Shown piece by piece: positions 1 through 64,000 of a stretch of DNA of 64,000 nucleotides. The notes beneath the pieces are model-generated. The model was not told where the DNA came from. It worked only from the letters and a program-made list of their open reading frames with translations, and made no database searches. Origin of the DNA: Acidobacteriota bacterium (lineage in GTDB: Bacteria; Acidobacteriota; Vicinamibacteria; Vicinamibacterales; SCN-69-37); assembly GCA_020853395.1 (NCBI GenBank), contig JADYYY010000009.1, positions 1-64,000 of the forward strand. The letters are read 5' to 3'. How positions within the stretch are numbered: the first letter of the stretch is position 1; each line of letters starts with the position of its first letter. The position numbers and the translations under genes were made by a program.

Positions 1-65
1 AGGGATTTGAACCCCCGACCGGCTGATTACAAATCAGCTGCTCTACCGGACTGAGCTACGCCAGC
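1..65 (-). tRNA. tRNA-Thr(TGT), 3' end cut by window edge
   Basis: On the minus strand the tRNA begins at position 65 with acceptor strand GCTGGCG, then the D-arm, an anticodon stem GCTGA/TCAGC around loop TTTGTAA (anticodon TGT, reading ACA), and a T-loop TTCAAAT. The 3' acceptor half lies beyond the left edge. The gene follows rlmB by 133 bp on the same strand. Anticodon identity is read directly; the missing 3' end cannot be checked. Confidence 0.93.
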
Positions 66-79
66 CAGACAAAACAGGG

Positions 80-109
80 ATATTAGCACGGAGTGTGCCA
101 GCCTACCAA
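80..109 (-). promoter_or_regulatory. candidate sigma70-type promoter for tRNA-Thr
   Basis: On the minus strand TTGGTA (104-109) is followed after 18 bp by TAATAT (80-85), which sits 14 bp upstream of the tRNA 5' end. Spacing and the AT-rich -10 in very GC-rich surroundings make a promoter plausible. It was judged by eye only. Confidence 0.4.
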
Positions 110-198
110 GCCCCGAGGCGTACTGCCCGCGACGACGAGGGGCCGGGCCGTCCGCCATTTACTATACGACCTCACGGGACGGTCCCACCACAGGAACG

Positions 199-921
199 TC
201 AACGACGAAGACGCCGGCGCTGGCGCACGGCCTCGAACAGCGCGACACCGGCAGCCACCGACACGTTCAGGCTCGAGACGCTGCCGGCCATCGGAATCGA
301 CACCAGCCGATCGCAACGCTCCTTCACGAGCCGTCTCAGCCCTGTGCCTTCCGCGCCGAGCACGAAGGCGGTCGGCAGCGTGTAATCGACCTCGTCGTAG
401 CGATCGGTGGCAGATCCATCCAGGCCGATCGTCCAGACGTTCAGCGCCTTCAGCTCCTCGACCGCGCGGGCGATGTTCACCACGGTCGCGATCCGCACGT
501 GATTGACGGCGCCGGCCGACGCCTTCGCCGTCGCCCCGTCGAGCGGCGCGGCATGCCGGGCCTGGCGAATCACGCCGTCAGCGCCCGCGCCGTCGACCGC
601 GCGCAGAATCGCGCCGACGTTCTGCGGATCCTCCACGCCGTCGAGCACGACGAGCAACGGCGGCCCGCCCGCGCCGGTCACCAGCTCCTCGAGCGTGTAG
701 GCCGCCAGCGGCTGGACGTCGGCGACGACCCCCTGGTGCACGCCGCCGTGCGTCATCGACTCCAGGCCTCGACGATCGATCGTCTCCACCGGGATCCGCA
801 GCTCGCGCGCGCGCGCGACCAGGGCGTCCACGCGCGGACCGGCGCCGCGCTCGTGCATCAGCCGAGACACGCGCCGCGCCTGCAACGCCTCGCTCACCGC
901 GTTGACGCCGTAGACGATCAC
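199..921 (-). CDS. rlmB: 23S rRNA (guanosine-2'-O)-methyltransferase RlmB / TrmH-family SPOUT methylase
   Basis: This is a 240-residue SPOUT-class RNA 2'-O-ribose methyltransferase. The N-terminal quarter begins VIVYGVNAVSEAL, the substrate-binding domain of the RlmB group. The C-terminal knotted AdoMet domain shows DGVEDPQNVGAILRA, FVLGAEGTGLRR and SIPMAGSVSSLNVSVA, the three TrmH motifs. I placed the start at GTG 919-921 because it overlaps the gltX stop (GTGA) and gives the usual length; the frame stays open upstream, but that would add arginine-rich residues typical of a shadow frame. It is the last protein gene of the housekeeping run. The family fits RlmB (Gm2251 of 23S rRNA) best, but another TrmH-type target is possible. 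Confidence 0.9.
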   Translation of the reverse strand: MIVYGVNAVSEALQARRVSRLMHERGAGPRVDALVARARELRIPVETIDRRGLESMTHGGVHQGVVADVQPLAAYTLEELVTGAGGPPLLVVLDGVEDPQNVGAILRAVDGAGADGVIRQARHAAPLDGATAKASAGAVNHVRIATVVNIARAVEELKALNVWTIGLDGSATDRYDEVDYTLPTAFVLGAEGTGLRRLVKERCDRLVSIPMAGSVSSLNVSVAAGVALFEAVRQRRRLRR

Positions 922-2441
922 CGGTGGTCCTCGCGCCCAGCGACGACCGCGCGCAGCCGATCGACGACCGCGCGCGCGCGCGCATGGCACGGAACAACCG
1001 GCACTCGCGTGTCGCCAGCCGGCAGCGACGCCGCCCGATCGATCGCAGGCACGATCAGGTCGAGCTCAGGACCGGACTCGGCGCCCGTGAGCATCACGCG
1101 CATCGGATGGAACAGCTCACGGCCCTTCAGCCCGGTCTCCTGACGGACCCTCCCGGCGAGGCCGCGAAACGCGTCGCGATCGAGCAGCAGGCCGCACGCC
1201 TCGGCGTGCGTTGCGAACGCCGCCATCGCGTGCAGCACGCGATCGGCCGCCGGCTCGGCGGCGACGAGCGCGGCGGCGGTCTCCGCGTCCCAGCGAAACA
1301 CGGCCTCGACGCGATCCGGAATCTCCTCGAGCCGATCGACCGAGCCCACCGCGATCGGCAGGATCGACTGCACGTACTCACGCGCGGTCCGCGTCTCCCT
1401 CAGCAGCCCGGCCGCGACGAAGTCCGGCAGCGCCAGGCCGGCGAGCCGCGCCGGCGACGCCTCCTTCATGTAGTGCCGGTTCATCCACGCGAGCTTCGCG
1501 ATGTCGAACACGGCCGCACTGTGGCTGACGGCGCTCACGTCGAAGCGCCGGGTCAGTTCGCGCGCGCCGACGATCTCCTCACCCTCGCCTGGCGACCAGC
1601 CGAGCAGCGCCAAGTAGTTGACGAGCGCCTCCGGCAGGTAGCCGCGCGCGCGGAACTCCGCGACGCTCGTGGCGCCGTGGCGCTTCGACAACGGCGCGTG
1701 ATCGGGCCCCAGGACGAGCGGCACGTGCGCGAACACGGGCGGCTGGTGTTCGAGCGCCTCGTACAGCAGCAATTGCCGCGGCGTGTTCGAGATGTGATCC
1801 TCGCCGCGGATGACGTGCGTGATCTCCATCGCGGCATCGTCGATCACGACCGCGAAGTTGTACGCAGGAAACCCGTTCGATCGGATCAAGACCGGGTCTC
1901 CGATGACCTCCGACTGGAACGTCACCGGACCTCGCACGACGTCGTCGAACGTGACGGCGCGGCCGGCTGGAACGAGGAACCGTATGGCGGCTGGCTCGCC
2001 GGCGGTGACACGAACCTCGGCCTCGACGGGATCGATCGCGCGGCACCGCCCGGCGTACTTCGGCGGGCGCCCGTCGGCCAGCGCCGCCTGCCGATCGGCC
2101 TCGAGCTGCTCGGACGAACAGAAGCAGCGGTAGGCCAAGCCTCGAGCCATCAAACCACGCGCAGCCGTCTCGTACAGCTCCTGCCGTTCGGATTGCCGAT
2201 ACGGGCCGACCGGTCCGCCGATGTCGGGGCCTTCGTCCCAGTCGAGGCCGAGCCAGCGAAGATCGTCGAGGATGGCCGCCTCGGACGCGTGCGTCGAGCG
2301 CTCGACGTCGGTGTCCTCGACGCGAAGCACGAAAACCCCGCCCCATCGCCGGGCGACGAGCCAGTTGAAGAGCGCCGTGCGGGCATTGCCGACGTGCAAC
2401 TGGCCGGTCGGGCTCGGCGCGAAGCGCAACCGCGGCGTCAC
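918..2441 (-). CDS. gltX: glutamate--tRNA ligase (GluRS)
   Basis: A class I aminoacyl-tRNA synthetase of 507 residues, the normal GluRS length, charging tRNA-Glu with glutamate. The HIGH-type signature lies in PSPTGQLHVGNARTALFNW near residues 8-26, and the KMSKS equivalent is LSKRHGAT near residue 250. A cysteine cluster (YRCFCSSEQ ... YAGRCR) near residues 105-135 resembles the zinc site of bacterial GluRS. The start is GTG at 2439-2441, overlapping the stop of ispDF by 4 bp. Whether it is discriminating or also charges tRNA-Gln cannot be told here; no glnS is in the window. Confidence 0.95.
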   Translation of the reverse strand: MTPRLRFAPSPTGQLHVGNARTALFNWLVARRWGGVFVLRVEDTDVERSTHASEAAILDDLRWLGLDWDEGPDIGGPVGPYRQSERQELYETAARGLMARGLAYRCFCSSEQLEADRQAALADGRPPKYAGRCRAIDPVEAEVRVTAGEPAAIRFLVPAGRAVTFDDVVRGPVTFQSEVIGDPVLIRSNGFPAYNFAVVIDDAAMEITHVIRGEDHISNTPRQLLLYEALEHQPPVFAHVPLVLGPDHAPLSKRHGATSVAEFRARGYLPEALVNYLALLGWSPGEGEEIVGARELTRRFDVSAVSHSAAVFDIAKLAWMNRHYMKEASPARLAGLALPDFVAAGLLRETRTAREYVQSILPIAVGSVDRLEEIPDRVEAVFRWDAETAAALVAAEPAADRVLHAMAAFATHAEACGLLLDRDAFRGLAGRVRQETGLKGRELFHPMRVMLTGAESGPELDLIVPAIDRAASLPAGDTRVPVVPCHARARAVVDRLRAVVAGREDHR

Positions 2442-3592
2442 GACGGTTCTCCGGGCAGGATGACGGCGACCGCGTGCGCCGCGATCGCCTCACCGCGGCC
2501 GACCGCGTCCACACCCTCGTTGGTCTTCGCCTTGAGACCGATGGCGCCGATCGGCACGCCGAGCGTCCCGGCCAGCCGCACGCGGATCTCGTCAGCGTGC
2601 GGGGCCAGCTTCGGGCGCTCCAGAATGACGGTCACATCCACGCTCGCGGGCACCCAGCCTGCCTCGGCGACGATCTCGACGGCGCGCCGCAGCAGGTCGA
2701 GGCCCGCGGCGTCCTTCCATCGCGGATCCGTGTTCGGGAAGTGGCGGCCGACGTCGCCTGTTCCCGCCGCGCCGCACAGCGCATCGACGAGCGCGTGACA
2801 GACGACGTCGCCGTCCGAGTGGGCGATGGGGCCGCACGCGGCCGAGAGCTCCACGCCGGCGATGACGAGCCGGCGGCCCTCGGCGAGCCGGTGCAGGTCG
2901 TAACCGATTCCGACGCGCGGGACGCCTCGCGCCGCTCGCCGTGCCGTCTCCAGATCCTGCGCCGTCGTGATCTTCACGTTTCGCTCGTCCCCGTGGACCA
3001 TCGTGACCGTCTCGCCCAACTGCTCGGCGATCGTCGCTTCGTCGGTGACCGCGCGATCGCCCACCTCGCGCATCGCACGCTCGAGGACGCCGCGCCGGAA
3101 GCCCTGCGGCGTCTGCACCAGCCACAGTTCTTCCCTCGGCAGCGTCTCGGCCACGGTCTCGGTCCCGGGCCGCACGCGCTTCACCGTGTCGCGCGCCGGC
3201 ACACCGGGCACGGCCGCTCCGGTCGCCGCCACGCCCGCGATCACGCGGTCGATCACGCCGGCGTCGACGAACGGCCGCGCCGCGTCGTGGACGAGGACCA
3301 CGTCGACGTCGGGCGGCAGCGCCGCCAGCCCGAAACGAACCGAGTCCTGTCGCCGAGGTCCGCCCGCCGCGAAGGAACAGGATCGCCGCGTCTGGCCCAC
3401 GAGCGCTGGGCCGCGGCCGACCAGTTCGGCGGGAAGGACGACGGTCAGCGCATCGATGGCCGGATGCCGATCGAACGCCGACACGCTGCGCTGCAGCATC
3501 GTCCGCCCGCCGATGTCCAGCAACTGTTTCGGAACGGCGCCCCCGAGCCGCTCGCCGCGGCCGGCCGCGACGACGATGACGCCGACGGCCAC
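2438..3592 (-). CDS. ispDF: bifunctional IspD-IspF fusion (MEP isoprenoid pathway)
   Basis: A 384-residue fusion. Residues 1 to about 225 are MEP cytidylyltransferase IspD, with the nucleotide-binding start VVAAGRGERLGG then PKQ, and VHDAARPFV near residue 95. Residues 228-384 are MECDP synthase IspF, with metal ligands in GIGYDLHRL and HSDGDVVCHALVDALCGAAG. The two enzymes are non-consecutive MEP-pathway steps on either side of IspE, which is encoded in the same strand run at 12.3-13.2 kb. The start GTG (3590-3592) lies 2 bp after the stop of the PIN-TRAM gene. The frame continues open upstream, but that stretch is the shadow of the PIN-TRAM gene. Such fusions are known in several phyla. Confidence 0.94.
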   Translation of the reverse strand: MAVGVIVVAAGRGERLGGAVPKQLLDIGGRTMLQRSVSAFDRHPAIDALTVVLPAELVGRGPALVGQTRRSCSFAAGGPRRQDSVRFGLAALPPDVDVVLVHDAARPFVDAGVIDRVIAGVAATGAAVPGVPARDTVKRVRPGTETVAETLPREELWLVQTPQGFRRGVLERAMREVGDRAVTDEATIAEQLGETVTMVHGDERNVKITTAQDLETARRAARGVPRVGIGYDLHRLAEGRRLVIAGVELSAACGPIAHSDGDVVCHALVDALCGAAGTGDVGRHFPNTDPRWKDAAGLDLLRRAVEIVAEAGWVPASVDVTVILERPKLAPHADEIRVRLAGTLGVPIGAIGLKAKTNEGVDAVGRGEAIAAHAVAVILPGEPS

Positions 3593-3594
3593 GG

Positions 3595-4652
<1,058 letters not shown>

Positions 4653-4656
<4 letters not shown>

Positions 4657-6038
4657 CGGGACATTGTATGTCGGCCTTCCAAGAGCTCGTCGAGCGCCTC
4701 GCCGATCGTCCGCACGCCGACGACCGACAGCCCCGGCGTGCTGTCGGCACCGGCGGCGTTGGCCTCCGGCACGACGGAACGGGTGAACCCGAGCTGTGCC
4801 GCTTCGCGCAGCCGCAGTGCGGCGTGCGACGTCGCCCGCACTTCGCCGGCGAGCCCCACCTCGCCGAACACGACCACGTCCGAGGCGATGGGCCGGTTCA
4901 ACAGGCTCGACGCGACCGCAGCCATGACGGCGAGATCGGCCGCCGGCTCGCTGACGGTCAGCCCGCCAGCGACGTTCGCGAACACGTCGTCGGTGGCCAG
5001 ATTGAGCCCGGCGCGCTTGTCGAGCACGGCCAGCAGCAGCGCAAGGCGACTGGGATCCAATCCGGTGGTCGTCCGCCGCGCGTTGCCGAAGGTCGAGGTG
5101 CTGACGAGCGCCTGCACCTCCACCAGGATCGGCCGCGAACCTTCCATCGCGGAGAGGACGACGGAGCCCGGCACGCCGACGGGACGCTCCGCGAGAAACA
5201 GCGCGGAGGGATTCGGCACCGGCATGAGACCGGTCGCGGTCATCTCGAAGACGCCGAGCTCGCTGACGGCGCCGAACCGGTTCTTGACGGCTCGAATGAC
5301 GCGATGGGTGTGATGCTGCTGGCCCTCGAAATACAGGACCGTGTCCACCACGTGTTCGAGGACCTTCGGTCCCGCGAGGCTGCCGTCTTTCGTCACGTGC
5401 CCGACGAGCACGGTCGGCAGGTTGCGGCCCTTGGCGATGAACAGCAGATCGGTCGCGGCCTGGCGCACCTGCCCGACGCTGCCGGGCGTCGACGGCAGCT
5501 TCTGCGAGAACACGGTCTGAATCGAGTCGACGACGAGCAGCGACGGCTTCAGACGATCCACGGCGTCGAGCAGCCGCTCGACGCAGGTTTCCGCCAGCAG
5601 GTACAGCGGCGCCGGTCCGATCGACAACCGGTCGCCGCGCAGCTTGATCTGGTGCTCGGACTCCTCGCCGGAGCAGTACAACACCGGCCCCTTCGTCCGC
5701 GCGAAGTGCGCCGCCGCCTGCAGGAGCAGCGTCGACTTGCCGATGCCCGGTTCGCCGCCAAGGAGCACGAGCGAGCCCGGCACGAGGCCGCCGCCGAGCA
5801 CCCGATCGAACTCACTGATGCCGGTGCCGAGCCGGACCGACACCGGAGCGTCGACCTCGGCGTACAGCCGCGCGCCCTGCCCGCCGAGCGCCGGCGCCGC
5901 GCCGCGCGACGCCGGCTCAACGGCGGCCAGCTCTTCGACGAACGTGTTCCAACCGCCGCACTCCGGACAGCGGCCGAGCCACTTCTGCGACGTGGCGCCG
6001 CACGACTGACAGGCGTAGAGCGTCTTAGGAGGCTTCAT
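4653..6038 (-). CDS. radA: DNA repair/recombination ATPase RadA (Sms)
   Basis: A 461-residue RadA. An N-terminal C4 zinc finger (CQSCG ... CPECGGW) is followed by a RecA-like ATPase with Walker A GEPGIGKSTLL, the RadA-specific KNRFG motif (VKNRFGAVSELGVF), and a C-terminal Lon-protease-like domain (LDPSRLALLLAVLDKRAGL ... GEVGLAGEVR). RadA is a hexameric helicase that promotes branch migration in recombination. I chose the ATG at 6036-6038, giving MKPPKTLYACQSCG, because the zinc finger lies at residue 8 as usual; a longer frame adds 11 unsupported residues. The start overlaps the end of alr by 14 bp. Confidence 0.95.
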
Positions 6039-7173
6039 CGGTCGCCTGATACCGGCGTTCGATTCTCGCACCCAGCCGGCAGACGATCTCCCACGGAATC
6101 GTTCCGATCCACGCCGCCGTTTCCCGCACCGTGATCTCGTCGTCGCCCTGACGTCCGATCAGCACGACCTCGTCGCCAGGCTCGACGTCGATCCCCGTGG
6201 CGTCCACCATGATCATGTCCATGCAGACCGAGCCGACGATGGGCAGCCGGCGGCCGCGAACGAGCACGACGCCGCGACCCGACAGCCGCGTGTCGAGCCC
6301 GTCGGCGTAGCCGGCCGGCACGATCGCGAGCGTGCGAGGGCCGTCGGCGCGCCAGCGCAGCCCGTAGCCGGTGCCCTCGCCGTCGCGCACGCCCTTGACC
6401 GCCACGATACGGCTGGTGAGTGACAGGGCAGGTCGCAGGTCCAGCCCGCTCGCCAGCGGCGGCGGCACGACGCCGTACAGCAGCAGGCCCGGCCGGACCG
6501 CGTCGTACCAGACGCGCGAATCGCGCAGCAGCGCGGCCGAGTTGGCGGCGTGCCGGCGCACGCCGCGCAGCCCCAGCGCGCCGAGCGCCGCCAGCGCGCG
6601 TTCGAACGTCGCGCGCTGCTCGGCGAAGAAGGGCGACTCCGGCACGTCGGCGGTGGCGAAGTGCGTGTAGACGGCATCGATCCGCAAATGGCGGCTCGCC
6701 AGCAGCTCGGGCATCGTCCGCCGCAGGTTGTCGTGGCGGAAGCCGAGCCGATTCATGCCCGTGTCGATCTTCAGATGACACCCGAGCACGACGTCGCGGC
6801 GCGCGGCCGCCCGATCGAGCGCGCGGACGGCGGCCGGCGTCGACACGGTCGGCGTCAGGCCGTAGTCGAACAGACCGGATGTGTCGCTGACGCTCAGCGC
6901 ACCGAAGACGAGGATCGGCACCGTGACGCCCGACTGGCGCAGCAGGATGCCCTCCTCGATGTCGGCGCACGCGAGCATGGCGGCCCCGGCCTGCTCGAGC
7001 GCGCGGGCGACCTCAGGCGCGCCGTGTCCGTACGCGTTCGCCTTGACGACGGCGATGAGCGAGGGCGCCGGCGCACGCTCGCCCCCGCCCTCGCGCGCCA
7101 GCAGATCGAGCACGGCGCGCACGTTCGCGCGCAACGCCGCCAGATCCACGGTCGCGAGCGTCGGCCGGATCAC
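6025..7173 (-). CDS. alr: alanine racemase
   Basis: A PLP-dependent, 382-residue fold-type III alanine racemase converting L- to D-alanine for peptidoglycan. The PLP lysine lies in VVKANAYGHG near residue 48; the second catalytic residue is the tyrosine of GTGYGLRW near residue 270, and the C-terminal beta domain carries GSVCMDMIMVDAT. The start is GTG 7171-7173 overlapping the dnaB stop (GTGA). The gene sits between dnaB and radA, so it is probably read from the ribosomal-protein/dnaB transcript. Confidence 0.95.
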   Translation of the reverse strand: MIRPTLATVDLAALRANVRAVLDLLAREGGGERAPAPSLIAVVKANAYGHGAPEVARALEQAGAAMLACADIEEGILLRQSGVTVPILVFGALSVSDTSGLFDYGLTPTVSTPAAVRALDRAAARRDVVLGCHLKIDTGMNRLGFRHDNLRRTMPELLASRHLRIDAVYTHFATADVPESPFFAEQRATFERALAALGALGLRGVRRHAANSAALLRDSRVWYDAVRPGLLLYGVVPPPLASGLDLRPALSLTSRIVAVKGVRDGEGTGYGLRWRADGPRTLAIVPAGYADGLDTRLSGRGVVLVRGRRLPIVGSVCMDMIMVDATGIDVEPGDEVVLIGRQGDDEITVRETAAWIGTIPWEIVCRLGARIERRYQATDEAS

Positions 7174-8516
7174 GGATTGCCGTCGGAACCGCCGTACGCG
7201 AGGTTCTCGAACCGCGTGTGCTGTTTGAGAAAGGCGAGCCTGACCGCGCCGGTGGGCCCGTTGCGCTGCTTGCCGATGATGATCTCCGCCGTGTTCTCGT
7301 GCGGCGGCGGCCCGCCGCCCTCGACCGGATACATGTCTTCGCGGAAGATGAACAGCACGACGTCGGCATCCTGCTCGAGAGCGCCGGATTCACGCAGGTC
7401 CGAGAGCTGCGGCCGATGGTCGCCGCGCGTCTCGGTCGCGCGGCTCAACTGGCTCAGCGCGAGAATCGGTATGTGCAGCTCCTTCGCGAGAATCTTCAGC
7501 GACCGCGAGATCGACGCGAGCTCCTGCTGCCGGTTGTCGAATCGTCCCCGGCCCTGCATGAGCTGCAGGTAGTCGACGACGAGCATGTCCAGCCCGTGCT
7601 GGAGCTTCAAGCGCCGCGCCTTCGCCCGCATCTCGAGAATCCCCACCGCGGGCGAGTCGTCGATGAACACCTTCGCCTCGAGCAGCCGGCTGGTGGCAGC
7701 GGCGAGCCGGCCATAGTCGGGCTCGCCCAGATAGCCGCCGCGGAACCGGTGCGCGTCGATGCGGGCCTCCGACGTGAGCATCCGCAGGAACAACTGCTCC
7801 TTCGACATCTCGAGGCTGAAGATGCCGACCACCTTGCCGGCCTCGATCCCGCAGTGCAGCGCGATGTTGAGCACGAAGCTCGTCTTGCCCATGCCGGGCC
7901 GGGCGGCGACGATGACGAGGTCCGACGGCTGGAAGCCCGACGTCATCTCGTCCAGGTCGGTGAAGCCGGAGGGCACGCCCGTGACGAGCCCGCGGTGCTC
8001 CTGCAGCTTCTCGATCATCTGATAGCTGCCGGCGACCAGGTCGCTCAGCGGCACGAAGCCGGAGCGCATGCGATGGTCCGCGATCTCGAAGATCGTCCGC
8101 TCCGCGTCGTCGAGGAGCGTATCGGCGTCCTCCTCCGCGTCGTACGCCCGGCCGAGCACGTCGTTCGCCGACTGGATGAGCTGCCGGAGCGTGGACTTCT
8201 CCTTGACGATGCGCGCGTAGTACTCGACGTTCGCCGATCGCGGCACGCCGTCGGTCAGCGCCGACAGGTACGCCGGCCCGCCGACCTCGTCGAGATCGCC
8301 GGCCCGCGACAGCTCGTCCTTCAGCGTGACCAGATCGATCGGCTCGCTGCGTTCGGTGAGCACGACCATCTTCTCGAAGATGCGCCGGTGCGCATCGCGG
8401 AAGAAGTCGTGCGAGTCGATGACCTCCGCCGCCTGGTTGAACGTCTGGTTGTTGATCAGGATCGCCCCGAGCACGCACTTCTCGGCTTCCAGATTGTGCG
8501 GGAGCGTCCGGTCCAT
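7170..8516 (-). CDS. dnaB: replicative DNA helicase DnaB
   Basis: A 448-residue replicative helicase with the N-terminal primase-interacting domain starting DRTLPHNLEAEKCVLGAIL and a RecA-like C-terminal motor: Walker A ARPGMGKTSF near residue 208, Walker B VVDYLQLM near residue 315, and arginine-finger region SDLRESGALEQDADVV. Length is that of intein-free DnaB. It follows rplI in the order rpsF-rpsR-rplI-dnaB. The ATG start has no obvious Shine-Dalgarno. A heptamer-based inverted repeat lies between it and rplI. Confidence 0.96.
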   Translation of the reverse strand: MDRTLPHNLEAEKCVLGAILINNQTFNQAAEVIDSHDFFRDAHRRIFEKMVVLTERSEPIDLVTLKDELSRAGDLDEVGGPAYLSALTDGVPRSANVEYYARIVKEKSTLRQLIQSANDVLGRAYDAEEDADTLLDDAERTIFEIADHRMRSGFVPLSDLVAGSYQMIEKLQEHRGLVTGVPSGFTDLDEMTSGFQPSDLVIVAARPGMGKTSFVLNIALHCGIEAGKVVGIFSLEMSKEQLFLRMLTSEARIDAHRFRGGYLGEPDYGRLAAATSRLLEAKVFIDDSPAVGILEMRAKARRLKLQHGLDMLVVDYLQLMQGRGRFDNRQQELASISRSLKILAKELHIPILALSQLSRATETRGDHRPQLSDLRESGALEQDADVVLFIFREDMYPVEGGGPPPHENTAEIIIGKQRNGPTGAVRLAFLKQHTRFENLAYGGSDGNP

Positions 8517-8554
8517 GGAGCTTCAGGCGGATTGTAGTGCGTCCCTTGCAGCCG

Positions 8555-8604
8555 GTGAGCCGTGAGCCGTGGATGCCCGAACCTCAGAACCCACAGCTCA
8601 CGAC
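8555..8604. repeat. heptamer-based inverted repeat between rplI and dnaB
   Basis: Two tandem GTGAGCC heptamers (8555-8561 and 8562-8568) run into GTGG, and an inverted arm CCACAGCTCACGAC lies at 8591-8604. The arms GTGAGCCGTGG and CCACAGCTCAC pair at 10 of 11 positions around an 18-nt loop. It lies in the only sizeable gap of the rpsF-to-alr run. It could be a processing hairpin or a dispersed repeat; there is no T-run to make it a classical terminator. Confidence 0.6.
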
Positions 8605-8616
8605 TCTGATCGGCCC

Positions 8617-9069
8617 CTACTCGGCGGCGACGATCGCGACCGTCACGTCGGCGGTCACGTCGCGGGTCAGCCTCACCGGCACCTTGTGCTCGCCCAGCGA
8701 TTTGAGCGGCTCGGCCAACTGGATCCGGCGGCGGTCGACGGCGACGTCGCGGGCCGCGAGCTGCTCGGCGATGTCGGCCGACGTCACCGATCCGTACAGC
8801 ACGTCGTTCTCGCCGACGCGCCGGGCGACGGTGACGACCAGGGTCTCGAGCCGTCCCTTGAGCGCCTGCGCCTCGCGGGACTCTTCGGCGTCGCGGGCTT
8901 CGGCCTTCGCGCGCTCCCGCTCGATCTGCCGCTTGTTGCTGTCGGTCACCGCGAGCGCCAGCTTGCGCGGCAGGAGGTAGTTGCGCGCGTAGCCGTCGGC
9001 GACCTTGACGATCTCGCCGCGCCGGCCCAGATGCTCGACGTGCTCCCTGAGAATGACTTCGATCGCCAT
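8617..9069 (-). CDS. rplI: 50S ribosomal protein L9 (bL9)
   Basis: A 150-residue bL9. The N-terminal rRNA-binding domain shows the signature LGRRGEIVKVADGYARNYLLPR. This is followed by the charged connecting helix (about residues 45-75) and the C-terminal domain. Length is normal. It lies 4 bp after rpsR and upstream of dnaB in the conserved ribosomal-protein/replication cluster. Confidence 0.97.
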   Translation of the reverse strand: MAIEVILREHVEHLGRRGEIVKVADGYARNYLLPRKLALAVTDSNKRQIERERAKAEARDAEESREAQALKGRLETLVVTVARRVGENDVLYGSVTSADIAEQLAARDVAVDRRRIQLAEPLKSLGEHKVPVRLTRDVTADVTVAIVAAE

Positions 9070-9073
9070 CGCG

Positions 9074-9370
9074 CTACTCCGTGACGTACGGCACGAGCGC
9101 GATCTGCCGCGCCCGCTTGATCGCCTGCTGCAGCGCCCGCTGATGCGTGGCGCAGACGCCCGAGATCCGCCGGGGCTGGATCTTGCCGCGCTCCGGGATG
9201 AACGGAGCGATGAGCTTCAGATCCTTGTAGTTGATGTAGTCGATCTTCTCGACGCAGAACTTGCAGACCCGGCGCCGGCGGAAGAACCCGCGGCGGCCGC
9301 CGGCCTTCTCGCCCGCCTCGCGCCGGGCGCCGCCGGACCGCGGCCCCTTCGCGTCACGTTCGTCGCTCAT
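9074..9370 (-). CDS. rpsR: 30S ribosomal protein S18 (bS18), zinc-binding type
   Basis: A 98-residue bS18 with a basic, Gly/Arg-rich N-terminal extension of about 30 residues before the conserved core. VCKFCVEK and SGVCATHQR supply a CxxC plus CxxH set typical of zinc-containing (C+) S18. [12 protein letters not shown] and PRRISG are diagnostic. The ATG overlaps the rpsF stop by 4 bp. An ssb gene, often placed between rpsF and rpsR, is absent. Confidence 0.97.
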
Positions 9371-9837
9371 CGCTCACCTCGTTCCCTGAAGATCTGTTCC
9401 ATGCCGCCCTCACCCTCGTCGTCGTCCTCGGCGTGGCGCTGCCGCTCGGTCTCGGTCGGCTCGGGCGGCAACCCGCGGCGGACGCGCCGTGCCGCGCTCT
9501 CCTCCTTGCGGCGAACGCGCGCCCGCTCGGCGACCGCCAGGTCCTCGTCGACGCGGACGATCATGTGGCGGATGACGGTGTCGAACACGCGCAGGCGGCG
9601 GTCGAGCTCGGCCGTGAGCGCCCCGGGCCCGTTGATGACCTCGAGGACGTAGATGCCGTCGCGCTGGCCGGCGATCTCGTACGCCAGCCGGCGCCGGCCC
9701 CACTGCTCGGTCTTCTCGATCGAGCCGCCGAACCGTTCGACGATGCCGGCAATCTGGGTGTGGAGATCGGCGAGGACTTCCTCGGTCGTCTCGGCCGGCG
9801 TGATGTAGATCAACTCGTACTGACGAACGCTGCTCAT
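9367..9837 (-). CDS. rpsF: 30S ribosomal protein S6 (bS6) with acidic C-terminal tail
   Basis: A 156-residue bS6, which pairs with S18 in the small-subunit platform. The core starts [13 protein letters not shown] and carries [10 protein letters not shown] and GIYVLEVI. After residue about 100 there is a long charged tail ending in a Glu/Asp-rich stretch ([10 protein letters not shown]) and [11 protein letters not shown] placed the start at ATG 9835-9837 because a strong AGAAGGAG Shine-Dalgarno precedes it; upstream codons in the same frame lack support. Confidence 0.96.
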
Positions 9838-9893
9838 GTGTCTCCTTCTGGACATCGGGCCGCCCTCCAGCGAGAGCGGCAAGGAGCCGTCGA

Positions 9894-10463
9894 TTACGCT
9901 TCGGCGCGATTGAAGATGTTCATCGTCTCGCCGGCGCCGCGGTCGATCCACGTCTCCACCGCGTCGGCGGCCCGGGCAATCGCGCCTTCAATCCCGGGAC
10001 GTTCCTCCAAATCGAACTTCGCCAGCACGTGATCGGCGAGGTCCCGCCGCAGGTCGCCTCGGCCCACGCCGATCCGCAACCGCGGGTATTCCGTCGTGCC
10101 GAGCGCGTCGGCGATCGAGCGCAGGCCGTTGTGCCCGCCCTCCGAGCCGCTCGTCCGAACCCTGAGGCGGCCGAGCGGAAGGTTCACGTCATCGCACACG
10201 ACCAGGATCTCGCTCGGATCGATCCGGTAGTAGCGCGCCAGCGCCGCGATCGGCCGGCCGCTCTCGTTCATGTAGCCGAGCCCCTTGCAGACGACGACAG
10301 GCCCGGCCTCACGCCGCCATCGCGCCTGGATCGCCTCGACCGGCGCCATCTCGAAGTCGAGGCCGTGGCGCCGGGCCACGAGATCGACGACCTCGAACCC
10401 GACATTGTGCCGGGTGCCGCGGTACTTCTCGCCAGGGTTGCCGAGTCCGGCGACGAGCTTCAC
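9894..10463 (-). CDS. pth: peptidyl-tRNA hydrolase
   Basis: A 189-residue Pth that releases peptides from prematurely dissociated peptidyl-tRNAs. Motifs are GLGNPGEKYRGTRHNVGFEV (catalytic His near residue 19), VVCDDVNLPLGRLRVR (catalytic Asp) and GSEGGHNGLRSI. The usual KPxTYMN motif reads KGLGYMNESG, a mild deviation. The gene follows rplY by 9 bp, the common rplY-pth pair. Confidence 0.95.
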   Translation of the reverse strand: MKLVAGLGNPGEKYRGTRHNVGFEVVDLVARRHGLDFEMAPVEAIQARWRREAGPVVVCKGLGYMNESGRPIAALARYYRIDPSEILVVCDDVNLPLGRLRVRTSGSEGGHNGLRSIADALGTTEYPRLRIGVGRGDLRRDLADHVLAKFDLEERPGIEGAIARAADAVETWIDRGAGETMNIFNRAEA

Positions 10464-10472
10464 GGCCGCCGG

Positions 10473-11138
10473 TTACTCCTTGCCGCCTTCCTTCTCGACC
10501 TTGCCCTTCTTGATGACCTCGGGCTCGGCCGGTGCGGTCGGCGTCGCCGCGGCCTCGGCCGCCGCCGGCTCGGCCTCGACCTTCGGCGCGATGACGTGCA
10601 CGATGAGCATCTCGGGCTCGCTCAACGGCTTCCATCGGCCGCCCGTCTGGATGTCGCGCACGCGCACGCCGTCGTGGAGCATCAGCTCCGTGACGTCGAC
10701 CGTGATGTGCTCCGGGATGTCGCCCGGCAGACACTCGACGACCATCTCGCGGTGCACGAAATCGACGATCCCGCCCTGCTGCTTGACGCCGCGCGCCTCG
10801 CCCGTGAGGTGCACCGGCACCGTCACCCGGATCACCTTGTCCATCGCCACACGGTACAGATCCGCGTGGAGGATCTGCTGACTCATCGGGTGGATCTGGA
10901 ACTCCTTCACCAGCACCTTCGTCTCGCCGCCGCCCTCGAGCTGCAGCGAGATGAGCGTGTTGGCGCCGCCCTGCGACTGCAGGATCTTCATCAGCGCCTT
11001 CGGGTCGAGCGCGATCGACTCGGCCGTGCCCGATTCCCCACCGTAGAGCACGGCAGGAATCCTTCCGCTCCGGCGCAAGCGTCCCGCGTTGCCGTCTCCC
11101 CTGGTCTCGCGACGAACCGCCTCGAGTACTGCGTCCAT
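10473..11138 (-). CDS. rplY: 50S ribosomal protein L25/general stress protein Ctc (bL25)
   Basis: A 221-residue long-form bL25 (CTC family) that binds 5S rRNA. The N-terminal L25 domain includes GRLRRSGRIPAVLYGG and VLVKEFQIHP. A second beta domain (TGEARGVKQQGG ... VECLPGDIPEHI) marks the TL5/CTC form. The C-terminus is a low-complexity Ala/Pro/Glu/Lys tail. It lies between prs and pth, the classical order, with two purine-rich Shine-Dalgarno-like stretches just upstream. Confidence 0.95.
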   Translation of the reverse strand: MDAVLEAVRRETRGDGNAGRLRRSGRIPAVLYGGESGTAESIALDPKALMKILQSQGGANTLISLQLEGGGETKVLVKEFQIHPMSQQILHADLYRVAMDKVIRVTVPVHLTGEARGVKQQGGIVDFVHREMVVECLPGDIPEHITVDVTELMLHDGVRVRDIQTGGRWKPLSEPEMLIVHVIAPKVEAEPAAAEAAATPTAPAEPEVIKKGKVEKEGGKE

Positions 11139-11155
11139 GACTCCTCGTTCCTCCG

Positions 11156-12100
11156 CTACACGAACAGCTTGGAGACCGACGTCTCCTCGTGGATGCTCGA
11201 CACCGCCTGCGCCAGCAGCCGTGCGACCGACAGCACGACGACCTTCTCGGACGATGCCTTCTGCTGGCTCAGCGGCACGGTATTGGTGACGATCAGCCGG
11301 TCGATTGGCGCCGCTTCGATCCGCGACATCGCCGGCCCCGACAGGACCCCGTGCACGGCGCTCGCCAGCACGCGGCTCGCACCGGCGTCACGCAGCGCCT
11401 GCGCCGCCTTCTGGATCGTCCCGGCCGTGTCGATGATGTCGTCGGCGATCACGCAGACGCGGCCCCGCACGTCGCCCACGACGTTCATGACCTCGGCCGT
11501 GCCATCCTCGCTGCGGCGCTTGTCGATGATGGCCAGGTCCGCGTCGATGCGCTTGGCGTAGGCGCGCGCGCGCTCGGCGCCGCCGACGTCGGGCGAGACG
11601 ATCGTCACGGGCCCGAGGTTCTGCCGGCCGAGGTACTCGATGATGACCGGTGCGGCGAACAGGTGATCCACCGGGATGTCGAAGAAGCCCTGAATCTGCG
11701 CCTTGTGCAGGTCCATCGTCAGGATGCGGTCCGCGCCGGCGGCGCCGAGCAGGTTCGCCACGAGCTTGGCCGAGATCGGCACGCGCGGCTTGTCCTTGCG
11801 ATCCTGCCGTGCGTAGCCGTAGTACGGAATCACCGCCGTGATCCGCGATGCCGACGACCGGCGAAACGCGTCCATCATCACGCACAGCTCGACGAGGTGC
11901 TCGTCGACCGGCGCCGACGTCGGCTGCACGATGAACACGTCGGTACCCCGGATGTTCTCGTCGATCTGGAAGGAGACCTCGGTGTCGGGAAAGCGATGCA
12001 GCCTGGCCGCGCCGAGCGGCAGGCCGAGATGATCGGCAATCTCCCGTGCGAGCGCCGGGTGCGCACTACCGGTGAACAGCTTGAGGGGACCGTGGGCCAT
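11156..12100 (-). CDS. prs: ribose-phosphate pyrophosphokinase (PRPP synthetase)
   Basis: A 314-residue class I PRPP synthetase making PRPP from ribose 5-phosphate and ATP, the precursor for purines (see purH), pyrimidines, His and Trp. Motifs are LHRFPDTEVSFQIDENIRG, YYGYARQDRK (catalytic loop region), TMDLHKAQIQGFFDIP and the PRPP-binding loop VIADDIIDTAGT near residue 218. I used ATG 12098-12100; a GTG directly upstream would add one residue. tRNA-Gln lies 84 bp upstream on the same strand. Confidence 0.96.
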   Translation of the reverse strand: MAHGPLKLFTGSAHPALAREIADHLGLPLGAARLHRFPDTEVSFQIDENIRGTDVFIVQPTSAPVDEHLVELCVMMDAFRRSSASRITAVIPYYGYARQDRKDKPRVPISAKLVANLLGAAGADRILTMDLHKAQIQGFFDIPVDHLFAAPVIIEYLGRQNLGPVTIVSPDVGGAERARAYAKRIDADLAIIDKRRSEDGTAEVMNVVGDVRGRVCVIADDIIDTAGTIQKAAQALRDAGASRVLASAVHGVLSGPAMSRIEAAPIDRLIVTNTVPLSQQKASSEKVVVLSVARLLAQAVSSIHEETSVSKLFV

Positions 12101-12127
12101 CACGAGACCGAGACCGCGAGCAGCCGG

Positions 12128-12168
12128 CGGGCGCTCTGCGCCCGGCGACCGGCGGTGTTCATGAACAC
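12128..12168 (-). promoter_or_regulatory. hairpin and perfect palindrome upstream of prs
   Basis: Two symmetrical elements lie between tRNA-Gln and prs. One is a hairpin with arms CGGGCGC/GCGCCCG and loop TCT (12128-12144). The other is a 14-bp perfect palindrome GTGTTCATGAACAC (12155-12168). The palindrome has the size of a homodimeric regulator site; the hairpin would lie in the prs leader. No T-run follows either. Function is not established. Confidence 0.4.
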
Positions 12169-12184
12169 TCCGTTCGACAACGTT

Positions 12185-12259
12185 TGGTTGGGGCGGAAGG
12201 ATTCGAACCTTCGAATACGGGATCCAAAGTCCCGCGCCTTACCGCTTGGCCACGCCCCA
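12185..12259 (-). tRNA. tRNA-Gln(TTG), CCA encoded
   Basis: A complete 75-nt cloverleaf on the minus strand: acceptor TGGGGCG/CGCCCCA, anticodon stem CGGGA/TCCCG with loop CTTTGGA (anticodon TTG, reading CAA), T-stem GAAGG/CCTTC with loop TTCGAAT. Discriminator A and an encoded CCA occupy 12185-12188. It lies between ispE and prs in the same orientation and is probably processed from a longer transcript. Confidence 0.96.
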
Positions 12260-12326
12260 TCAGCCGCGATCCGAGGACCGAGCCCCTTTCCGGGCCCACT
12301 GGGGCCGTCGCAAACCAGAAAGTTTA

Positions 12327-13235
12327 TCACAGGCGGCCCGTGCCCAGCCCCAGATGCCGGGCAGCCTCGCCACGACTGCAGGTCCTCGTGAGCGCGACCA
12401 GCCAGTCGGGCCGCTGCAGCCGGCGCTGCGCCTTGCGCACGACCGCGTCGGCGAACACACCGAACACGGCGGATCCGCTGCCGGTCATCGCGGCCGCCAC
12501 GGCGCCCTCGCGCACGCACGCCTGAATCATCTCGGCGATCACCGGGTGCCGCCGGGCGACCGGCGCCTCGAGATCGTTCGTCAGGGTGACGGCGCCCCAC
12601 GCCCATCCCACGTCGACGTCGCGGCGCGACGCCACGGGTGCGGCCTCTTCACCACGCGCCCGATCCTCGTCGCACCAGCCGTACGCGTCCGCCGTCGACA
12701 CGCCGATCGACGGCTTGATGACGACGAGCGACAACGGCCGGATGTCGTCGACGGGATACAGCTCGTCGCCGCGACCGACGCCGACCGCGGTGCCGCCACG
12801 CAGGAAGAACGGGACGTCGGCGCCGAGCGCCGCGCCGATCCGCGCAAGCTCGCTCGTCGCCCGCCGTGCGCCCCACATCTCGTTGAGGCCGGCCAGCGCC
12901 GCCGCCGCATCCGCGCTGCCGCCGCCGAGCCCGGCGGCGACCGGAATCTGCTTGTCCAACTTGACGTGTACGCCGCTCGGATCGCCCGACCGCCCGATCG
13001 CACGCCAGAGCGCCTCGCCGGCACGCCACACGAGATTGGTCCGGTCGGCCGGCACGCCGGCGCCGCGCGTGGCGACGACGAACGGCCCGGATCGCGCCGT
13101 CAGCGTCAGCCGATCCGACATCGCGATGGACTGCAGGAGCGTGCGAACGTCGTGATAGCCGTCCGGGCGGCGAGGACCGACGCGCAGCGTGAGGTTGATC
13201 TTGGCGCAGGGCCGAAGGACGAGAGTACGCGACAC
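12327..13235 (-). CDS. ispE: 4-diphosphocytidyl-2-C-methyl-D-erythritol kinase IspE
   Basis: A GHMP-family kinase of 302 residues phosphorylating CDP-ME between the IspD and IspF steps of the MEP pathway. PCAKINLTLRVGPRRPDGYH is the substrate-binding N-terminus. The ATP-binding GHMP loop is PVAAGLGGGSADAAAAL near residue 96, and AAMTGSGSAVFGVF is the C-terminal motif 3. The start is GTG, giving MSRTLVLRPCAKINL. It lies just upstream of tRNA-Gln and prs. Confidence 0.95.
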   Translation of the reverse strand: MSRTLVLRPCAKINLTLRVGPRRPDGYHDVRTLLQSIAMSDRLTLTARSGPFVVATRGAGVPADRTNLVWRAGEALWRAIGRSGDPSGVHVKLDKQIPVAAGLGGGSADAAAALAGLNEMWGARRATSELARIGAALGADVPFFLRGGTAVGVGRGDELYPVDDIRPLSLVVIKPSIGVSTADAYGWCDEDRARGEEAAPVASRRDVDVGWAWGAVTLTNDLEAPVARRHPVIAEMIQACVREGAVAAAMTGSGSAVFGVFADAVVRKAQRRLQRPDWLVALTRTCSRGEAARHLGLGTGRL

Positions 13236-13268
13236 GCGATTGGCTAGTGGGAAAAGTGAAGCACGACT

Positions 13269-14087
13269 CTACTGCTGCCCGAGCGGCCCAGCCGCACGAA
13301 GATCGTCGAGCGTCGTCTCCTGCGCGCCGTCGGGTACGGCGACGGCGAACACGGGCTCCGGAACGTCGACGTTCGTCTCCGCACGATGGACCCGGAGCGA
13401 CAAGCTCACGGCCGGCGACATATCGGCGCGCGATCGGATCGTCAGGCGCTCTGGCATCCCCTCGGGCATCAGCCGATCGTAGCCGACGTCCCATCCATCG
13501 AACATCCACGCGCGCACGCGCCACGCACCGCCGGCCTGCTGCAGAAAGACCGTGCCGAATCGGTCGAGCTCGACCTCGAGCACGTCGCCGTAACGGCCCG
13601 CGTGCGCCACGCGCGCCGACGCGGCAGGACAGCCGGCCAGCACCTCGCGCAGCCGGCCGGGCGCGAGCCCGGCGCCGACGAGCGCGCCCAGCAGGTCCGC
13701 GGCGCCGGCGGTCGCGACGCGGTTCCCTTCGCTGAGCCACAGCACCGCGCGCTCGGCCGCGCCGCCGAGCCTGAACACGATCTGGCCGCCGACGCGCGCT
13801 TCGATCGCCACGCGATCGCGACGATCGATCGCGACGTCGAGCGTGGCGCTGGCGAGGCCGCGGATCCGCTGCGCGCCGACACGACCGGTCAGGCCGAGCG
13901 CGCCCGCATAGCTCTCGACGGCGCCGCAGTGCCGGCTCGCCTCCGCCCAGGCGTGCGCAGCGTCCGGCGCGGGAGCCGCAGGCCCGGACGGCCGCACGAA
14001 CGTGCGCGCGCCGCAGGCGCCCACGGCGACTGTCGCCGCGACGAGCAGCACGCCGAGCCGGATGCGCGCACGCGCCGGTCGTGGCAT
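13269..14087 (-). CDS. putative outer-membrane lipoprotein (LolB/DUF4292-like)
   Basis: A 272-residue predicted lipoprotein. A basic N-terminus and hydrophobic segment (IRLGVLLVAATVAV) end in a lipobox with cysteine (VGACG) near residue 24. The mature part begins with Pro/Ala-rich residues and then a beta-rich domain (GLTGRVGAQRIRGLASATL ... RVGGQIVFRLGG) that resembles the half-barrel of LolB/DUF4292 proteins. It follows the TPR gene by 17 bp and precedes ispE, where lolB sits in many Proteobacteria. The LolB role is an inference from position and fold pattern, not clear motifs. ATG 14087 was chosen; a GTG two codons upstream is possible. Confidence 0.65.
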   Translation of the reverse strand: MPRPARARIRLGVLLVAATVAVGACGARTFVRPSGPAAPAPDAAHAWAEASRHCGAVESYAGALGLTGRVGAQRIRGLASATLDVAIDRRDRVAIEARVGGQIVFRLGGAAERAVLWLSEGNRVATAGAADLLGALVGAGLAPGRLREVLAGCPAASARVAHAGRYGDVLEVELDRFGTVFLQQAGGAWRVRAWMFDGWDVGYDRLMPEGMPERLTIRSRADMSPAVSLSLRVHRAETNVDVPEPVFAVAVPDGAQETTLDDLRAAGPLGQQ

Positions 14088-14104
14088 CGTCACGAGCGCG
14101 CGCG

Positions 14105-15730
14105 TCAGGACTTACCGGCCGCGCCGCGCGCCCGATCGCGCTTCTTCGTCACCGCGCCGGCGTCGATGCCGTCGCGATCGCCGGCAAGGGCGCGCTCGAA
14201 GGCCGCCGCGGCATCGGCGGGCCGGCCGAGCTGCAGGTAGAGATCGCCGAGGTGCTCCTGAACGACCGAGGACTGCGGCAGCGCCGCGGCCGCGCGCTCC
14301 AGCGGTTCGCGCGCTTTCTCGTACTGCCCGAGGCGGAAGTGCGCCCAGCCGAGGCTGTCGAGGAACGCGGGATTGTCGGGGTCGACGGCGAGCGCGCGCG
14401 TCACCAGCTCGACGGCCTCGCTCAACTTCCGGCCACGCTCGGCGAGCATGTAGCCAAGGTAGTTCAGCGCGTCGGCGTGCGATCCGTTGAGCTGAATCAG
14501 CTCGCGGAACGCGCGCTCGGCGCGGTCGTACTCGCCGTGCTGTTCGTATCCGGCGGCCAACTGGAACAGGAGCGCCTCGTCCGACGGCAGGCGCGTGCGC
14601 GCCTGCTCGAGCACGTCGAACGCCCGCTTCTCGTCGCCGAGCAGCATGTACGCCCGGCTCAGTTCTTCCGCCATCTCGCCGAACATTCCCGAGGTCACGT
14701 CGTCATCGGTCGGCGCGGCAACCCGAGGGGCGAGCGCCTGGATCGCGCCGCGGTAGTTCTTCGCCGCCAACCTCGCGCGCGACAGCGCCAGCGGCCCGCG
14801 CCCGTCGCGCGGGTCGAGATCCACGACGCGTTGCGCCGCGGTTTCCGCGGCCGCCGCGTTGCCCACCCGCGACTCGACGACGGAGAGCAGATACCAGGCC
14901 GCGGCATCGCGCGGCGCGTCGCGCGTCGCGTCGAGCAGGACGCGCCGCGCGTCCTGCGCGCGGCCGCTGTTGACCAGCGCGGCCGCGTAGCGCGCCCGAT
15001 AGATGACCGCGCCCGGGTCCTCGTCGAACAGCTCGGCCCAGCCGGCGGCGGCATCCGACCATCGGCCGCCCTGCTCCAGACGTTCGAGCTGCCGCACGCG
15101 GATCTCGGTCCGATCGGGCCGCGCCATCGCGAGACGGCCGCGCAGCTCGGCGGCCTGCTGGGCCTGTCCCGTCGCTTCGTGCGCGCGAATCAGCAGCCGC
15201 AGCGCGGGTGGATAGTCCGGCATCTCCACGAGCAGCGCGCGCAACCGGCCGATCGCGGTCTCGGATCGGTTGGCGCGCAGGTACAAGCTGCTGAGCGCCA
15301 TCTCGACCGGAACGTCGATCGATCCCCGCTCGACCGCGCGCTCGAGATGATCGATCGCGGTATCGACGGCGGCGGCGCTCAGCGGCCCGGTCGCGTTCTC
15401 GATCCGCGACGTCTGGAGCCCGCCGAGGATGCGATGCGCCGCGCGATTCGCACCATCGATCGCCAGCGCCGCCTCGGCCTCACGCTCGGCCTCGCCGAGC
15501 TGATCCTGCCGGACGTAGAGCCCGGCCAATGCCGCGCGGATCTCGGGCGACTTCGGCAGCAACTGGCTCGCCTGCCGGTAGCATTCGATCGCCGCCGGCA
15601 CATCGTTGGCGGACTCGAGCGCCAGCCCCTGCAGAAAGTAGTAGTAGCCGCGCCCGACCTGCTCGGCGGCCGGCGACGCCTGGGGAGGGCTCTGGAGCGA
15701 CAGCAGCGCGGCGAAGATCAGGGTGAACAT
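14105..15730 (-). CDS. secreted/periplasmic TPR-repeat protein
   Basis: A 541-residue protein with a signal peptide (MFTLIFAALLSLQSPPQASP) and tandem tetratricopeptide repeats along nearly its whole length, for example AIECYRQASQLLPKSPEIRA, AEREAEAALAIDGANRAAHR and EKAREPLERAAAALPQSSVV. TPR arrays mediate protein-protein contacts; no enzymatic domain is visible. ATG 15730 was chosen because it places the signal peptide at the N-terminus; upstream residues in the frame are Arg-rich. It is the first gene of the minus-strand run and is divergent from the small zinc-ribbon gene at 15852. The partner may be the downstream lipoprotein. Confidence 0.85.
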   Translation of the reverse strand: MFTLIFAALLSLQSPPQASPAAEQVGRGYYYFLQGLALESANDVPAAIECYRQASQLLPKSPEIRAALAGLYVRQDQLGEAEREAEAALAIDGANRAAHRILGGLQTSRIENATGPLSAAAVDTAIDHLERAVERGSIDVPVEMALSSLYLRANRSETAIGRLRALLVEMPDYPPALRLLIRAHEATGQAQQAAELRGRLAMARPDRTEIRVRQLERLEQGGRWSDAAAGWAELFDEDPGAVIYRARYAAALVNSGRAQDARRVLLDATRDAPRDAAAWYLLSVVESRVGNAAAAETAAQRVVDLDPRDGRGPLALSRARLAAKNYRGAIQALAPRVAAPTDDDVTSGMFGEMAEELSRAYMLLGDEKRAFDVLEQARTRLPSDEALLFQLAAGYEQHGEYDRAERAFRELIQLNGSHADALNYLGYMLAERGRKLSEAVELVTRALAVDPDNPAFLDSLGWAHFRLGQYEKAREPLERAAAALPQSSVVQEHLGDLYLQLGRPADAAAAFERALAGDRDGIDAGAVTKKRDRARGAAGKS

Positions 15731-15851
15731 GAGGGATCCGGTGCCCCTTGATTGTTTCACACGACGCGCGCGCGCCGGGCAGCCGCGCGCAACGGCCAGC
15801 CGAGCGGCCCGGCCGTGTGCCATCGAACCCGGTTCCTTATATAGTCAGCGC

Positions 15852-16022
15852 ATGCCAGTCGATCCCGCGCTCCTCGAGATTCTGGTCTGCCCGGAGTGCA
15901 AGGCGCCGGTGCAACCAGTCCACAACGGCGCGGGCCTCAAGTGCCCGAAGTGCCGCCGCGTCTTCCCGGTCAAGGACGACATCCCCGTCATGCTGCTCGA
16001 CGAGGCGACGATCGAGAACTGA
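15852..16022 (+). CDS. Trm112-like zinc-ribbon peptide (UPF0434/YcaR type)
   Basis: A 56-residue peptide, MPVDPALLEILVCPECKAPV onward, with two CPxC knuckles (CPEC near 13-16, CPKC near 33-36) and the ending VFPVKDDIPVMLLDEA, typical of Trm112-like bacterial proteins. Eukaryotic Trm112 activates methyltransferases; the bacterial role is uncertain. In Proteobacteria the homologue often sits by kdsB/lpxK, and here it precedes envelope-sugar genes. The GT9 gene begins 4 bp after its stop. An AT-rich TTATATAGT stretch lies immediately upstream of the ATG, so a very short leader is possible. Confidence 0.88.
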   Translation: MPVDPALLEILVCPECKAPVQPVHNGAGLKCPKCRRVFPVKDDIPVMLLDEATIEN

Positions 16023-16026
16023 GCCG

Positions 16027-17094
16027 TTGACGATCCTGCTCGTCCGGCCGCGCCTGATCGGCGACGTCATCCTGACGACGCCAGCCGTACGGGCGATTCG
16101 GCGGCGGTATCCCGACGCGCGGCTGCTCTATCTCGTCGAAGCCCTGGCCGCTCCCGTCATCGAGGCCAACCCGCACGTCGACGACGTCATCACGCTGCCC
16201 TACCGCCGAGGCTGGCAACGGGTCAAAGACGACGTCGTCATGGCGCTGGACCTTCGGAGCCGCCGGATCGACGTCGCGATCGACTTCCACGGCGGGCCGC
16301 GCAGCGGCTGGCTCACGTGGGCCAGCCGCGCACCGACGCGCATCGGCTACGATGTGGCGGGTCGCGGCTGGATGTACACGCGGACGGTGCCCCGTGGGCC
16401 CGTCGCAACGCCGCGCCACTCGGTGCTGAACCAATGGGATCTGTTGATTGCGCTCGATCGCGGGTTCGAGACGCTGCCGACGCCTGACGTCGATCGCGTC
16501 GAGATGCCCGTGACGGCGAGCGCGCTCTGCGCCATCGACAGGCGGCTGGCCGACGCCGGCCTGACCGCCGGGCAACCGCTCGTCATCATGCACGTGAGCG
16601 CGAGAAACCGGTTTCGCCGCTGGCCGGAGGCGTCGTTCGCGGCCGTCGCCGCCGGCCTCGTGCGTCACGACAGCGTCGTGGTGGTCATGGGTGGGCCGTC
16701 GGACCGCGACGCGGCCGAACGCGTCATCGAAGCGGCGCGGCAGACGGCGGGACGCGCGGCACAGCGCATCGTGCCGGGCGAGGGCTGGAGCTTGGCCGAA
16801 TTGCGCGCGGTCATGGAGCGCGCCTCGATGTTCATCGGCGGCGACAGCGGGCCGCTGCACGTGGCGGCCACGTCCGACGTCCCGATCGTGGCGCTCTACG
16901 GGCCGACGCTGCCGGGTGTGTGGGCGCCGTGGCGGCCGTCGCACCTCGCCTGGACCGCCGTCGATGCCGGCCCGCTACCCTGCAGGCCGTGCGCACAGCG
17001 CGAATGCGCGCCCGGAGACTTCCGATGCTTGACGAACATCGCGCCGTCGGCGGTGCTGAACGCCGCGGAACACCTCCTGGAGCGCGCCCGATGA
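16027..17094 (+). CDS. glycosyltransferase family 9 (heptosyltransferase-like)
   Basis: A 355-residue GT-B enzyme of the ADP-heptose:LPS heptosyltransferase family. The N-terminus LTILLVRPRLIGDVILTTPA and the C-terminal donor-site signature FIGGDSGPLHVAATSDVPIV with ALYGPT are characteristic. A cysteine cluster (CRPCAQRECAPGDFRC) lies near residues 318-333. The start is TTG 16027-16029, 4 bp after the Trm112-like stop; no ATG/GTG is better placed and the family N-terminus begins exactly here. It overlaps the next gene by 4 bp. With the heptose kinase two genes on, it probably adds heptose to a surface glycolipid. Confidence 0.88.
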   Translation: MTILLVRPRLIGDVILTTPAVRAIRRRYPDARLLYLVEALAAPVIEANPHVDDVITLPYRRGWQRVKDDVVMALDLRSRRIDVAIDFHGGPRSGWLTWASRAPTRIGYDVAGRGWMYTRTVPRGPVATPRHSVLNQWDLLIALDRGFETLPTPDVDRVEMPVTASALCAIDRRLADAGLTAGQPLVIMHVSARNRFRRWPEASFAAVAAGLVRHDSVVVVMGGPSDRDAAERVIEAARQTAGRAAQRIVPGEGWSLAELRAVMERASMFIGGDSGPLHVAATSDVPIVALYGPTLPGVWAPWRPSHLAWTAVDAGPLPCRPCAQRECAPGDFRCLTNIAPSAVLNAAEHLLERAR

Positions 17095-18248
17095 CGCGGC
17101 CGCCGGACAACGCCGAGCGAGCGGCGTACGTCGCGCTCGTCGCCAGCCTCTCGATCGTTCAGATCAACCTGCTCGCCGCACAAGCGAGCTTCGGCGTCGC
17201 GGCGATCGCCTGGCTGCTCGTCGCCTTCCGCGAACGCCGGGCGCCGGTTCCCGCGTTCTTCTGGCCGCTTGCGTTGTTCGGCGCCGCGACGCTCGCGAGC
17301 GCGGCGTTCTCGGAAGACCCGCGGGCGAGCCTCGTCGACTGCAAGCAGCTCGTGCTGTTCCTCATGGTGCCGATGGTGGCGCGGCTGGCGCGGGGGCCTC
17401 GGGCCATGACGGCGCTCAACTCGATCCTCGTCGTCGGCGCCATCGGCGCGCTGATCGGCGTCGCCGAGTACGCGCTGTTCGGGTTCGACGACCTGCATCG
17501 GCGGCCGACAGGATCGCTGTCGCACTACATGACCTACTCGGGCGTCATCATGCTGGCGCTCAGCAGCGCGGTGGCGCGGCTCGTCTACTACCCGGACCAG
17601 CGCGTCTGGCCGGCGATCGCCGTACCGGCGATGTGCGTCGCCCTCGCGGTGACGTTCGCCCGCAACGCGTGGATCGGCACGGTCGCCGCCGTCACCACGA
17701 TCCTGGGCGCGCGCCGGCTGCGGCTGCTCGCCGCGGTGCCGATCGTCGTCGGCCTGTGCCTGCTCATCGCGCCGGCGGGCATCAGGAACCGCGCGCTGTC
17801 GATCTTCGACCCGAGCAATCCCACCAACCGCGACCGCGTGGCGATGCTCACGATCGGCCGGCGCATCGTCGCCGACCATCCGTGGTTCGGCGTCGGGCCC
17901 GACCAGATCAAGGTGGTCTACGCCGCCTATCGTCCGCCCGACGCGGTCAACCCGACGAACCCGCACCTTCACAACGTGCCGATGAACATCGCGGCCGAGC
18001 GGGGCCTGCCGGCGCTCGCCGTCTGGCTCTGGTTCATCGCCGCCGCGGCGGCACCGTTGTGGCGTCAGGTACGGGAGGGGCCCGCGCAGGCGATCGCCGC
18101 CGCCGGCCTCGCGGCGATCGTCGCGATGCTGGCGGCCGGGCTGTTCGAGTACAACTTCGGCGATTCGGAGTTCCTGATGCTGTTCCTCGGTCTGATCACG
18201 CTGCCGTTCGCGGCGCGCGCGCGTTCGATCGATCCAGAGGGGCGATGA
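17091..18248 (+). CDS. O-antigen ligase/polymerase family membrane protein (Wzy_C)
   Basis: A 385-residue polytopic protein with roughly ten to twelve hydrophobic helices. Near residues 260-310 comes the periplasmic loop typical of Wzy_C proteins: WFGVGPDQIK ... HLHNVPMNIAAERGLPALAV, containing the H-N pair of WaaL-type ligases. Such enzymes join polysaccharide from an undecaprenyl carrier to a lipid core (WaaL) or polymerise it (Wzy); sequence alone does not separate the two. The gene overlaps GT9 upstream and the heptose kinase downstream by ATGA, so it is one operon. Confidence 0.85.
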   Translation: MTRPPDNAERAAYVALVASLSIVQINLLAAQASFGVAAIAWLLVAFRERRAPVPAFFWPLALFGAATLASAAFSEDPRASLVDCKQLVLFLMVPMVARLARGPRAMTALNSILVVGAIGALIGVAEYALFGFDDLHRRPTGSLSHYMTYSGVIMLALSSAVARLVYYPDQRVWPAIAVPAMCVALAVTFARNAWIGTVAAVTTILGARRLRLLAAVPIVVGLCLLIAPAGIRNRALSIFDPSNPTNRDRVAMLTIGRRIVADHPWFGVGPDQIKVVYAAYRPPDAVNPTNPHLHNVPMNIAAERGLPALAVWLWFIAAAAAPLWRQVREGPAQAIAAAGLAAIVAMLAAGLFEYNFGDSEFLMLFLGLITLPFAARARSIDPEGR

Positions 18249-19231
18249 GGGCCTTGTCCGATCTGATCGGCAGGCTGGCCACTCGTCGCGTCGCCGTCGT
18301 CGGCGACGTGATGCTCGATCACTTCCTCATCGGCCACGTCGATCGCATCTCTCCGGAGGCGCCGGTGCCGGTCGTCTGCTTCGAGCGCGACGAGTACCGG
18401 CTGGGAGGTGCGGCCAACGTGGCCCAGAACGTCGCGACACTGGGCGGACAGGCCTCGGTCGTGGGTCTGATGGGGGACGACGACGCCGCGCGCGAGCTGT
18501 GCCGGCAGCTCCAGATCGCCGGCCTCGACGCCGGCGGGCTCGTGCAGGACGCCACGCGGCCGACAACGCGGAAGATGCGCATCGTGACGAACCGCAACCA
18601 GCAGGTGGCGCGCGTCGATCGCGAACGAGACGCCGAGGCCACCGGGCGTGTGCTCGACGAGCTGATCGATCGCATCCGGCATGCTGCCGCCACGACGGAT
18701 GCGCTCGTGCTCAGCGACTACCGCAAGGGAGTCGTGGTGCCGGCGGTGATCGCGGCAGCGGTGGCCGCCGCCGCGACGCGCGGGATTCCGGTCCTCGTCG
18801 ATCCGAAAGTCGCGCACGCTGAACGGTATCGCGGCGCGTCGCTCATCACGCCGAACCATCACGAAGCCGAGCTGATGGCGCGTACCGTCATCCGCACGAT
18901 CGACGATGCGCGCCGGGCCGCGCGGCTGCTGCGCGAGCAGACCGGTGCAAACGTGCTGATCACCTGGGGAGAACACGGCATGTGGATGCTGGACGGATCG
19001 GGCGCGACCGTCGTCGAGCAGGCGCTGCCGGCGATGGCGCGCGAGGTGGCCGACGTCACCGGAGCGGGCGACACGGTCATCGCGGTGCTGGGGCTCGCGC
19101 TCGCCGCGGGGGCCGCGCTGGCGGACGCGGCCCATCTCGCGAACATCGCGGCCGGTCTGGTTGTCGCGCGGTTCGGCCCGGCATCGGTCACGCCCGAGGA
19201 GCTGTCGGCCGCGACGCTGGCCGGCGCCTGA
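18245..19231 (+). CDS. rfaE1: D-glycero-beta-D-manno-heptose-7-phosphate kinase (HldE kinase domain, RfaE1)
   Basis: A 328-residue PfkB/ribokinase-fold sugar kinase. GDVMLDHFLIGHVDRISPEA and RLGGAANVAQNVATLGG near residues 22-70 are HldE signatures, and DVTGAGDTVIAVLGL near residue 280 is the anion-hole/catalytic Asp motif. It makes heptose 1,7-bisphosphate in ADP-heptose synthesis. Only the kinase half is present; the cytidylyltransferase-fold domain (RfaE2) fused in E. coli HldE is absent. A GmhA-like isomerase, the preceding step, lies at 36.9 kb. It overlaps the ligase gene upstream by 4 bp. Confidence 0.92.
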   Translation: MRALSDLIGRLATRRVAVVGDVMLDHFLIGHVDRISPEAPVPVVCFERDEYRLGGAANVAQNVATLGGQASVVGLMGDDDAARELCRQLQIAGLDAGGLVQDATRPTTRKMRIVTNRNQQVARVDRERDAEATGRVLDELIDRIRHAAATTDALVLSDYRKGVVVPAVIAAAVAAAATRGIPVLVDPKVAHAERYRGASLITPNHHEAELMARTVIRTIDDARRAARLLREQTGANVLITWGEHGMWMLDGSGATVVEQALPAMAREVADVTGAGDTVIAVLGLALAAGAALADAAHLANIAAGLVVARFGPASVTPEELSAATLAGA

Positions 19232-19241
19232 TTCGAGCCGC

Positions 19242-20429
19242 ATGCTCAGCCGCCGTGACGTGACCGTCTGGATCGTCGCGTTCCTGGCGGTCGCGTGCTG
19301 GATCGTGGCGATTCGGTTCGAGAGCGCCGACGCCGACTCGATGTTGTACGCCGGCCTTTCCGCCCGCATCGCCGAGCAGCCATGGCCTCGCTGGATTGCG
19401 CCCGAGTGGTGGGGCCTGTGGCCGCGCATCGGCTTGACCGGCTACTTCCGTGAGCATCCGGTCGGCGGCTTCGTTCTGCCGGCCCTGCTGGCACGCGCCG
19501 GCGTTCCCGGCGAACAGGCGGCCTACATCGTCGGCGTCGCCGCCGGCTTGGCGGTGCTGCTGCTGATCGGCCACCTGGTGGCCGGCGTCACGTCGCGCGC
19601 GGAGGCGCGGGCGTCGCTCGTGCTGCTGCAGTGCATGCCGGTCGCCTTCGTCTTCCGGGTGCGCGCCAACCAGGAGTACCTGCTGCTCGCGTGCCTGCTC
19701 GTCATCATCGTCGGACTGGATCGCGCGAGAGCGTCGTGGAAGGGAGTGGGGCTCGTCGTCTGCGGCGTCTGCGGCGCATTGCTCGTCAAAGGTGCGTTCC
19801 TGGTGCTGGTGCTGGCCGGCGCGGTGCTCTGGCTCGCCGCGAACCCGCGTCAGGCGCCTGGCTCATCGAGCCGTGCGGTGGGGTCGCTCGCCATCGCGCT
19901 CGGCGCCGCCGCCGCAACCGCCGTGGGTTACGAGGCGTTCTACCGCCACGTGACGGGCGAGTCGTTCTTCGCCACCTACTGGGAACGGCAGTTCTCGGAG
20001 GTCGACGTCGCCACACCGGTGAACGGTGCGGCGACCTTCGTCCAGCACGTCTGGTTTTACATCGTCCGGCTGCTCTGGCATCCCGCGCCGTGGAGCCTGT
20101 TCTTCGTCGCGGCGCTGTGGCGGCATGGCGTTCGCGGCGCGGCTGACGACGACGGGCCGAGAGCACGGCGGGCGCTGTGGTTCACCGCCGCATACGCCCT
20201 CGCGCTGGTGGTGATGCTGAGCCCGTCGAGCCGCGTGGCAGAACGGTACGTGTTCTACGCGACCTACGCGGTCGCGGCCGCGGGCACCGTCGCGGCCTAT
20301 CGCGGCGCACCGCGCCTTCGACGCACGCTCGATCGGCTCGATGCGAGCCTCCCCGCATTTCCTGCCCTCGTGTGGTTCGCGTTGATCGCCGCGCGCCTCG
20401 GGCTCGGCCCGTTTCTCCCGCGATGGTGA
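19242..20429 (+). CDS. GT-C type membrane glycosyltransferase (GT39/ArnT-like), putative
   Basis: A 395-residue protein with about nine to eleven membrane helices. After the first helix comes ESADADSMLYAGLSARI, an acidic first periplasmic loop like the Asp/Glu loop of GT-C transferases that use polyprenyl-phosphate sugars. HPVGGFVLPALLARAGVPGE resembles the following helix of ArnT-type proteins. The gene begins 10 bp after the heptose kinase and ends the plus-strand operon; the next genes are convergent. Donor and acceptor are unknown. Confidence 0.7.
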   Translation: MLSRRDVTVWIVAFLAVACWIVAIRFESADADSMLYAGLSARIAEQPWPRWIAPEWWGLWPRIGLTGYFREHPVGGFVLPALLARAGVPGEQAAYIVGVAAGLAVLLLIGHLVAGVTSRAEARASLVLLQCMPVAFVFRVRANQEYLLLACLLVIIVGLDRARASWKGVGLVVCGVCGALLVKGAFLVLVLAGAVLWLAANPRQAPGSSSRAVGSLAIALGAAAATAVGYEAFYRHVTGESFFATYWERQFSEVDVATPVNGAATFVQHVWFYIVRLLWHPAPWSLFFVAALWRHGVRGAADDDGPRARRALWFTAAYALALVVMLSPSSRVAERYVFYATYAVAAAGTVAAYRGAPRLRRTLDRLDASLPAFPALVWFALIAARLGLGPFLPRW

Positions 20430-20436
20430 AGGCCGG

Positions 20437-20460
20437 CGAGTCGAAGACGAGCGCGACTCG
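20437..20460. terminator. hairpin between convergent genes
   Basis: Arms CGAGTCG and CGACTCG (20437-20443 and 20454-20460) form a perfect 7-bp stem with a 10-nt loop, 8 bp after the plus-strand stop and before the convergent gene ending at 20582. No T-run follows, so intrinsic termination is uncertain. The rest of the gap shows nothing else. Confidence 0.35.
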
Positions 20461-20581
20461 AAACGTTGAGAAGGCCGTCGAACAGTGCGGTGAGCGTCGC
20501 GGGCGTCAGCGACACCCGCGGACCGCGACCTCACGTCGGCGGCCGACGCCGCGTCGTGTTGACGCCAGACGGTCTCGCGCT

Positions 20582-21928
20582 TCACCGGACTTCGCGCTCG
20601 AGCCGCCAGATGTCCGGCCGCCGTTCGCCGAGCAGGCGATAGTTCTTCTCCTGGATTGCGCGCACGACGAGCGCGCGATCGCGATAGAGTGACCGGTCCG
20701 TGAAGTTGCGGCGCGCGATGGCGACGTGCGCGACGGCCGACGCGATCAGCACGGCCACAGCGACGCGACGACACCAAGACCATCGCAGCAGCCGCTCCCA
20801 CCAGGAGAACGCATAGATCACGACGAGCGGCATGGCGATGTAGAACGCGTGCGATGCCGGCCGCCTCACGGAGAAGACGAAGCTCGCGGCGACGGCGCCG
20901 AGCGCGATGGCCGTCGCCCGCCGCACGCCACGCTCCTGCGGCGACTCGACTCGAGGCACCACGAGGCCGATGGCCAGCACCGCCGCCTGAACGACGCCGA
21001 CGATGGCGCCCGCGACCACGAACGGCGCCGCCCACCAGAAGCGCGCGAGAAACGCGAGCCGCTCGTCCGTGTTGCCGCCGATGAATCGCGGCAGCTCCAG
21101 GCTGGCGAACGAGAAGAACTGCGCCGCCACCTGTGGGAACCGCAACAGGTTCGCGGGCTCGAACACAAGATTGGCGCCCGTGCGAGCGGCGACGCCGCCA
21201 GCCCCGGCGGCCAGGACCGTGGGCAACAGCGTCGCCCCAGCCACCACTCCGCCGAGCGCGGCCCAGCCGATGCCGCGCCGCGCACCTCGGGCGTCTTCCC
21301 TCCAGGCCACGACGAACACGACTGCAGCCAGCAGAGCCAGCAGCGCCGCAGACAGGTGCTCCTGATACACCCAGAGGACGCCGAAGCCGAGGCCGAACCA
21401 GGCGAGCGCCCGACGCACGATGCCGGCGCGCGTGGCAGGCACCAGCTCGAGCGCGGAGATCGTGTAGACGATGGCGCCGATCATCACGTACGACGTGTTG
21501 ACGACGTGAGCCGACATGTTCAGCGTCCAGGGACTGAAGAACATCCAGCTCCACAGCCACCATCGCGGCACGTCGGGCTGGCGGCGCGCCACGTACCAGC
21601 CGAGCAGCAACAGCGCCGCGAACGAGAGCACGTTGAGGAGCGCGTAGGGCGCCTCCGGCTCCTGCACGATCCAGAGCGGGCCACCGACGAGCAGACCTTG
21701 AAGTCCGCCGGGAACCTGGGTGTGCGTGTAGACGACGTCGGGCCCGTAGAGCGGCCAGATGCCGGTCGTGTAGAACTGCAGCCCGATCAGGTAGACCTGG
21801 AACTCGTCGTCGCCCCAGAAGTCGTTCGTGACGCCGAAGAGCAGCCGCACGAGGAACGCGGCGGCGAACAGGCCCACAACGGCCGGCCGCGTCAGACGAC
21901 GCGAGGTGCCGGCCGCCGCCGAGCTCAT
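20582..21928 (-). CDS. GT-C type membrane glycosyltransferase, putative
   Basis: A 448-residue polytopic membrane protein. The first periplasmic loop contains NDFWGDDEFQVYLIGLQF, with the adjacent acidic residues expected at the active site of GT39/GT83 dolichyl- or undecaprenyl-phosphate-sugar transferases, followed by about ten further helices and a soluble tail (NYRLLGERRPDIWRLEREV). ATG 21926-21928 overlaps the stop of the upstream ArnT-like gene (ATGA), indicating translational coupling of two related transferases. Substrate unknown; overall homology to a named family is not certain by eye. Confidence 0.68.
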   Translation of the reverse strand: MSSAAAGTSRRLTRPAVVGLFAAAFLVRLLFGVTNDFWGDDEFQVYLIGLQFYTTGIWPLYGPDVVYTHTQVPGGLQGLLVGGPLWIVQEPEAPYALLNVLSFAALLLLGWYVARRQPDVPRWWLWSWMFFSPWTLNMSAHVVNTSYVMIGAIVYTISALELVPATRAGIVRRALAWFGLGFGVLWVYQEHLSAALLALLAAVVFVVAWREDARGARRGIGWAALGGVVAGATLLPTVLAAGAGGVAARTGANLVFEPANLLRFPQVAAQFFSFASLELPRFIGGNTDERLAFLARFWWAAPFVVAGAIVGVVQAAVLAIGLVVPRVESPQERGVRRATAIALGAVAASFVFSVRRPASHAFYIAMPLVVIYAFSWWERLLRWSWCRRVAVAVLIASAVAHVAIARRNFTDRSLYRDRALVVRAIQEKNYRLLGERRPDIWRLEREVR

Positions 21929-23613
21929 CGGTTCGCGATCACGATCACGCGTTGCACCCATGCAGGGTCCGGACGGAGCAGCGTCTCGCCACGCTGCCAG
22001 ACACCGAGATTCAAGTACGTGACGTCGGCGAGCCGCGGAAAGCGGCGTCCCTCACGCTCGACAACGGCCAGCGTACGCGCATCGACCACGGCAATCGATC
22101 GGCCCGGCGAGTCGAGCACCTCCAGCAACTGGCCCGGATCGGCGGGCGTGACGTCCGCGATCACGACCGGGCGCTCGGCGTAGAGCGTCAGCGTCCGCGC
22201 GAACGCACCGCAGGAGCAGACCTGCACGTCGCGCGGCGCCGTGCGCAGGATGGCACCGACGATTTCGGCCGGTTCGGGACGCGGCGGCGACAGCAGCGTG
22301 CCGGCGAACACGCCGAGCGCGAGCGCGGCGGCGCCGCCGACGACGAGCGGCAACCGCCGGCGGGCGGCGACGCACGCGCCAACCACGGCCACGGCGGACA
22401 GCAGCGTCATCGCCACGGGCCCGGCCGTGGTGACGTCCGCGCCCGCACGCGCGAAGATGGCCGCGGCGCGCCAGAGCAGCGCGCTGACCGCCAGCATCAT
22501 GAGCGTGGCGAGCACCGACGAGAGCCGGAAGGCATCGAGCCGGCGGGTCTCGGCGGCGGTCGCGCGCGACCAGATCGAACGTCCGAGCAGGATCGACAGC
22601 GGCACGAGGCACGGCAGGATGTAGCGAGGCTGGCTGCCGACCGAGAGCATGAAGAACGCGAGCGGACCGAGCGTCCAAGAGATCAGCCGCATCTCGACCG
22701 GCGTCGTCCGGCGCCGACCGGCGAGCGCGTCCGCCAGCGCCGGCCGCCACAGCACGAAGTACGCGGACCACGGCAGGAGACCCGCGATGATGACCGGGAC
22801 GTACATCCAGCCGCGCCACTGGTTGTAGGTGGACGTCGCGAAGCGATCGACGTTCTCACCGATGAAGAACTGGCGGGCGTAGTCCAGGCCCTGCGCGTGC
22901 ATCACGGCGAGATACCACGGCGCCGCGATCAGCAGGAACACGCCCGCGGCGGTCGCGAGCGGCACGGGGCGCAGCGCGTCGGGCCAGCGCCGGTCGCCGC
23001 GGCGCGCGCGCCACGCGAGCCAGGGTGCGAGGACCGTGACCGGCAGCGCGATGGCCACGGGGCCCTTGTCCAGCATGCCCAGAGCCGCGGCGGCGGCCGC
23101 GACGAACAGCCAACCGTGCCCGTGCCGTCGATCCGGGGTCCGGGGAACCACCTCAGCAGGCGAGAGCGCTTCGAACGCCGCCCAGATCGAGACGGTGACG
23201 AAGAACGCGAGCGGCATGTCGGGCAGCGATTGGCGGGCGAACGGCGCGACGCCGAAGCCCGTGGCGACGATCGCGCCGGCGACGAGACCTTCCGCCCGCC
23301 CGAACCAGCGGCGTCCGATGGCCGCCGCGACGAGCGCCAGGCCCGTGCCGGCCAGCGCCGACCAGACACGCGCGTTGAGCTCGTCCACACCCGCCACCGC
23401 ATACGTCGACGCGATGAGCCAGTAGAACAGCACCGGCTTCTGCAGCCGCGGCTCGAAGTTGTAGTGCGGCGTCGTCCAGTCGCCGCTGACGACCATCTCG
23501 CGCGCCGCCTCGGCGTAGTACGCCTCGTCGGAATCGGTGATGGCGGATCGTCCGAGCGCGAACACGAACGTCAGCAGGCAGACGAGGACCAGCAGGAGCC
23601 CGCCGCGGCGCAT
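21925..23613 (-). CDS. ArnT/PMT-family glycosyltransferase (GT39/GT83)
   Basis: A 562-residue integral membrane protein of the ArnT/dolichyl-phosphate-mannose transferase group. The catalytic first loop is SAITDSDEAYYAEAAREMV, followed by QKPVLFYWLIASTYAVAG and RQSLPDMPLAFFVTVSIW, all highly characteristic. Twelve or so helices precede a soluble domain of about 120 residues. ArnT enzymes transfer a sugar from undecaprenyl phosphate to lipid A or proteins at the periplasmic face. The start is ATG 23611-23613; the frame is open far upstream, but that stretch is the shadow of purH. It is coupled to the second transferase downstream. Confidence 0.85.
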   Translation of the reverse strand: MRRGGLLLVLVCLLTFVFALGRSAITDSDEAYYAEAAREMVVSGDWTTPHYNFEPRLQKPVLFYWLIASTYAVAGVDELNARVWSALAGTGLALVAAAIGRRWFGRAEGLVAGAIVATGFGVAPFARQSLPDMPLAFFVTVSIWAAFEALSPAEVVPRTPDRRHGHGWLFVAAAAAALGMLDKGPVAIALPVTVLAPWLAWRARRGDRRWPDALRPVPLATAAGVFLLIAAPWYLAVMHAQGLDYARQFFIGENVDRFATSTYNQWRGWMYVPVIIAGLLPWSAYFVLWRPALADALAGRRRTTPVEMRLISWTLGPLAFFMLSVGSQPRYILPCLVPLSILLGRSIWSRATAAETRRLDAFRLSSVLATLMMLAVSALLWRAAAIFARAGADVTTAGPVAMTLLSAVAVVGACVAARRRLPLVVGGAAALALGVFAGTLLSPPRPEPAEIVGAILRTAPRDVQVCSCGAFARTLTLYAERPVVIADVTPADPGQLLEVLDSPGRSIAVVDARTLAVVEREGRRFPRLADVTYLNLGVWQRGETLLRPDPAWVQRVIVIANR

Positions 23614-23747
23614 GAGCGTGGAATATATCAATCGGGACCCGCGGGCGGACGGCGACGATCGCGGACGCGCGCACGGCGATCGGCGATCGGCATCATCGCG
23701 CCAGGGCGCGAATCGCGACGGCGCAGGCCGGCGGAACGCCGCACGAC

Positions 23748-25331
23748 TCAGTGCCGGAAGTGACGATGGCCCGTGAACACCATCGCCAGACCGTGCTCGT
23801 CGGCAGCGGCGATCACTTCGGCGTCCCGCACGGAGCCTCCGGGCTGGACGACGGCCGTCGCACCCGCAGCGGCGACCGCGTCGAGGCCGTCGCGGAACGG
23901 GAAGAACGCGTCGGACGCCGCCACCGATCCGCTCAAGCGTTCGGCCCCTTTGAGCACGGCGGTCTTGACCGCGTCGACGCGGCTCATCTGGCCGGCGCCG
24001 ATCGCGAGCGTCACGTCCGGCCCCGTGAAGATCACGGCGTTGGACTTCACATGAGCGCACACCCGCCACGCGAAGCGCAACGCGCGCCACTCGTCCGTGG
24101 TCGGAGCGCGCCGGGTCACGACCTTGACGACGCCGTGGCCCGGCCACGACTCGCCCGCCTCGAGCACGCGGTCGCGTGCCTGCACGAGCCACGCCCCGAG
24201 AATCGATCGAACGTCGCGCGCCCCGTCGAGGCCCGCGAACGACGTCGTCACGACGCGCAGGTTCGGCTTCGCCGCGAGAATCGCGAGCACCTCGTCCCGC
24301 GGCTCGAGCCCAGGCGCCACGACGGCCTCGAGGAAGGTCGCGGTGAGCACCCGCGCCGTCTCGACGTCGATCGGCCGGTTCAGGCCGACGATGCCGCCGA
24401 ATGCCGACAGCGGATCCGCTTCGCGGGCGCGCCGGCAGGCTTCCGCCAGCACCGAGGCGGTCGAGACGCCGCACGGATTGGTGTGTTTGATCACGGCCGC
24501 TGCGGGCTCGTCGAACTCGAGGGCGATCCGCGCGGCCGCGTCGAGATCGAGCAGGTTGGTGAACGAGAGCTCCTTGCCCTGGTGGACCGCCGCGCCGCCG
24601 AATCCGAGCGGCCCCTCCGAGTACCACGCGGCGTGCTGATGCGGGTTCTCGCCGTACCGCAGATCGCGCAGCTTGGTGAGCCTCGGCCGCCACACGGCCG
24701 GCAGCAGGTCGACGGCCGGTCCGCGCTCCCGGACGAACTCCCCCTCGTCGTCCACGCGCACCTCGTCGAGGGTCGCGGCGATCATCTGGTCGTAGGCGGC
24801 GGTGTGCGCGAAGGCGCGGCGCGACAGCTCGAACCGGAACGCGACGCTGGGGCCGTCGGCCGACGAGAGCGCCGCGAGCACCGCGTCGTAGTCGGCCGGA
24901 TCGACCACGACGAGCACGTCGCGGAAGTTCTTCGCCGCCGCGCGGACGAGACTCGGACCGCCGATGTCGATCTCCTCGACCAGATCGTCGAACGGCAGAT
25001 CGGCCCGCGACGCCGCGCGCGCGAACGGATAGAGGTTCACGACGACGAGATCGATGGGCCGGATGTCGTGATCGCGCAGCGCCGCGAGATCGCCGGGACG
25101 ATGGCGGCGCGCGAGGATGCCGCCGTGGACGCGCGGGTGCAGCGTCTTGACGCGGCCGTCGAGCATCTCGGGGAAGCCGGTGACGTCCGAGATGCCGACG
25201 ACCGGAATGCCCGCGGCGCCGAGCGCCTTCGCCGTGCCGCCCGTCGACACGAGCTCCCACCCGGCGTCCGCGAGAGCCCGCGCGAACGGCACCAGCCCGG
25301 TTTTGTCCGACACACTGATCAGCGCACGCAT
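23748..25331 (-). CDS. purH: bifunctional AICAR transformylase/IMP cyclohydrolase
   Basis: A 527-residue PurH catalysing the last two steps of de novo IMP synthesis. The N-terminal IMP cyclohydrolase domain shows [24 protein letters not shown] and [16 protein letters not shown]; the C-terminal transformylase shows [32 protein letters not shown] and [11 protein letters not shown] chose ATG 25329-25331, preceded by GAGGA at good spacing, over a second ATG six codons upstream. It is separated from its neighbours and diverges from the cold-shock gene. PRPP for the pathway comes from prs at 11-12 kb. Confidence 0.96.
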
Positions 25332-25412
25332 CGCTTCATTCCTCGGCATTCGTCGGCCGTCCGGTCGCCAGCGCCGGCAGGGCCGGCCCGTCCAAACGGG
25401 CGAGGTTTGCTC

Positions 25413-25441
25413 TTGACAATCGAGAGTATTGCGTCTAGAGT
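25413..25441 (+). promoter_or_regulatory. strong sigma70-type promoter of the cold-shock gene
   Basis: A perfect -35 TTGACA (25413-25418), a 17-bp spacer and -10 TAGAGT (25436-25441) predict transcription from about 25448, giving a leader of roughly 135 nt before the cold-shock ATG. A small hairpin CCCGT-CCAA-ACGGG lies just upstream at 25389-25402. Confidence 0.75.
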
Positions 25442-25476
25442 CCGCCGTTGACGTTGAGCACGCTGGCGTCAGTCAC

Positions 25477-25501
25477 AAGGCCGCATGTTGCGGCTTTTTT
25501 T
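25477..25501 (+). terminator. intrinsic terminator/attenuator inside the cold-shock leader
   Basis: GCCGCA (25480-25485), loop TGT and TGCGGC (25489-25494) form a 6-bp GC stem, extendable by AAG/TTT pairing, followed directly by seven T residues (25495-25501). This is a textbook Rho-independent terminator in the plus direction, only about 30-50 nt after the predicted start and 80 bp before the coding start. Most transcripts would end as a short RNA of about 50 nt unless the hairpin is bypassed. A further hairpin (CTCCGTC/GACGGAG, about 25505-25533) lies downstream. Confidence 0.75.
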
Positions 25502-25583
25502 ATACTCCGTCGCGGTCCGCGTAGCTGACGGAGGGGTCATCGCGGCGGCGTTTCGCCGCGTGTTCGTAAGGCAGGCAAGTAGT

Positions 25584-25790
25584 ATGCGCATTACCGGTAA
25601 GGTCAAGTGGTTCAATAACGCCAAGGGGTACGGATTCATCGAACGCGAGGGGGGCAACGACGTCTTCGTGCACTTCTCCGCGATCCAGGGGTCCGGCTTT
25701 CGAACGCTCGAAGAAGGCCAGCAGGTCGAGTTCGAGATCGTCGACGGCCCCAAAGGGCCGCAGGCCGGCAACGTCACCAAGCCCAGCTAG
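25584..25790 (+). CDS. cold-shock domain protein (CspA family)
   Basis: A 68-residue single cold-shock domain, an OB-fold RNA/ssDNA chaperone. RNP1 is KGYGFIER and RNP2 is DVFVHFSAI, with the family start [12 protein letters not shown] and end [13 protein letters not shown] 25584 matches the family N-terminus; the long structured leader agrees with the post-transcriptional control of cold-shock genes. It is monocistronic: the next gene is convergent. Confidence 0.95.
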
Positions 25791-25864
25791 GCCGCGGCGG
25801 GGGGCCGGCGCACCGGGCTCCGGTCCCTCGATTTCCATGCCCCCGGTCATCCGCCCGTCGTCTC

Positions 25865-26305
25865 CTACCTGATCAAGCACCACACCAGCGGCAGCCAGAG
25901 TTCGCGCGCGTACGGCACGGGCCGATCGTCGACCAGCACTTCGACCCCCGGCACGTCGGCGATGACTTCGTACAGGTCCCGTAGCCGGACCGGCCGGTCG
26001 GATGGAAAGAACCGCGCCCGGTGCACGACACGCCCACCCGAGGCCACTTCCACGTGCTCGTCCGCCGCCTTCGCGAGCGCCACGGCTCGATCGTAGCGTT
26101 CGCCATCGAACGCCGGAAACACGAGAGAGATCGAGAACGGCAACGGTACGGCGCCGAAGACCGCCGCGGCCAGCTCCGGGTGGAGCTTCGCCAGCTCCTC
26201 CTCGCTCGGCTGCTCGGCAAGCTCGGCGTACGGCCAGAACCGCTCGAGCGGGCGGTACTTCGGTTCCTCGGGCAGCACGCGGTCAGGCGCTTCGTCGTCC
26301 GGCAT
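25865..26305 (-). CDS. hypothetical protein downstream of the nuo operon
   Basis: A 146-residue soluble protein, acidic at the N-terminus (PDDEAPDRVLPEEPKYRPLE) and with no signal peptide or membrane helix. It shows a plausible alpha/beta pattern (PLPFSISLVFPAFDGERYDRAVALA, then VPGVEVLVDDRPVPYARELW). It is the first gene after nuoN, on the same strand, with 47 bp between them, so it may be read with the operon. I do not recognise a family. Codon use is like its neighbours, which supports it being a real gene. Confidence 0.65.
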   Translation of the reverse strand: MPDDEAPDRVLPEEPKYRPLERFWPYAELAEQPSEEELAKLHPELAAAVFGAVPLPFSISLVFPAFDGERYDRAVALAKAADEHVEVASGGRVVHRARFFPSDRPVRLRDLYEVIADVPGVEVLVDDRPVPYARELWLPLVWCLIR

Positions 26306-26352
26306 CGGCCTCAGAGGCTGGACACTCGCTCACTTCGCCACCGGCCACGACG

Positions 26353-27789
26353 TCAGAAGATGGAGCTCACGGACGTCGCGGCGATCGACAGCAGCCGTCC
26401 CGGCTGGATGCCGAGGTAGAAGACGGCGACCACGGCGGCGACCATGCCGGCAGCAGCCACGGCCGGCACCACTGGGCGATGGCCGGGCGCCTGTTCATCC
26501 GTCATGTACATCTGGACGACGATCCGGAGATAGAAGAACACCGACACGACGCTCGTCAGCACGCCGAGAATCGCGAGCGCGTAGAGCCCTTCGCGGATCG
26601 CCGCGTTGAAGATGTACCACTTGGCGACGAACCCGACCATCGGCGGAAAGCCGCCGAGCGACAGCAGGAACACCGTGAGCAGCGCCGACAGCCCGGGCCG
26701 CTCGCGCCAGAGGCCCGCGAAGTCGCGGATCTCGTCGTGCTGCCGGTCTGGCGTGGACAGCGCGGCCAGCACGCCGAACGCGCCCAGGTTGGTGACGGCG
26801 TACGCGACGAGGTAGAAGAGGATCGCGGCCTTGCCGGCGGCGCTGGCGGCCACGAGCCCCACCAGCAGGTAGCCCGCGTGCGCGATGCTCGAGTAGGCGA
26901 GCATGCGTTTGACGCTCGACTGCGCGACGCCGACCACCGTGCCGAGCACCATGGTGAGGCCAGCAATGGCCGAGACCACCGGAATCCAGTCCACGCGCAG
27001 CGGCTCGAGCGCCGTCAGGAACACGCGCACGAACCCGGCGAACGCCGCGGCCTTCACGCCGGTGGACATGAACCCGGTGACGAGGGTGGGCGCCCCCTGG
27101 TACGCGTCCGGCGTCCACATGTGGAACGGCACGGCCGAGATCTTGAACGCGAACCCAACGAGCAGCAGCACCGTCGAGAGCAGCAGCAGGATGCCGGGAT
27201 TCAGCGCAGCGCTCGCCACGCGGACCCCGAGCTCGTCGAGCCGCGTCGTGCCGGTCACGACGTAGGCGAAGGCGATCCCGTACAGGAAGAACGCGCTCGA
27301 GAACGCCCCGAGGACGAAGTACTTGAACGCCGCCTCGGCGCCCTGCTCGCTCGTGCGCTTCAGGCCGGTCATGACGTACACGGCCAGCGACATGATCTCG
27401 AGCGCGATGAAGATCACGAGCAGGTCCAGCGTGGCGCCCATGAGCATCATCCCGGAGATCGAGAACAGCATGAGCGCGTAGTACTCGCCCACCGGCAGGC
27501 GGTCGCGTTCGGCCGTTCCGTCGGACAGCAAGATCGTCAAGAGGCCGATCGCGCAGAGGGTGATGTTGAAGAACAGCGTGTAGTCGTCGACGACGATGAC
27601 GCCGAACGCGGTGGTCGGCCGATCCCAGAGCAGCGTCGAGACCACGATGGAGCCGGCGAGACCGATGATGCCGAGCCAGCCGACCGGCATCGACTCCCCC
27701 GGCCGCCGCAGCGCCTCTGCCAGCAGGACGGCGCACGCCGACAGGACGACGATGAGGACCGGGATGACGGGGATGATGTCGTTGAGCAT
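26353..27789 (-). CDS. nuoN: NADH-quinone oxidoreductase subunit N
   Basis: A 478-residue antiporter-like membrane subunit of NDH-1 (complex I) with about 14 helices. Diagnostic segments are FIALEIMSLAVYVMTGLKR (conserved Glu in TM5), GFAFKISAVPFHMWTPDAYQ (Lys in TM7) and RMLAYSSIAHAGYLLVG. It is a proton-pumping channel subunit in the distal membrane arm. It lies 3 bp after nuoM and is the last nuo gene. Confidence 0.95.
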   Translation of the reverse strand: MLNDIIPVIPVLIVVLSACAVLLAEALRRPGESMPVGWLGIIGLAGSIVVSTLLWDRPTTAFGVIVVDDYTLFFNITLCAIGLLTILLSDGTAERDRLPVGEYYALMLFSISGMMLMGATLDLLVIFIALEIMSLAVYVMTGLKRTSEQGAEAAFKYFVLGAFSSAFFLYGIAFAYVVTGTTRLDELGVRVASAALNPGILLLLSTVLLLVGFAFKISAVPFHMWTPDAYQGAPTLVTGFMSTGVKAAAFAGFVRVFLTALEPLRVDWIPVVSAIAGLTMVLGTVVGVAQSSVKRMLAYSSIAHAGYLLVGLVAASAAGKAAILFYLVAYAVTNLGAFGVLAALSTPDRQHDEIRDFAGLWRERPGLSALLTVFLLSLGGFPPMVGFVAKWYIFNAAIREGLYALAILGVLTSVVSVFFYLRIVVQMYMTDEQAPGHRPVVPAVAAAGMVAAVVAVFYLGIQPGRLLSIAATSVSSIF

Positions 27790-27792
27790 GGG

Positions 27793-29403
27793 TCAGCGGG
27801 AGGCCGGCAGCGACTGTGGAGGCAGGACGGCCGCGGCCGCCGCCGACGCGGCGTCCACGGTGACGGGTGCGGCCGGCGGCGCGACCGACGCGTTCGCCGG
27901 CTGCCCGGTGCGGACGATCTGCTCGACGGTCCGGCGCACGGCCGGCTCCATCGGCTTCAGGAACACGTTCGGCGCCACGCCCATGACGATGCACATCGCG
28001 CAGACGGGCGCGATGACACACCACTCGCGCAGGCTGAGATCGCGCAAGCCGCGGTTCTTCTCGTTGGTCACGGGCCCGTAGTTCACGCGCTGGAACATCC
28101 AGAGCATGTAGACCGCCGAGAGGATCACGCCCGTCGCGGCCACCGCGGTGAACACGCGCGCGCTCTGGAGCGTCGCGCTGCCGAACGCGCCGATCAGGAT
28201 CAGGAACTCGCCGATGAAGCCGTTCATGCCGGGCAGCGCCACCGAGGCGAGCGTCACGAGCAGGAACGCGGCGACCAATTGCGGCGTGACCGCCTTGAGG
28301 CCGCCGTACTCGGCAATCTGCCGCGTGTGACGGCGATCCGACAGCATCCCGACGATGAGGAAGAGCCCGCCGGTCGAGACGCCGTGCGCGAGCATCTGGT
28401 AGACGGCGCCCTGAATGCCGTTGACGTTGAGCGCGCACAGTCCCAGCACGACCACGCCGAGGTGGCTCACCGACGAATAGGCCACGAGCTTCTTCATGTC
28501 CGGCTGGACCATCGCCACGAGCGCGCCGTAGACGATGCCGATCACCGCGAGCAACGCGATGTACGGCGCGAACATCCGCGCAGCGTCCGGGAAGAGCGGA
28601 AACGCGAACCGGAGCAGCCCGTAGGTGCCCATCTTCAGCAGCACGCCGGCCAGGATCACCGACCCGGCGGTCGGCGCCTGCACGTGCGCGTCGGGCAGCC
28701 ACGTGTGGAACGGGAACAGCGGCACCTTGATCGCGAACGCGACCGCGAACGCGAGGAAGAGCCACATCTGCAGCCCGGGACGGACGCCGAGCGCCTGCAG
28801 GTCGATCAGGTCGAAGCTCGGCAGGCCGACCAGCCCCTCGTGGTGGTACGCGAGCCAGAGGATGGCCAGGAGCATCAGCACGCTGCCCGCCATCGTGTAG
28901 AGCATGAACTTGATCGAGGCGTAGATCCGGCGGTCGTAGCCCCAGATGCCGATCAGGAAGTACATCGGCACCAGCATCGCGTCCCAGAACACGTAGAAGA
29001 GGAAGAGATCGAGCGACACGAACACGCCGATCATGGCGGCCTCGAGGGCCAGCATGAAGAACGAGAACTCGCGCACCCGGTCCTCGATCGACTCCCACGA
29101 GCAGAGGAGCGCAATCGGCGTCAAGAACGTCGTGAGCACGACGAGCAGCAGGCTGATGCCGTCCACCCCGACGTGGTACGAAATCCCGAAGTCCGGGAGC
29201 CAGGCGAGCCGCTCCTGGAACTGGTACTCGGCCGACGTCGCGTCGAACTGCGCCCAGAGCGCCAGGCTGACGACGAAGGTCACGAGCGACACAGCGAGCG
29301 CGAGCTTGCGAACGAGCGCGTCGCGCTCCCGGCCGACGAGCAGCACCAGGACCGCACCGGCCAGCGGAAGGAGGACGAGCGTGGTCAGGATGTGAGCGTT
29401 CAT
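27793..29403 (-). CDS. nuoM: NADH-quinone oxidoreductase subunit M
   Basis: A 536-residue NuoM antiporter-like subunit: SWESIEDRVREFSFFML near the N-terminus, FAIKVPLFPFHTWLPDAHVQ with the TM7 lysine, and KLVAYSSVSHLGVVVLGL. The C-terminus has a non-conserved Ala/Pro-rich tail of about 40 residues. ATG 29401-29403 overlaps the nuoL stop (ATGA). The open frame upstream is the nuoL shadow. It works with NuoL and NuoN in proton translocation. Confidence 0.95.
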   Translation of the reverse strand: MNAHILTTLVLLPLAGAVLVLLVGRERDALVRKLALAVSLVTFVVSLALWAQFDATSAEYQFQERLAWLPDFGISYHVGVDGISLLLVVLTTFLTPIALLCSWESIEDRVREFSFFMLALEAAMIGVFVSLDLFLFYVFWDAMLVPMYFLIGIWGYDRRIYASIKFMLYTMAGSVLMLLAILWLAYHHEGLVGLPSFDLIDLQALGVRPGLQMWLFLAFAVAFAIKVPLFPFHTWLPDAHVQAPTAGSVILAGVLLKMGTYGLLRFAFPLFPDAARMFAPYIALLAVIGIVYGALVAMVQPDMKKLVAYSSVSHLGVVVLGLCALNVNGIQGAVYQMLAHGVSTGGLFLIVGMLSDRRHTRQIAEYGGLKAVTPQLVAAFLLVTLASVALPGMNGFIGEFLILIGAFGSATLQSARVFTAVAATGVILSAVYMLWMFQRVNYGPVTNEKNRGLRDLSLREWCVIAPVCAMCIVMGVAPNVFLKPMEPAVRRTVEQIVRTGQPANASVAPPAAPVTVDAASAAAAAVLPPQSLPASR

Positions 29404-31424
29404 CGCCAGAGGTAATACCCGAGAATCGCAACGACCCCGACGAACAGGGACATCGCGTAGGCCCGCACCGATCCGGTCTGGAGCCGGCGCAGCACCGCGC
29501 TCCAGCCGCGCACGACGAGCCCGACGCCGTTGACCGTTCCGTCGATCAGGCCGGCGTCGACGCCGCGCCACAGCAGGCCGGAAGACAGCCGCTTGATCGG
29601 CTGGACGATCGCCGCATCGTACAGCTCGTCCACGTAGTACTTGTTCAGGAGCAGGCGGTGTAGCCCGCCGAACTGCGCCGCCAGCGCATCCGCCCGCCGC
29701 GGCGCCGTCAGGAACAGCATCGTCGCGAGGCCGATGCCCGCGAATGCGACGACGATCGAGAGGCCCATCAGGGCGAACTCGGTGCTGGCGTGATGCGCGC
29801 CCTCTTCGGCCGGCTCCGTCTCGGCCGCGGCTTCGGCGATTGTCGCGACCGGCGCGTGGAAGCTCGGCTCGAGAAAGGCCTCGATGCGGTTCCCGCCGTG
29901 CACCAGGGCGTTCGGAATCCCGACGTAGCCGGCGAGGACGGATCCGATCGCGAGCACGACGAGCGCGATCGCCATGGCCGGCGGAGCATCGTGCGTGCCG
30001 CGCGCGTGGCCGTGCTCGCCGTGGCCCGGGTCTGGCGCGGCGTGGCCGTGGCCCGCGGGCGCGACCTCGTGACCGTGCCCGGGCGCGCGCCGCTCACCGA
30101 AGAACGCGAGATACAGCAGGCGGAACATGTAGGTCGCCGTCAGGAACGCGGTGAGGAGCGCGAGCCCCCAGAGCACGACGTGGCCGCGCGCGAAGGTCTG
30201 CCAGAGAATCTCGTCCTTCGAGAAGAACCCCGACAGGAGCGGCACGCCGGCAATCGCCAGCGTCCCGACGAGAAAGGTCCAGTAGGTGATCGGCAGATCC
30301 TTCTTCAGACCGCCCATGTTGCGGAGGTCCTGCTCGCCGTGGAGCGCGTGGATCACGGCGCCCGATCCGAGGAACAGCAGCGCCTTGAAGAACGCGTGGG
30401 TGTAGAGATGGAAGATCCCGCCGGCGAACGCGCCCACGCCCATCGCCAGGAACATGTAGCCGAGCTGCGACACGGTGGAGTACGCGAGCACGCGCTTGAT
30501 GTCGGTCTGGACGAGGCCGATGGTGCCGGCCATGAGCGCCGTCAGGCAGCCCACGATGGCGACGACCTCGAGCGTCATCGGCGCGTGGCTGAACAGCACC
30601 GCGTTGCGTCCGATCATGTACACGCCCGCCGTCACCATCGTCGCCGCGTGGATGAGGGCGGAGACCGGCGTGGGCCCCTCCATCGCGTCGGGCAGCCAGA
30701 CGTACAGCGGCAACTGCGCCGACTTGCCGGTCGCACCCAGGAAGAGCAGCAGCGTGATCAGCGTGAGGATGCCGGCGGTGGCCTCGACCGGCATCGCCGC
30801 CACTCTGGCGGCGACCGCCTGGAAATCGAGCGTGCCGAACGTCGCGAAGATCGCGAGCATCGCGAGGACGAACCCGAAGTCGCCGATCCGGTTGACGATG
30901 AACGCCTTCTTGCCGGCGTCGGCGGCCGAATGCCGCGTGTAGTAGAAGCCGATCAGCAGGTACGAGCAGAGGCCCACGCCCTCCCACCCGACGAACATCA
31001 CGGGGAAGCTCGCGCCCAGCACGAGCACGAGCATGAACGCGGCGAACAGGTTCAGGTACGAGAAGTACCGCGCGAACTCCGCGTCCGTCTCGTCGTGCAT
31101 GTAGGCCGTCGAGTACAGGTGAATCAGCGTGCCGATCCCCGTCACGACCAGGATCATGACGGCCGCGAGCGGATCGAGCCGGAGCGCGAGCGGCACGTCG
31201 AGCGTGCCGGACGAGATCCACGAGAAGACGCGCTCCTCGATCGCCCGCACGCCGCCGACCGGCTCGACGCCGAGCATCGTCCAGACCGCCGCGACGGCGA
31301 CGCCGAACGACAGCGCCATCGCCGCGGTCGCGATGCCGCCCGACAGGCTCTTCGGCGCCCGCCGGCCGACGGTGGCGTTGGCGAGGAACCCGAGGAACGG
31401 GAGCAGGGGGATCAGCAGCAGCAC
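29400..31424 (-). CDS. nuoL: NADH-quinone oxidoreductase subunit L, with His-rich loop
   Basis: A 674-residue NuoL, the distal pump subunit with the long lateral helix. Motifs are GWEGVGLCSYLLIGFYY (key Glu near residue 148), GKSAQLPLYVWLPDAMEGP (Lys near 234) and RVLAYSTVSQLGYMF. Between helices after residue 445 lies a histidine-rich loop with eight His within residues 450-478 (GHGHEV ... GHGHAA ... GEHGHARG), not part of the usual core. The start is GTG 31422-31424, a few bases after the nuoK stop. Confidence 0.95.
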   Translation of the reverse strand: MLLLIPLLPFLGFLANATVGRRAPKSLSGGIATAAMALSFGVAVAAVWTMLGVEPVGGVRAIEERVFSWISSGTLDVPLALRLDPLAAVMILVVTGIGTLIHLYSTAYMHDETDAEFARYFSYLNLFAAFMLVLVLGASFPVMFVGWEGVGLCSYLLIGFYYTRHSAADAGKKAFIVNRIGDFGFVLAMLAIFATFGTLDFQAVAARVAAMPVEATAGILTLITLLLFLGATGKSAQLPLYVWLPDAMEGPTPVSALIHAATMVTAGVYMIGRNAVLFSHAPMTLEVVAIVGCLTALMAGTIGLVQTDIKRVLAYSTVSQLGYMFLAMGVGAFAGGIFHLYTHAFFKALLFLGSGAVIHALHGEQDLRNMGGLKKDLPITYWTFLVGTLAIAGVPLLSGFFSKDEILWQTFARGHVVLWGLALLTAFLTATYMFRLLYLAFFGERRAPGHGHEVAPAGHGHAAPDPGHGEHGHARGTHDAPPAMAIALVVLAIGSVLAGYVGIPNALVHGGNRIEAFLEPSFHAPVATIAEAAAETEPAEEGAHHASTEFALMGLSIVVAFAGIGLATMLFLTAPRRADALAAQFGGLHRLLLNKYYVDELYDAAIVQPIKRLSSGLLWRGVDAGLIDGTVNGVGLVVRGWSAVLRRLQTGSVRAYAMSLFVGVVAILGYYLWR

Positions 31425-31428
31425 GCGG

Positions 31429-31740
31429 TCACCATTTCAGCGACGTAAACGCGTCGGGCGTCAGCGTTTCCTTGTGCCGGAACAGCGCGATGACGATCGC
31501 CAGCCCGACGGCCGCTTCGGCGGCCGCGACCGTCATGACGAAGAACACGATGATCTGCCCGTCGATCGCGCGGTGATAGCGATCCGCCGCCACGAACGTC
31601 AGGTTCACGGCGTTGAGCATCACCTCCACCGAGAGCAGGATCGTGATCAGATTCCGGCGCAGGAACACGCCCGCCGTGCCGATCGTGAAGAGCACGGCGG
31701 ACAGCATCAGGTACGAGTTGAATGTCGGCTCCGGCAGCAT
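31429..31740 (-). CDS. nuoK: NADH-quinone oxidoreductase subunit K
   Basis: A 103-residue, three-helix Nuo[21 protein letters not shown], then [17 protein letters not shown] with the conserved membrane Glu, and [20 protein letters not shown] with the second Glu. Its ATG overlaps the nuoJ stop by one base (TGATG). It forms the E-channel part of complex I with NuoJ and NuoA. Confidence 0.96.
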
Positions 31741-32258
31741 CAGCCGCGTTCCTTCCGGGCGAGCACGATCGCCCCGACCATGGCGATGAGGATGAGGACG
31801 GACGTGGCTTCGAACGCGAAGCCGTAGTCCTGGAAGAGACGCACGCCGATGTCCTTGACGGTCGCCGGCGCCGACTCGCTCGGTGACGGCAGCGACGCGC
31901 CCTGCAACTGGCGCAGCGCCCAGGCGAGCTCGACGATGAGCACGGCCGACAGCACCGCCCCGAACCGGCGCGGGCCGGCGCCGCCGAACAGGCGGGCGTG
32001 GTATCCGGACGGTGGGTCCTCCGTCGGCACGTTCAGCAGCATGACGACGAACAGGAAGACCACCATGATGGCGCCCGCGTAGATGATGATCTGGATCGCC
32101 GCGACGAACGGCGCCTCGAGCAGCACGTAGAGGCCGGCCAGCGCCGCGAACGAGACGATCAGGAGCAGCACGCTGTACATCGGGTTCCGCTGCCCGACGA
32201 CCAGGAGCGAGGCGACGACCGCAACGGCCGCGAACACCCAGAAGAAGAGCGCGTCCAT
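31740..32258 (-). CDS. nuoJ: NADH-quinone oxidoreductase subunit J
   Basis: A 172-residue, five-helix Nuo[41 protein letters not shown] (the conserved TM3 with the pi-bulge) and the final helix ending VLARKERG. It begins 7 bp after nuoH; nuoI, which normally lies between nuoH and nuoJ, is absent. Confidence 0.95.
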
Positions 32259-32265
32259 CAGCGGG

Positions 32266-33300
32266 CTACCAGACGAAGTAGACGACCACGAAGGCCGTCA
32301 CCAGGAGATTGAGGACCGCGAGCGGCAGCAGGTACTTCCACCCGAACTCCATGAGCTGGTCGTACCGGTAACGCGGCAGCGTCCACCGCATCCAGATGTA
32401 GAAGAACAGCAGCGCGAAGACCTTGACGAGGAACCAGATCCACCCCAGCCACTCGGGCAGCAGCGGCCCGTGCCAGCCTCCGAGGAAGAGGTTCGTGGCG
32501 ACGGCCGAGACGGTCACCATGTTCACGTACTCGGCCAGGAAGAAGAGCGCGAAGCTCATCGAGCTGTACTCGGTGTGATACCCGGCGACCAGCTCCTGCT
32601 CGGCTTCGGGAAAGTCGAACGGCGCGCGATTCGTCTCGGCCACGCCGGCCGTCAGGAAGATGAAGAAGCCGAGCGGCTGCACCCAGAGGTACCAGTGGCC
32701 CACGCCGAGGAAGCCGCCGGCCTGCTGGCCGACGATCTCGCGCAGCGACAGCGACCCGGCCAGCATGATGACCGCCGCGAACGACAAGCCGTACGAGATC
32801 TCGTAGCTGATCATCTGCGCCGACGACCGGAGGCCGCCGAGCAGCGCATACTTGCTGTTCGAGCTCCACCCGGCGAGCACGATGCCGTACACGCCCATCG
32901 ACGTGATCGCGAAGATGACGAGCAGGCCGACGTTCACGTCGGCGGCCGCCAGGTGAATCGGCTTCTCGAGCAGCCCGAAGAGGTCCGTGTCCGCGCCGAA
33001 CGGCACGACCGCGAACGCCGCGAACGCCGCCACGGCGCTGAGCACCGGCGCGACGTAGAAGAGAATCGGGTCGGCGGCCTTCGGCCGCAGCTCCTCCTTG
33101 AACAGCAGCTTGACGATGTCGGCGAGCGGCTGCAACAGGCCGCGCGGGCCGACCAGATACGGCCCATACCGCTGCTGCACGAACGCGGCGACCTTGCGCT
33201 CCATGTACACGAGCACCGCCGCCGAGATCTGCAGCGCGAAGAACACGACGAGGATGACGGCGACGTTCGCCACGAGCGACGGCGGAATCTCGAATGGCAT
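32266..33300 (-). CDS. nuoH: NADH-quinone oxidoreductase subunit H
   Basis: A 344-residue, eight-helix NuoH at the junction of the two complex I arms, forming part of the quinone cavity. VYMERKVAAFVQQRYGPYLV and GLLQPLADIVKLLFKEEL near residues 30-70 and AETNRAPFDFPEAEQELVAG near residue 220 are diagnostic. It starts 3 bp after nuoF; nuoG, usually between F and H, is missing. Confidence 0.96.
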   Translation of the reverse strand: MPFEIPPSLVANVAVILVVFFALQISAAVLVYMERKVAAFVQQRYGPYLVGPRGLLQPLADIVKLLFKEELRPKAADPILFYVAPVLSAVAAFAAFAVVPFGADTDLFGLLEKPIHLAAADVNVGLLVIFAITSMGVYGIVLAGWSSNSKYALLGGLRSSAQMISYEISYGLSFAAVIMLAGSLSLREIVGQQAGGFLGVGHWYLWVQPLGFFIFLTAGVAETNRAPFDFPEAEQELVAGYHTEYSSMSFALFFLAEYVNMVTVSAVATNLFLGGWHGPLLPEWLGWIWFLVKVFALLFFYIWMRWTLPRYRYDQLMEFGWKYLLPLAVLNLLVTAFVVVYFVW

Positions 33301-33303
33301 GGC

Positions 33304-34611
33304 TCAGTGGGCCGCCGCGAGCGATCGCGAGGCGGCGCGCCAGGGCGCCGGCAGCGGGCAACGGCCCTCGCGCACGTGCGCCTCGTACTCGGCGCGGAAC
33401 GTCTTCACGGTCGACAGCACGGGCGTGGCGGCCGCGTCGCCGAACGCGCACAGCGTCTTGCCCATGATGTTGTTGCCGATCGACAGCAGCAGATCGAGAT
33501 CGCGCATCTGCCCGTCCCCGCGCTCGATCTTGCCGAGGATCCGGTGGAGCCAGTCGCCGCCCTCACGGCACGGCGTGCACTTGCCGCAGGACTCGTGCTT
33601 GTAGAAGTGCAGCAGGTTCTCGGCCGCCCACACCATGCACGTCGTCTCGTCCATGACGATGATGCCGGCCGACCCGAGCAGCGAGCCGGCCTGCGCGACG
33701 CCGTCGAAGCTGGCCGTCACGTCGAGCTGGTCGGGCAGGAGCACGGGCACCGACGATCCGCCCGGGATCACGCACTTCAAGGCGTGGCCGCCCCGAATGC
33801 CGCCCGCGAACCGGTCGTCGTACACGAGATCGCGCAGCGTGACGGTCATCGACGCTTCGTAGACTCCCGGCTTCTTCACGTGCCCGCTCACGCAGAACAG
33901 CTTCGGGCCGCCGTTCTTCTCGGGCCCGAGGCCGGCGAACCACTCGGGGCCGCGATCGACGATGAGCGGGACGTTGCAGAGGGTCTCGACGTTGTTGACC
34001 GCGGTCGGACAGCCGTACAGGCCCTCGACCGCCGGAAACGGCGGCTTCAACCGCGGCTGCGCGCGCTTGCCCTCGAGCGACTCGATGAGCGCGGTTTCCT
34101 CACCGGCCTCGTAGGCACCGGCCCCGCGGTGCACGTAGATGTCGCAGTCGAAGCCCGTGCCCATGATGTTCCGGCCCACGTAGCCGGCCGCGCGCGCCTT
34201 CTCGAGCTCGGCCTCGAGCACCTGCTGCACGTGGTAGAACTCGCCGCGAATGTAGATGTAGGCGACCTTCGCGCCGATCGCATGGCAGCCGATCAGGCAC
34301 CCTTCGAACAACAGGTGCGGGTTGCGCTCCATCAGCACGTGGTCCTTGAACGTGCCGGGCTCGCTCTCGTCCGCGTTGCAGCAGATGTACTTCGGCTTGG
34401 GCGACTTCTTGTCCACGAACTGCCACTTGAGCCCGGTCGGGAATCCGGCGCCGCCGCGGCCTCGCAGCCCCGACGCCTTCACCATGTCGATCACGGCCTC
34501 GGGCGTCATGGCCAGCGCCTTCCTCAGCGCGCCGTAGCCGCCGTGCCGCGTGTACGCGTCGAGCGCATAGCCGTGGGCGTCGCGCACGTGCGGAGTCAGG
34601 AACAGCTCCAC
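33304..34611 (-). CDS. nuoF: NADH-quinone oxidoreductase subunit F
   Basis: A 435-residue flavoprotein subunit that oxidises NADH. The FMN/NADH-binding loop is GLRGRGGAGFPTGLKW near residue 50, and the 4Fe-4S cluster N3 ligands lie in ESCGKCTPCREG near residue 340 plus a later Cys in GKTLCAFGDAAATP. The start is GTG 34609-34611, one base after the nuoE stop. It docks with NuoE and normally with NuoG, which is not encoded here. Confidence 0.95.
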   Translation of the reverse strand: MELFLTPHVRDAHGYALDAYTRHGGYGALRKALAMTPEAVIDMVKASGLRGRGGAGFPTGLKWQFVDKKSPKPKYICCNADESEPGTFKDHVLMERNPHLLFEGCLIGCHAIGAKVAYIYIRGEFYHVQQVLEAELEKARAAGYVGRNIMGTGFDCDIYVHRGAGAYEAGEETALIESLEGKRAQPRLKPPFPAVEGLYGCPTAVNNVETLCNVPLIVDRGPEWFAGLGPEKNGGPKLFCVSGHVKKPGVYEASMTVTLRDLVYDDRFAGGIRGGHALKCVIPGGSSVPVLLPDQLDVTASFDGVAQAGSLLGSAGIIVMDETTCMVWAAENLLHFYKHESCGKCTPCREGGDWLHRILGKIERGDGQMRDLDLLLSIGNNIMGKTLCAFGDAAATPVLSTVKTFRAEYEAHVREGRCPLPAPWRAASRSLAAAH

Positions 34612-34612
34612 G

Positions 34613-35212
34613 TCACTTCTCCACTTTCAGATGGCAGCCGGTGAGCACCGACGGGCCCTGCGTGCGGAGCCCCTCGACGAGCGCGCGTGCCGCCTCCGCC
34701 GACTGGCATTCGTGCCAGTGATCGTTGACGCCCACGACCGGCGCGCGATCGCACGCGCCCAGGCACTCGACTTCGAGCAGCGTGAACTCCCCTGCCGGAT
34801 CCGTCTCGCCCGGCGCGATGCCGAGCGCCTGCGCCAGCTCCTCGGTGACCCGCTCGGCGCCGAGCAGCGCGCACGACAACGTGCGGCAGACCTGCAGGAC
34901 GTACTTGCCGACCGGCCGCGTGTAGAACATCGTGTAGTACGACACGACGTCCTCGACCTCCGCCGTCGTGCACCCGATGGCCTCGGCCACGTGGCGCATG
35001 GCGTTCAGCGTGAGATAGCCCTGCTGCCGCTGCGCCAGGAACAGCGCCGAGAGAATCGCCGACTTGCGCCGCTCCGGCGGGTACTGCGCGCAGAGCCGTT
35101 CGAACGTGGTGCGGTTCTCCGGCGTGTAGGCGAACGGCGGCCCTTCTTCCGGGATCGCCCGCGCGGACTTGTGGTGCCCGCGACCGTAGTCCATGACCGG
35201 ATGGAAACTCAT
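34613..35212 (-). CDS. nuoE: NADH-quinone oxidoreductase subunit E
   Basis: A 199-residue thioredoxin-fold subunit carrying the 2Fe-2S cluster N1a. Ligands are in VCRTLSCALLGAE and VECLGACDRAPVV (C-x4-C ... C-x3-C). ATG 35210-35212 follows AAGGAT at 7-nt spacing; an ATG 14 codons upstream would extend into the heptamer repeat (PSALCPLPYK), which is unlikely. The gene is separated from nuoD by the 0.5-kb repeat island. Confidence 0.94.
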   Translation of the reverse strand: MSFHPVMDYGRGHHKSARAIPEEGPPFAYTPENRTTFERLCAQYPPERRKSAILSALFLAQRQQGYLTLNAMRHVAEAIGCTTAEVEDVVSYYTMFYTRPVGKYVLQVCRTLSCALLGAERVTEELAQALGIAPGETDPAGEFTLLEVECLGACDRAPVVGVNDHWHECQSAEAARALVEGLRTQGPSVLTGCHLKVEK

Positions 35213-35226
35213 GGCTTGATCCTTGT

Positions 35227-35670
35227 AGGGCAAAGGGCAAAGGGCAGAGGGCAAAGGTCAGGAACGAGCTGGCGCTGGCCAACTATTCCTTTGGCGCGGA
35301 TCCCGGCGCCCTTGCCGAACGACCAGTGGGCCAGCGTCAGTTCACCCTTGCCGAACAACCAGTGGGCCGGCATCAGTTCACCCTTGCCGAACAACCAGTG
35401 AGCCAGCGTCAGTTCACCCTTGCCGAACAACCGGTGGGCCGGCATCAGTTCACCCTTGCCGAACAACCGGTGGGCCAGCATCAGTTCAGCCTTGCCGAAC
35501 AACCAGCCGGCCAGCGCCAGGTCACTCCTGCTGAACAACCAGTGAACCAGCGTCAGTTCACTCCTGCCGAACAACCGGTGGGCCAGCATCAGTTCACCCT
35601 TGCCGAACAACCAGTGGGCCAGCGTCAGTTCATTCCTGACCTTTGCCCTCTGCCCTTTGCCCTTTGCCCT
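35227..35670. repeat. repeat island bounded by a perfect 38-bp inverted repeat (nuoD-nuoE gap)
   Basis: The left arm 35227-35264 and right arm 35633-35670 are exact reverse complements over 38 bp. Each arm is itself about five tandem heptamers of the type AGGGCAA. Homology continues inward: the left flank (to about 35283) is an imperfect inverted copy of part of the 36-bp unit that forms the array inside. The whole could fold into a long stem. It sits in the longest gap of the nuo operon, between the nuoE Shine-Dalgarno and the nuoD stop. No transposase is present. It is probably a non-autonomous or slippage-grown element. Confidence 0.9.
35311..35634. repeat. nine tandem copies of a 36-bp unit
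   Basis: Nine contiguous 36-bp units start at 35311, 35347, 35383, 35419, 35455, 35491, 35527, 35563 and 35599. Each has the form CTTGCCGAACAACCAGTGGG then CCAGCRTCAGTTCACC, differing at a few sites (for example CCGGTGGG for CCAGTGGG); unit 6 is the most diverged. Because 36 is a multiple of three, frames stay open on both strands: plus LPNNQWASVSSP, minus GELTLAHWLFGK. Neither frame has a clear start signal, so coding is unsupported. Confidence 0.92.
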
Positions 35671-35704
35671 GCTGCCTGCCCTGCTGCCTGCCCTGCGGCC
35701 TGCG
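35669..35704. repeat. three tandem 12-bp units
   Basis: CTGCTGCCTGCC is repeated at 35669-35680 and 35681-35692, with a diverged third copy CTGCGGCCTGCG to 35704. It directly abuts the right inverted-repeat arm and ends 10 bp before the nuoD stop. It is another slippage-type tract. Confidence 0.8.
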
Positions 35705-35713
35705 CTTCTCATC

Positions 35714-36901
35714 TCACCTGTCCACGTCGCCCATGACGACGTCGGTGGAACCGATGATGGCGATCAAGTCGGCCACCAGGCCGCCGACGACCAACTTGCT
35801 GAGCGCCTGGCACGCGTAGAACGACGGCGCGCGCGCTTTGACCCGCATCGGCCGGTTCGTGCCGTCCGACACGATGTAGAAGCCGTGCTCGCCGCGCGCT
35901 CCCTCCACCGGCACGTAGGCCTCGCCCTTCGGCACGTTGAACCCCTGCGAGTAGATCAGGAAGTGCTGGATGAGCGCTTCCATCTCCGTGTAGACGCGGT
36001 CCTTCGGCGGCGGGACGACACGGTAGTCGCCGCAGTCGTAGGGGCCGGTCGGCGAGATCCGCTCGAGCGCCTGAAGGCAGATCTTCACGCTCTCCCGCAT
36101 CTCGTCGAGCTTCAGCGAGTACCTCGCGAAGACGTCGCCGTCGGTGCGCGTGGGGACGACGAAATCGAACGTGTCGTATTTCAAGTACGGGAACACCTTG
36201 CGCACGTCGTACGGGATGCCGGCCGCTCGCGCGATCGGCCCGACGAGCCCCATCGCCAGCGTGTCCTCGCGCGACAGCTTGCCCACGCCCTTGGTGCGCC
36301 GCAGCCACACGTCGTTCTTCGTGAGCAGCTTCTCGTACTCGTTCAGCTTGTCCGGAAAGACGTCGAGAAACGCCTTCACGGCCTGATGGAACCCGCGCGG
36401 CAGGTCCTCGCGCAGCCCGCCGACCCGGATGTAGCTCGGAAACATCCGGAACCCGGCGAGCATCTCGTTCAAGTTGAGCAACTGCTCGCGCTCGCGGAAG
36501 CAGTACATCATCACGGAGATCGCGCCGATCTCCATGCCGTGCGTGCCGAGCCACACGAGATGGCTGCTCAGCCGCTGCAGCTCGGCGATCAGCACGCGGA
36601 TCCAGGTGACGCGATCCGGCATCACGCGCTCGAGCCCGAGCAGCCGCTCCACCGACAGGCAGTAGGCCAGGCTGTTCGACTGCGGGCCGAGGTAGTCCAT
36701 CCGCTCGACGAGCGGCACGACCTGCTGCCATTTCTTCTGCTCGGCCGTCTTCTCGATGCCCGTGTGGAGGAAGCCGATGGTGGGCTCGAGCGAGACGATG
36801 GTCTCGCCGTCGAGCTCCAGCACGAGGCGCAGCACGCCGTGCGTGCTGGGGTGCTGCGGCCCCATGTTGACGGTCATCGTTTCCGATCGAATCTCAGGCA
36901 T
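35714..36901 (-). CDS. nuoD: NADH-quinone oxidoreductase subunit D
   Basis: A 395-residue NuoD (49-kDa) subunit forming the quinone-binding site with NuoB. MTVNMGPQHPSTHGVLRLVL near the N-terminus holds the conserved His pair; RMDYLGPQSNSLAYC and EGARGEHGFYIVSDG follow, and the C-terminus ends STDVVMGDVDR as in the family. ATG 36899-36901 was chosen; the frame upstream is the shadow of the SIS gene. It is separate from nuoC, with the SIS gene between them. Confidence 0.96.
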   Translation of the reverse strand: MPEIRSETMTVNMGPQHPSTHGVLRLVLELDGETIVSLEPTIGFLHTGIEKTAEQKKWQQVVPLVERMDYLGPQSNSLAYCLSVERLLGLERVMPDRVTWIRVLIAELQRLSSHLVWLGTHGMEIGAISVMMYCFREREQLLNLNEMLAGFRMFPSYIRVGGLREDLPRGFHQAVKAFLDVFPDKLNEYEKLLTKNDVWLRRTKGVGKLSREDTLAMGLVGPIARAAGIPYDVRKVFPYLKYDTFDFVVPTRTDGDVFARYSLKLDEMRESVKICLQALERISPTGPYDCGDYRVVPPPKDRVYTEMEALIQHFLIYSQGFNVPKGEAYVPVEGARGEHGFYIVSDGTNRPMRVKARAPSFYACQALSKLVVGGLVADLIAIIGSTDVVMGDVDR

Positions 36902-36909
36902 CGTCTGGA

Positions 36910-37488
36910 CTACAGCGTACGTTCCACGAGCTCGCAGATGAGGTGCAGGATTACCTGGTGGGCTTCCTGCACACGCTGCGGGTTCCGATCGGGCACGTTG
37001 ACGTGCACGTCGGCGAGCCTCCCGCTCTCTCCACCGTCCCGACCGGTCAACGCGATCGTGATGAGCGATCGATCCAGGGCCCACCGCAGGCCCTCGTTCA
37101 CGTTGGGCGACGCGCCGCTCGTCGTGAGCGCGATCGCGACGTCGCCAGCGGCGCCGAAGGCTTCGATCTGCCGGGCGAACACTGCCGCGAAACCGAAGTC
37201 GTTCGACACGGCCGACACGATGGCCGGATCCGAGACGAGCGCCAGCGCTGGAAGCGCCCGGCGCTCCACGCCGGCACCGAACCGTCCGACCAGCTCGGCC
37301 GCGAAGTGCTGCGCATCGGCCGCGCTGCCGCCATTGCCGAACACCAGCACCTTCCGCCCCTCCACGAGCGCGGTCCGGACGATCTCCGCCGCGCGCACGA
37401 TGAGCTCGCCGCGCTCCGCGCCGACGCGCTGGTGCAGCGCCGCCACGTCCTCACACGTGCGACGGACGAGCTCGAGGTCAGTCAGCAC
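36910..37488 (-). CDS. gmhA: SIS-domain phosphosugar isomerase (GmhA/DiaA-like) inside the nuo operon
   Basis: A 192-residue sugar isomerase-type protein. Motifs are [20 protein letters not shown] near residue 47, [32 protein letters not shown] and the C-terminal [13 protein letters not shown], all matching sedoheptulose-7-phosphate isomerase GmhA. The product would feed the heptose kinase encoded at 18.2 kb. Start: GTG 37486-37488 gives the GmhA-type length and an 11-bp overlap with nuoC; another GTG at 37528-37530 would add 14 residues. Its place between nuoC and nuoD has no evident link to respiration. DiaA, a replication-control paralogue, is an alternative. Confidence 0.82.
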
Positions 37489-38086
37489 GCGGAGGCCTGA
37501 CGTTGGTCGCCTGCCGGGTCGCTCGCTCACGGTCCGCGCGCATGTTCTCGGCGAACTCCTCCGCGGTGAGCTGAAGGGGCGACCAGCGCTCCGCGTCCTT
37601 GCGGATCTGCACCGGGTAGTCCTTGCGCAGCGGATGGCCCTCCCAGCCGTCGGGCGTCAGGATCCGGCGAAGATCCGGGTGGCCGTCGAAGGCGATGCCG
37701 AACAGATCGAACACCTCGCGCTCCGGCCAGCCCGCGGCAGGATACACGCTCGTGGCGCTCGCGATCCGCGGATCCTCGGCCGCCACACGCACCTTGACGC
37801 GCAGGCGCCGCGCCGGGGCGGGCTGCCCGGTGGCGTACGCGGCGCCGAGGCACGCCAGCAAGTAGACCACCTCGAAGCGCGGCGTCGCCGGATGATAGTC
37901 GGCAGCGGTCACGTCGGCGAAGAACGCGAACTGCAGCGCCGGATGATCGCGGAGCGTCTGCAGGACGCGCAGCACGTCGTCTCGCTCGACGAGAATGGCC
38001 GGCATCCCGTCCGGGCCCGTCGCATCGGCCAGCGCGCTGCCCGGCAGCGCCCCCTGCAAAACGTGAAGGACGTCGTCGGCTCCCAT
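37478..38086 (-). CDS. nuoC: NADH-quinone oxidoreductase subunit C
   Basis: A 202-residue NuoC (30-kDa) subunit. The family signature is [20 protein letters not shown] followed by [20 protein letters not shown] near residues 118-155. ATG 38084-38086 lies 2 bp after the nuoB stop; the frame is open upstream only as the nuoB shadow. It bridges NuoD and NuoI in the peripheral arm. Confidence 0.94.
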
Positions 38087-38088
38087 GG

Positions 38089-38553
38089 TCAGGCGCTCAT
38101 CCGCTGCTGGTCGATCTTCCGCTGGAGCTGGACGATGCCGTAGATGAGCGACTCGGGGCGCGGTGGGCACCCGGGCACGAACACGTCGATGGGCACGACC
38201 TGGTCGACGCCCTGGACGATCGCGTAGTTGTCGAACACGCCGCCGCAGCTCGCGCACGCGCCCATCGAGATCACCCACTTGGGTTCGGGCATCTGGTCGT
38301 AGATGCGCCGCAGGACGGGCGCCATCTTGCGCGACAGCCGCCCGGCCACGATCATCAGGTCCGACTGGCGCGGCGACCCCCGGAACACCTCGGCGCCGAA
38401 GCGGGCGATGTCGTAGCGGCCGCAGCTCATGGCCATCATCTCGATGGCGCAGCACGCGAGGCCGAACGTGACCGGCCAGATGGCCGACCGCCGCGCCCAC
38501 TGCACCATCTTCTCGACCGAGGTCGTCAGGACTGGGATTTCGAGTTGAGGCAT
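38089..38553 (-). CDS. nuoB: NADH-quinone oxidoreductase subunit B
   Basis: A 154-residue NuoB (PSST) holding cluster N2, the electron donor to quinone. Cluster ligands are the adjacent Cys pair in [12 protein letters not shown], the Cys of [10 protein letters not shown] and the Cys of [11 protein letters not shown]. It begins 15 bp after nuoA. Length is on the short side but the core is complete. Confidence 0.96.
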
Positions 38554-38568
38554 CGCTTCACCGTTCGG

Positions 38569-38937
38569 CTATCGCGTCCGCTCGCGGCTCCAGTCGAAGG
38601 CGCCCTTCCGCCAGACGTAGACGTAGCCGGTGAGCAGCAGCCCGAAGAACGTCACGATCTGCCAGTAGCCGACCACGCCGAGGTCCCGGAAGGCGATGGC
38701 CCACGGGTAGAGGAAGGCCACCTCGATGTCGAACAGCAGGAAGATCATGGCCACGAGATAGAACTTGACCGACTGGCGCTCGCGCGCGTCGCCGACGGGC
38801 GGCATGCCGCACTCGTACGGCGCGACCTTCTCGGGCGTCGGTTTCTTCGGGCCGATGAACTGCGAGAGCAGCACGTTGCCGGCGGCGAACCCCACGCCGA
38901 AGCCGATCATGATCAGAACAGGCAGGAAGCCTTCCAT
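38569..38937 (-). CDS. nuoA: NADH-quinone oxidoreductase subunit A
   Basis: A 122-residue, three-helix Nuo[21 protein letters not shown], the loop [20 protein letters not shown] with the conserved Cys, and [20 protein letters not shown] with conserved acidic residues. ATG 38935-38937 was chosen as the family start. It is the first gene of the operon, about 93 nt downstream of the predicted transcription start. Confidence 0.95.
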
Positions 38938-39036
38938 CGCGGCCAGCAGTCTCCCGGGAACGTCGGACTCGAAGGCAAGAGGGCACCGCATCCCGGTGCA
39001 CCACGGCGCGCTTGTTCGCGCACCGAACAATCTCGA

Positions 39037-39065
39037 ATGCTAAGCGAACTGCCCGTGATTCTCAA
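39037..39065 (-). promoter_or_regulatory. sigma70-type promoter of the nuo operon
   Basis: On the minus strand TTGAGA (39060-39065), a 17-bp spacer and TAGCAT (39037-39042) predict initiation near 39030, about 93 nt before nuoA. It also lies in the divergent gap to the GT4 gene at 39096, so the two transcription units share about 160 bp of control region. Confidence 0.6.
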
Positions 39066-39095
39066 GTGCCGGCGAACTCCCTTTACACTGGCACG

Positions 39096-40448
39096 ATGCG
39101 CCTCGCGTGGTTCTCGCCGTGGCCGCCCCAGCCGAGCGGCGTCGCCGGGCGCTCCGCCGCGCTCGTCCCGGCGCTCGCCGGCCGTGGCCACGGCATCGAC
39201 GTGTTCGTCGATGAGCAGCGCGTCGCCGCGGCCCGCCGCGCGTCCGACATGCCGCCTGCGGCCGGCGCCGTCCGCGTCCAGAGCGCCCACGACTTCGTCT
39301 GGCGCAACCTGCGCGACCAGTACGATCTGATCGTCTACCAGATCGGCAACTCGCGCCAGCACGCGTTCGTCTGGCCGTACCTGTTCCGCTGGCCGGGCCT
39401 GACCGTGCTGCACGACGCCCGCCTGCACCATGCGCGCGGGCACGCGTGGCTGTCGCGCCGCCGTTCGGCCGAGTACCGCGCCGAGTTTCGCCTGAGCCAG
39501 CCGGACGCGTCACCCGACGCGGCCGAGCTCGCGGTTCGCGGCTTCGACGGCGCGTACTACTACCTCTGGCCGATGACGCGCGCCGTGGCCCTGGCCTCGC
39601 GGCTCGTCGGCGTGCACACGCGCGGAGGCGCCGATGAGCTCCGGAGTGCCGTCCCCGACCGGCCCGTCGAGTACATCGCGCTGAGCTCCGGACGCCTGCA
39701 GCCGTCGACCGACGCCGAACGTCGCGCGACACGCGCGGCGCTCGGCTACGACGACAGCGCCGTGGTGTACGGCGTCTTCGGCGGCTTGACGCCCGAGAAA
39801 CGTCTCCCTGAGGTGCTGCACGCCTTCCGTTGGACGCACGCCCGCCTTCCGACCACGCGTCTGCTCCTCGCCGGCGAGCCGGCGCCGGGTCTCGACGTGC
39901 CGGCGCTCACGGCCGCGCTCGGTCTCGCCGACGCCGTGACCTGGCATCCGGCGCTCGACGACGACGCCTTCGAGCGCGCGATCGGCGCCGTGGACGTGGC
40001 GATCGGTCTCCGCTGGCCGACGGCCGTGGAAACGTCCGGCCCCTGGCTGCAGGCGCTGGCCGATCGGCGCGCCACCATCACCACGGCGCTGGCGCACCTC
40101 GCGCACGTGCCGGCGTTGGACCCTCGCAGTTGGCAGCCGTGGACGGCCGGCGACCCCGACGCGCCGGTGACGGTGGCGGTCGATCTGCTGGACGAGGATC
40201 ACTCGCTGCGGCTGGCCATGGCGCGGCTCGCCGCCGACCCGGCGCTGCGCGCGGCGCTCGGCGACGCCGGCCGCGCGTACTGGGAGCGCGAGCACTCGAT
40301 GATCCGGATGATCGACGACTACGAGCGGGCGATCGCACGCGCCGCGGCAGCCCCGGTGCCCGACCCCGTGGCGCTGACGCCGCCTCCAGCGGCGGCGACC
40401 CGCGCGCTGCTCGCCGGGCTTGGTGACGTGTCATGCGAATTGTTCTGA
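39096..40448 (+). CDS. glycosyltransferase family 4-type (GT-B)
   Basis: A 450-residue GT-B glycosyltransferase. The N-terminus MRLAWFSPWPPQPSGVAGRS with a Gly-rich loop is typical of GT4 acceptor domains; the donor half shows VVYGVFGGLTPEKRLPEVLH, RLLLAGEPAPG and the late TAVETSGPWLQALA, in the position of the GT4 E-x7-E region. It diverges from nuoA and overlaps thiS by 16 bp. An AT-rich TTTACACT lies 6 nt before the ATG, which suggests a very short leader. The sugar is unknown; context is surface polysaccharide. Confidence 0.8.
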   Translation: MRLAWFSPWPPQPSGVAGRSAALVPALAGRGHGIDVFVDEQRVAAARRASDMPPAAGAVRVQSAHDFVWRNLRDQYDLIVYQIGNSRQHAFVWPYLFRWPGLTVLHDARLHHARGHAWLSRRRSAEYRAEFRLSQPDASPDAAELAVRGFDGAYYYLWPMTRAVALASRLVGVHTRGGADELRSAVPDRPVEYIALSSGRLQPSTDAERRATRAALGYDDSAVVYGVFGGLTPEKRLPEVLHAFRWTHARLPTTRLLLAGEPAPGLDVPALTAALGLADAVTWHPALDDDAFERAIGAVDVAIGLRWPTAVETSGPWLQALADRRATITTALAHLAHVPALDPRSWQPWTAGDPDAPVTVAVDLLDEDHSLRLAMARLAADPALRAALGDAGRAYWEREHSMIRMIDDYERAIARAAAAPVPDPVALTPPPAAATRALLAGLGDVSCELF

Positions 40449-40669
40449 ACGGAGAGCCCAAGGACCTGCCGGGTCCGATGTCGATCGCCGCGTTGCTCGC
40501 GATGCTCGAGATCGACCCGCGCATCGTCGCGGTCGAGTACGACCGCGTCGTAATCAAACGCGCCCGATACGCCGAAACGATGATCCAGGAAGGCGGCGAG
40601 GTGGAGATCGTCGCGTTCGTCGGTGGCGGCGCGGCCTGCAGAACGCGCTGGTCAGGTCTGGTACACTGA
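40433..40669 (+). CDS. thiS: sulfur-carrier protein ThiS with a 12-residue C-terminal extension
   Basis: A ubiquitin-like sulfur carrier for thiazole synthesis. MRIVLNGEPKDLP, SIAALLAMLEI, VAVEYDRVVIKR and GGEVEIVAFVGGG fit ThiS along its length. Normal ThiS ends at the Gly-Gly that is adenylated by ThiF; here 12 codons follow the GGG (AACRTRWSGLVH, 40634-40669 with the stop), so activity as a carrier would need processing. thiG lies two genes downstream. ATG 40433 lies inside the end of the GT gene, so the two are translationally coupled. Confidence 0.9.
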   Translation: MRIVLNGEPKDLPGPMSIAALLAMLEIDPRIVAVEYDRVVIKRARYAETMIQEGGEVEIVAFVGGGAACRTRWSGLVH

Positions 40670-40718
40670 CGCCGCTGAGCGCACGCGCAGGCCTCCCCCT
40701 CCGGCGCCGTCCGGTCCC

Positions 40719-42557
40719 GTGCCTGTGCATCCTGTGTACTCGCCGCTCGTGGTGTTCGCCGTCGTGCTCGCGGCGACGGTCCTCGTCGTGCCGGCCGTGC
40801 GCCGCATGGCGCAGAGCGGCGGCCTGTTCGAGGCACCGGTCGAGGATCGCTGGCATCGCCGGCCGGTACCCAAGCTCGGCGGCGTCGCGATCGCAGCGGT
40901 CTTCCTGCCCGTCGCCTGGTACCTCACAACCTTCGGCTTCCACGACCACCAGGCTCACCTGCGCGCGCTCGTCACGACCGCCGGCGCCCTCTTCCTGGTC
41001 GGCGTCGTCGACGACGTGTGGCCGATGCGGGCGATCACGAAGCTCGCCTGGCAGACGGCGGCCGCCTCGCTGTTCGTCTGGACCACCGGCGCCGCGTCGG
41101 TGACGGGCATCGCGTGGATCGACGTCGCGCTGTCGGTGACCTGGTACGTCGGCATCACGAACGCCTTCAACCTGCTGGACAACATCGACGGGCTCGCGGC
41201 CGGCATCGCCGGCATCGCGGCGACGTTCATGGCGGTGGCGCTCGTGCTGCCGGGCGACGGATCGCTCGTGGCGCTCGCGCTCGTCACGAGCGCGCTCGCG
41301 GGCGGCGCGTTCGGGTTCCTGGTCCACAACTGGCATCCCGCCTCGATCTTCATGGGCGATGCGGGCAGCCATCTGCTCGGCTCGGTCCTCGCCGGTGCGA
41401 CGCTGCTCGCCGCGACACATCTCGGCAACGGCACCAGTCCCGGCGCGGCGATGGCGATCGTGCTGCTCCTCGTGCCGTGCGCCGACACGCTGCTCGTGAC
41501 GCTGACGCGCCAACTGGCGGGCCGCAGCGCGTTCGTCGGTGGACGCGACCATCTCTCCCATCGAATCGTCGCGCTCGGCATGCCGGATTCGAAGGCCGTC
41601 CTGGCGCTCTACGCGTTGGCTGCCGCGGGCGGTGGTGCCGCGATCGGGCTGCAGACGCTGTCGGCCCCGGTCGGCTGGATGCTGGTGGCGGCCTACGGGA
41701 CGCTCGTCGCGGCGGGCGGCGTCTATCTGGCACACGTCGAGACCGCCGCGGGCGGTGCGGCGCCGTTGCCGGGAGAAGTCGCGACGCGCTACCGCACGTA
41801 CGAGCTGCTGTTCGACGCGATCCTCATCGCGGTGGCGTACTACCTCGCGCTCGTCCTCAGATTCCGGGATCCCGACCAACTGCAGGCGTTCCTGGGCTCC
41901 TTCTCCAGCATTCTCCCGCTCGTGCTCGGGCTGCACCTCTCGGCGCTGTGGCTCGTCGGCTGCTATCGCCGGCCGCTCTCCGGCACGGGCAGCGCGGACG
42001 TCCTGACGATCGCCAAGGGCGCGGCGCTCGGGTCGGCCGCGAGCGTGATCGCCGTGCTGTACCTCACGCGCTTCGAAGGCTACTCGCGCCAGGCGTTCGC
42101 GGTGGCGGCGGTGTTGGTCGTTCTGCTGCTCGCCGGCGGGCACGCGTCGCTCAACGCGCTCGACGAGTATCTCCGGCGGCGAAAGCCGGCCGGCCCGCGC
42201 GCGCTGATCTACGGCGCCGGTCCGAGGGGCGCGCTGGCGGCGCGCGAGCTCTCGAGCAACCCGGCACTCGGCCTCGCGCCGCTCGGCTTCATCGACGACG
42301 ACAGCGCGCGCCTCGGCGACCGCCCGGAGGGACTGCGCGTGCTCGGCACGATCGCCGATCTCGACGCACTCCTGGACGCCAATCGCACGGTGACGACGAT
42401 CGTCGTGAGCAGCGACGATTGCCCTCCGGCGCGCTTCGCACAGCTCTGCACGATCGCCGCGCGGCACGACGTGACCGTCCGCCAACTGCGCCTGCGGCTC
42501 GACGAGATCGACACCGGCGGCGCGCGCCGCGCTCGCGGCATCGTGCGCTTCCGGTAG
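40719..42557 (+). CDS. WecA/TagO-type sugar-phosphate transferase fused to a CapD-like nucleotide-binding module
   Basis: A 612-residue fusion. The N-terminal half (to about residue 345) is an undecaprenyl-phosphate N-acetylhexosamine-1-phosphate transferase: GVVDDVWPMR, AFNLLDNIDGLAAGIAGI, SIFMGDAGSHLLGS and the loop GGRDHLSHRIVALG. About four more helices follow (residues 375-490) and then a Rossmann module RALIYGAGPRGALAARELSS with GLAPLGFIDDD, like the N-terminal part of CapD/WbpM/FlaA1-type epimerases; no SDR catalytic domain follows. The start is a GTG (40719; GTGs at 40725 and 40734 are alternatives). It probably starts polysaccharide synthesis on the lipid carrier. Confidence 0.85.
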   Translation: MPVHPVYSPLVVFAVVLAATVLVVPAVRRMAQSGGLFEAPVEDRWHRRPVPKLGGVAIAAVFLPVAWYLTTFGFHDHQAHLRALVTTAGALFLVGVVDDVWPMRAITKLAWQTAAASLFVWTTGAASVTGIAWIDVALSVTWYVGITNAFNLLDNIDGLAAGIAGIAATFMAVALVLPGDGSLVALALVTSALAGGAFGFLVHNWHPASIFMGDAGSHLLGSVLAGATLLAATHLGNGTSPGAAMAIVLLLVPCADTLLVTLTRQLAGRSAFVGGRDHLSHRIVALGMPDSKAVLALYALAAAGGGAAIGLQTLSAPVGWMLVAAYGTLVAAGGVYLAHVETAAGGAAPLPGEVATRYRTYELLFDAILIAVAYYLALVLRFRDPDQLQAFLGSFSSILPLVLGLHLSALWLVGCYRRPLSGTGSADVLTIAKGAALGSAASVIAVLYLTRFEGYSRQAFAVAAVLVVLLLAGGHASLNALDEYLRRRKPAGPRALIYGAGPRGALAARELSSNPALGLAPLGFIDDDSARLGDRPEGLRVLGTIADLDALLDANRTVTTIVVSSDDCPPARFAQLCTIAARHDVTVRQLRLRLDEIDTGGARRARGIVRFR

Positions 42558-42618
42558 CGCGGGCCGGCCGTCGAGGCCCGCGCATGCGCCGCACCCGCAA
42601 TAGCGGTAAGCTGACGGC

Positions 42619-43407
42619 ATGATCGACCCTCTGGTGATTGCCGGCCGGACGTTCGCGTCGCGTCTCGTCGTCGGCACCGGCAAGTACTCGTCGCACGAGA
42701 TCATGAAAGCCGCGCACGACGCGTCCGGCACCGAGATGGTGACCGTGGCGGTGCGCCGCGTCGATCTCGGCGCACGCGGTCCAGCCTCGCTGCTCGACTG
42801 GATCGACACGGAGAAGATCTTCGTGCTGCCGAACACGGCCGGGTGCTATACGGCCGAGGACGCGATTCGCACGGCGCGGCTCGGACGCGAAGCCGGCTTG
42901 TCGCACTGGGTGAAGCTCGAGGTGATCGGCGACGAGCGCACGCTGTTCCCGGACAACGAAGCGCTGCTCGCCGCCACGCGCGTCCTCGTCAAAGAAGGGT
43001 TCGTCGTGCTGCCCTACACCAACGACGATCCGATTGCCTGCCGGAAGCTCGAGGAAGCCGGCGCGGCGGCGGTGATGCCGCTCGGCGCGCCGATCGGCTC
43101 GGGTCTCGGCATCCAGAATCCGAACAACCTGCTCATCATCAAGGAGCAGGCCCGCGTGCCCGTCATCGTCGACGCGGGCGTCGGCACGGCGTCGGATGCG
43201 GCGGTCGCGATGGAGCTCGGCGCCGACGGCGTGCTGATGAACACGGCGATTGCCGGCGCCGCCGATCCGGTCATGATGGCGGCGGCGATGAGGCACGCCG
43301 TCGAGGCGGGCCGGCTCGCGTTCCTCGCCGGACGGATTCCCAGGAAGCGGTATGCGACCGCGAGCAGCCCCACGACCGGGCTCGTGACCTCGGGCCCGGC
43401 GCGCTGA
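42619..43407 (+). CDS. thiG: thiazole synthase ThiG
   Basis: A 262-residue TIM-barrel thiazole synthase that combines DXP, the glycine imine and sulfur from ThiS-thiocarboxylate. The family N-terminus [50 protein letters not shown] and [20 protein letters not shown] are diagnostic. It lies 61 bp after the transferase fusion and 1 bp before the methyltransferase gene. thiF and thiH are not here. Confidence 0.96.
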
Positions 43408-43408
43408 C

Positions 43409-44857
43409 GTGTCCGAGACGCTCGACGCACGCCTGGCACGTCTCGAACAGGAGCGGCAGGACGCCGACCGCCGCTACAACGACGCGCTGACCGCGCTCGA
43501 TCGCGCGGTACCGCCGGACGTGACGACGCCGGCCGCGCCGACTTCCTACGACGCCTCGAAGCTGCCGGACGTCAATCGAGCGTGGGACATCCTGCCCGGC
43601 GATCCTCCGCCGTCGGACGGCTCGCTCAAAGGACGACTGCGCGGGTTCATCTGGCGCCAGATCGGGCCAACGCTCGTCGCCCAGCGGCACTTCAACGCGG
43701 TGCTCGTCGACCATCTCAATCGAAACGTCGGGGCGCACGAGGAAGCGCGGCGGACGATCGCGGATCTGACCGCCGCGTTCGCACAGCACGCGGCCGCCCA
43801 GCGCCACGCTCACGCGCTCCTCATGCAACTGCTCCAGACCGTCACCGCCTACGTGGACACGAAGGATCGCGCGATCGCCGGGGGCCAGGACGTCCTGAAC
43901 GCCGGGCTGAGCGCGATCGCGGACACCTGGCTCAAGCGCTGGGAGTCGCTCTCGGCTCGCGAGGAGCGGCTGCTGCGTCGTCTCTCGGCCATCGACGATG
44001 TGCGAGAAACCGCGACGTTGGCGCAACAGACGGCGTTGTCGCTCAAGGGCGAGGTCGAGCGGCTGGTCCAGATGGGCGCGACGCGGACAACAGACGATTC
44101 GAAGGCGGAGGAGACGCCGGCGCCCGAACGCGCCGAATCGCCGGCGCTGCCGGCCGTCGATCTCGACGCGTTCAAGTACCTCGCGTTCGAGGACCGTTTT
44201 CGCGGCTCGCCGGAGGCCATCCGCGAGGGCCTCGCGGAGTACCTGCCGTTCTTCCAGGGCGCGAGCGATGTGCTCGACATCGGCTGCGGCCGCGGCGAGT
44301 TCCTCGAGCTGCTGCGCGCGCAGGGCATCACGGCGCGCGGCCTGGATCTGAACCGCGCGATGGTGGAGGCCTCGCGCGCGCGAGGGCTCGACGTCGTGCA
44401 GGCCGACGCGCTCGCGCACGTCGCATCGCTGCCGGACGCGTCGCTCGGCGGCGTCTTCGCCGCCCAGGTCGTGGAGCACCTGCCGCCCGACTACCTGGCG
44501 CGGCTGCTGGAGGCCATCGCCCGAACGCTCCGTCCCGGCGGCATCGTCGTGCTCGAGACGATCAACCCCGCGTGCTGGCTGGCGTTCTTCGAGAGCTACA
44601 TCCGCGACCTGTCGCACGTGCGCCCGATTCATCCCGAAACGCTGCAGTACTTGCTGCGCGTGAGCGGCTTGCACGACGTGAGGCTGCGCTACCGATCGCC
44701 GGTCGCCGACACCCAGCGGCTCCAGGCCGTGCCGCCGCCGCCCGCCGGGACGACGCCGGTGCTGGCCGATCTCGCCGAGACGTTCAACGAGAACATGGCG
44801 CGGCTGAACGCCAGGCTCTTCACGTTTCAGGACTACGCGGCGATCGCGACGCGATAG
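43409..44857 (+). CDS. SAM-dependent methyltransferase with N-terminal coiled coil
   Basis: A 482-residue protein. Residues 1-45 and roughly 100-215 are helical and charged (LARLEQERQDADRRYNDAL; EEARRTIADLTAAFAQHAAA), suggesting coiled coil. A class I methyltransferase domain begins about residue 280: DVLDIGCGRGEFLELLRAQG is motif I, then RGLDLNRAMVEASRARGLDV and FAAQVVEHLPPDYL. The layout resembles methyltransferases of O-antigen clusters that modify or cap polysaccharide. The start is GTG 43409. Its 3' end overlaps the convergent GT2 gene by 38 bp. The substrate is not known. Confidence 0.82.
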   Translation: MSETLDARLARLEQERQDADRRYNDALTALDRAVPPDVTTPAAPTSYDASKLPDVNRAWDILPGDPPPSDGSLKGRLRGFIWRQIGPTLVAQRHFNAVLVDHLNRNVGAHEEARRTIADLTAAFAQHAAAQRHAHALLMQLLQTVTAYVDTKDRAIAGGQDVLNAGLSAIADTWLKRWESLSAREERLLRRLSAIDDVRETATLAQQTALSLKGEVERLVQMGATRTTDDSKAEETPAPERAESPALPAVDLDAFKYLAFEDRFRGSPEAIREGLAEYLPFFQGASDVLDIGCGRGEFLELLRAQGITARGLDLNRAMVEASRARGLDVVQADALAHVASLPDASLGGVFAAQVVEHLPPDYLARLLEAIARTLRPGGIVVLETINPACWLAFFESYIRDLSHVRPIHPETLQYLLRVSGLHDVRLRYRSPVADTQRLQAVPPPPAGTTPVLADLAETFNENMARLNARLFTFQDYAAIATR

Positions 44858-45830
44858 GCTCGCGGTCGAAGTCGAACCGCTTCTCGCGTCGCTTCACCCC
44901 GATCCAGCCGGCGTCCATCACGCGCCAGAGCGACTCGGCGTCGACCACGGCCGCCGCCTGGATGGCCCGTCGATCCGCCCACGCCCTCGGGAGGCCGCGG
45001 ATCGCCGCCGCCTTGCCGCGCAGCCATGGCCGAAGCAGCCCGCGCCGCGCGTACGCGACGCACCCGGCCAGCATGTACAGCCCGTGCGCGAGGGCGGACC
45101 GCAGCAGCACGGGCCGCGGCGAGTTGCGGATCCACGTCCACTCGAGGTTCCGCTGTCCGTAGAACACCGCGTCCGGACTGACGCGGCCGAGCGACGCGCT
45201 GCCGGCGTGCCGGACGATCGCATCCGACGCGTAGACGACGCGCGCGCCGGCGAGCCGTGCCCGGTACGAGAGATCGACGTCCTCGTACACCATGAAGAAG
45301 TGGGCCGCGAAGCCGCCGAGCCGCTCGAACAGCGTCCGTCGCACGAGCAACGCCGCCCCGCACGCGCCGAACACTTCGCCCGACGCGGCGGCCGACGACG
45401 ACGGCCGGCCGTGATTGATCTTGTACGCGCCGCCGGCGCGCAGGTAGCCGTCGCCGGCGGAGTCGATCGTCTCGTCGTCCATGAACAGCACGCGAGACGT
45501 CACGAGGCCCACGCCGGGATCGGCCTCGGCCGGCGCGGTCAGCGCCGCGAGCCATCCGGGCGCGACCACGGTGTCGTTGTTGAGGAAGACCAGGTACTCG
45601 GCGGTTGCGCCCGCCGCGCCCTCGTTGTTGCCCTGGGCGAAGCCGACGTTCCGGCCGAGCGCGAGCACGCGCACCCAGGGGAAGCGCTCGCGCACGAGCG
45701 CAATGGAGTCGTCGGTCGAACCGTTGTCGACGAGCACGACCTCGACGGCGTCGGAACGTTCGCCGGCCAGCGCTCCGAGACAGCCGTCCAGCCATCGGCG
45801 GCCGTTCCAGTTGAGCACGACGATCCGCAT
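44820..45830 (-). CDS. glycosyltransferase family 2 (rhamnosyltransferase-like)
   Basis: A 336-residue GT-A enzyme. The start MRIVVLNWNGRRWLDGCLGA, nucleotide-binding VEVVLVDNGSTDDSIALVRE, the DxD-like LVFLNNDTVVAPGWL and FFMVYEDVDLSYRARLAG are typical of GT2 proteins such as RfbN/WbbL. A C-terminal hydrophobic stretch may touch the membrane. ATG 45828-45830 was chosen as the family N-terminus. It is convergent with the methyltransferase gene and divergent from smpB with a 49-bp gap. Confidence 0.88.
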   Translation of the reverse strand: MRIVVLNWNGRRWLDGCLGALAGERSDAVEVVLVDNGSTDDSIALVRERFPWVRVLALGRNVGFAQGNNEGAAGATAEYLVFLNNDTVVAPGWLAALTAPAEADPGVGLVTSRVLFMDDETIDSAGDGYLRAGGAYKINHGRPSSSAAASGEVFGACGAALLVRRTLFERLGGFAAHFFMVYEDVDLSYRARLAGARVVYASDAIVRHAGSASLGRVSPDAVFYGQRNLEWTWIRNSPRPVLLRSALAHGLYMLAGCVAYARRGLLRPWLRGKAAAIRGLPRAWADRRAIQAAAVVDAESLWRVMDAGWIGVKRREKRFDFDREPIASRSPRSPET

Positions 45831-45879
45831 CCCCACGATGCCATAATAGCGACGCCGCGACGTCTCCCCGCGGATCGGA

Positions 45880-46353
45880 ATGGCCGAGCAACGCGCGGAT
45901 CGCCTCATCGCCGACAACCGGAAAGCCGGCCACGACTACCACCTGCTCGAGACGTTCGAGGCGGGCATCGCGCTCACCGGTACGGAAGTCAAAGCCGCTC
46001 GTGAAGGGCGCGTGAACCTGCGCGACAGCTACTGCCGCCTCGATCGGGCCGAGGCCTATCTGATCGGCGCGCACATCGGGCAGTACTCGCACGGCGGCTA
46101 CGCGGCGCACGACCCCGTCCGCGCGCGCAAGCTGCTGCTGCACCGCGCCGAGCTGAACAAGCTGCTGGGCAAGACGACGGAGAAGGGCCTGACGATCGTG
46201 CCGCTGCGGATGTACTTCACGAAAACGGGCCGCGTGAAGCTCGCCATCGCGCTCGCCAAGGGCAAGAACACCATCGACAAACGCGAGACGATCCGGCGCC
46301 GCGAAGCGGAGCGCGAGACGCGATCGGCGATCAAGGGGCGCCGGGCCGACTGA
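45880..46353 (+). CDS. smpB: SsrA-binding protein SmpB
   Basis: A 157-residue SmpB, the tmRNA partner in trans-translation. Family motifs are NRKAGHDYHLLETFEAGIAL, GTEVKAAREGRVNLRDSYCR, LHRAELNKLLGKT and the basic tail KGKNTIDKRETIRRREAERE. The ssrA gene itself was not found in this window. It sits alone between polysaccharide genes. Confidence 0.96.
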   Translation: MAEQRADRLIADNRKAGHDYHLLETFEAGIALTGTEVKAAREGRVNLRDSYCRLDRAEAYLIGAHIGQYSHGGYAAHDPVRARKLLLHRAELNKLLGKTTEKGLTIVPLRMYFTKTGRVKLAIALAKGKNTIDKRETIRRREAERETRSAIKGRRAD

Positions 46354-46354
46354 G

Positions 46355-46360
46355 TATAAT
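46355..46360 (+). promoter_or_regulatory. perfect -10 element close to an ATG
   Basis: TATAAT (46355-46360) lies directly after the smpB stop and only 7 nt before the ATG at 46368. Transcription from it would start at or next to the start codon, giving a leaderless message. No convincing -35 is seen. Confidence 0.4.
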
Positions 46361-46367
46361 GGCGCCC

Positions 46368-46901
46368 ATGAAACGGTCCGGATGGGTGCTCATCGGCGTG
46401 CTCGTGCTCACCGCCGTCGTCGGCTGGCTGGTGCTGCGGCGTTCCTCCGAAAACGTCGTGCTCGACCTCGCCTCGAGCTTCGGCCAGGCGGTCGAGGTGC
46501 GTCCGGCGCCCGAGGCGTTCTCGGTCGCGGAGACGACGATTGCCGGCGTGGCGAAGCCCGCCATCCTGACCAAGGAGAACACGCGCGTCGCGTGGAGCGT
46601 GACGGTGCCGGATCGGGCCTGGCTCCATCTCAGCGCGGCCGTCCAGGAACCCGCCTGGACGACGGCCGGCGACGGCGTCGTCTTCCGCGTGTCGATCAAC
46701 GACGACGAGCTCCTCAACGTGGTCGTCAATCCGTACGGCGACGAGTCGCAGCGCAAGTGGCAGGACTACGCGCTGGATCTGTCGGAGTTCGCCGGCGAAC
46801 AGGTCCGGGTCTATCTGAAGACGAACACCAGCGTGCCGGGCAAGAACAACGCGGACGGCGATCTCGGCGCCTGGGGTGCCCCCCGCATCGTGACACGGTA
46901 G
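46368..46901 (+). CDS. hypothetical membrane-anchored protein
   Basis: A 177-residue protein with one N-terminal hydrophobic segment (WVLIGVLVLTAVVGWLVL, residues 5-22) and a beta-rich external part. WLHLSAAVQEPAWTTAGDGV, VVFRVSINDDELLNVVVNPY and VRVYLKTNTSVPGKNNADGD look like a jelly-roll, carbohydrate-binding-like sheet, but I cannot assign a family. ATG 46368 was preferred over ATG 46359, which lies within the TATAAT motif. It precedes the DegT gene by 16 bp. Confidence 0.75.
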   Translation: MKRSGWVLIGVLVLTAVVGWLVLRRSSENVVLDLASSFGQAVEVRPAPEAFSVAETTIAGVAKPAILTKENTRVAWSVTVPDRAWLHLSAAVQEPAWTTAGDGVVFRVSINDDELLNVVVNPYGDESQRKWQDYALDLSEFAGEQVRVYLKTNTSVPGKNNADGDLGAWGAPRIVTR

Positions 46902-46917
46902 CCGGGCGCCGCCGGCA

Positions 46918-48066
46918 ATGACGACGCCAGCCTCACGCGACAGCGCCGTCCCGCTGCTCGATCTGACGCTGCAGTACGCGCCGCTCAGGAACGAGATTCT
47001 GGCGGCGCTCGCGCGCGTCGCCGACAGCCAGCAGTTCATCCTCGGTCCCGAAGTCGAGGCGCTCGAGCGCACGCTCGCCGCGATGCTCGAGGTCGAGCAC
47101 GCGATCGGCGTGTCCTCGGGCACCGACGCCATCCTCGTCGCGCTGATGGCGCTCGGCATCGGCCCCGGCAGCGAAGTCATCGTGCCGACCTACTCGTTCT
47201 TCGCGACGGCCGGCTGCGTCAGCCGCCTGGGCGCGACGCCGGTGTTCGTCGACATCGACGAGACCACCTTCAACCTCGCGCCCGACGCCGTGCGGCGCGT
47301 GATCTCCCCGAGGACGCGCGCGATCATTCCCGTCCACCTGTACGGCCTCGCCGCCGACATGGACGCGCTGATCGCGATCGCCCAGGAGGCGCGCGTGCCG
47401 ATCGTCGAAGACGCCGCGCAGGCGATCGGCGCGCGGTACCGCGGCCGCATGGCGGGCAGCATCGGCCAGGCGGGCTGCTTCTCGTTCTTTCCCTCCAAGA
47501 ACCTCGGGGCGTTCGGCGACGGCGGCCTGGTCACCACGCGAGACGCGCGCCTCGCGCAGGAGATCCGGCTGCTGCGCAACCACGGCGCGGAGCCGAAGTA
47601 CTTCCATGCACGGATCGGCGGCAATTTCCGCCTGGACGCGTTGCAGGCCGCCGTGCTGCGCGTGAAGGCGCCCCACCTGCCAGCGTGGACCGAGGCGCGC
47701 CGGCGCAACGCCGCGCGCTACCGGCGGCTGTTCGCAGAAGCCGGCCTCGACGGCGTCGTCGAGCTACCGGTCGAACCAGCCGATTGCCTGCACGTGTACA
47801 ACCAGTTCGTCATCCGGGCACCACAGCGGGACGCCTTGCGCGAGCACCTCGCGCACCGCGGCGTCGGAACCGAGATCTATTACCCGGTGCCGTTCCATCG
47901 ACAGGAGTGTTTCTCGACGCTGGGCCGTGCGTCGGACGAGTTCGCCGTGGCCGATCGCGCCGCCGCCTCGTCGCTGGCGCTGCCGATCTACGGGGAGCTG
48001 ACCGAGGCGCAGCAGCGCCGTGTCGTCGCGAGCGTCCGGGACTTCTTCGACCGAGCCCCGTCATGA
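46918..48066 (+). CDS. DegT/DnrJ/EryC1 family PLP sugar aminotransferase
   Basis: A 382-residue sugar aminotransferase acting on nucleotide-linked keto-sugars. VPLLDLTLQYAPLRNEILAA, GVSSGTDAILVALMALGIGP, VPIVEDAAQAIGARYRGR and the PLP-lysine segment FSFFPSKNLGAFGDGGLVTT near residues 184-203 are family signatures; RLDALQAAVLRVK and VYNQFVIRA follow. It is coupled (ATGA) to the RfbD-like reductase. The product amino sugar presumably enters the surface polysaccharide. Confidence 0.92.
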   Translation: MTTPASRDSAVPLLDLTLQYAPLRNEILAALARVADSQQFILGPEVEALERTLAAMLEVEHAIGVSSGTDAILVALMALGIGPGSEVIVPTYSFFATAGCVSRLGATPVFVDIDETTFNLAPDAVRRVISPRTRAIIPVHLYGLAADMDALIAIAQEARVPIVEDAAQAIGARYRGRMAGSIGQAGCFSFFPSKNLGAFGDGGLVTTRDARLAQEIRLLRNHGAEPKYFHARIGGNFRLDALQAAVLRVKAPHLPAWTEARRRNAARYRRLFAEAGLDGVVELPVEPADCLHVYNQFVIRAPQRDALREHLAHRGVGTEIYYPVPFHRQECFSTLGRASDEFAVADRAAASSLALPIYGELTEAQQRRVVASVRDFFDRAPS

Positions 48067-48902
48067 GAGTGCTGGTGCTCGGCGCCGCCGGTCAGCTCGG
48101 AGCCGCGATGGTGCACGGCCTCGGGCGGCGCGACGAGGTCGTCGGGTTGACGCGGGCCGAGCTCGATCTGACGAGCCCGAACGTGCGGCGTGTCGTCGCA
48201 GACCTCCGTCCGGACGCGATCGTCAACTGCTCCGCGTACAACGCCGTCGATGCCGCGGAGGAGCACCCGCTGGATGCGCTCGCGACCAACGCGTTCGCGG
48301 TGCGCACGCTGGCGCGCGCGGCCGAGGACCTCGGCGCGGTGCTGGTCCACTACAGCACCGACTTCGTGTTCGACGGCGAGACGGACGTGCCGTACGACGA
48401 GACCGACGCCCCCAATCCGCGGAGCACGTACGGGTCGTCGAAGCTGCTCGGCGAGTGGTTCGCCGCGGCGGCGCCCCGGCACTACGTCTTGCGCGTCGAG
48501 AGCCTGTTCGGCGGACCGGCCGCGCGCAGCAGCGTGGACCGCATCGCAAATGGGATCAGGACCGGCACCGAAGTACGGGCGTTCTCCGATCGCGTCGTCT
48601 CGCCGAGCTACGTCGACGACGTCGTGCGGGCGACCGAAAGCCTGCTGCAGCAGGCATCCCCGTACGGCTTGTACCACTGCGTGAACACGGGGTGGACGAC
48701 GTGGCTCGATCTGGCGCGCGAAGCCGCCGTCCAGCTCGGCCGCCCGGAGGCGGCGATCGTGCCGATACGAATGGCCGAGGCCGGGCTCGCCGCCGGCCGC
48801 CCGAGATTCGCCGCGCTGTCGAACGCCAAGCTGGCTGGCGTCGGCATCGTGATGCCGACCTGGCAGGATGCGCTCGGGCGGTACCTCCGCGGCGGCGCAT
48901 AG
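48063..48902 (+). CDS. rfbD: dTDP-4-dehydrorhamnose reductase (RfbD family)
   Basis: A 279-residue extended SDR. The NAD(P) motif is VLVLGAAGQLGAAMV, then IVNCSAYNAVDAAEEHPLDA (a classical RfbD segment), YSTDFVFDGETDVPYDETDA and catalytic YGSSKLLGE. It would reduce dTDP-4-keto-rhamnose to dTDP-L-rhamnose. rfbA, rfbB and rfbC are not in the window, so a related nucleotide sugar is possible. ATG 48063 overlaps the DegT stop. Confidence 0.9.
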   Translation: MRVLVLGAAGQLGAAMVHGLGRRDEVVGLTRAELDLTSPNVRRVVADLRPDAIVNCSAYNAVDAAEEHPLDALATNAFAVRTLARAAEDLGAVLVHYSTDFVFDGETDVPYDETDAPNPRSTYGSSKLLGEWFAAAAPRHYVLRVESLFGGPAARSSVDRIANGIRTGTEVRAFSDRVVSPSYVDDVVRATESLLQQASPYGLYHCVNTGWTTWLDLAREAAVQLGRPEAAIVPIRMAEAGLAAGRPRFAALSNAKLAGVGIVMPTWQDALGRYLRGGA

Positions 48903-48920
48903 GCCGCGCGCCGCGACGTT

Positions 48921-50811
<1,891 letters not shown>

Positions 50812-50820
50812 CTCGTCGGC

Positions 50821-50839
50821 CGCGGCGTGAGGCGCCGCG
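50821..50839 (+). terminator. GC hairpin downstream of gmd
   Basis: Arms CGCGGCG and CGCCGCG with loop TGAGG form a perfect 7-bp stem 9 bp after the gmd stop. It has no T-run and may slow or protect the transcript end rather than terminate by itself. Confidence 0.35.
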
Positions 50840-50948
50840 CGGGCGGTCCCGACAGCCGCCGCGTACCGACGCCGCGCGTCCTGCCCGGACGCGTGGAACC
50901 CGACCGTCCTTCCAGGCCGTCTCCCGATAGCCCGGACACGCAGCTCGC

Positions 50949-50977
50949 GTTTGCGCGAGGCAGTGGTCTGCTAGACT
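50949..50977 (+). promoter_or_regulatory. candidate promoter of the efflux operon
   Basis: GTTTGC (50949-50954), a 17-bp spacer and TAGACT (50972-50977) predict initiation near 50984, within the palindromic operator. The -35 is weak. The arrangement lets a bound TetR repressor block initiation. Confidence 0.45.
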
Positions 50978-50981
50978 GTCA

Positions 50982-51003
50982 GAAATGACCGTCCGGTCAT
51001 TTC
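50982..51003 (+). promoter_or_regulatory. perfect palindromic operator for the adjacent TetR regulator
   Basis: Half-site GAAATGACCG (50982-50991), a TC centre and its exact complement CGGTCATTTC (50994-51003) form a 22-bp palindrome. It lies 8 bp before the tetR start and over the predicted transcription start. The core TGACCG..CGGTCA resembles known TetR/AcrR-type operators of the form TGACCnnnnGGTCA. Autorepression of tetR and the efflux genes is the natural reading. Confidence 0.8.
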
Positions 51004-51011
51004 AGTGACCC

Positions 51012-51623
51012 ATGAGTTCACGCCGAGTCAGCAAGACCGATGTCGTGGCCGACTTCCGGCGCGGCCAGATCCTCGCGGCCGCGCGCGACAGCCTGGAGCG
51101 GCGCGGCGTGTCCGAGACGACGGTGGACGGCATCGCCCGGGCGGCGGGGCTGGCGAAGGGCACGGTCTACCTCTACTACCGGTCGAAGGACGAAATCCTC
51201 GCGCAACTGTTGACGCGCGACCTCGGGGAATTGCAGGACGCGACCTTGCCCGTCATCACCGGAGCGGAGCCGCTCGATCGCCGGCTGCGCGAGTACCTCG
51301 AAGCAACGCTGACGTTCTTCGACGAGCGGCGCGAGTTCATCGAGCACTGCCAGTTCGAGATCAGCCCCGACGTCCGGCAGAAAGCGCGGCACACGCTCGG
51401 CCGGGTCTTCGCCGCTCAGGTCCAGGCGTGGGAAGCCGCGCTCCAACACGCCACGCCGCGCACGGCCGTCGCCGCGAGCCGGCGCACGGCGATCGCCAGG
51501 GCCATCGTGAGCCTCGCGCACGGCCTGACCATCCATCGCATCCGAGGCTGGCACGCCGGCAGCATCGACGAGATCGCCAGTGCCGCCGCATCGCTCCTCT
51601 GGCAAGGACTCGCCCGCCGATGA
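51012..51623 (+). CDS. TetR/AcrR-family transcriptional repressor
   Basis: A 203-residue TetR-type regulator. The N-terminal helix-turn-helix is RRGQILAAARDSLERRGVSE, TTVDGIARAAGLAKGTVYLY and YRSKDEILAQLL; the C-terminal ligand domain is helical and not conserved. It heads the operon with TolC-, EmrA- and EmrB-type genes and overlaps the next gene (ATGA), so it probably represses this pump until a substrate binds. The ligand is unknown. Confidence 0.93.
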   Translation: MSSRRVSKTDVVADFRRGQILAAARDSLERRGVSETTVDGIARAAGLAKGTVYLYYRSKDEILAQLLTRDLGELQDATLPVITGAEPLDRRLREYLEATLTFFDERREFIEHCQFEISPDVRQKARHTLGRVFAAQVQAWEAALQHATPRTAVAASRRTAIARAIVSLAHGLTIHRIRGWHAGSIDEIASAAASLLWQGLARR

Positions 51624-53005
51624 CCATCGCCGCCCTTCGCTCGCTGCTCCTGCTGCTCGCCTGCGCCCCGCTCGCGGCCGCACAGGCGCTCACGCCCGAA
51701 CTGCTCGCTCGAGGGGTGCCCACCGGCAACGTCTCACCGGAACCGCTGCAGCTTTCGCTCGGCGGCGCCATCGAGCGCGGCTTGACGGCGAATCTCGCGG
51801 TCGTCGCGAGCGCCAGCGACGTCCGATCCGCGGCCGCCTCGCGCCTCCAGGCGCTCAGCGCGCTCCTGCCTCACGCCGCCGCCACCGTGCGCCAGAGCGA
51901 TCAAGTGCTCAACACCGCCGCGTTCGGGTTCACGGGCTTCGGCGACCTGCCCAGCCTGATCGGCCCGTTCCCCGTGTTCGACGCGCGCGTGGCCCTGTCG
52001 GCGCCGTTGTTCGACGCCGCCGCCCTGCACGAGTGGCGCGCCGAGCGGGCCATGGCTGCGGCCGCGCAGGCCGACGATCGCCGCGTCCGCGAGATCGTCG
52101 TGCTCGCCGTCGGCAACGTGTACCTGCAGGCGCTCGCCGATGGCGCCCGCGTCGAGTCGGCGAGGTCGCAGCGCGAGACGGCGCAGGCGCTGGTCACGCT
52201 GGCCGAGGATCAGCACGCGGCCGGCCTCGTGGCGCGCATCGACGTCCTGCGGCAGCAGACCCAACTGGCCGGCGCGCGGGCCAGGCTCATCGACGCCGAG
52301 AACCTGCTGGCCAAGCGCAAGCTGCAGCTTGCGCGCGCCATCGGCCTGCCCGCCGGGCAGGCGTTCGAGCTGAGCGACCGCGTCGACTACGTCGCGGCCC
52401 CGGAGATGACCGAAGAGGCGGGTCTCGCGGAGGCGCTCGAGCACCGCCAGGACGTCAGGAGCGCCACCGCCCGCGTGGACGCGGCGCGACAGGCGCGACA
52501 GGCCGCCGCGAGCGGCCGGCTGCCCAGCCTCCGGCTCGATACCGACCTCGGCGCGCTCGGCACGAGCGCCGGCACGGCCGAGCGCACCTACACGATTGCC
52601 GCGAGCGTGCACGTCCCGATCTTCGAAGGCGGACGGACGGCGGCCAACGTGCAGCGCGCCGATGCGGCGCTGCACCGGCGCGAAGCCGAGCTGGCGGATG
52701 CGACGGTCGGCGTGCGGTACGACCTCTCCGCGGCGCTGCTCGACGTCAAGGCCGCCGCCGCGCGCGTGGAGGCCGCGGCCGAAGAAGCCGCGCTCGCGCG
52801 CGAGGCGCTGACACAAGCGCAGGATCGCTTCCGCGCCGGCGTCGCCAGCAGCATCGAGCTCGTTCAGGCCCAGGAGGCGGTGACCCGCGCCAGCGAGCAC
52901 TACATCGCCAGCGTCTACGGGCACAACCTCGCGAAGATCGAGCTCGCGCGGGCGCTCGGCGAGGGCGAAACCCGGTTCCTGACGCTGGTGGGAGGACACC
53001 CGTAG
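51620..53005 (+). CDS. TolC-family outer-membrane efflux protein
   Basis: A 461-residue outer-membrane factor with signal peptide (LRSLLLLLACAPLAAAQA). It has two repeated helical hairpins, as in TolC/OprM: LSLGGAIERGLTANLAVVAS, VGNVYLQALADGARVESARS, VHVPIFEGGRTAANVQRADA (the conserved PIFEGG stretch) and DRFRAGVASSIELVQAQEAV. It forms the exit duct for the EmrAB-type pump encoded next. It overlaps tetR by 4 bp and the adaptor gene by one base. Confidence 0.92.
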   Translation: MTIAALRSLLLLLACAPLAAAQALTPELLARGVPTGNVSPEPLQLSLGGAIERGLTANLAVVASASDVRSAAASRLQALSALLPHAAATVRQSDQVLNTAAFGFTGFGDLPSLIGPFPVFDARVALSAPLFDAAALHEWRAERAMAAAAQADDRRVREIVVLAVGNVYLQALADGARVESARSQRETAQALVTLAEDQHAAGLVARIDVLRQQTQLAGARARLIDAENLLAKRKLQLARAIGLPAGQAFELSDRVDYVAAPEMTEEAGLAEALEHRQDVRSATARVDAARQARQAAASGRLPSLRLDTDLGALGTSAGTAERTYTIAASVHVPIFEGGRTAANVQRADAALHRREAELADATVGVRYDLSAALLDVKAAAARVEAAAEEAALAREALTQAQDRFRAGVASSIELVQAQEAVTRASEHYIASVYGHNLAKIELARALGEGETRFLTLVGGHP

Positions 53006-54222
53006 TGGCGATTCGTGCTTCTTCTTCGTGGCGCCCGTGGATGCTCGGCGGGCTGGCCGTCGCCGTGCTCGTCGGCGGCTACTGGCTGTGGACGGTGCTC
53101 TCGCCGCGCGAGTCCACCGATGACGCGCAGGTCAGCGGCCACGTCAGTCCCGTCGCGGCCCGCGTCGGCGGTGCCGTGCTGGCGATGCACGTGCGCGACA
53201 ACCAGACCGTCAACGCCGGCGACGTGCTCGTCGAGATCGACCCCCACGACTACCGGATCGCGCTGGCGCGCGCCGAGGCCGACCTCGCGGCGGCCGAAGC
53301 GGCGGCCCGCGCGGCGCGCAGCAGCGTGCCGGTGACGTCGGCGACGGCGAGGAGCGGCCAGGACATCGCCGAGGCCGGCACCGGCAGCGCCGACGCCGCG
53401 CTGAAGGCGGCGCAGCGCGAGGTGGACGCGGCGTCCGCGAAGCTCGCCGCCGCGCGCGCGCGCGTCGCCGAAGCCGCCGCCGTCGCGACCCGTGCGGCGC
53501 AGGACCTCGAGCGCCTGCGGCCGCTCGTGCAGAAGGACCAGGTGCCCCGTCAGCAATTCGATCTGGCCGCCTCGACGGCCGAGGCATCCCGTGCGGCGGT
53601 CGCATCGGCGGAGGCGGCCGTGCGCGAGGCCGAGGCGAATCTGGACGTGGCCACCGCGCGCCGCGGCCAGGCCGACGCCGCGCTCGCACAAGCCAGAGCG
53701 CAGACCACGGCCGCCGCCACGGCACCGCAGCAAATCGCGCTGACCGAAGCGCAGGCGGCCGTCGCGGACGCGCACGTGCTGCAGGCCCGCACGGCGCTGC
53801 AACAGGCGCAGACGAACCTCGAGCGCACCACTGTCCGCGCACCGGCCAACGGCGTGGTCAGCCGCCGGTCCGTCGAACCCGGACAGATCGTGCAACCGGG
53901 CCAGCCGCTCATGGCGATCGCCACGCTCGACGACGTGTGGGTGGTGGCGAACTTCAAGGAAACGCAGTTGCGCGACATGAAGGCCGGCCAGCGGGCCGAG
54001 GTCGAGGTCGACGCCTTCGGCGGCCATCCGCTCGCCGGACACGTGGACAGCATCGCGGGCGCCACCGGCGCGACGTTCAGCCTGCTGCCGCCCGACAACG
54101 CCACCGGCAACTTCGTGAAGGTCGTGCAGCGCGTGCCGGTCAAGATCGTCCTCGACGACAGGACCTCCGACGCCGTGCTGCGGCCCGGCATGTCGGTGAA
54201 CGCGACCGTCTACCTGCGATGA
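53005..54222 (+). CDS. HlyD/EmrA-type membrane-fusion protein
   Basis: A 405-residue periplasmic adaptor. One N-terminal helix (WMLGGLAVAVLVGGYWLW) is followed by STDDAQVSGHVSPVAARVGG and a split lipoyl domain, a long Ala/Glu-rich coiled-coil hairpin (residues about 95-260), and TTVRAPANGVVSRRSVEPGQ with VWVVANFKETQLRDMKAGQR, both EmrA signatures. The start is GTG 53005, with GGAGG 7 nt upstream inside the end of the TolC gene. It links the inner-membrane pump to TolC. Confidence 0.93.
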   Translation: MAIRASSSWRPWMLGGLAVAVLVGGYWLWTVLSPRESTDDAQVSGHVSPVAARVGGAVLAMHVRDNQTVNAGDVLVEIDPHDYRIALARAEADLAAAEAAARAARSSVPVTSATARSGQDIAEAGTGSADAALKAAQREVDAASAKLAAARARVAEAAAVATRAAQDLERLRPLVQKDQVPRQQFDLAASTAEASRAAVASAEAAVREAEANLDVATARRGQADAALAQARAQTTAAATAPQQIALTEAQAAVADAHVLQARTALQQAQTNLERTTVRAPANGVVSRRSVEPGQIVQPGQPLMAIATLDDVWVVANFKETQLRDMKAGQRAEVEVDAFGGHPLAGHVDSIAGATGATFSLLPPDNATGNFVKVVQRVPVKIVLDDRTSDAVLRPGMSVNATVYLR

Positions 54223-55817
54223 GCGACGGATCCCCGCCAGCCGGCGGAGCCGGCAACGCGCCGAGCCGCCCCGCATCCGACGAGCAGGGCGCGCACGTCA
54301 ACCCGTGGCTCACCGCCGTCGCGGTGATGTTCGGCACGTTCATGGTCGTGCTCGATACGACCGTGGTGAACGTCTCGCTCTCGCACATCGCGGGCAGCCT
54401 GTCGGCCACGGTCGAGGAATCGACCTGGGTGCTCACGTCGTACATCGCGGCCAACGCCGTCGTGCTGCCGATGACCGGCTGGCTCGCGTCGCTCTTCGGC
54501 CGCAAGCGCCTCCTGATTCTGTCGATCACGAGCTTCACGGCCGCCTCGATGCTCTGCGGCGTCGCGCCGAACCTCCTCGTGCTCGTGATCTTCCGCGTGA
54601 TGCAGGGCGCGACCGGCGGCGTGATGCAGCCGCTCTCGCAGGCCATCCTGCTCGAGGCGTTCCCGCCGCACGAACGGGGCAAGGCCATGGGATTCTGGGG
54701 CCTCGGCATAGTGGTCGCGCCCATCCTGGGGCCGGTGCTGGGCGGCTGGCTGACCGACAACTACTCGTGGCGGTGGGTGTTCTACATCAACATCCCGATC
54801 GGCGTCGTGTCGGTGCTGCTCACGCGGCTGTGGGTCTTCGATCCGGCGTACCTGCGCCGGGCGGCGTCGGCGACGATCGACTATCTCGGCCTGTCGCTGC
54901 TGGCGATCGGCGCGGGCTGCCTCCAAGTGATGCTCGATCGAGGACAGGAGGAGGACTGGTTCGATTCGACGCTCATCGTCGGGCTGGCGGTGGCCGCGAT
55001 GTTCGGCCTCGTGACGTTCTGCTGGCGCGAGCTCCGCTCCCGTCATCCGATCGTGGATCTGCACGTGTTCCGGCATCGCACGTTCGCGGTCGGCGTGCTG
55101 CTCATGACGGCGCTCGGCTTCGTGCTCTTCGGCAGCCTGGTCCTGATGCCGGTGATGATGCAGTCGCTCTACGGCTACCCGTCGCTGCAGGCCGGCATCG
55201 CGCTCGCGCCGCGCGGCATGGGCTCGTTCATCGCGATGCCGGTCGTCGGGCTGCTCACCTCGCGGGTGGATCCCCGCAAGCTGATCGCCGTCGGCCTCGC
55301 CGTCGGCGCGTGGACCTTGATCTGGCTCGGTTCCATCAACCTCCAGGCGGGCTACTGGGATTTCTTCTGGCCCCAGGTCATTCAAGGCGTCGCGCTCGGA
55401 CTGCTGTTCGTGCCGCTGACGACCGTCGCGATGGCGGACCTGCCGCGCGAGGAAATCGGCAACGCGTCGAGCCTCTTCAACCTCATGCGGAACGTCGGCA
55501 GCAGCGTCGGCATCGCCGCGGTCGCCACGCTGTTGACCCGCACGCGCGTCACGCATGCCGCCGTGCTCAGCGAGCACATCAGCCCGTACAATCCCGCGAG
55601 CGAGGCGACGCGTCAGGCGCTCGGCCGGCTGCTCGGCACGCCGAACGACCTGGTCGCCCTGGCGGCGATGAACGGGATGGTGCAGCGGCAGGCGTCGATG
55701 CTGGCGTTCGTCGACCTGTTCCGGCTCCTCGGGATCGTGTTCATCGTGCTGATCCCGGTCGTCTTCCTCATGCGACGGCCCGCCGCCTCTCAGCCGGTTG
55801 CCGCCGTCGTGGAGTGA
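54219..55817 (+). CDS. DHA2-family drug:proton antiporter (EmrB/QacA)
   Basis: A 532-residue, 14-helix major facilitator. Motifs are VVLDTTVVNVSLSHIAGSLS (TM1 motif D1), WLASLFGRKRLLI (motif A), RVMQGATGGVMQPLSQAILL and GWLTDNYSWRWVFYINIPIG (motif C region and beyond), as in EmrB. A Pro/Gly-rich N-terminal tail of about 28 residues precedes the first helix. It overlaps the adaptor gene (ATGA) and its 3' end overlaps convergent pdxA by 28 bp. It probably exports hydrophobic toxicants; the substrate is unknown. Confidence 0.93.
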   Translation: MSDGSPPAGGAGNAPSRPASDEQGAHVNPWLTAVAVMFGTFMVVLDTTVVNVSLSHIAGSLSATVEESTWVLTSYIAANAVVLPMTGWLASLFGRKRLLILSITSFTAASMLCGVAPNLLVLVIFRVMQGATGGVMQPLSQAILLEAFPPHERGKAMGFWGLGIVVAPILGPVLGGWLTDNYSWRWVFYINIPIGVVSVLLTRLWVFDPAYLRRAASATIDYLGLSLLAIGAGCLQVMLDRGQEEDWFDSTLIVGLAVAAMFGLVTFCWRELRSRHPIVDLHVFRHRTFAVGVLLMTALGFVLFGSLVLMPVMMQSLYGYPSLQAGIALAPRGMGSFIAMPVVGLLTSRVDPRKLIAVGLAVGAWTLIWLGSINLQAGYWDFFWPQVIQGVALGLLFVPLTTVAMADLPREEIGNASSLFNLMRNVGSSVGIAAVATLLTRTRVTHAAVLSEHISPYNPASEATRQALGRLLGTPNDLVALAAMNGMVQRQASMLAFVDLFRLLGIVFIVLIPVVFLMRRPAASQPVAAVVE

Positions 55818-56698
55818 TCGCGGCCGCGCGCGAGCCTGGCGGCGAGCCGCACGGCCTCGACGAGGCTGCCTTCGTCCGCCGTGCCCTTGCCGGCGATGTC
55901 GAAGGCCGTGCCGTGATCGACCGAGGTCCGGATGATCGGCAGGCCGAGCGTCACGTTGACCGACTTGCCGAACGCGATGAGCTTCACGGGGACGAGCCCT
56001 TGGTCGTGGTACATCGCGATCACGACGTCGAATTCACCTCGCACGGCGCGAACGAAGAGCGTGTCGGCCGGATAGGGCCCGTACGCGTTGATGCCGCGAT
56101 CGCGGGCGCCGGCGATCGCGGGCGCGATGATCGCGGCGTCTTCGGCGCCGAGCAGGCCGGCTTCGCCCGCATGCGGATTCAGGCCGGCGACCGCGATCCT
56201 GGGCGCCGTCACGCCGAATCTCGGCAGCTCGGCCGCGACGAGCCCCATCAGCGCGACGAGGCCGTCGGTCGTCAACGCGCGCGGCACGTCGGCGAGCGGG
56301 ATGTGGACGGTCGCCAGCACGACTCGAAGGACGTCGGACCAGAACATCATCGCGACCTCCGGCGCGCCGCACAGATGACCGAGCAGATCGGTGTGGCCTT
56401 TCCACGGAAGCCCGGCCGCGGCGAACGCGGCCTTGCTCACCGGCGCCGTCGCAATCGCATCGACTCGGCCCGAGAGCGCATCCATCGTGGCGCGGACGAC
56501 CGTCTCGTACGCCGTACGGCCCGCCGCGGCATTCACCTGTCCTCGCGGAAAGGCTGCGACCTCGGCGAGGTCATGGGGACCGTAGAGCACCGGCCGGCAG
56601 ACGCCCAGCACGCCCGGATGCGCCGCAGCCTTCACGGCGATCTCCGGACCGATCCCCGAAGGGTCCCCGGTGGTGATGGCAACGATGGGCAACGACAC
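55790..56698 (-). CDS. pdxA: 4-hydroxythreonine-4-phosphate dehydrogenase PdxA
   Basis: A 302-residue PdxA of the DXP-dependent pyridoxal phosphate pathway. VAITTGDPSGIGPEIAVKAA is the family start; metal and substrate residues lie in KGHTDLLGHLCG, GLNPHAGEAGLLG and MYHDQGLVPVKLIAF. It is a little shorter than E. coli PdxA (about 329), mainly near residues 40-60. The start is GTG 56696-56698. The 3' end overlaps emrB convergently. Confidence 0.94.
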   Translation of the reverse strand: MSLPIVAITTGDPSGIGPEIAVKAAAHPGVLGVCRPVLYGPHDLAEVAAFPRGQVNAAAGRTAYETVVRATMDALSGRVDAIATAPVSKAAFAAAGLPWKGHTDLLGHLCGAPEVAMMFWSDVLRVVLATVHIPLADVPRALTTDGLVALMGLVAAELPRFGVTAPRIAVAGLNPHAGEAGLLGAEDAAIIAPAIAGARDRGINAYGPYPADTLFVRAVRGEFDVVIAMYHDQGLVPVKLIAFGKSVNVTLGLPIIRTSVDHGTAFDIAGKGTADEGSLVEAVRLAARLARGRDHSTTAATG

Positions 56699-56770
56699 TA
56701 GGTGGACCCGCGACGGCCAACCGTCGACCGAAGACTGACGCGATGAGCCAACGGCCGGCCAGGCATCGCG

Positions 56771-57766
56771 TCAGATGACGACGGCGAGCCAGTCCGCCAC
56801 GATCTTCGGGCTGGCGTTCCGATCCAAGTGACGGCTCGCCTGTTCGACCGACGAGTAGGCGGCCGACACGCGCGGAAGGGAAAAAGCCGGCGCGAGGTCG
56901 CGAAGGTCGCCGGCCACGTCCTCGTTCGCCAGCGGCACGCGGCCGTCGTCGGCTGCCAGCGCCGCGAGGTCCCGCAGCAGCGACAGCACGATCCCGAGGC
57001 GCTCCTGCGTCGCGTCGCGATCGCGACGCTTGGACCCGTGCTGTGCCAGCGCGCCGGCCGCCTTGAGCCTGGGCGGGATCGCGCCGCCCTGCGCCGCCGC
57101 CAGCAGGGCCAGCGCCGCGCGACGGTCGTCGTCGAACGATCCGGACTGCTCGGCGAGCGCACGCGCCACGCTGCCGCCCGATGCCGCCGCCAGGCCACGC
57201 GCCGCCGCCGGCTCCAGGCCCTCGCGCTCCACGAGGACGCGGACGACGTCTTCTTCGGTCAGCCATCCGAAGCGCAGCCGCCGACAGCGTGACCGGATCG
57301 TGGCCAGCAACGTGTCGGGGAATGCCGTGATCAAGATCAGAATCGCGGCGGACGGCGGCTCCTCGAGCGTCTTCAGCAGCGCGTCCTGCGCTTCGAGCGT
57401 CATCTCCTCCGCCTGATCGATGATGTACACCTTGCGCGCGCCTTCGAACGGCCGATAGGCCACGGCGTCGAGCAGACGCTCGCGGACGACGCGGATCTTG
57501 ATCGACGCCTCGCTCCCCTTGTCGATCGTCGTGACATCCGGATACTGCCCGCGCGCGATGCGAAGACAGGTCGCGCACGTGCCGCACGCGTCGCCGTCCC
57601 TGCGGTGTGGACAGTTCACGGCCTGCGCGAGCGCGAGCGCGACGACGCGTTTGCCCACGCCGTCCGGCCCGGCGAAGATGAGGCTTTGCGGAACGCGGCC
57701 GCGCGCCGCGGCATGCCGCAGCAGGTCGACGATCGGCGCGTGCCCGATGACGGACGCAAACGTCAC
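56771..57766 (-). CDS. holB: DNA polymerase III subunit delta' (clamp loader)
   Basis: A 331-residue AAA+ delta' subunit. FASVIGHAPIVDLLRHAAAR is the family start; the P-loop-like FAGPDGVGKRVVALALAQAV retains Lys; a zinc module with four Cys (CPHRRDGDACGTCATC) and KVYIIDQAEEMTLEAQDALL, KTLEEPPSAAILILI and RSRCRRLRFG follow. The retained GxxGxGK could mark a gamma/tau-like paralogue, but the length and absent C-terminal extension fit delta'. I chose GTG 57764-57766; an ATG at 57823 would add 19 residues. tmk, a frequent neighbour, is not here. Confidence 0.88.
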   Translation of the reverse strand: MTFASVIGHAPIVDLLRHAAARGRVPQSLIFAGPDGVGKRVVALALAQAVNCPHRRDGDACGTCATCLRIARGQYPDVTTIDKGSEASIKIRVVRERLLDAVAYRPFEGARKVYIIDQAEEMTLEAQDALLKTLEEPPSAAILILITAFPDTLLATIRSRCRRLRFGWLTEEDVVRVLVEREGLEPAAARGLAAASGGSVARALAEQSGSFDDDRRAALALLAAAQGGAIPPRLKAAGALAQHGSKRRDRDATQERLGIVLSLLRDLAALAADDGRVPLANEDVAGDLRDLAPAFSLPRVSAAYSSVEQASRHLDRNASPKIVADWLAVVI

Positions 57767-57796
57767 GTGACGATCGTAATCGAGACACCCATCAGG

Positions 57797-57826
57797 TTGC
57801 GCCAAGGGGTAGCCGAGTGCCATAAT
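57797..57826 (+). promoter_or_regulatory. candidate promoter of the tRNA-Val/tRNA-Asp pair
   Basis: TTGCGC (57797-57802), an 18-bp spacer and CATAAT (57821-57826) lie 16 bp before the tRNA-Val 5' end. Confidence 0.5.
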
Positions 57827-57842
57827 CGCGTGTTCGCGGCCG

Positions 57843-57918
57843 GGGCGGTTAGCTCAGATGGTAGAGCACCGGCTTTACACGCCGGCTGTCACAGGTTCGA
57901 GCCCTGTACCGCCCACCA
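57843..57918 (+). tRNA. tRNA-Val(TAC), CCA encoded
   Basis: A complete 76-nt cloverleaf: acceptor GGGCGGT/ACCGCCC, D-arm with GCTCAGATGGTAGAGC, anticodon stem CCGGC/GCCGG around TTTACAC (anticodon TAC, reading GTA), T-loop TTCGAGC, discriminator A and encoded CCA. It lies 29 bp upstream of tRNA-Asp on the same strand. Confidence 0.97.
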
Positions 57919-57947
57919 CGCGGCGGGCAGGACGCAGCGAGTCTCGC

Positions 57948-58024
57948 GGGGTCGTAGTTCAGTTGGTTAGAACGCTGGCCTGTCACGCCAGAGGTCGCGG
58001 GTTCGAGTCCCGTCGGCCCCGCCA
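57948..58024 (+). tRNA. tRNA-Asp(GTC), CCA encoded
   Basis: A complete 77-nt cloverleaf: acceptor GGGGTCG/CGGCCCC (one G-T pair), anticodon stem CTGGC/GCCAG around CTGTCAC (anticodon GTC), T-loop TTCGAGT, discriminator G and encoded CCA. A damaged copy of its 3' end lies 75 bp downstream. Confidence 0.97.
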
Positions 58025-58098
58025 TTTCCCTCAGGTCCATTCGGTCGACGCCGGTTCCGACGCGCTCGGGCGCTCTCGGTGAGCGGCTCGCTCGCCTT

Positions 58099-58125
58099 TC
58101 GGGTACGAGTCCGGTCGGCCCCGCC
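58099..58125 (+). repeat. truncated copy of the tRNA-Asp 3' end (possible attachment-site remnant)
   Basis: CGGGTACGAGTCC and GGTCGGCCCCGCC reproduce the T-arm and 3' acceptor of tRNA-Asp with two substitutions (A for T and G for C). The T-stem and acceptor can no longer form because the 5' partner strands are absent. Duplicated tRNA 3' ends commonly mark integrase attachment sites; no integrase is present, so this would be a scar. Confidence 0.7.
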
Positions 58126-58988
58126 GTTTTCCAGAAGAATCTGCGAAGTGCGCGCGGGATCTCCCCGGCTGGTGCCGCGCGCCGTCCGGACACAATTGGA
58201 CCGCAGGGCTGACCAGGATCCGCCCGATCACGAGATGGGATGACACTCCCTGGACCAGCGCGCCCGAATGCGCGGCCAGATCGTGTCGCCGCGCCGGTCG
58301 ATCGCGCGTTTCTGACGAGCGGACGATCGATTCGGCGGCCAGATCGCCGGCCGGCACGACCAGATCGCGCGATCCCGCGAGCCGATCGCGCGAAATCCGA
58401 ACCAGATCGCCGGGAATCGTTGCCAGCGTGCGCCGTTCCTTCGCCCGATCACTGGGTTCGGTCGCACCAGTGAAGTCGTTGACTGTCAGCAACATGCGGT
58501 GCGCGCCACTGCCACGGGCCATGTTCGAAACGGGTGCGCGCGCGATCGATGACCCCGCGGCAGCTCCGGGCTCGTGGAACCAGGTTGCGCGAGTGGGTCC
58601 TTGCCGATCTGATCTCGGGTGAGTGCCACGCCGATACCGGGTCCGGGGCTGGCACGACTCGGGCGTATCGCTCCTGCTCCTACCCTGCGCCTCGAACTTC
58701 GACGTACGGCCCTCTCCAGTAACCGCCCGGGTGGCTCCGCATTTCACCCGTGCAGCATGATCCCAATCGGCGCGTGCGAACTCCGGGCCGACGAGTCAGG
58801 TGCGCACAATGGCCATCTGCCCCATGTCTCCCGCCGAGATCTCGTCCGGTGCGTGACGCGCGACTGGGCCACGCTTGCGCGCGCCCAGGATCGGCACTGG
58901 CTGCGAGAGAAGCGAAGCCGGGCAGGCGGCCGACGCCTGCCGCACGACTGCATCGCGGGAGCACGGCGCAGGACCTCGCCTCGCGTGA
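58126..58988. other. gene-poor interval with a minisatellite and no convincing gene
   Basis: This stretch of about 0.86 kb between the tRNA-Asp fragment and the next gene has several open frames of 60-240 codons on both strands. None has a Shine-Dalgarno, family motif or normal composition; all are rich in Arg/Ser/Pro. Apart from the 21-bp repeats (58213-58464) I see no RNA gene or coding sequence. It is probably decayed or accessory DNA. Confidence 0.6.
58213..58464. repeat. degenerate 21-bp tandem repeat (about 12 units)
   Basis: Units begin every 21 bp from 58213; CCAGATCG recurs at 58276, 58339, 58360 and 58402, spaced 63, 21 and 42. A good unit is CCAGATCGCGCGATCCCGCG plus one base, followed by diverged copies (GCCGATCGCGCGAAATCC and so on). 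Units at 58234 and 58318 are the most diverged. Since 21 is a multiple of three, every open frame encodes heptapeptide repeats (plus frame ARPDRAI-like; minus frame RDLVVPA-like). No start signal supports translation. Confidence 0.75.
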
Positions 58989-59387
58989 TCAGCCCTTCCC
59001 GCGCTGCCGGTTGCTGAACTTCCTGCCGGACGCTTTGCGGATCGCCGCGCGCTCGTCGCGCGCTGAGCCCGCGTCCTTCTTCTGCGCTTCGCTGCGGCGT
59101 CGCTCCCAGGCGGCGCGGAGCTTCGCGCGGGTCGCGTCGGACACGGTGTAGCCCTTCGGCCGTCCGCCCTTGCGGTTGGTCGCCATCGTGGGCAGCGAGG
59201 CGCTCCAGGCGGCGCTGACGCCGTCGACAACGATGTCGCGCGTCGACTTCACGATGTGCTGCAGTTCGGCGTTCAACTCGGCGCGCTGCTGCTTCAACGC
59301 GTCGAAACGTCGCGCCAGTTGTCCCAACGCCGCACCGATGTTCTCCGCCGTGTACTCGAGTGCCCCTGCTCGTCGCTTCTTGGCCAC
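58989..59387 (-). CDS. small basic hypothetical protein with AT-hook/NUMOD3-like motif
   Basis: A 132-residue, strongly basic protein. The N-terminal half (YTAENIGAALGQLARRFDAL then KQQRAELNAELQHIVKSTRD) is helical, perhaps coiled coil. The second half has KGGRPKGYTVSDATRAKLRA with AWERRRSEAQK, which recalls NUMOD3-type DNA-binding motifs and AT-hooks (GRPKG). The start is GTG 59385-59387 with GAGAGG 8 nt upstream and TATACT further upstream. It lies alone in the accessory patch downstream of the tRNA genes. A nucleoid- or DNA-binding role is an inference. Confidence 0.7.
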   Translation of the reverse strand: MAKKRRAGALEYTAENIGAALGQLARRFDALKQQRAELNAELQHIVKSTRDIVVDGVSAAWSASLPTMATNRKGGRPKGYTVSDATRAKLRAAWERRRSEAQKKDAGSARDERAAIRKASGRKFSNRQRGKG

Positions 59388-59405
59388 GTAGTTACCTCTC
59401 GACAG

Positions 59406-59423
59406 AGTATACCCGCAGTGCGG
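59406..59423 (-). promoter_or_regulatory. -10 element and short palindrome upstream of the basic protein gene
   Basis: TATACT (59406-59411, minus strand) is adjacent to an interrupted palindrome CCGCAGTGCGG (59413-59423) inside the expected spacer region. No good -35 hexamer was found, so the promoter may need an activator or the palindrome may bind a regulator. Confidence 0.4.
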
Positions 59424-59651
59424 AAATAAGCAGGATGAACACACGCTCGTAGAAACACGCACCAGACTACTTACTCGAAATGGACAGAGACCCGGCTCGG
59501 CGGACGGCCGGATGGGTGCGCCGAGATCCGATCTGGTTAGGAGTGGAGCTCCTGCGAAGTCCTATCGTCGACGACCGATGTCGCGGCCGCGGGTTCGGGC
59601 GAGCGTGATGGCGCCCCGCCGAGAGTGCAGCCGCCGCCCTCTTCTCGCGCA

Positions 59652-60029
59652 TCAACGTGACAGTGACCGGCGGCGTCTGAGCGACGGCAGCCGCATGCCC
59701 GACGCGCGGCTGACGAGCAGGGTGACGATCGCCGCGACGGGCCACACGTAGACCGTCGTGTCGCGGACGGAACCAAACCCCATGACCTCGATCGCCTGCA
59801 GCGACGCGGATACGAAGAGCGCTACCACGGCGCCCGCCAGAATCGCGAACGGCAGGTAGAGCCGCTCCGGCAGGAACTGCAACACGGACGCGACGAGGCC
59901 GGTCATCGCCGCGGCGAGCGTCGCACCGATCAGAAGCGTGGAGAACGGCCAGCCTGGCCGCATCCCGGTCGCGAGCGCACCGGCGACGGCGAGCACGAAC
60001 GCAAGGGCGAGTGGCTGAAGAAAGCGCAT
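59652..60029 (-). CDS. small four-helix membrane protein, hypothetical
   Basis: A 125-residue protein with about four hydrophobic helices: LQPLALAFVLAVAGALATGM, FSTLLIGATLAAAMTGLVAS, LYLPFAILAGAVVALFVSAS and VYVWPVAAIVTLLVSRASGM, then a basic C-terminus RLPSLRRRRSLSR. ATG 60027-60029 is preceded by GGAGG at 6-nt spacing, which fixes the start. No family is recognised. It is followed by about 190 bp without features. Confidence 0.8.
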   Translation of the reverse strand: MRFLQPLALAFVLAVAGALATGMRPGWPFSTLLIGATLAAAMTGLVASVLQFLPERLYLPFAILAGAVVALFVSASLQAIEVMGFGSVRDTTVYVWPVAAIVTLLVSRASGMRLPSLRRRRSLSR

Positions 60030-60347
60030 GGAGTCCTCCGCTCGGGAGCTCGTGAGGATCGTCGATGCAGGATCGGTTCCATGGCGCGCGCTCGCCTTTG
60101 TCTCTCTCACACTCCCTCTCGCTCGAGACCTATACATCGGCTACACAGCCGATCTTCCACGTCGGTTGCAGTTGACGCGCAGGAGACCGGATGTGCCCGT
60201 TGCCTGCACCGCGACGGTCTCCGTGCGGTCGCGCGAACGACCGGTCCGCACGACCCGATGTGCGGCGGTGGTATTCTCGGCAGGATCGAGCGCCCACCGC
60301 GGAACGTCCGCGTGCCGGAACGCTGCGCTCGCTCTGGAGGTTCCATC
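60030..60347. other. divergent intergenic region with one hairpin
   Basis: These 318 bp separate the small membrane protein (minus) from the DUF2911 gene (plus). A perfect hairpin with arms ATCGGCT/AGCCGAT and loop ACAC lies at 60136-60153. Both genes have GGAGG Shine-Dalgarno sites at the region edges. TATTCT (60272-60277) could be a plus-strand -10 but lacks a -35. Nothing else was seen. Confidence 0.6.
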
Positions 60348-61013
60348 ATGAGGATTCGTCTGGCAGTCGCGGCCGTCGCGTTGCTCGCAGGTGGCGTCGG
60401 CGTCATCGCACAGCAGAGCACGCCGGCGCGGCCGCTCAGCCCTGACGGCATCGCGTCGGTCCAGGTGCTCGGCAAGTGGGAGCAGGCCGATCGGCAAACT
60501 TACACGATGGGGGGCGCCCGGTATGTCGGCGGCAAGTGGATCGACATCCTCTACGGCCGCCCGCTGCTGCGCGGCCGTGACGCGTTCACGGGAACGGGCG
60601 CCGACTACGGCAAGGCCACGAACGGTCCCGACGCGGTCGTGTGGCGCGCCGGCGCGAACTTCACCACGCGCCTGCGCTCCGAGGTCCCGCTCGTCATCGG
60701 CGGCGTCACGGTGCCGGCCGGCGAGCACACGCTCTTCATCCACCTCGAGCAGCCGACCCAGTGGACCTTCATTGTGTCGAACTGGCCGGCGCAGACGAAA
60801 TACGATCCGAACAACAAGGAGGCGCTGTACGGCGCGTTCAACTACACGCCGGACAAGGACGTCGTCCGCGCGCCGATGAAGGTGGAGACGCTGCCGTACC
60901 GCATCGAGCAATTGACCTGGCAGTTCGCCGACATGACGCCGACCGGCGGACGCATGGCGATCATGTGGGACCGCTCGATGGGCTCCCTGCCCTTCACCGT
61001 CGTCGCGCCATGA
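60348..61013 (+). CDS. DUF2911 domain secreted protein
   Basis: A 221-residue exported protein with signal peptide RLAVAAVALLAGGVGVIAQQ. The mature part matches DUF2911 in outline: VWRAGANFTTRLRSEVPLVI, VPAGEHTLFIHLEQPTQWTF, SNWPAQTKYDPNNKEALYGA and the end RMAIMWDRSMGSLPFTV. The family is common in Bacteroidota and Acidobacteriota and its function is unknown. ATG 60348 has GGAGG 7 nt upstream. It is convergent with the membrane-protein gene at 61036. Confidence 0.88.
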   Translation: MRIRLAVAAVALLAGGVGVIAQQSTPARPLSPDGIASVQVLGKWEQADRQTYTMGGARYVGGKWIDILYGRPLLRGRDAFTGTGADYGKATNGPDAVVWRAGANFTTRLRSEVPLVIGGVTVPAGEHTLFIHLEQPTQWTFIVSNWPAQTKYDPNNKEALYGAFNYTPDKDVVRAPMKVETLPYRIEQLTWQFADMTPTGGRMAIMWDRSMGSLPFTVVAP

Positions 61014-61035
61014 GGCACGTCGCGCCTGCGTCCCG

Positions 61036-61761
61036 TCAGGGCCGCTCAGGCGTGAGACGGCCCGGACGGGCGAGGTCGCGGAAGGCATAGAGGTAGGCCG
61101 CCGCGGCCGCGGCCAGCACCAGCAGCAGCGGCAGCCACGACGGTCTGGATCTGAACACGACGGTCGCGCCGAGCTCCGCGCCGACCGCGAGCTCGGCGGT
61201 GCCGATCGTCACGGCGGCGCGCCCGCCGCGCGTCTCGAGCGCATACGGCACGCTGACCGAGGTCTCGCCAGCGGCAGGCACGACGTCGTCCACGCTCGAC
61301 ACGATCTGCGGCTCGGGAAGCACGACGGTCCTTTCCACGCGGCGCATGATGGCGTCGTGCGTGTTCACGAATCGGTAGGACAGGCGCCGGTTGCCGTGCG
61401 CGAGCGCCGGCCCGCCGAAGTCCACGATACCGGCCGTCCGATAGCGCAGCCCGATCGTGACGGGCCTCACCACCTCGTCACCGCCTTCGACGACGATCCA
61501 CGCAGGGCCGTCGGTCACGACGGAGACGCTGAGCCGTGCATCGCCGGTAACGCTGACTGGGCCGGGCCGCCGGCCGGCCGCCGGAATACGCACCGACAGT
61601 CCTCCCGCGCCGCCCGCGACTTCGAGCGTCACGGTCACGCTCGCGTCGCCCTGACGATCGACGTCCACCGTTTCCAGGTAGCGGTCGATCACCTGCGCGT
61701 CCGCCCGCGACGGCGCGAGGTGCGTCCACAGCAGCCCCGACAGGAGGATGGCCGCTTTCAT
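61036..61761 (-). CDS. hypothetical exported protein with C-terminal membrane anchor
   Basis: A 241-residue protein with signal peptide (MKAAILLSGLLWTHLAPSRADA), a beta-rich external domain (VTVTLEVAGGAGGLSVRIPA, LRYRTAGIVDFGGPALAHGN, RRVERTVVLPEPQIVSSVDD) and one helix near the C-terminus (WLPLLLVLAAAAAAYLYAF). Its layout resembles DUF2207-like membrane proteins, but I cannot assign a family. ATG overlaps the transporter stop (ATGA), so it is coupled to the DASS gene. Confidence 0.75.
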   Translation of the reverse strand: MKAAILLSGLLWTHLAPSRADAQVIDRYLETVDVDRQGDASVTVTLEVAGGAGGLSVRIPAAGRRPGPVSVTGDARLSVSVVTDGPAWIVVEGGDEVVRPVTIGLRYRTAGIVDFGGPALAHGNRRLSYRFVNTHDAIMRRVERTVVLPEPQIVSSVDDVVPAAGETSVSVPYALETRGGRAAVTIGTAELAVGAELGATVVFRSRPSWLPLLLVLAAAAAAYLYAFRDLARPGRLTPERP

Positions 61762-63341
61762 GGCGTGATCCCCAGGAACCGGAACCAGGTCATGCCGGCG
61801 ACCACGAGCAGCACGACGCCGATGGTCGTCATGACGAGGCTGTACTTGAGCTGATCGAGCACCGAATACTGGCCGGTCGTGAAGAGAATCAGGTTCGGCT
61901 TGGCGCTGATCGGCAGGCCGATCACCCAGTCGATCGTGAAGGCCGCCGGCAGCGCGAGCGACAGCACCGGGTAGCCGAGATACTGCGCGATGCCGATCAC
62001 CATGGGGATCATGATCACCGTGCGCATGGTCTTCGACGTGAAGAAGAAGTGGGCGTACATGTTGAGCGCGATGACGACGACGTAGACCGTCCAGAAGCTC
62101 ATGTCACGGCCGAGGTGCACGCTCTCGAACACGCGCTGGATCGCCCAACGCGCGGCGCCCGTCTGATCGAGCGCCAGCCCGCCGGCGTACGCGCCGGCGC
62201 TGAAGATCAGCAGGTGCCACGGAATGTCCGTGTCGTTCCACTTCAGCAGGCCGAGCCTCGGGGTGAGCGCGAGGATACCGCCGAGCATCGCGGCCACCAC
62301 GGCCGAGATCCCGAACCCGAACCACGCCATCTGGAAGCGATCCGTCACCCACAGGAACACGACCAGCCCGAAGATCGCGAGGCCCTTCTTCTCGCCGAAG
62401 GTGAGCGGTCCCATTCGGGCGAGCTGGCTCTTCAGCGAGTCGAGGCCGCCCGCCAGCCGCGGCACTGACTGCTCGCTCGGGATCTTCATCAGCAGATGCG
62501 GGCCGATCCACCACGCGATGGCCATCGCGACGAGCGCCACCGGCAAGCTGGCGAACATCCAGTCCGTGTAGTACACGCGGGTGCCGCCCATCGTCAGGAT
62601 GAAACCGACCGCGATGAGGTTCGCGGTGGAACCGGTCATGAATCCCGAGGAGAAGATGTTGATCCCGAGCAGATTCTGGAGGAACAGGTTGCGCCCGAAG
62701 TTCGTCGGCGACTGCGACGTCGACTGGTAGATGGCGGCCACGACGAGCATGAGCGGCAGCGTCATGACGGCACGGGCGGCGGTCGCCGGAATGAGCGGGG
62801 CCAGCGCGAGCTGCACGACCAGCAGGGCGAGCAGGGTCGTGCCGGCGCGGTGCCCGAAGCGCACGAGCAGCAGCAGCGCGAGCCGTTTCGCGAGATGCGT
62901 CTTGATCAGGATGGCGCTCAGGATGAACGCCATGACGTTCAGCCAGATGACGTCGAGCCCCAGCACGCCGAGCACGTTCGCCTCGCTCCAGGCGCCGGTG
63001 AGGATCAGCACGACCATCAGCACGAGCGAGGTGACGTGCGTCGGGATGGGTTCGGCGATCCACCAGATCAGTGCGAGCGCGAAGGCGGCCAGCGCCGCCT
63101 GGCCGTTGCCGGTCAGCCCGACCGGCGCCGGCATCGCGAGGATCGCGCCGAATGCCGCGAGCCCCAGCGGGAACCCCAGGTACTTCATCCAGCGCTCGGC
63201 CGGCCCGGATGGACGTTCCACCACAACCGAGAGCTTGTGGCGTTCGATGTCGAGCGGGTCTTCGACGGCCGTCGAAGCCTGCGGCTCGGCTGACGGCGTC
63301 AGCGCACGGTCGGGCGCGTCGGTGAGCCGGGTACCGCTCAT
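61758..63341 (-). CDS. DASS-family (SLC13) sodium:dicarboxylate/sulfate symporter
   Basis: A 527-residue transporter. After a soluble N-terminus of about 60 residues come 11 or so helices. NLFLQNLLGINIFSSGFMTG with STANLIAVGF is the first SNT-like clamshell tip (here TGSTAN). ALIWWIAEPIPTHVTSLVLM is the well-known DASS start, and LPAAFTIDWVIGLPISAKPN is the second repeat. It imports sulfate, dicarboxylates or similar anions with Na+. ATG 63339-63341 overlaps the CYTH stop. Confidence 0.88.
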   Translation of the reverse strand: MSGTRLTDAPDRALTPSAEPQASTAVEDPLDIERHKLSVVVERPSGPAERWMKYLGFPLGLAAFGAILAMPAPVGLTGNGQAALAAFALALIWWIAEPIPTHVTSLVLMVVLILTGAWSEANVLGVLGLDVIWLNVMAFILSAILIKTHLAKRLALLLLVRFGHRAGTTLLALLVVQLALAPLIPATAARAVMTLPLMLVVAAIYQSTSQSPTNFGRNLFLQNLLGINIFSSGFMTGSTANLIAVGFILTMGGTRVYYTDWMFASLPVALVAMAIAWWIGPHLLMKIPSEQSVPRLAGGLDSLKSQLARMGPLTFGEKKGLAIFGLVVFLWVTDRFQMAWFGFGISAVVAAMLGGILALTPRLGLLKWNDTDIPWHLLIFSAGAYAGGLALDQTGAARWAIQRVFESVHLGRDMSFWTVYVVVIALNMYAHFFFTSKTMRTVIMIPMVIGIAQYLGYPVLSLALPAAFTIDWVIGLPISAKPNLILFTTGQYSVLDQLKYSLVMTTIGVVLLVVAGMTWFRFLGITP

Positions 63342-63826
63342 GAGGACTGTCGCTCGCCAGCGCTCCACGTTCGGTAGGGACGCGCGATCAGGTTGACGTT
63401 GAAGTAGCGCGGATCGGCAGAGACCTCGGGGCCGAGCCAGGCCGGCCGATCGAACGCCTGGCCGGCGGCGTCGAGCTCGATCTCGGCCGTCACGAGGCCT
63501 TCGTTCTCGCCGTGAAACTCGTCGACCGCCCACGTCCGGCCGCCGACGTCGAGGCGATAGCGCGTCTTGTCGATCAGCGGCCGCTCGCAGAGCGTGTCGA
63601 GCATCTCGTCGGCGTCGGCGACGGGGATCTCGTACTCGAACTCGGCGCGCGTGACGCCGGTCGTGAGCCCCTTGATCGTCAGCACCGCGCGCGGCCCTTC
63701 CGTTCTCACGCGCACCGTGCGTTCCTTCACGGTGGACAGATAGCCCTGGCGGAATCTCACGCCGGCCGCGCCGGCCTTCCATTCGCCGCCGGCCACGAGG
63801 AACTTGCGCTCGATCTCGCGGGCCAT
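63338..63826 (-). CDS. CYTH domain protein (triphosphate tunnel metalloenzyme)
   Basis: A 162-residue CYTH protein: the signature ExExK is REIERKFLV at the N-terminus, followed by RFRQGYLSTVKERTVRVRTE, AVLTIKGLTTGVTRAEFEYE and VTAEIELDA, with Arg/Lys/Glu pairs lining the tunnel. Bacterial homologues hydrolyse tripolyphosphate or similar phosphates. The start has GGAGG 6 nt upstream. It is translationally coupled to the anion transporter, so a link to phosphate or anion handling is possible. Confidence 0.92.
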   Translation of the reverse strand: MAREIERKFLVAGGEWKAGAAGVRFRQGYLSTVKERTVRVRTEGPRAVLTIKGLTTGVTRAEFEYEIPVADADEMLDTLCERPLIDKTRYRLDVGGRTWAVDEFHGENEGLVTAEIELDAAGQAFDRPAWLGPEVSADPRYFNVNLIARPYRTWSAGERQSS

Positions 63827-63843
63827 GACGTCCTCCGATCGGA

Positions 63844-63867
63844 CCCGGGAGCCGTGAGGCTCCCGGG
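63844..63867 (-). terminator. strong hairpin between outer-membrane protein gene and CYTH gene
   Basis: Arms CCCGGGAGCC/GGCTCCCGGG with a 4-nt loop make a perfect 10-bp stem, 25 bp after the stop of the upstream gene and 17 bp before the CYTH start. No T-run follows; it may terminate with Rho, or modulate read-through into the CYTH operon. Confidence 0.5.
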
Positions 63868-63892
63868 CGTCATGCGCAGGGACAGCCGCGGC

Positions 63893-64000
63893 TCAGAACA
63901 TCAACCCGAGCCGCATCTGGAACACGTTGAACGTGTCGCCCGTGACGTAGTCGCGGTCGCCATCCGCGTTCCCGTCGCCCTTGACGTACAGGTAGTTCGC
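63893..64000 (-). CDS. C-terminal end of an outer-membrane beta-barrel protein (partial)
   Basis: The last 35 codons of a gene entering from the right edge. The peptide ends with NVFQMRLGLMF and a stop at 63893-63895. The alternating hydrophobic pattern with terminal Phe is the BAM recognition signal of outer-membrane barrels. An Asp/Gly-rich turn (KGDGNADGDRDY) precedes the last strand. The protein identity lies outside the window. Confidence 0.7.
   Translation of the reverse strand, partial: ANYLYVKGDGNADGDRDYVTGDTFNVFQMRLGLMF

Follow-up and report, generated by a model that had tools for sequence, protein, structure and literature searches.

A decaying 21-bp minisatellite beside a tRNA-Asp gene is probably one copy of a low-copy, core-plus-array repeat in a member of the Vicinamibacterales

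Introduction

Minisatellites are tandem repeats with a unit of about 10-100 bp. Bacterial intergenic minisatellites, or VNTRs, are made up of head-to-tail imperfect units in intergenic DNA, while in the iterons of plasmids direct repeats of about 20-22 bp follow one another in helical phase. BrickBuilt of Porphyromonas gingivalis is a minisatellite-bearing MITE with a 23-nt unit, a leader and a tail; it is present in 19 copies, of which 4/19 have at both ends a 12-nt inverted sequence resembling the ends of IS5-family elements (PMC4596501).

Here we describe a degenerate 21-bp tandem array located downstream of a tRNA-Asp gene of a Vicinamibacterales bacterium. The window, i.e., the whole stretch of DNA analyzed, has a length of 64,000 nucleotides, and the copy within it is termed W. 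W shares head-to-tail imperfect intergenic units with bacterial VNTRs but is more decayed than a typical VNTR typing locus, the identity between its units being 48%. It also has direct repeats of about 21 bp in common with plasmid iterons. Compared to these it is far more degenerate, and when the eight neighbouring ORFs were searched with Pfam, none gave a replication-initiator family.

In layout W resembles BrickBuilt. Both have an imperfect unit (21-22 bp here and 23 nt in BrickBuilt), and both occur as dispersed, intergenic, lineage-restricted copies with an adjoining non-repeated leader in common. W differs from BrickBuilt in having two firm copies and one probable copy compared to 19 (PMC4596501), and neither a tail nor, in W and C4, inverted ends were found. 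We do not claim membership of BrickBuilt, because no inverted ends were found and no sequence is in common as far as tested. We consider it probable that W is an old, decaying, non-coding minisatellite which, together with a core of about 80 bp, forms a low-copy dispersed repeat of the lineage.

Materials and Methods

W denotes the window copy on contig C9, while C2, C4, C5, C11, C13, and C21 are other contigs of the same genome. The set of relatives consisted of 60 genomes, none of them a second genome of the same genus, and the order set of 162 genomes with the genome of W included. The intergenic status of the copies was deduced from ORF lists and codon scores and not from annotation. Codon scores were trained on 181 long ORFs; 77-codon windows of genes scored 0.466 +- 0.226 and shadow frames -0.398 +- 0.426. 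Two sequence-only models were used, R1 built from the W and C4 copies, and R2 built from three copies by the addition of C11.

Repeat periods were surveyed in an unselected sample of 1,098,318 bp, which comprised the window, 20 stretches of the same genome, and DNA from nine other genomes. Of these nine, six had been chosen for unrelated reasons and were sampled by contig number or fixed position. Arrays with a Tandem Repeats Finder (TRF) score of 80 or more were counted.

Results

A Decayed 21-bp Array beside the tRNA-Asp Gene

The W array starts 212 bp past the 3' end of the tRNA-Asp gene (57948-58024). Autocorrelation, the check that the preliminary description had proposed for its 21-bp minisatellite at this place, bore the claim out. 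For positions 58213-58464 the autocorrelation at lag 21 was 0.472; 2000 dinucleotide-preserving shuffles gave 0.281 +- 0.030, and the observed value was not attained in any of them. The mean over lags 21, 42, 63, 84, and 105 was 0.433 (0.281 +- 0.016 in the shuffles; 0/2000 reached it), and when periods from 10 to 44 were scanned, 0/2000 shuffles attained the observed five-lag mean at any period. The repeat cores were also confirmed to recur at multiples of 21 bp: exact copies of CCAGATCG are located at 58276, 58339, 58360, and 58402, with spacings of 63, 21, and 42. Seven of the nine GATC sites in 58237-58467 are found in one phase modulo 21. With its units head to tail and a periodicity above chance, the W array is a minisatellite.

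The array is much decayed. Ten units had a mean pairwise identity of 48%, and because the units are on average only this much alike, the TRF call is limited to a short part of the array (Table 1). Nor is the signal unique in the genome, although it is clear relative to shuffled DNA: within 464 kb sampled from this genome, the period-21 score of four further stretches was at least as high as that of W (0.491, 0.439, 0.439, and 0.437 compared to 0.436). The top-scoring of the four is another 21-bp minisatellite, and some of the four may be coding.

Table 1. Positions in the window of the W array, the adjoining core and the ORFs through the array.
Feature	Position	Strand	Evidence or remark	Codon score
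Degenerate 21-bp tandem array	58237..58467	-	About 10-11 units, read on this strand as ...GCGATC; autocorrelation, units in register, unit identity	
Least decayed stretch of the array	58359..58410	+	Only part called by TRF; period 21, score 62	
Core, non-repeated segment of about 80 bp adjoining the array	58426..58505	-	Common to C4 (52/80), probably to C11 (44/80)	
Best-conserved core piece, GGCGAAGGAAMGGCG	58431..58445	-	Exact matches in the genome in W and C4 only	
ORF through the array, 79 aa	58228-58467	-		0.017
ORF through the array	58240-58473	+		-0.300
ORF through the array, 238 aa	58031-58747	-		-0.137

Minisatellites of Other Periods

The survey identified 46 arrays with periods from 6 to 261. 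The period was 20-23 bp in three of these, GATC was found in the unit of six, and GCGATC in the unit of one. In the 464 kb from the genome carrying W there were 16 arrays at this TRF threshold (>= 80). Minisatellites are therefore ordinary here, and 21 bp is not a favoured period; the suggestion that a unit of two helical turns is notable in itself was not upheld by this 1.10-Mb sample.

Other arrays were noted as well. The window contains a cluster of minisatellites at 35209-35712, with units of 7, 36, 14, and 12 bp, the 36-bp array having 9 units and a score of 487. The sequence GGAACGARCTGRCGC, found in and beside this cluster, recurs within arrays of longer units on contig C5 (L321:3039-3973). 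Another 21-bp minisatellite, with the unit CGCTCCTGACGGCTCTTTCCT and a sequence unrelated to the W array, is located at C2:418574-418693 (L317:18574-18693).

A Sister Copy and a Probable Third Copy

A search of the genome with the array DNA gave a second place, C4:40882-40979 (E 0.0038), where three consecutive, overlapping matches were found to a pattern in which GATC occurs three times in steps of 21 bp. The C4 array (40810-40998) consists of nine units of 21 bp; core and array lie within about 40730-40998, flanked by one ORF that encodes a PEP-CTERM protein and one that encodes a ferritin-like protein. The similarity between W and C4 extends past the arrays, as the segment of about 80 bp that comes before the array on the minus strand of W aligned ungapped to C4. 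The next-best place for this core among 1,005,122 positions of the genome reached 44 identities with W and 45 with C4 as the query. When units at equivalent places in the two arrays were compared, the head unit was identical in 16/21 positions, whereas the others were not visibly more alike than non-equivalent units. W and C4 are thus intergenic copies at separate places with a non-repeated flank in common, and to judge from the alignment C4 is clearly a sister copy of W.

The third copy is probable. On C11 a core is found at about 180362-180475 on the minus strand, and about 12 bp from the core match lies an array of 22-bp units, at 180487-180799 and beyond, with about 14 units of CGCGCGATCCATCTTGGGTGTG. 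Model R1 ranked C11:180362-180474 third in the genome with 22.6 bits, a score at noise level, since the same search gave 24.2 bits in another genome. The summed identity of the C11 core to W and C4 was 88, compared to 81 for the next-best place, and the identity to W alone (44/80) was tied by an unrelated place. The C11 core points away from its array, whereas the W and C4 cores point into theirs. An arrangement of two arrays flanking a central core was considered and rejected, as a PWM of the C11 unit found no C11-type units in the other flank of W. With model R2 the next four matches in the genome did not adjoin arrays, and the repeat family therefore did not grow. We regard C11 as a probable third member.

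Distribution among Relatives

When the array DNA was searched against the 60 relatives, the array was found in its own genome only, all other matches being to tRNAs, holB, and the gene of the neighbouring basic protein. Model R1 found no member above noise in the 60 relatives outside the genome of W, and the same was true for model R2 in 40 genomes and for the C11 array in the 60 relatives. Over the 162 order genomes, R1 at E <= 3e-4 gave matches in three genomes: the genome of W, where they were the two copies used to build the model, and two further genomes in which the score (23-24 bits) was at noise level. A scan of genome contigs for the core motif gave at least 117 stretches scattered over many phyla. 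Among the 80 loci listed plus L151-L153, only L153, which is C4, and L151 passed the summed-identity threshold, and L151 is without 21-bp periodicity. The genome-wide search that had been proposed for the repeat was in this way productive within the genome, with one clear and one probable sister, but no standout copy was found elsewhere among the 162 genomes of the order. No description of this repeat was found in the literature outside subscription journals.

Coding Potential and RNA Structure

The ORFs that run through the array (Table 1) had codon scores like those of shadow frames. In C4, one frame of the minus strand scored in the range of genes (0.360), while the matching frame of W did not, and no consistently good frame was common to the sister arrays. 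No Pfam family was identified, and tblastn of genome contigs found no relative among 585 candidate stretches. The best match in a relative's genome (E 5e-5) was without a 21-bp array. Fold z-scores of W were -0.55 on one strand and -0.02 on the other, no better than shuffles; that of C4 was -1.17. The covariation term for the three sequences W, C4, and C11 was unfavourable, and no Rfam family was found on the W array.

Surroundings of the Array

The DNA between the tRNA-Asp gene and the gene of the basic protein (58025-58988) looks like decayed DNA. A 30-bp repeat of the 3' end of the tRNA-Asp gene, at 58103-58132, shows 87% identity to 58001-58030, which is what one would expect of an old attachment-site scar or of a partial duplication of the tRNA gene. 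Further downstream, a fragment at 58822-58950 is 79% identical to C21 (L148:2972-3099). The C21 counterpart starts an ORF beside an AbiEii-like ORF (below the Pfam cut-off, E 0.0063) and a PIN-domain ORF, and the fragment in the window looks like a decayed gene start. The gene order downstream of tRNA-Asp was not conserved in five genomes of the family, so that no empty site can be named.

The gene at 58989-59462 (minus strand) encodes a small basic protein without a confident Pfam family. It contains a GGRPKG motif, which we take to be AT-hook-like. A paralogue is located at C11:81907-82245 (L149:2907-3245), and the family genomes G003, G004, and G007 contain DNA matches to the gene. Its DNA matches elsewhere in the genome of W are without a 21-bp array, and 0 matches to the GCGATC array pattern were found in G003, G004, and G007. 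The proposed link between the array and this neighbouring protein was consequently not borne out.

Discussion

Taken as an old minisatellite with a core, the repeat would have arisen when several intergenic places received a copy of the core together with one or a few units. At each place the array would then have grown and turned over on its own, by replication slippage or unequal recombination, and point mutation since then would have blurred the W array. The core may have been copied by a transposase acting in trans or by ordinary duplication. A search for terminal inverted repeats found none, with scores of 7.5 in W (mean of shuffles 7.8) and 8.5 in C4 (mean of shuffles 8.1), and the ends are not sharply defined. 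Most likely the W array has no present function. If it is an ordinary repeat, its significance is largely confined to annotation, where it explains the spurious pair of ORFs along the array. It would also represent a small, lineage-restricted family of core plus minisatellite in an order that is poorly described.

Two other readings concern a gene and a lost element. The preliminary description had raised the possibility of a degenerate heptapeptide-repeat gene, and a decayed or small gene of this kind would lie on the minus strand, where the ORFs of 79 and 238 aa traverse the array. The presence of these ORFs follows from 21 being a multiple of three, and their codon scores, like the searches for protein relatives, speak against a gene. 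The core seemed at first to offer better support, as the W-C4 alignment looked synonymous and one frame was protein-like (p 0.001, one of 18 tests). The differences by codon position were nevertheless 9, 11, and 15, and so not concentrated at third positions, the frame contains a stop codon in the C4 core, and it gave no signal in comparisons with C11 (p 0.755 and 0.136). A protein-coding core was therefore rejected. The 22-bp unit of C11 would in addition break a heptapeptide. With the array ORFs scoring as non-coding and no good frame common to the sisters, we find a heptapeptide-repeat gene very improbable. Somewhat less improbable, yet still unlikely, is that W is a remnant of a lost integrative element inserted at tRNA-Asp, with the array as a passenger of the island. 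The repeated 3' end of the tRNA gene, the variable gene order behind it, and the gene fragment resembling C21 all favour such an element, while the scanned ORFs included no recognisable integrase gene and no tRNA was present in the examined flanks of C4. A lost element would concern the arrival of the stretch and is compatible with the minisatellite reading.

A further alternative is that the units of W are binding sites for a protein which bends DNA, organises the chromosome or is sensitive to methylation, and that GCGATC is presented on one helix face every two turns. The best-conserved six columns of the unit are GCGATC in W, C4, and C11 alike, whereas the other unit positions differ among the three arrays. 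Compared with simulated neutral decay, the unevenness of column conservation gave p 0.14 for W, 0.035 for C4, and 0.041 for C11; the uneven conservation in C4 and C11, though not clearly in W, is not predicted by neutral decay. The phasing of GATC sites in W fits such an array, as do the GCGATC-bearing arrays of 20-23 bp in several other genomes of the order and the presence in the genome of a methyltransferase gene of the Dam-type family PF02086 (C13:58343-59005, 132.7 bits). Against it, helical periods were not preferred in the survey, the conservation within W was not significantly uneven, and no such array was found in the relatives carrying the gene of the basic protein. Neither GATC nor GCGATC was over-represented (observed/expected 0.97-1.0 for GATC). 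The conservation of GCGATC in three related arrays is the best evidence for this alternative and the reason for which we retain it, as an unlikely one. The binding-site reading put forward in the preliminary description is therefore weakened rather than dismissed, and a protein-binding role of the W array is at present unsupported.

The same reading can be extended to the order. A pattern of three GCGATC at 20-23-bp steps matched in 44 of the 162 order genomes, although many matches were single and may be coding. True GCGATC-bearing arrays of 20-23 bp were found, for example, in G111, G117, G087, G084, G129, G142, and G051. They are like W in period and in carrying GCGATC in the unit, and unlike W in the rest of the unit, with no common core above noise by R1. 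The search itself required GCGATC and was without a fair control, since the reversed GCGATC pattern used as a control contains CTAG, which is depleted in the genome of W (0.16); the matches show that such arrays exist but do not demonstrate enrichment. It seems quite improbable that these arrays are recurrent chromosomal sites of the order, with GCGATC cores about two helical turns apart in lineage-specific units, recognised by one architectural or methylation-sensitive protein common to them all. If the GCGATC arrays of this order were protein-binding sites, they would constitute a new kind of landmark on the chromosomes of these bacteria.

Contig C212 of genome G117 has a 19-kb region with six arrays whose units measure 20-23 bp (L374, 2256-16194). 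Several of these have flanking pieces in common and lie next to palindromes, for example GGCGGCTAAAGCCGC and GCGCACGCTTTAGCGTGCGC, and they may have grown in tandem from REP-like palindromes.
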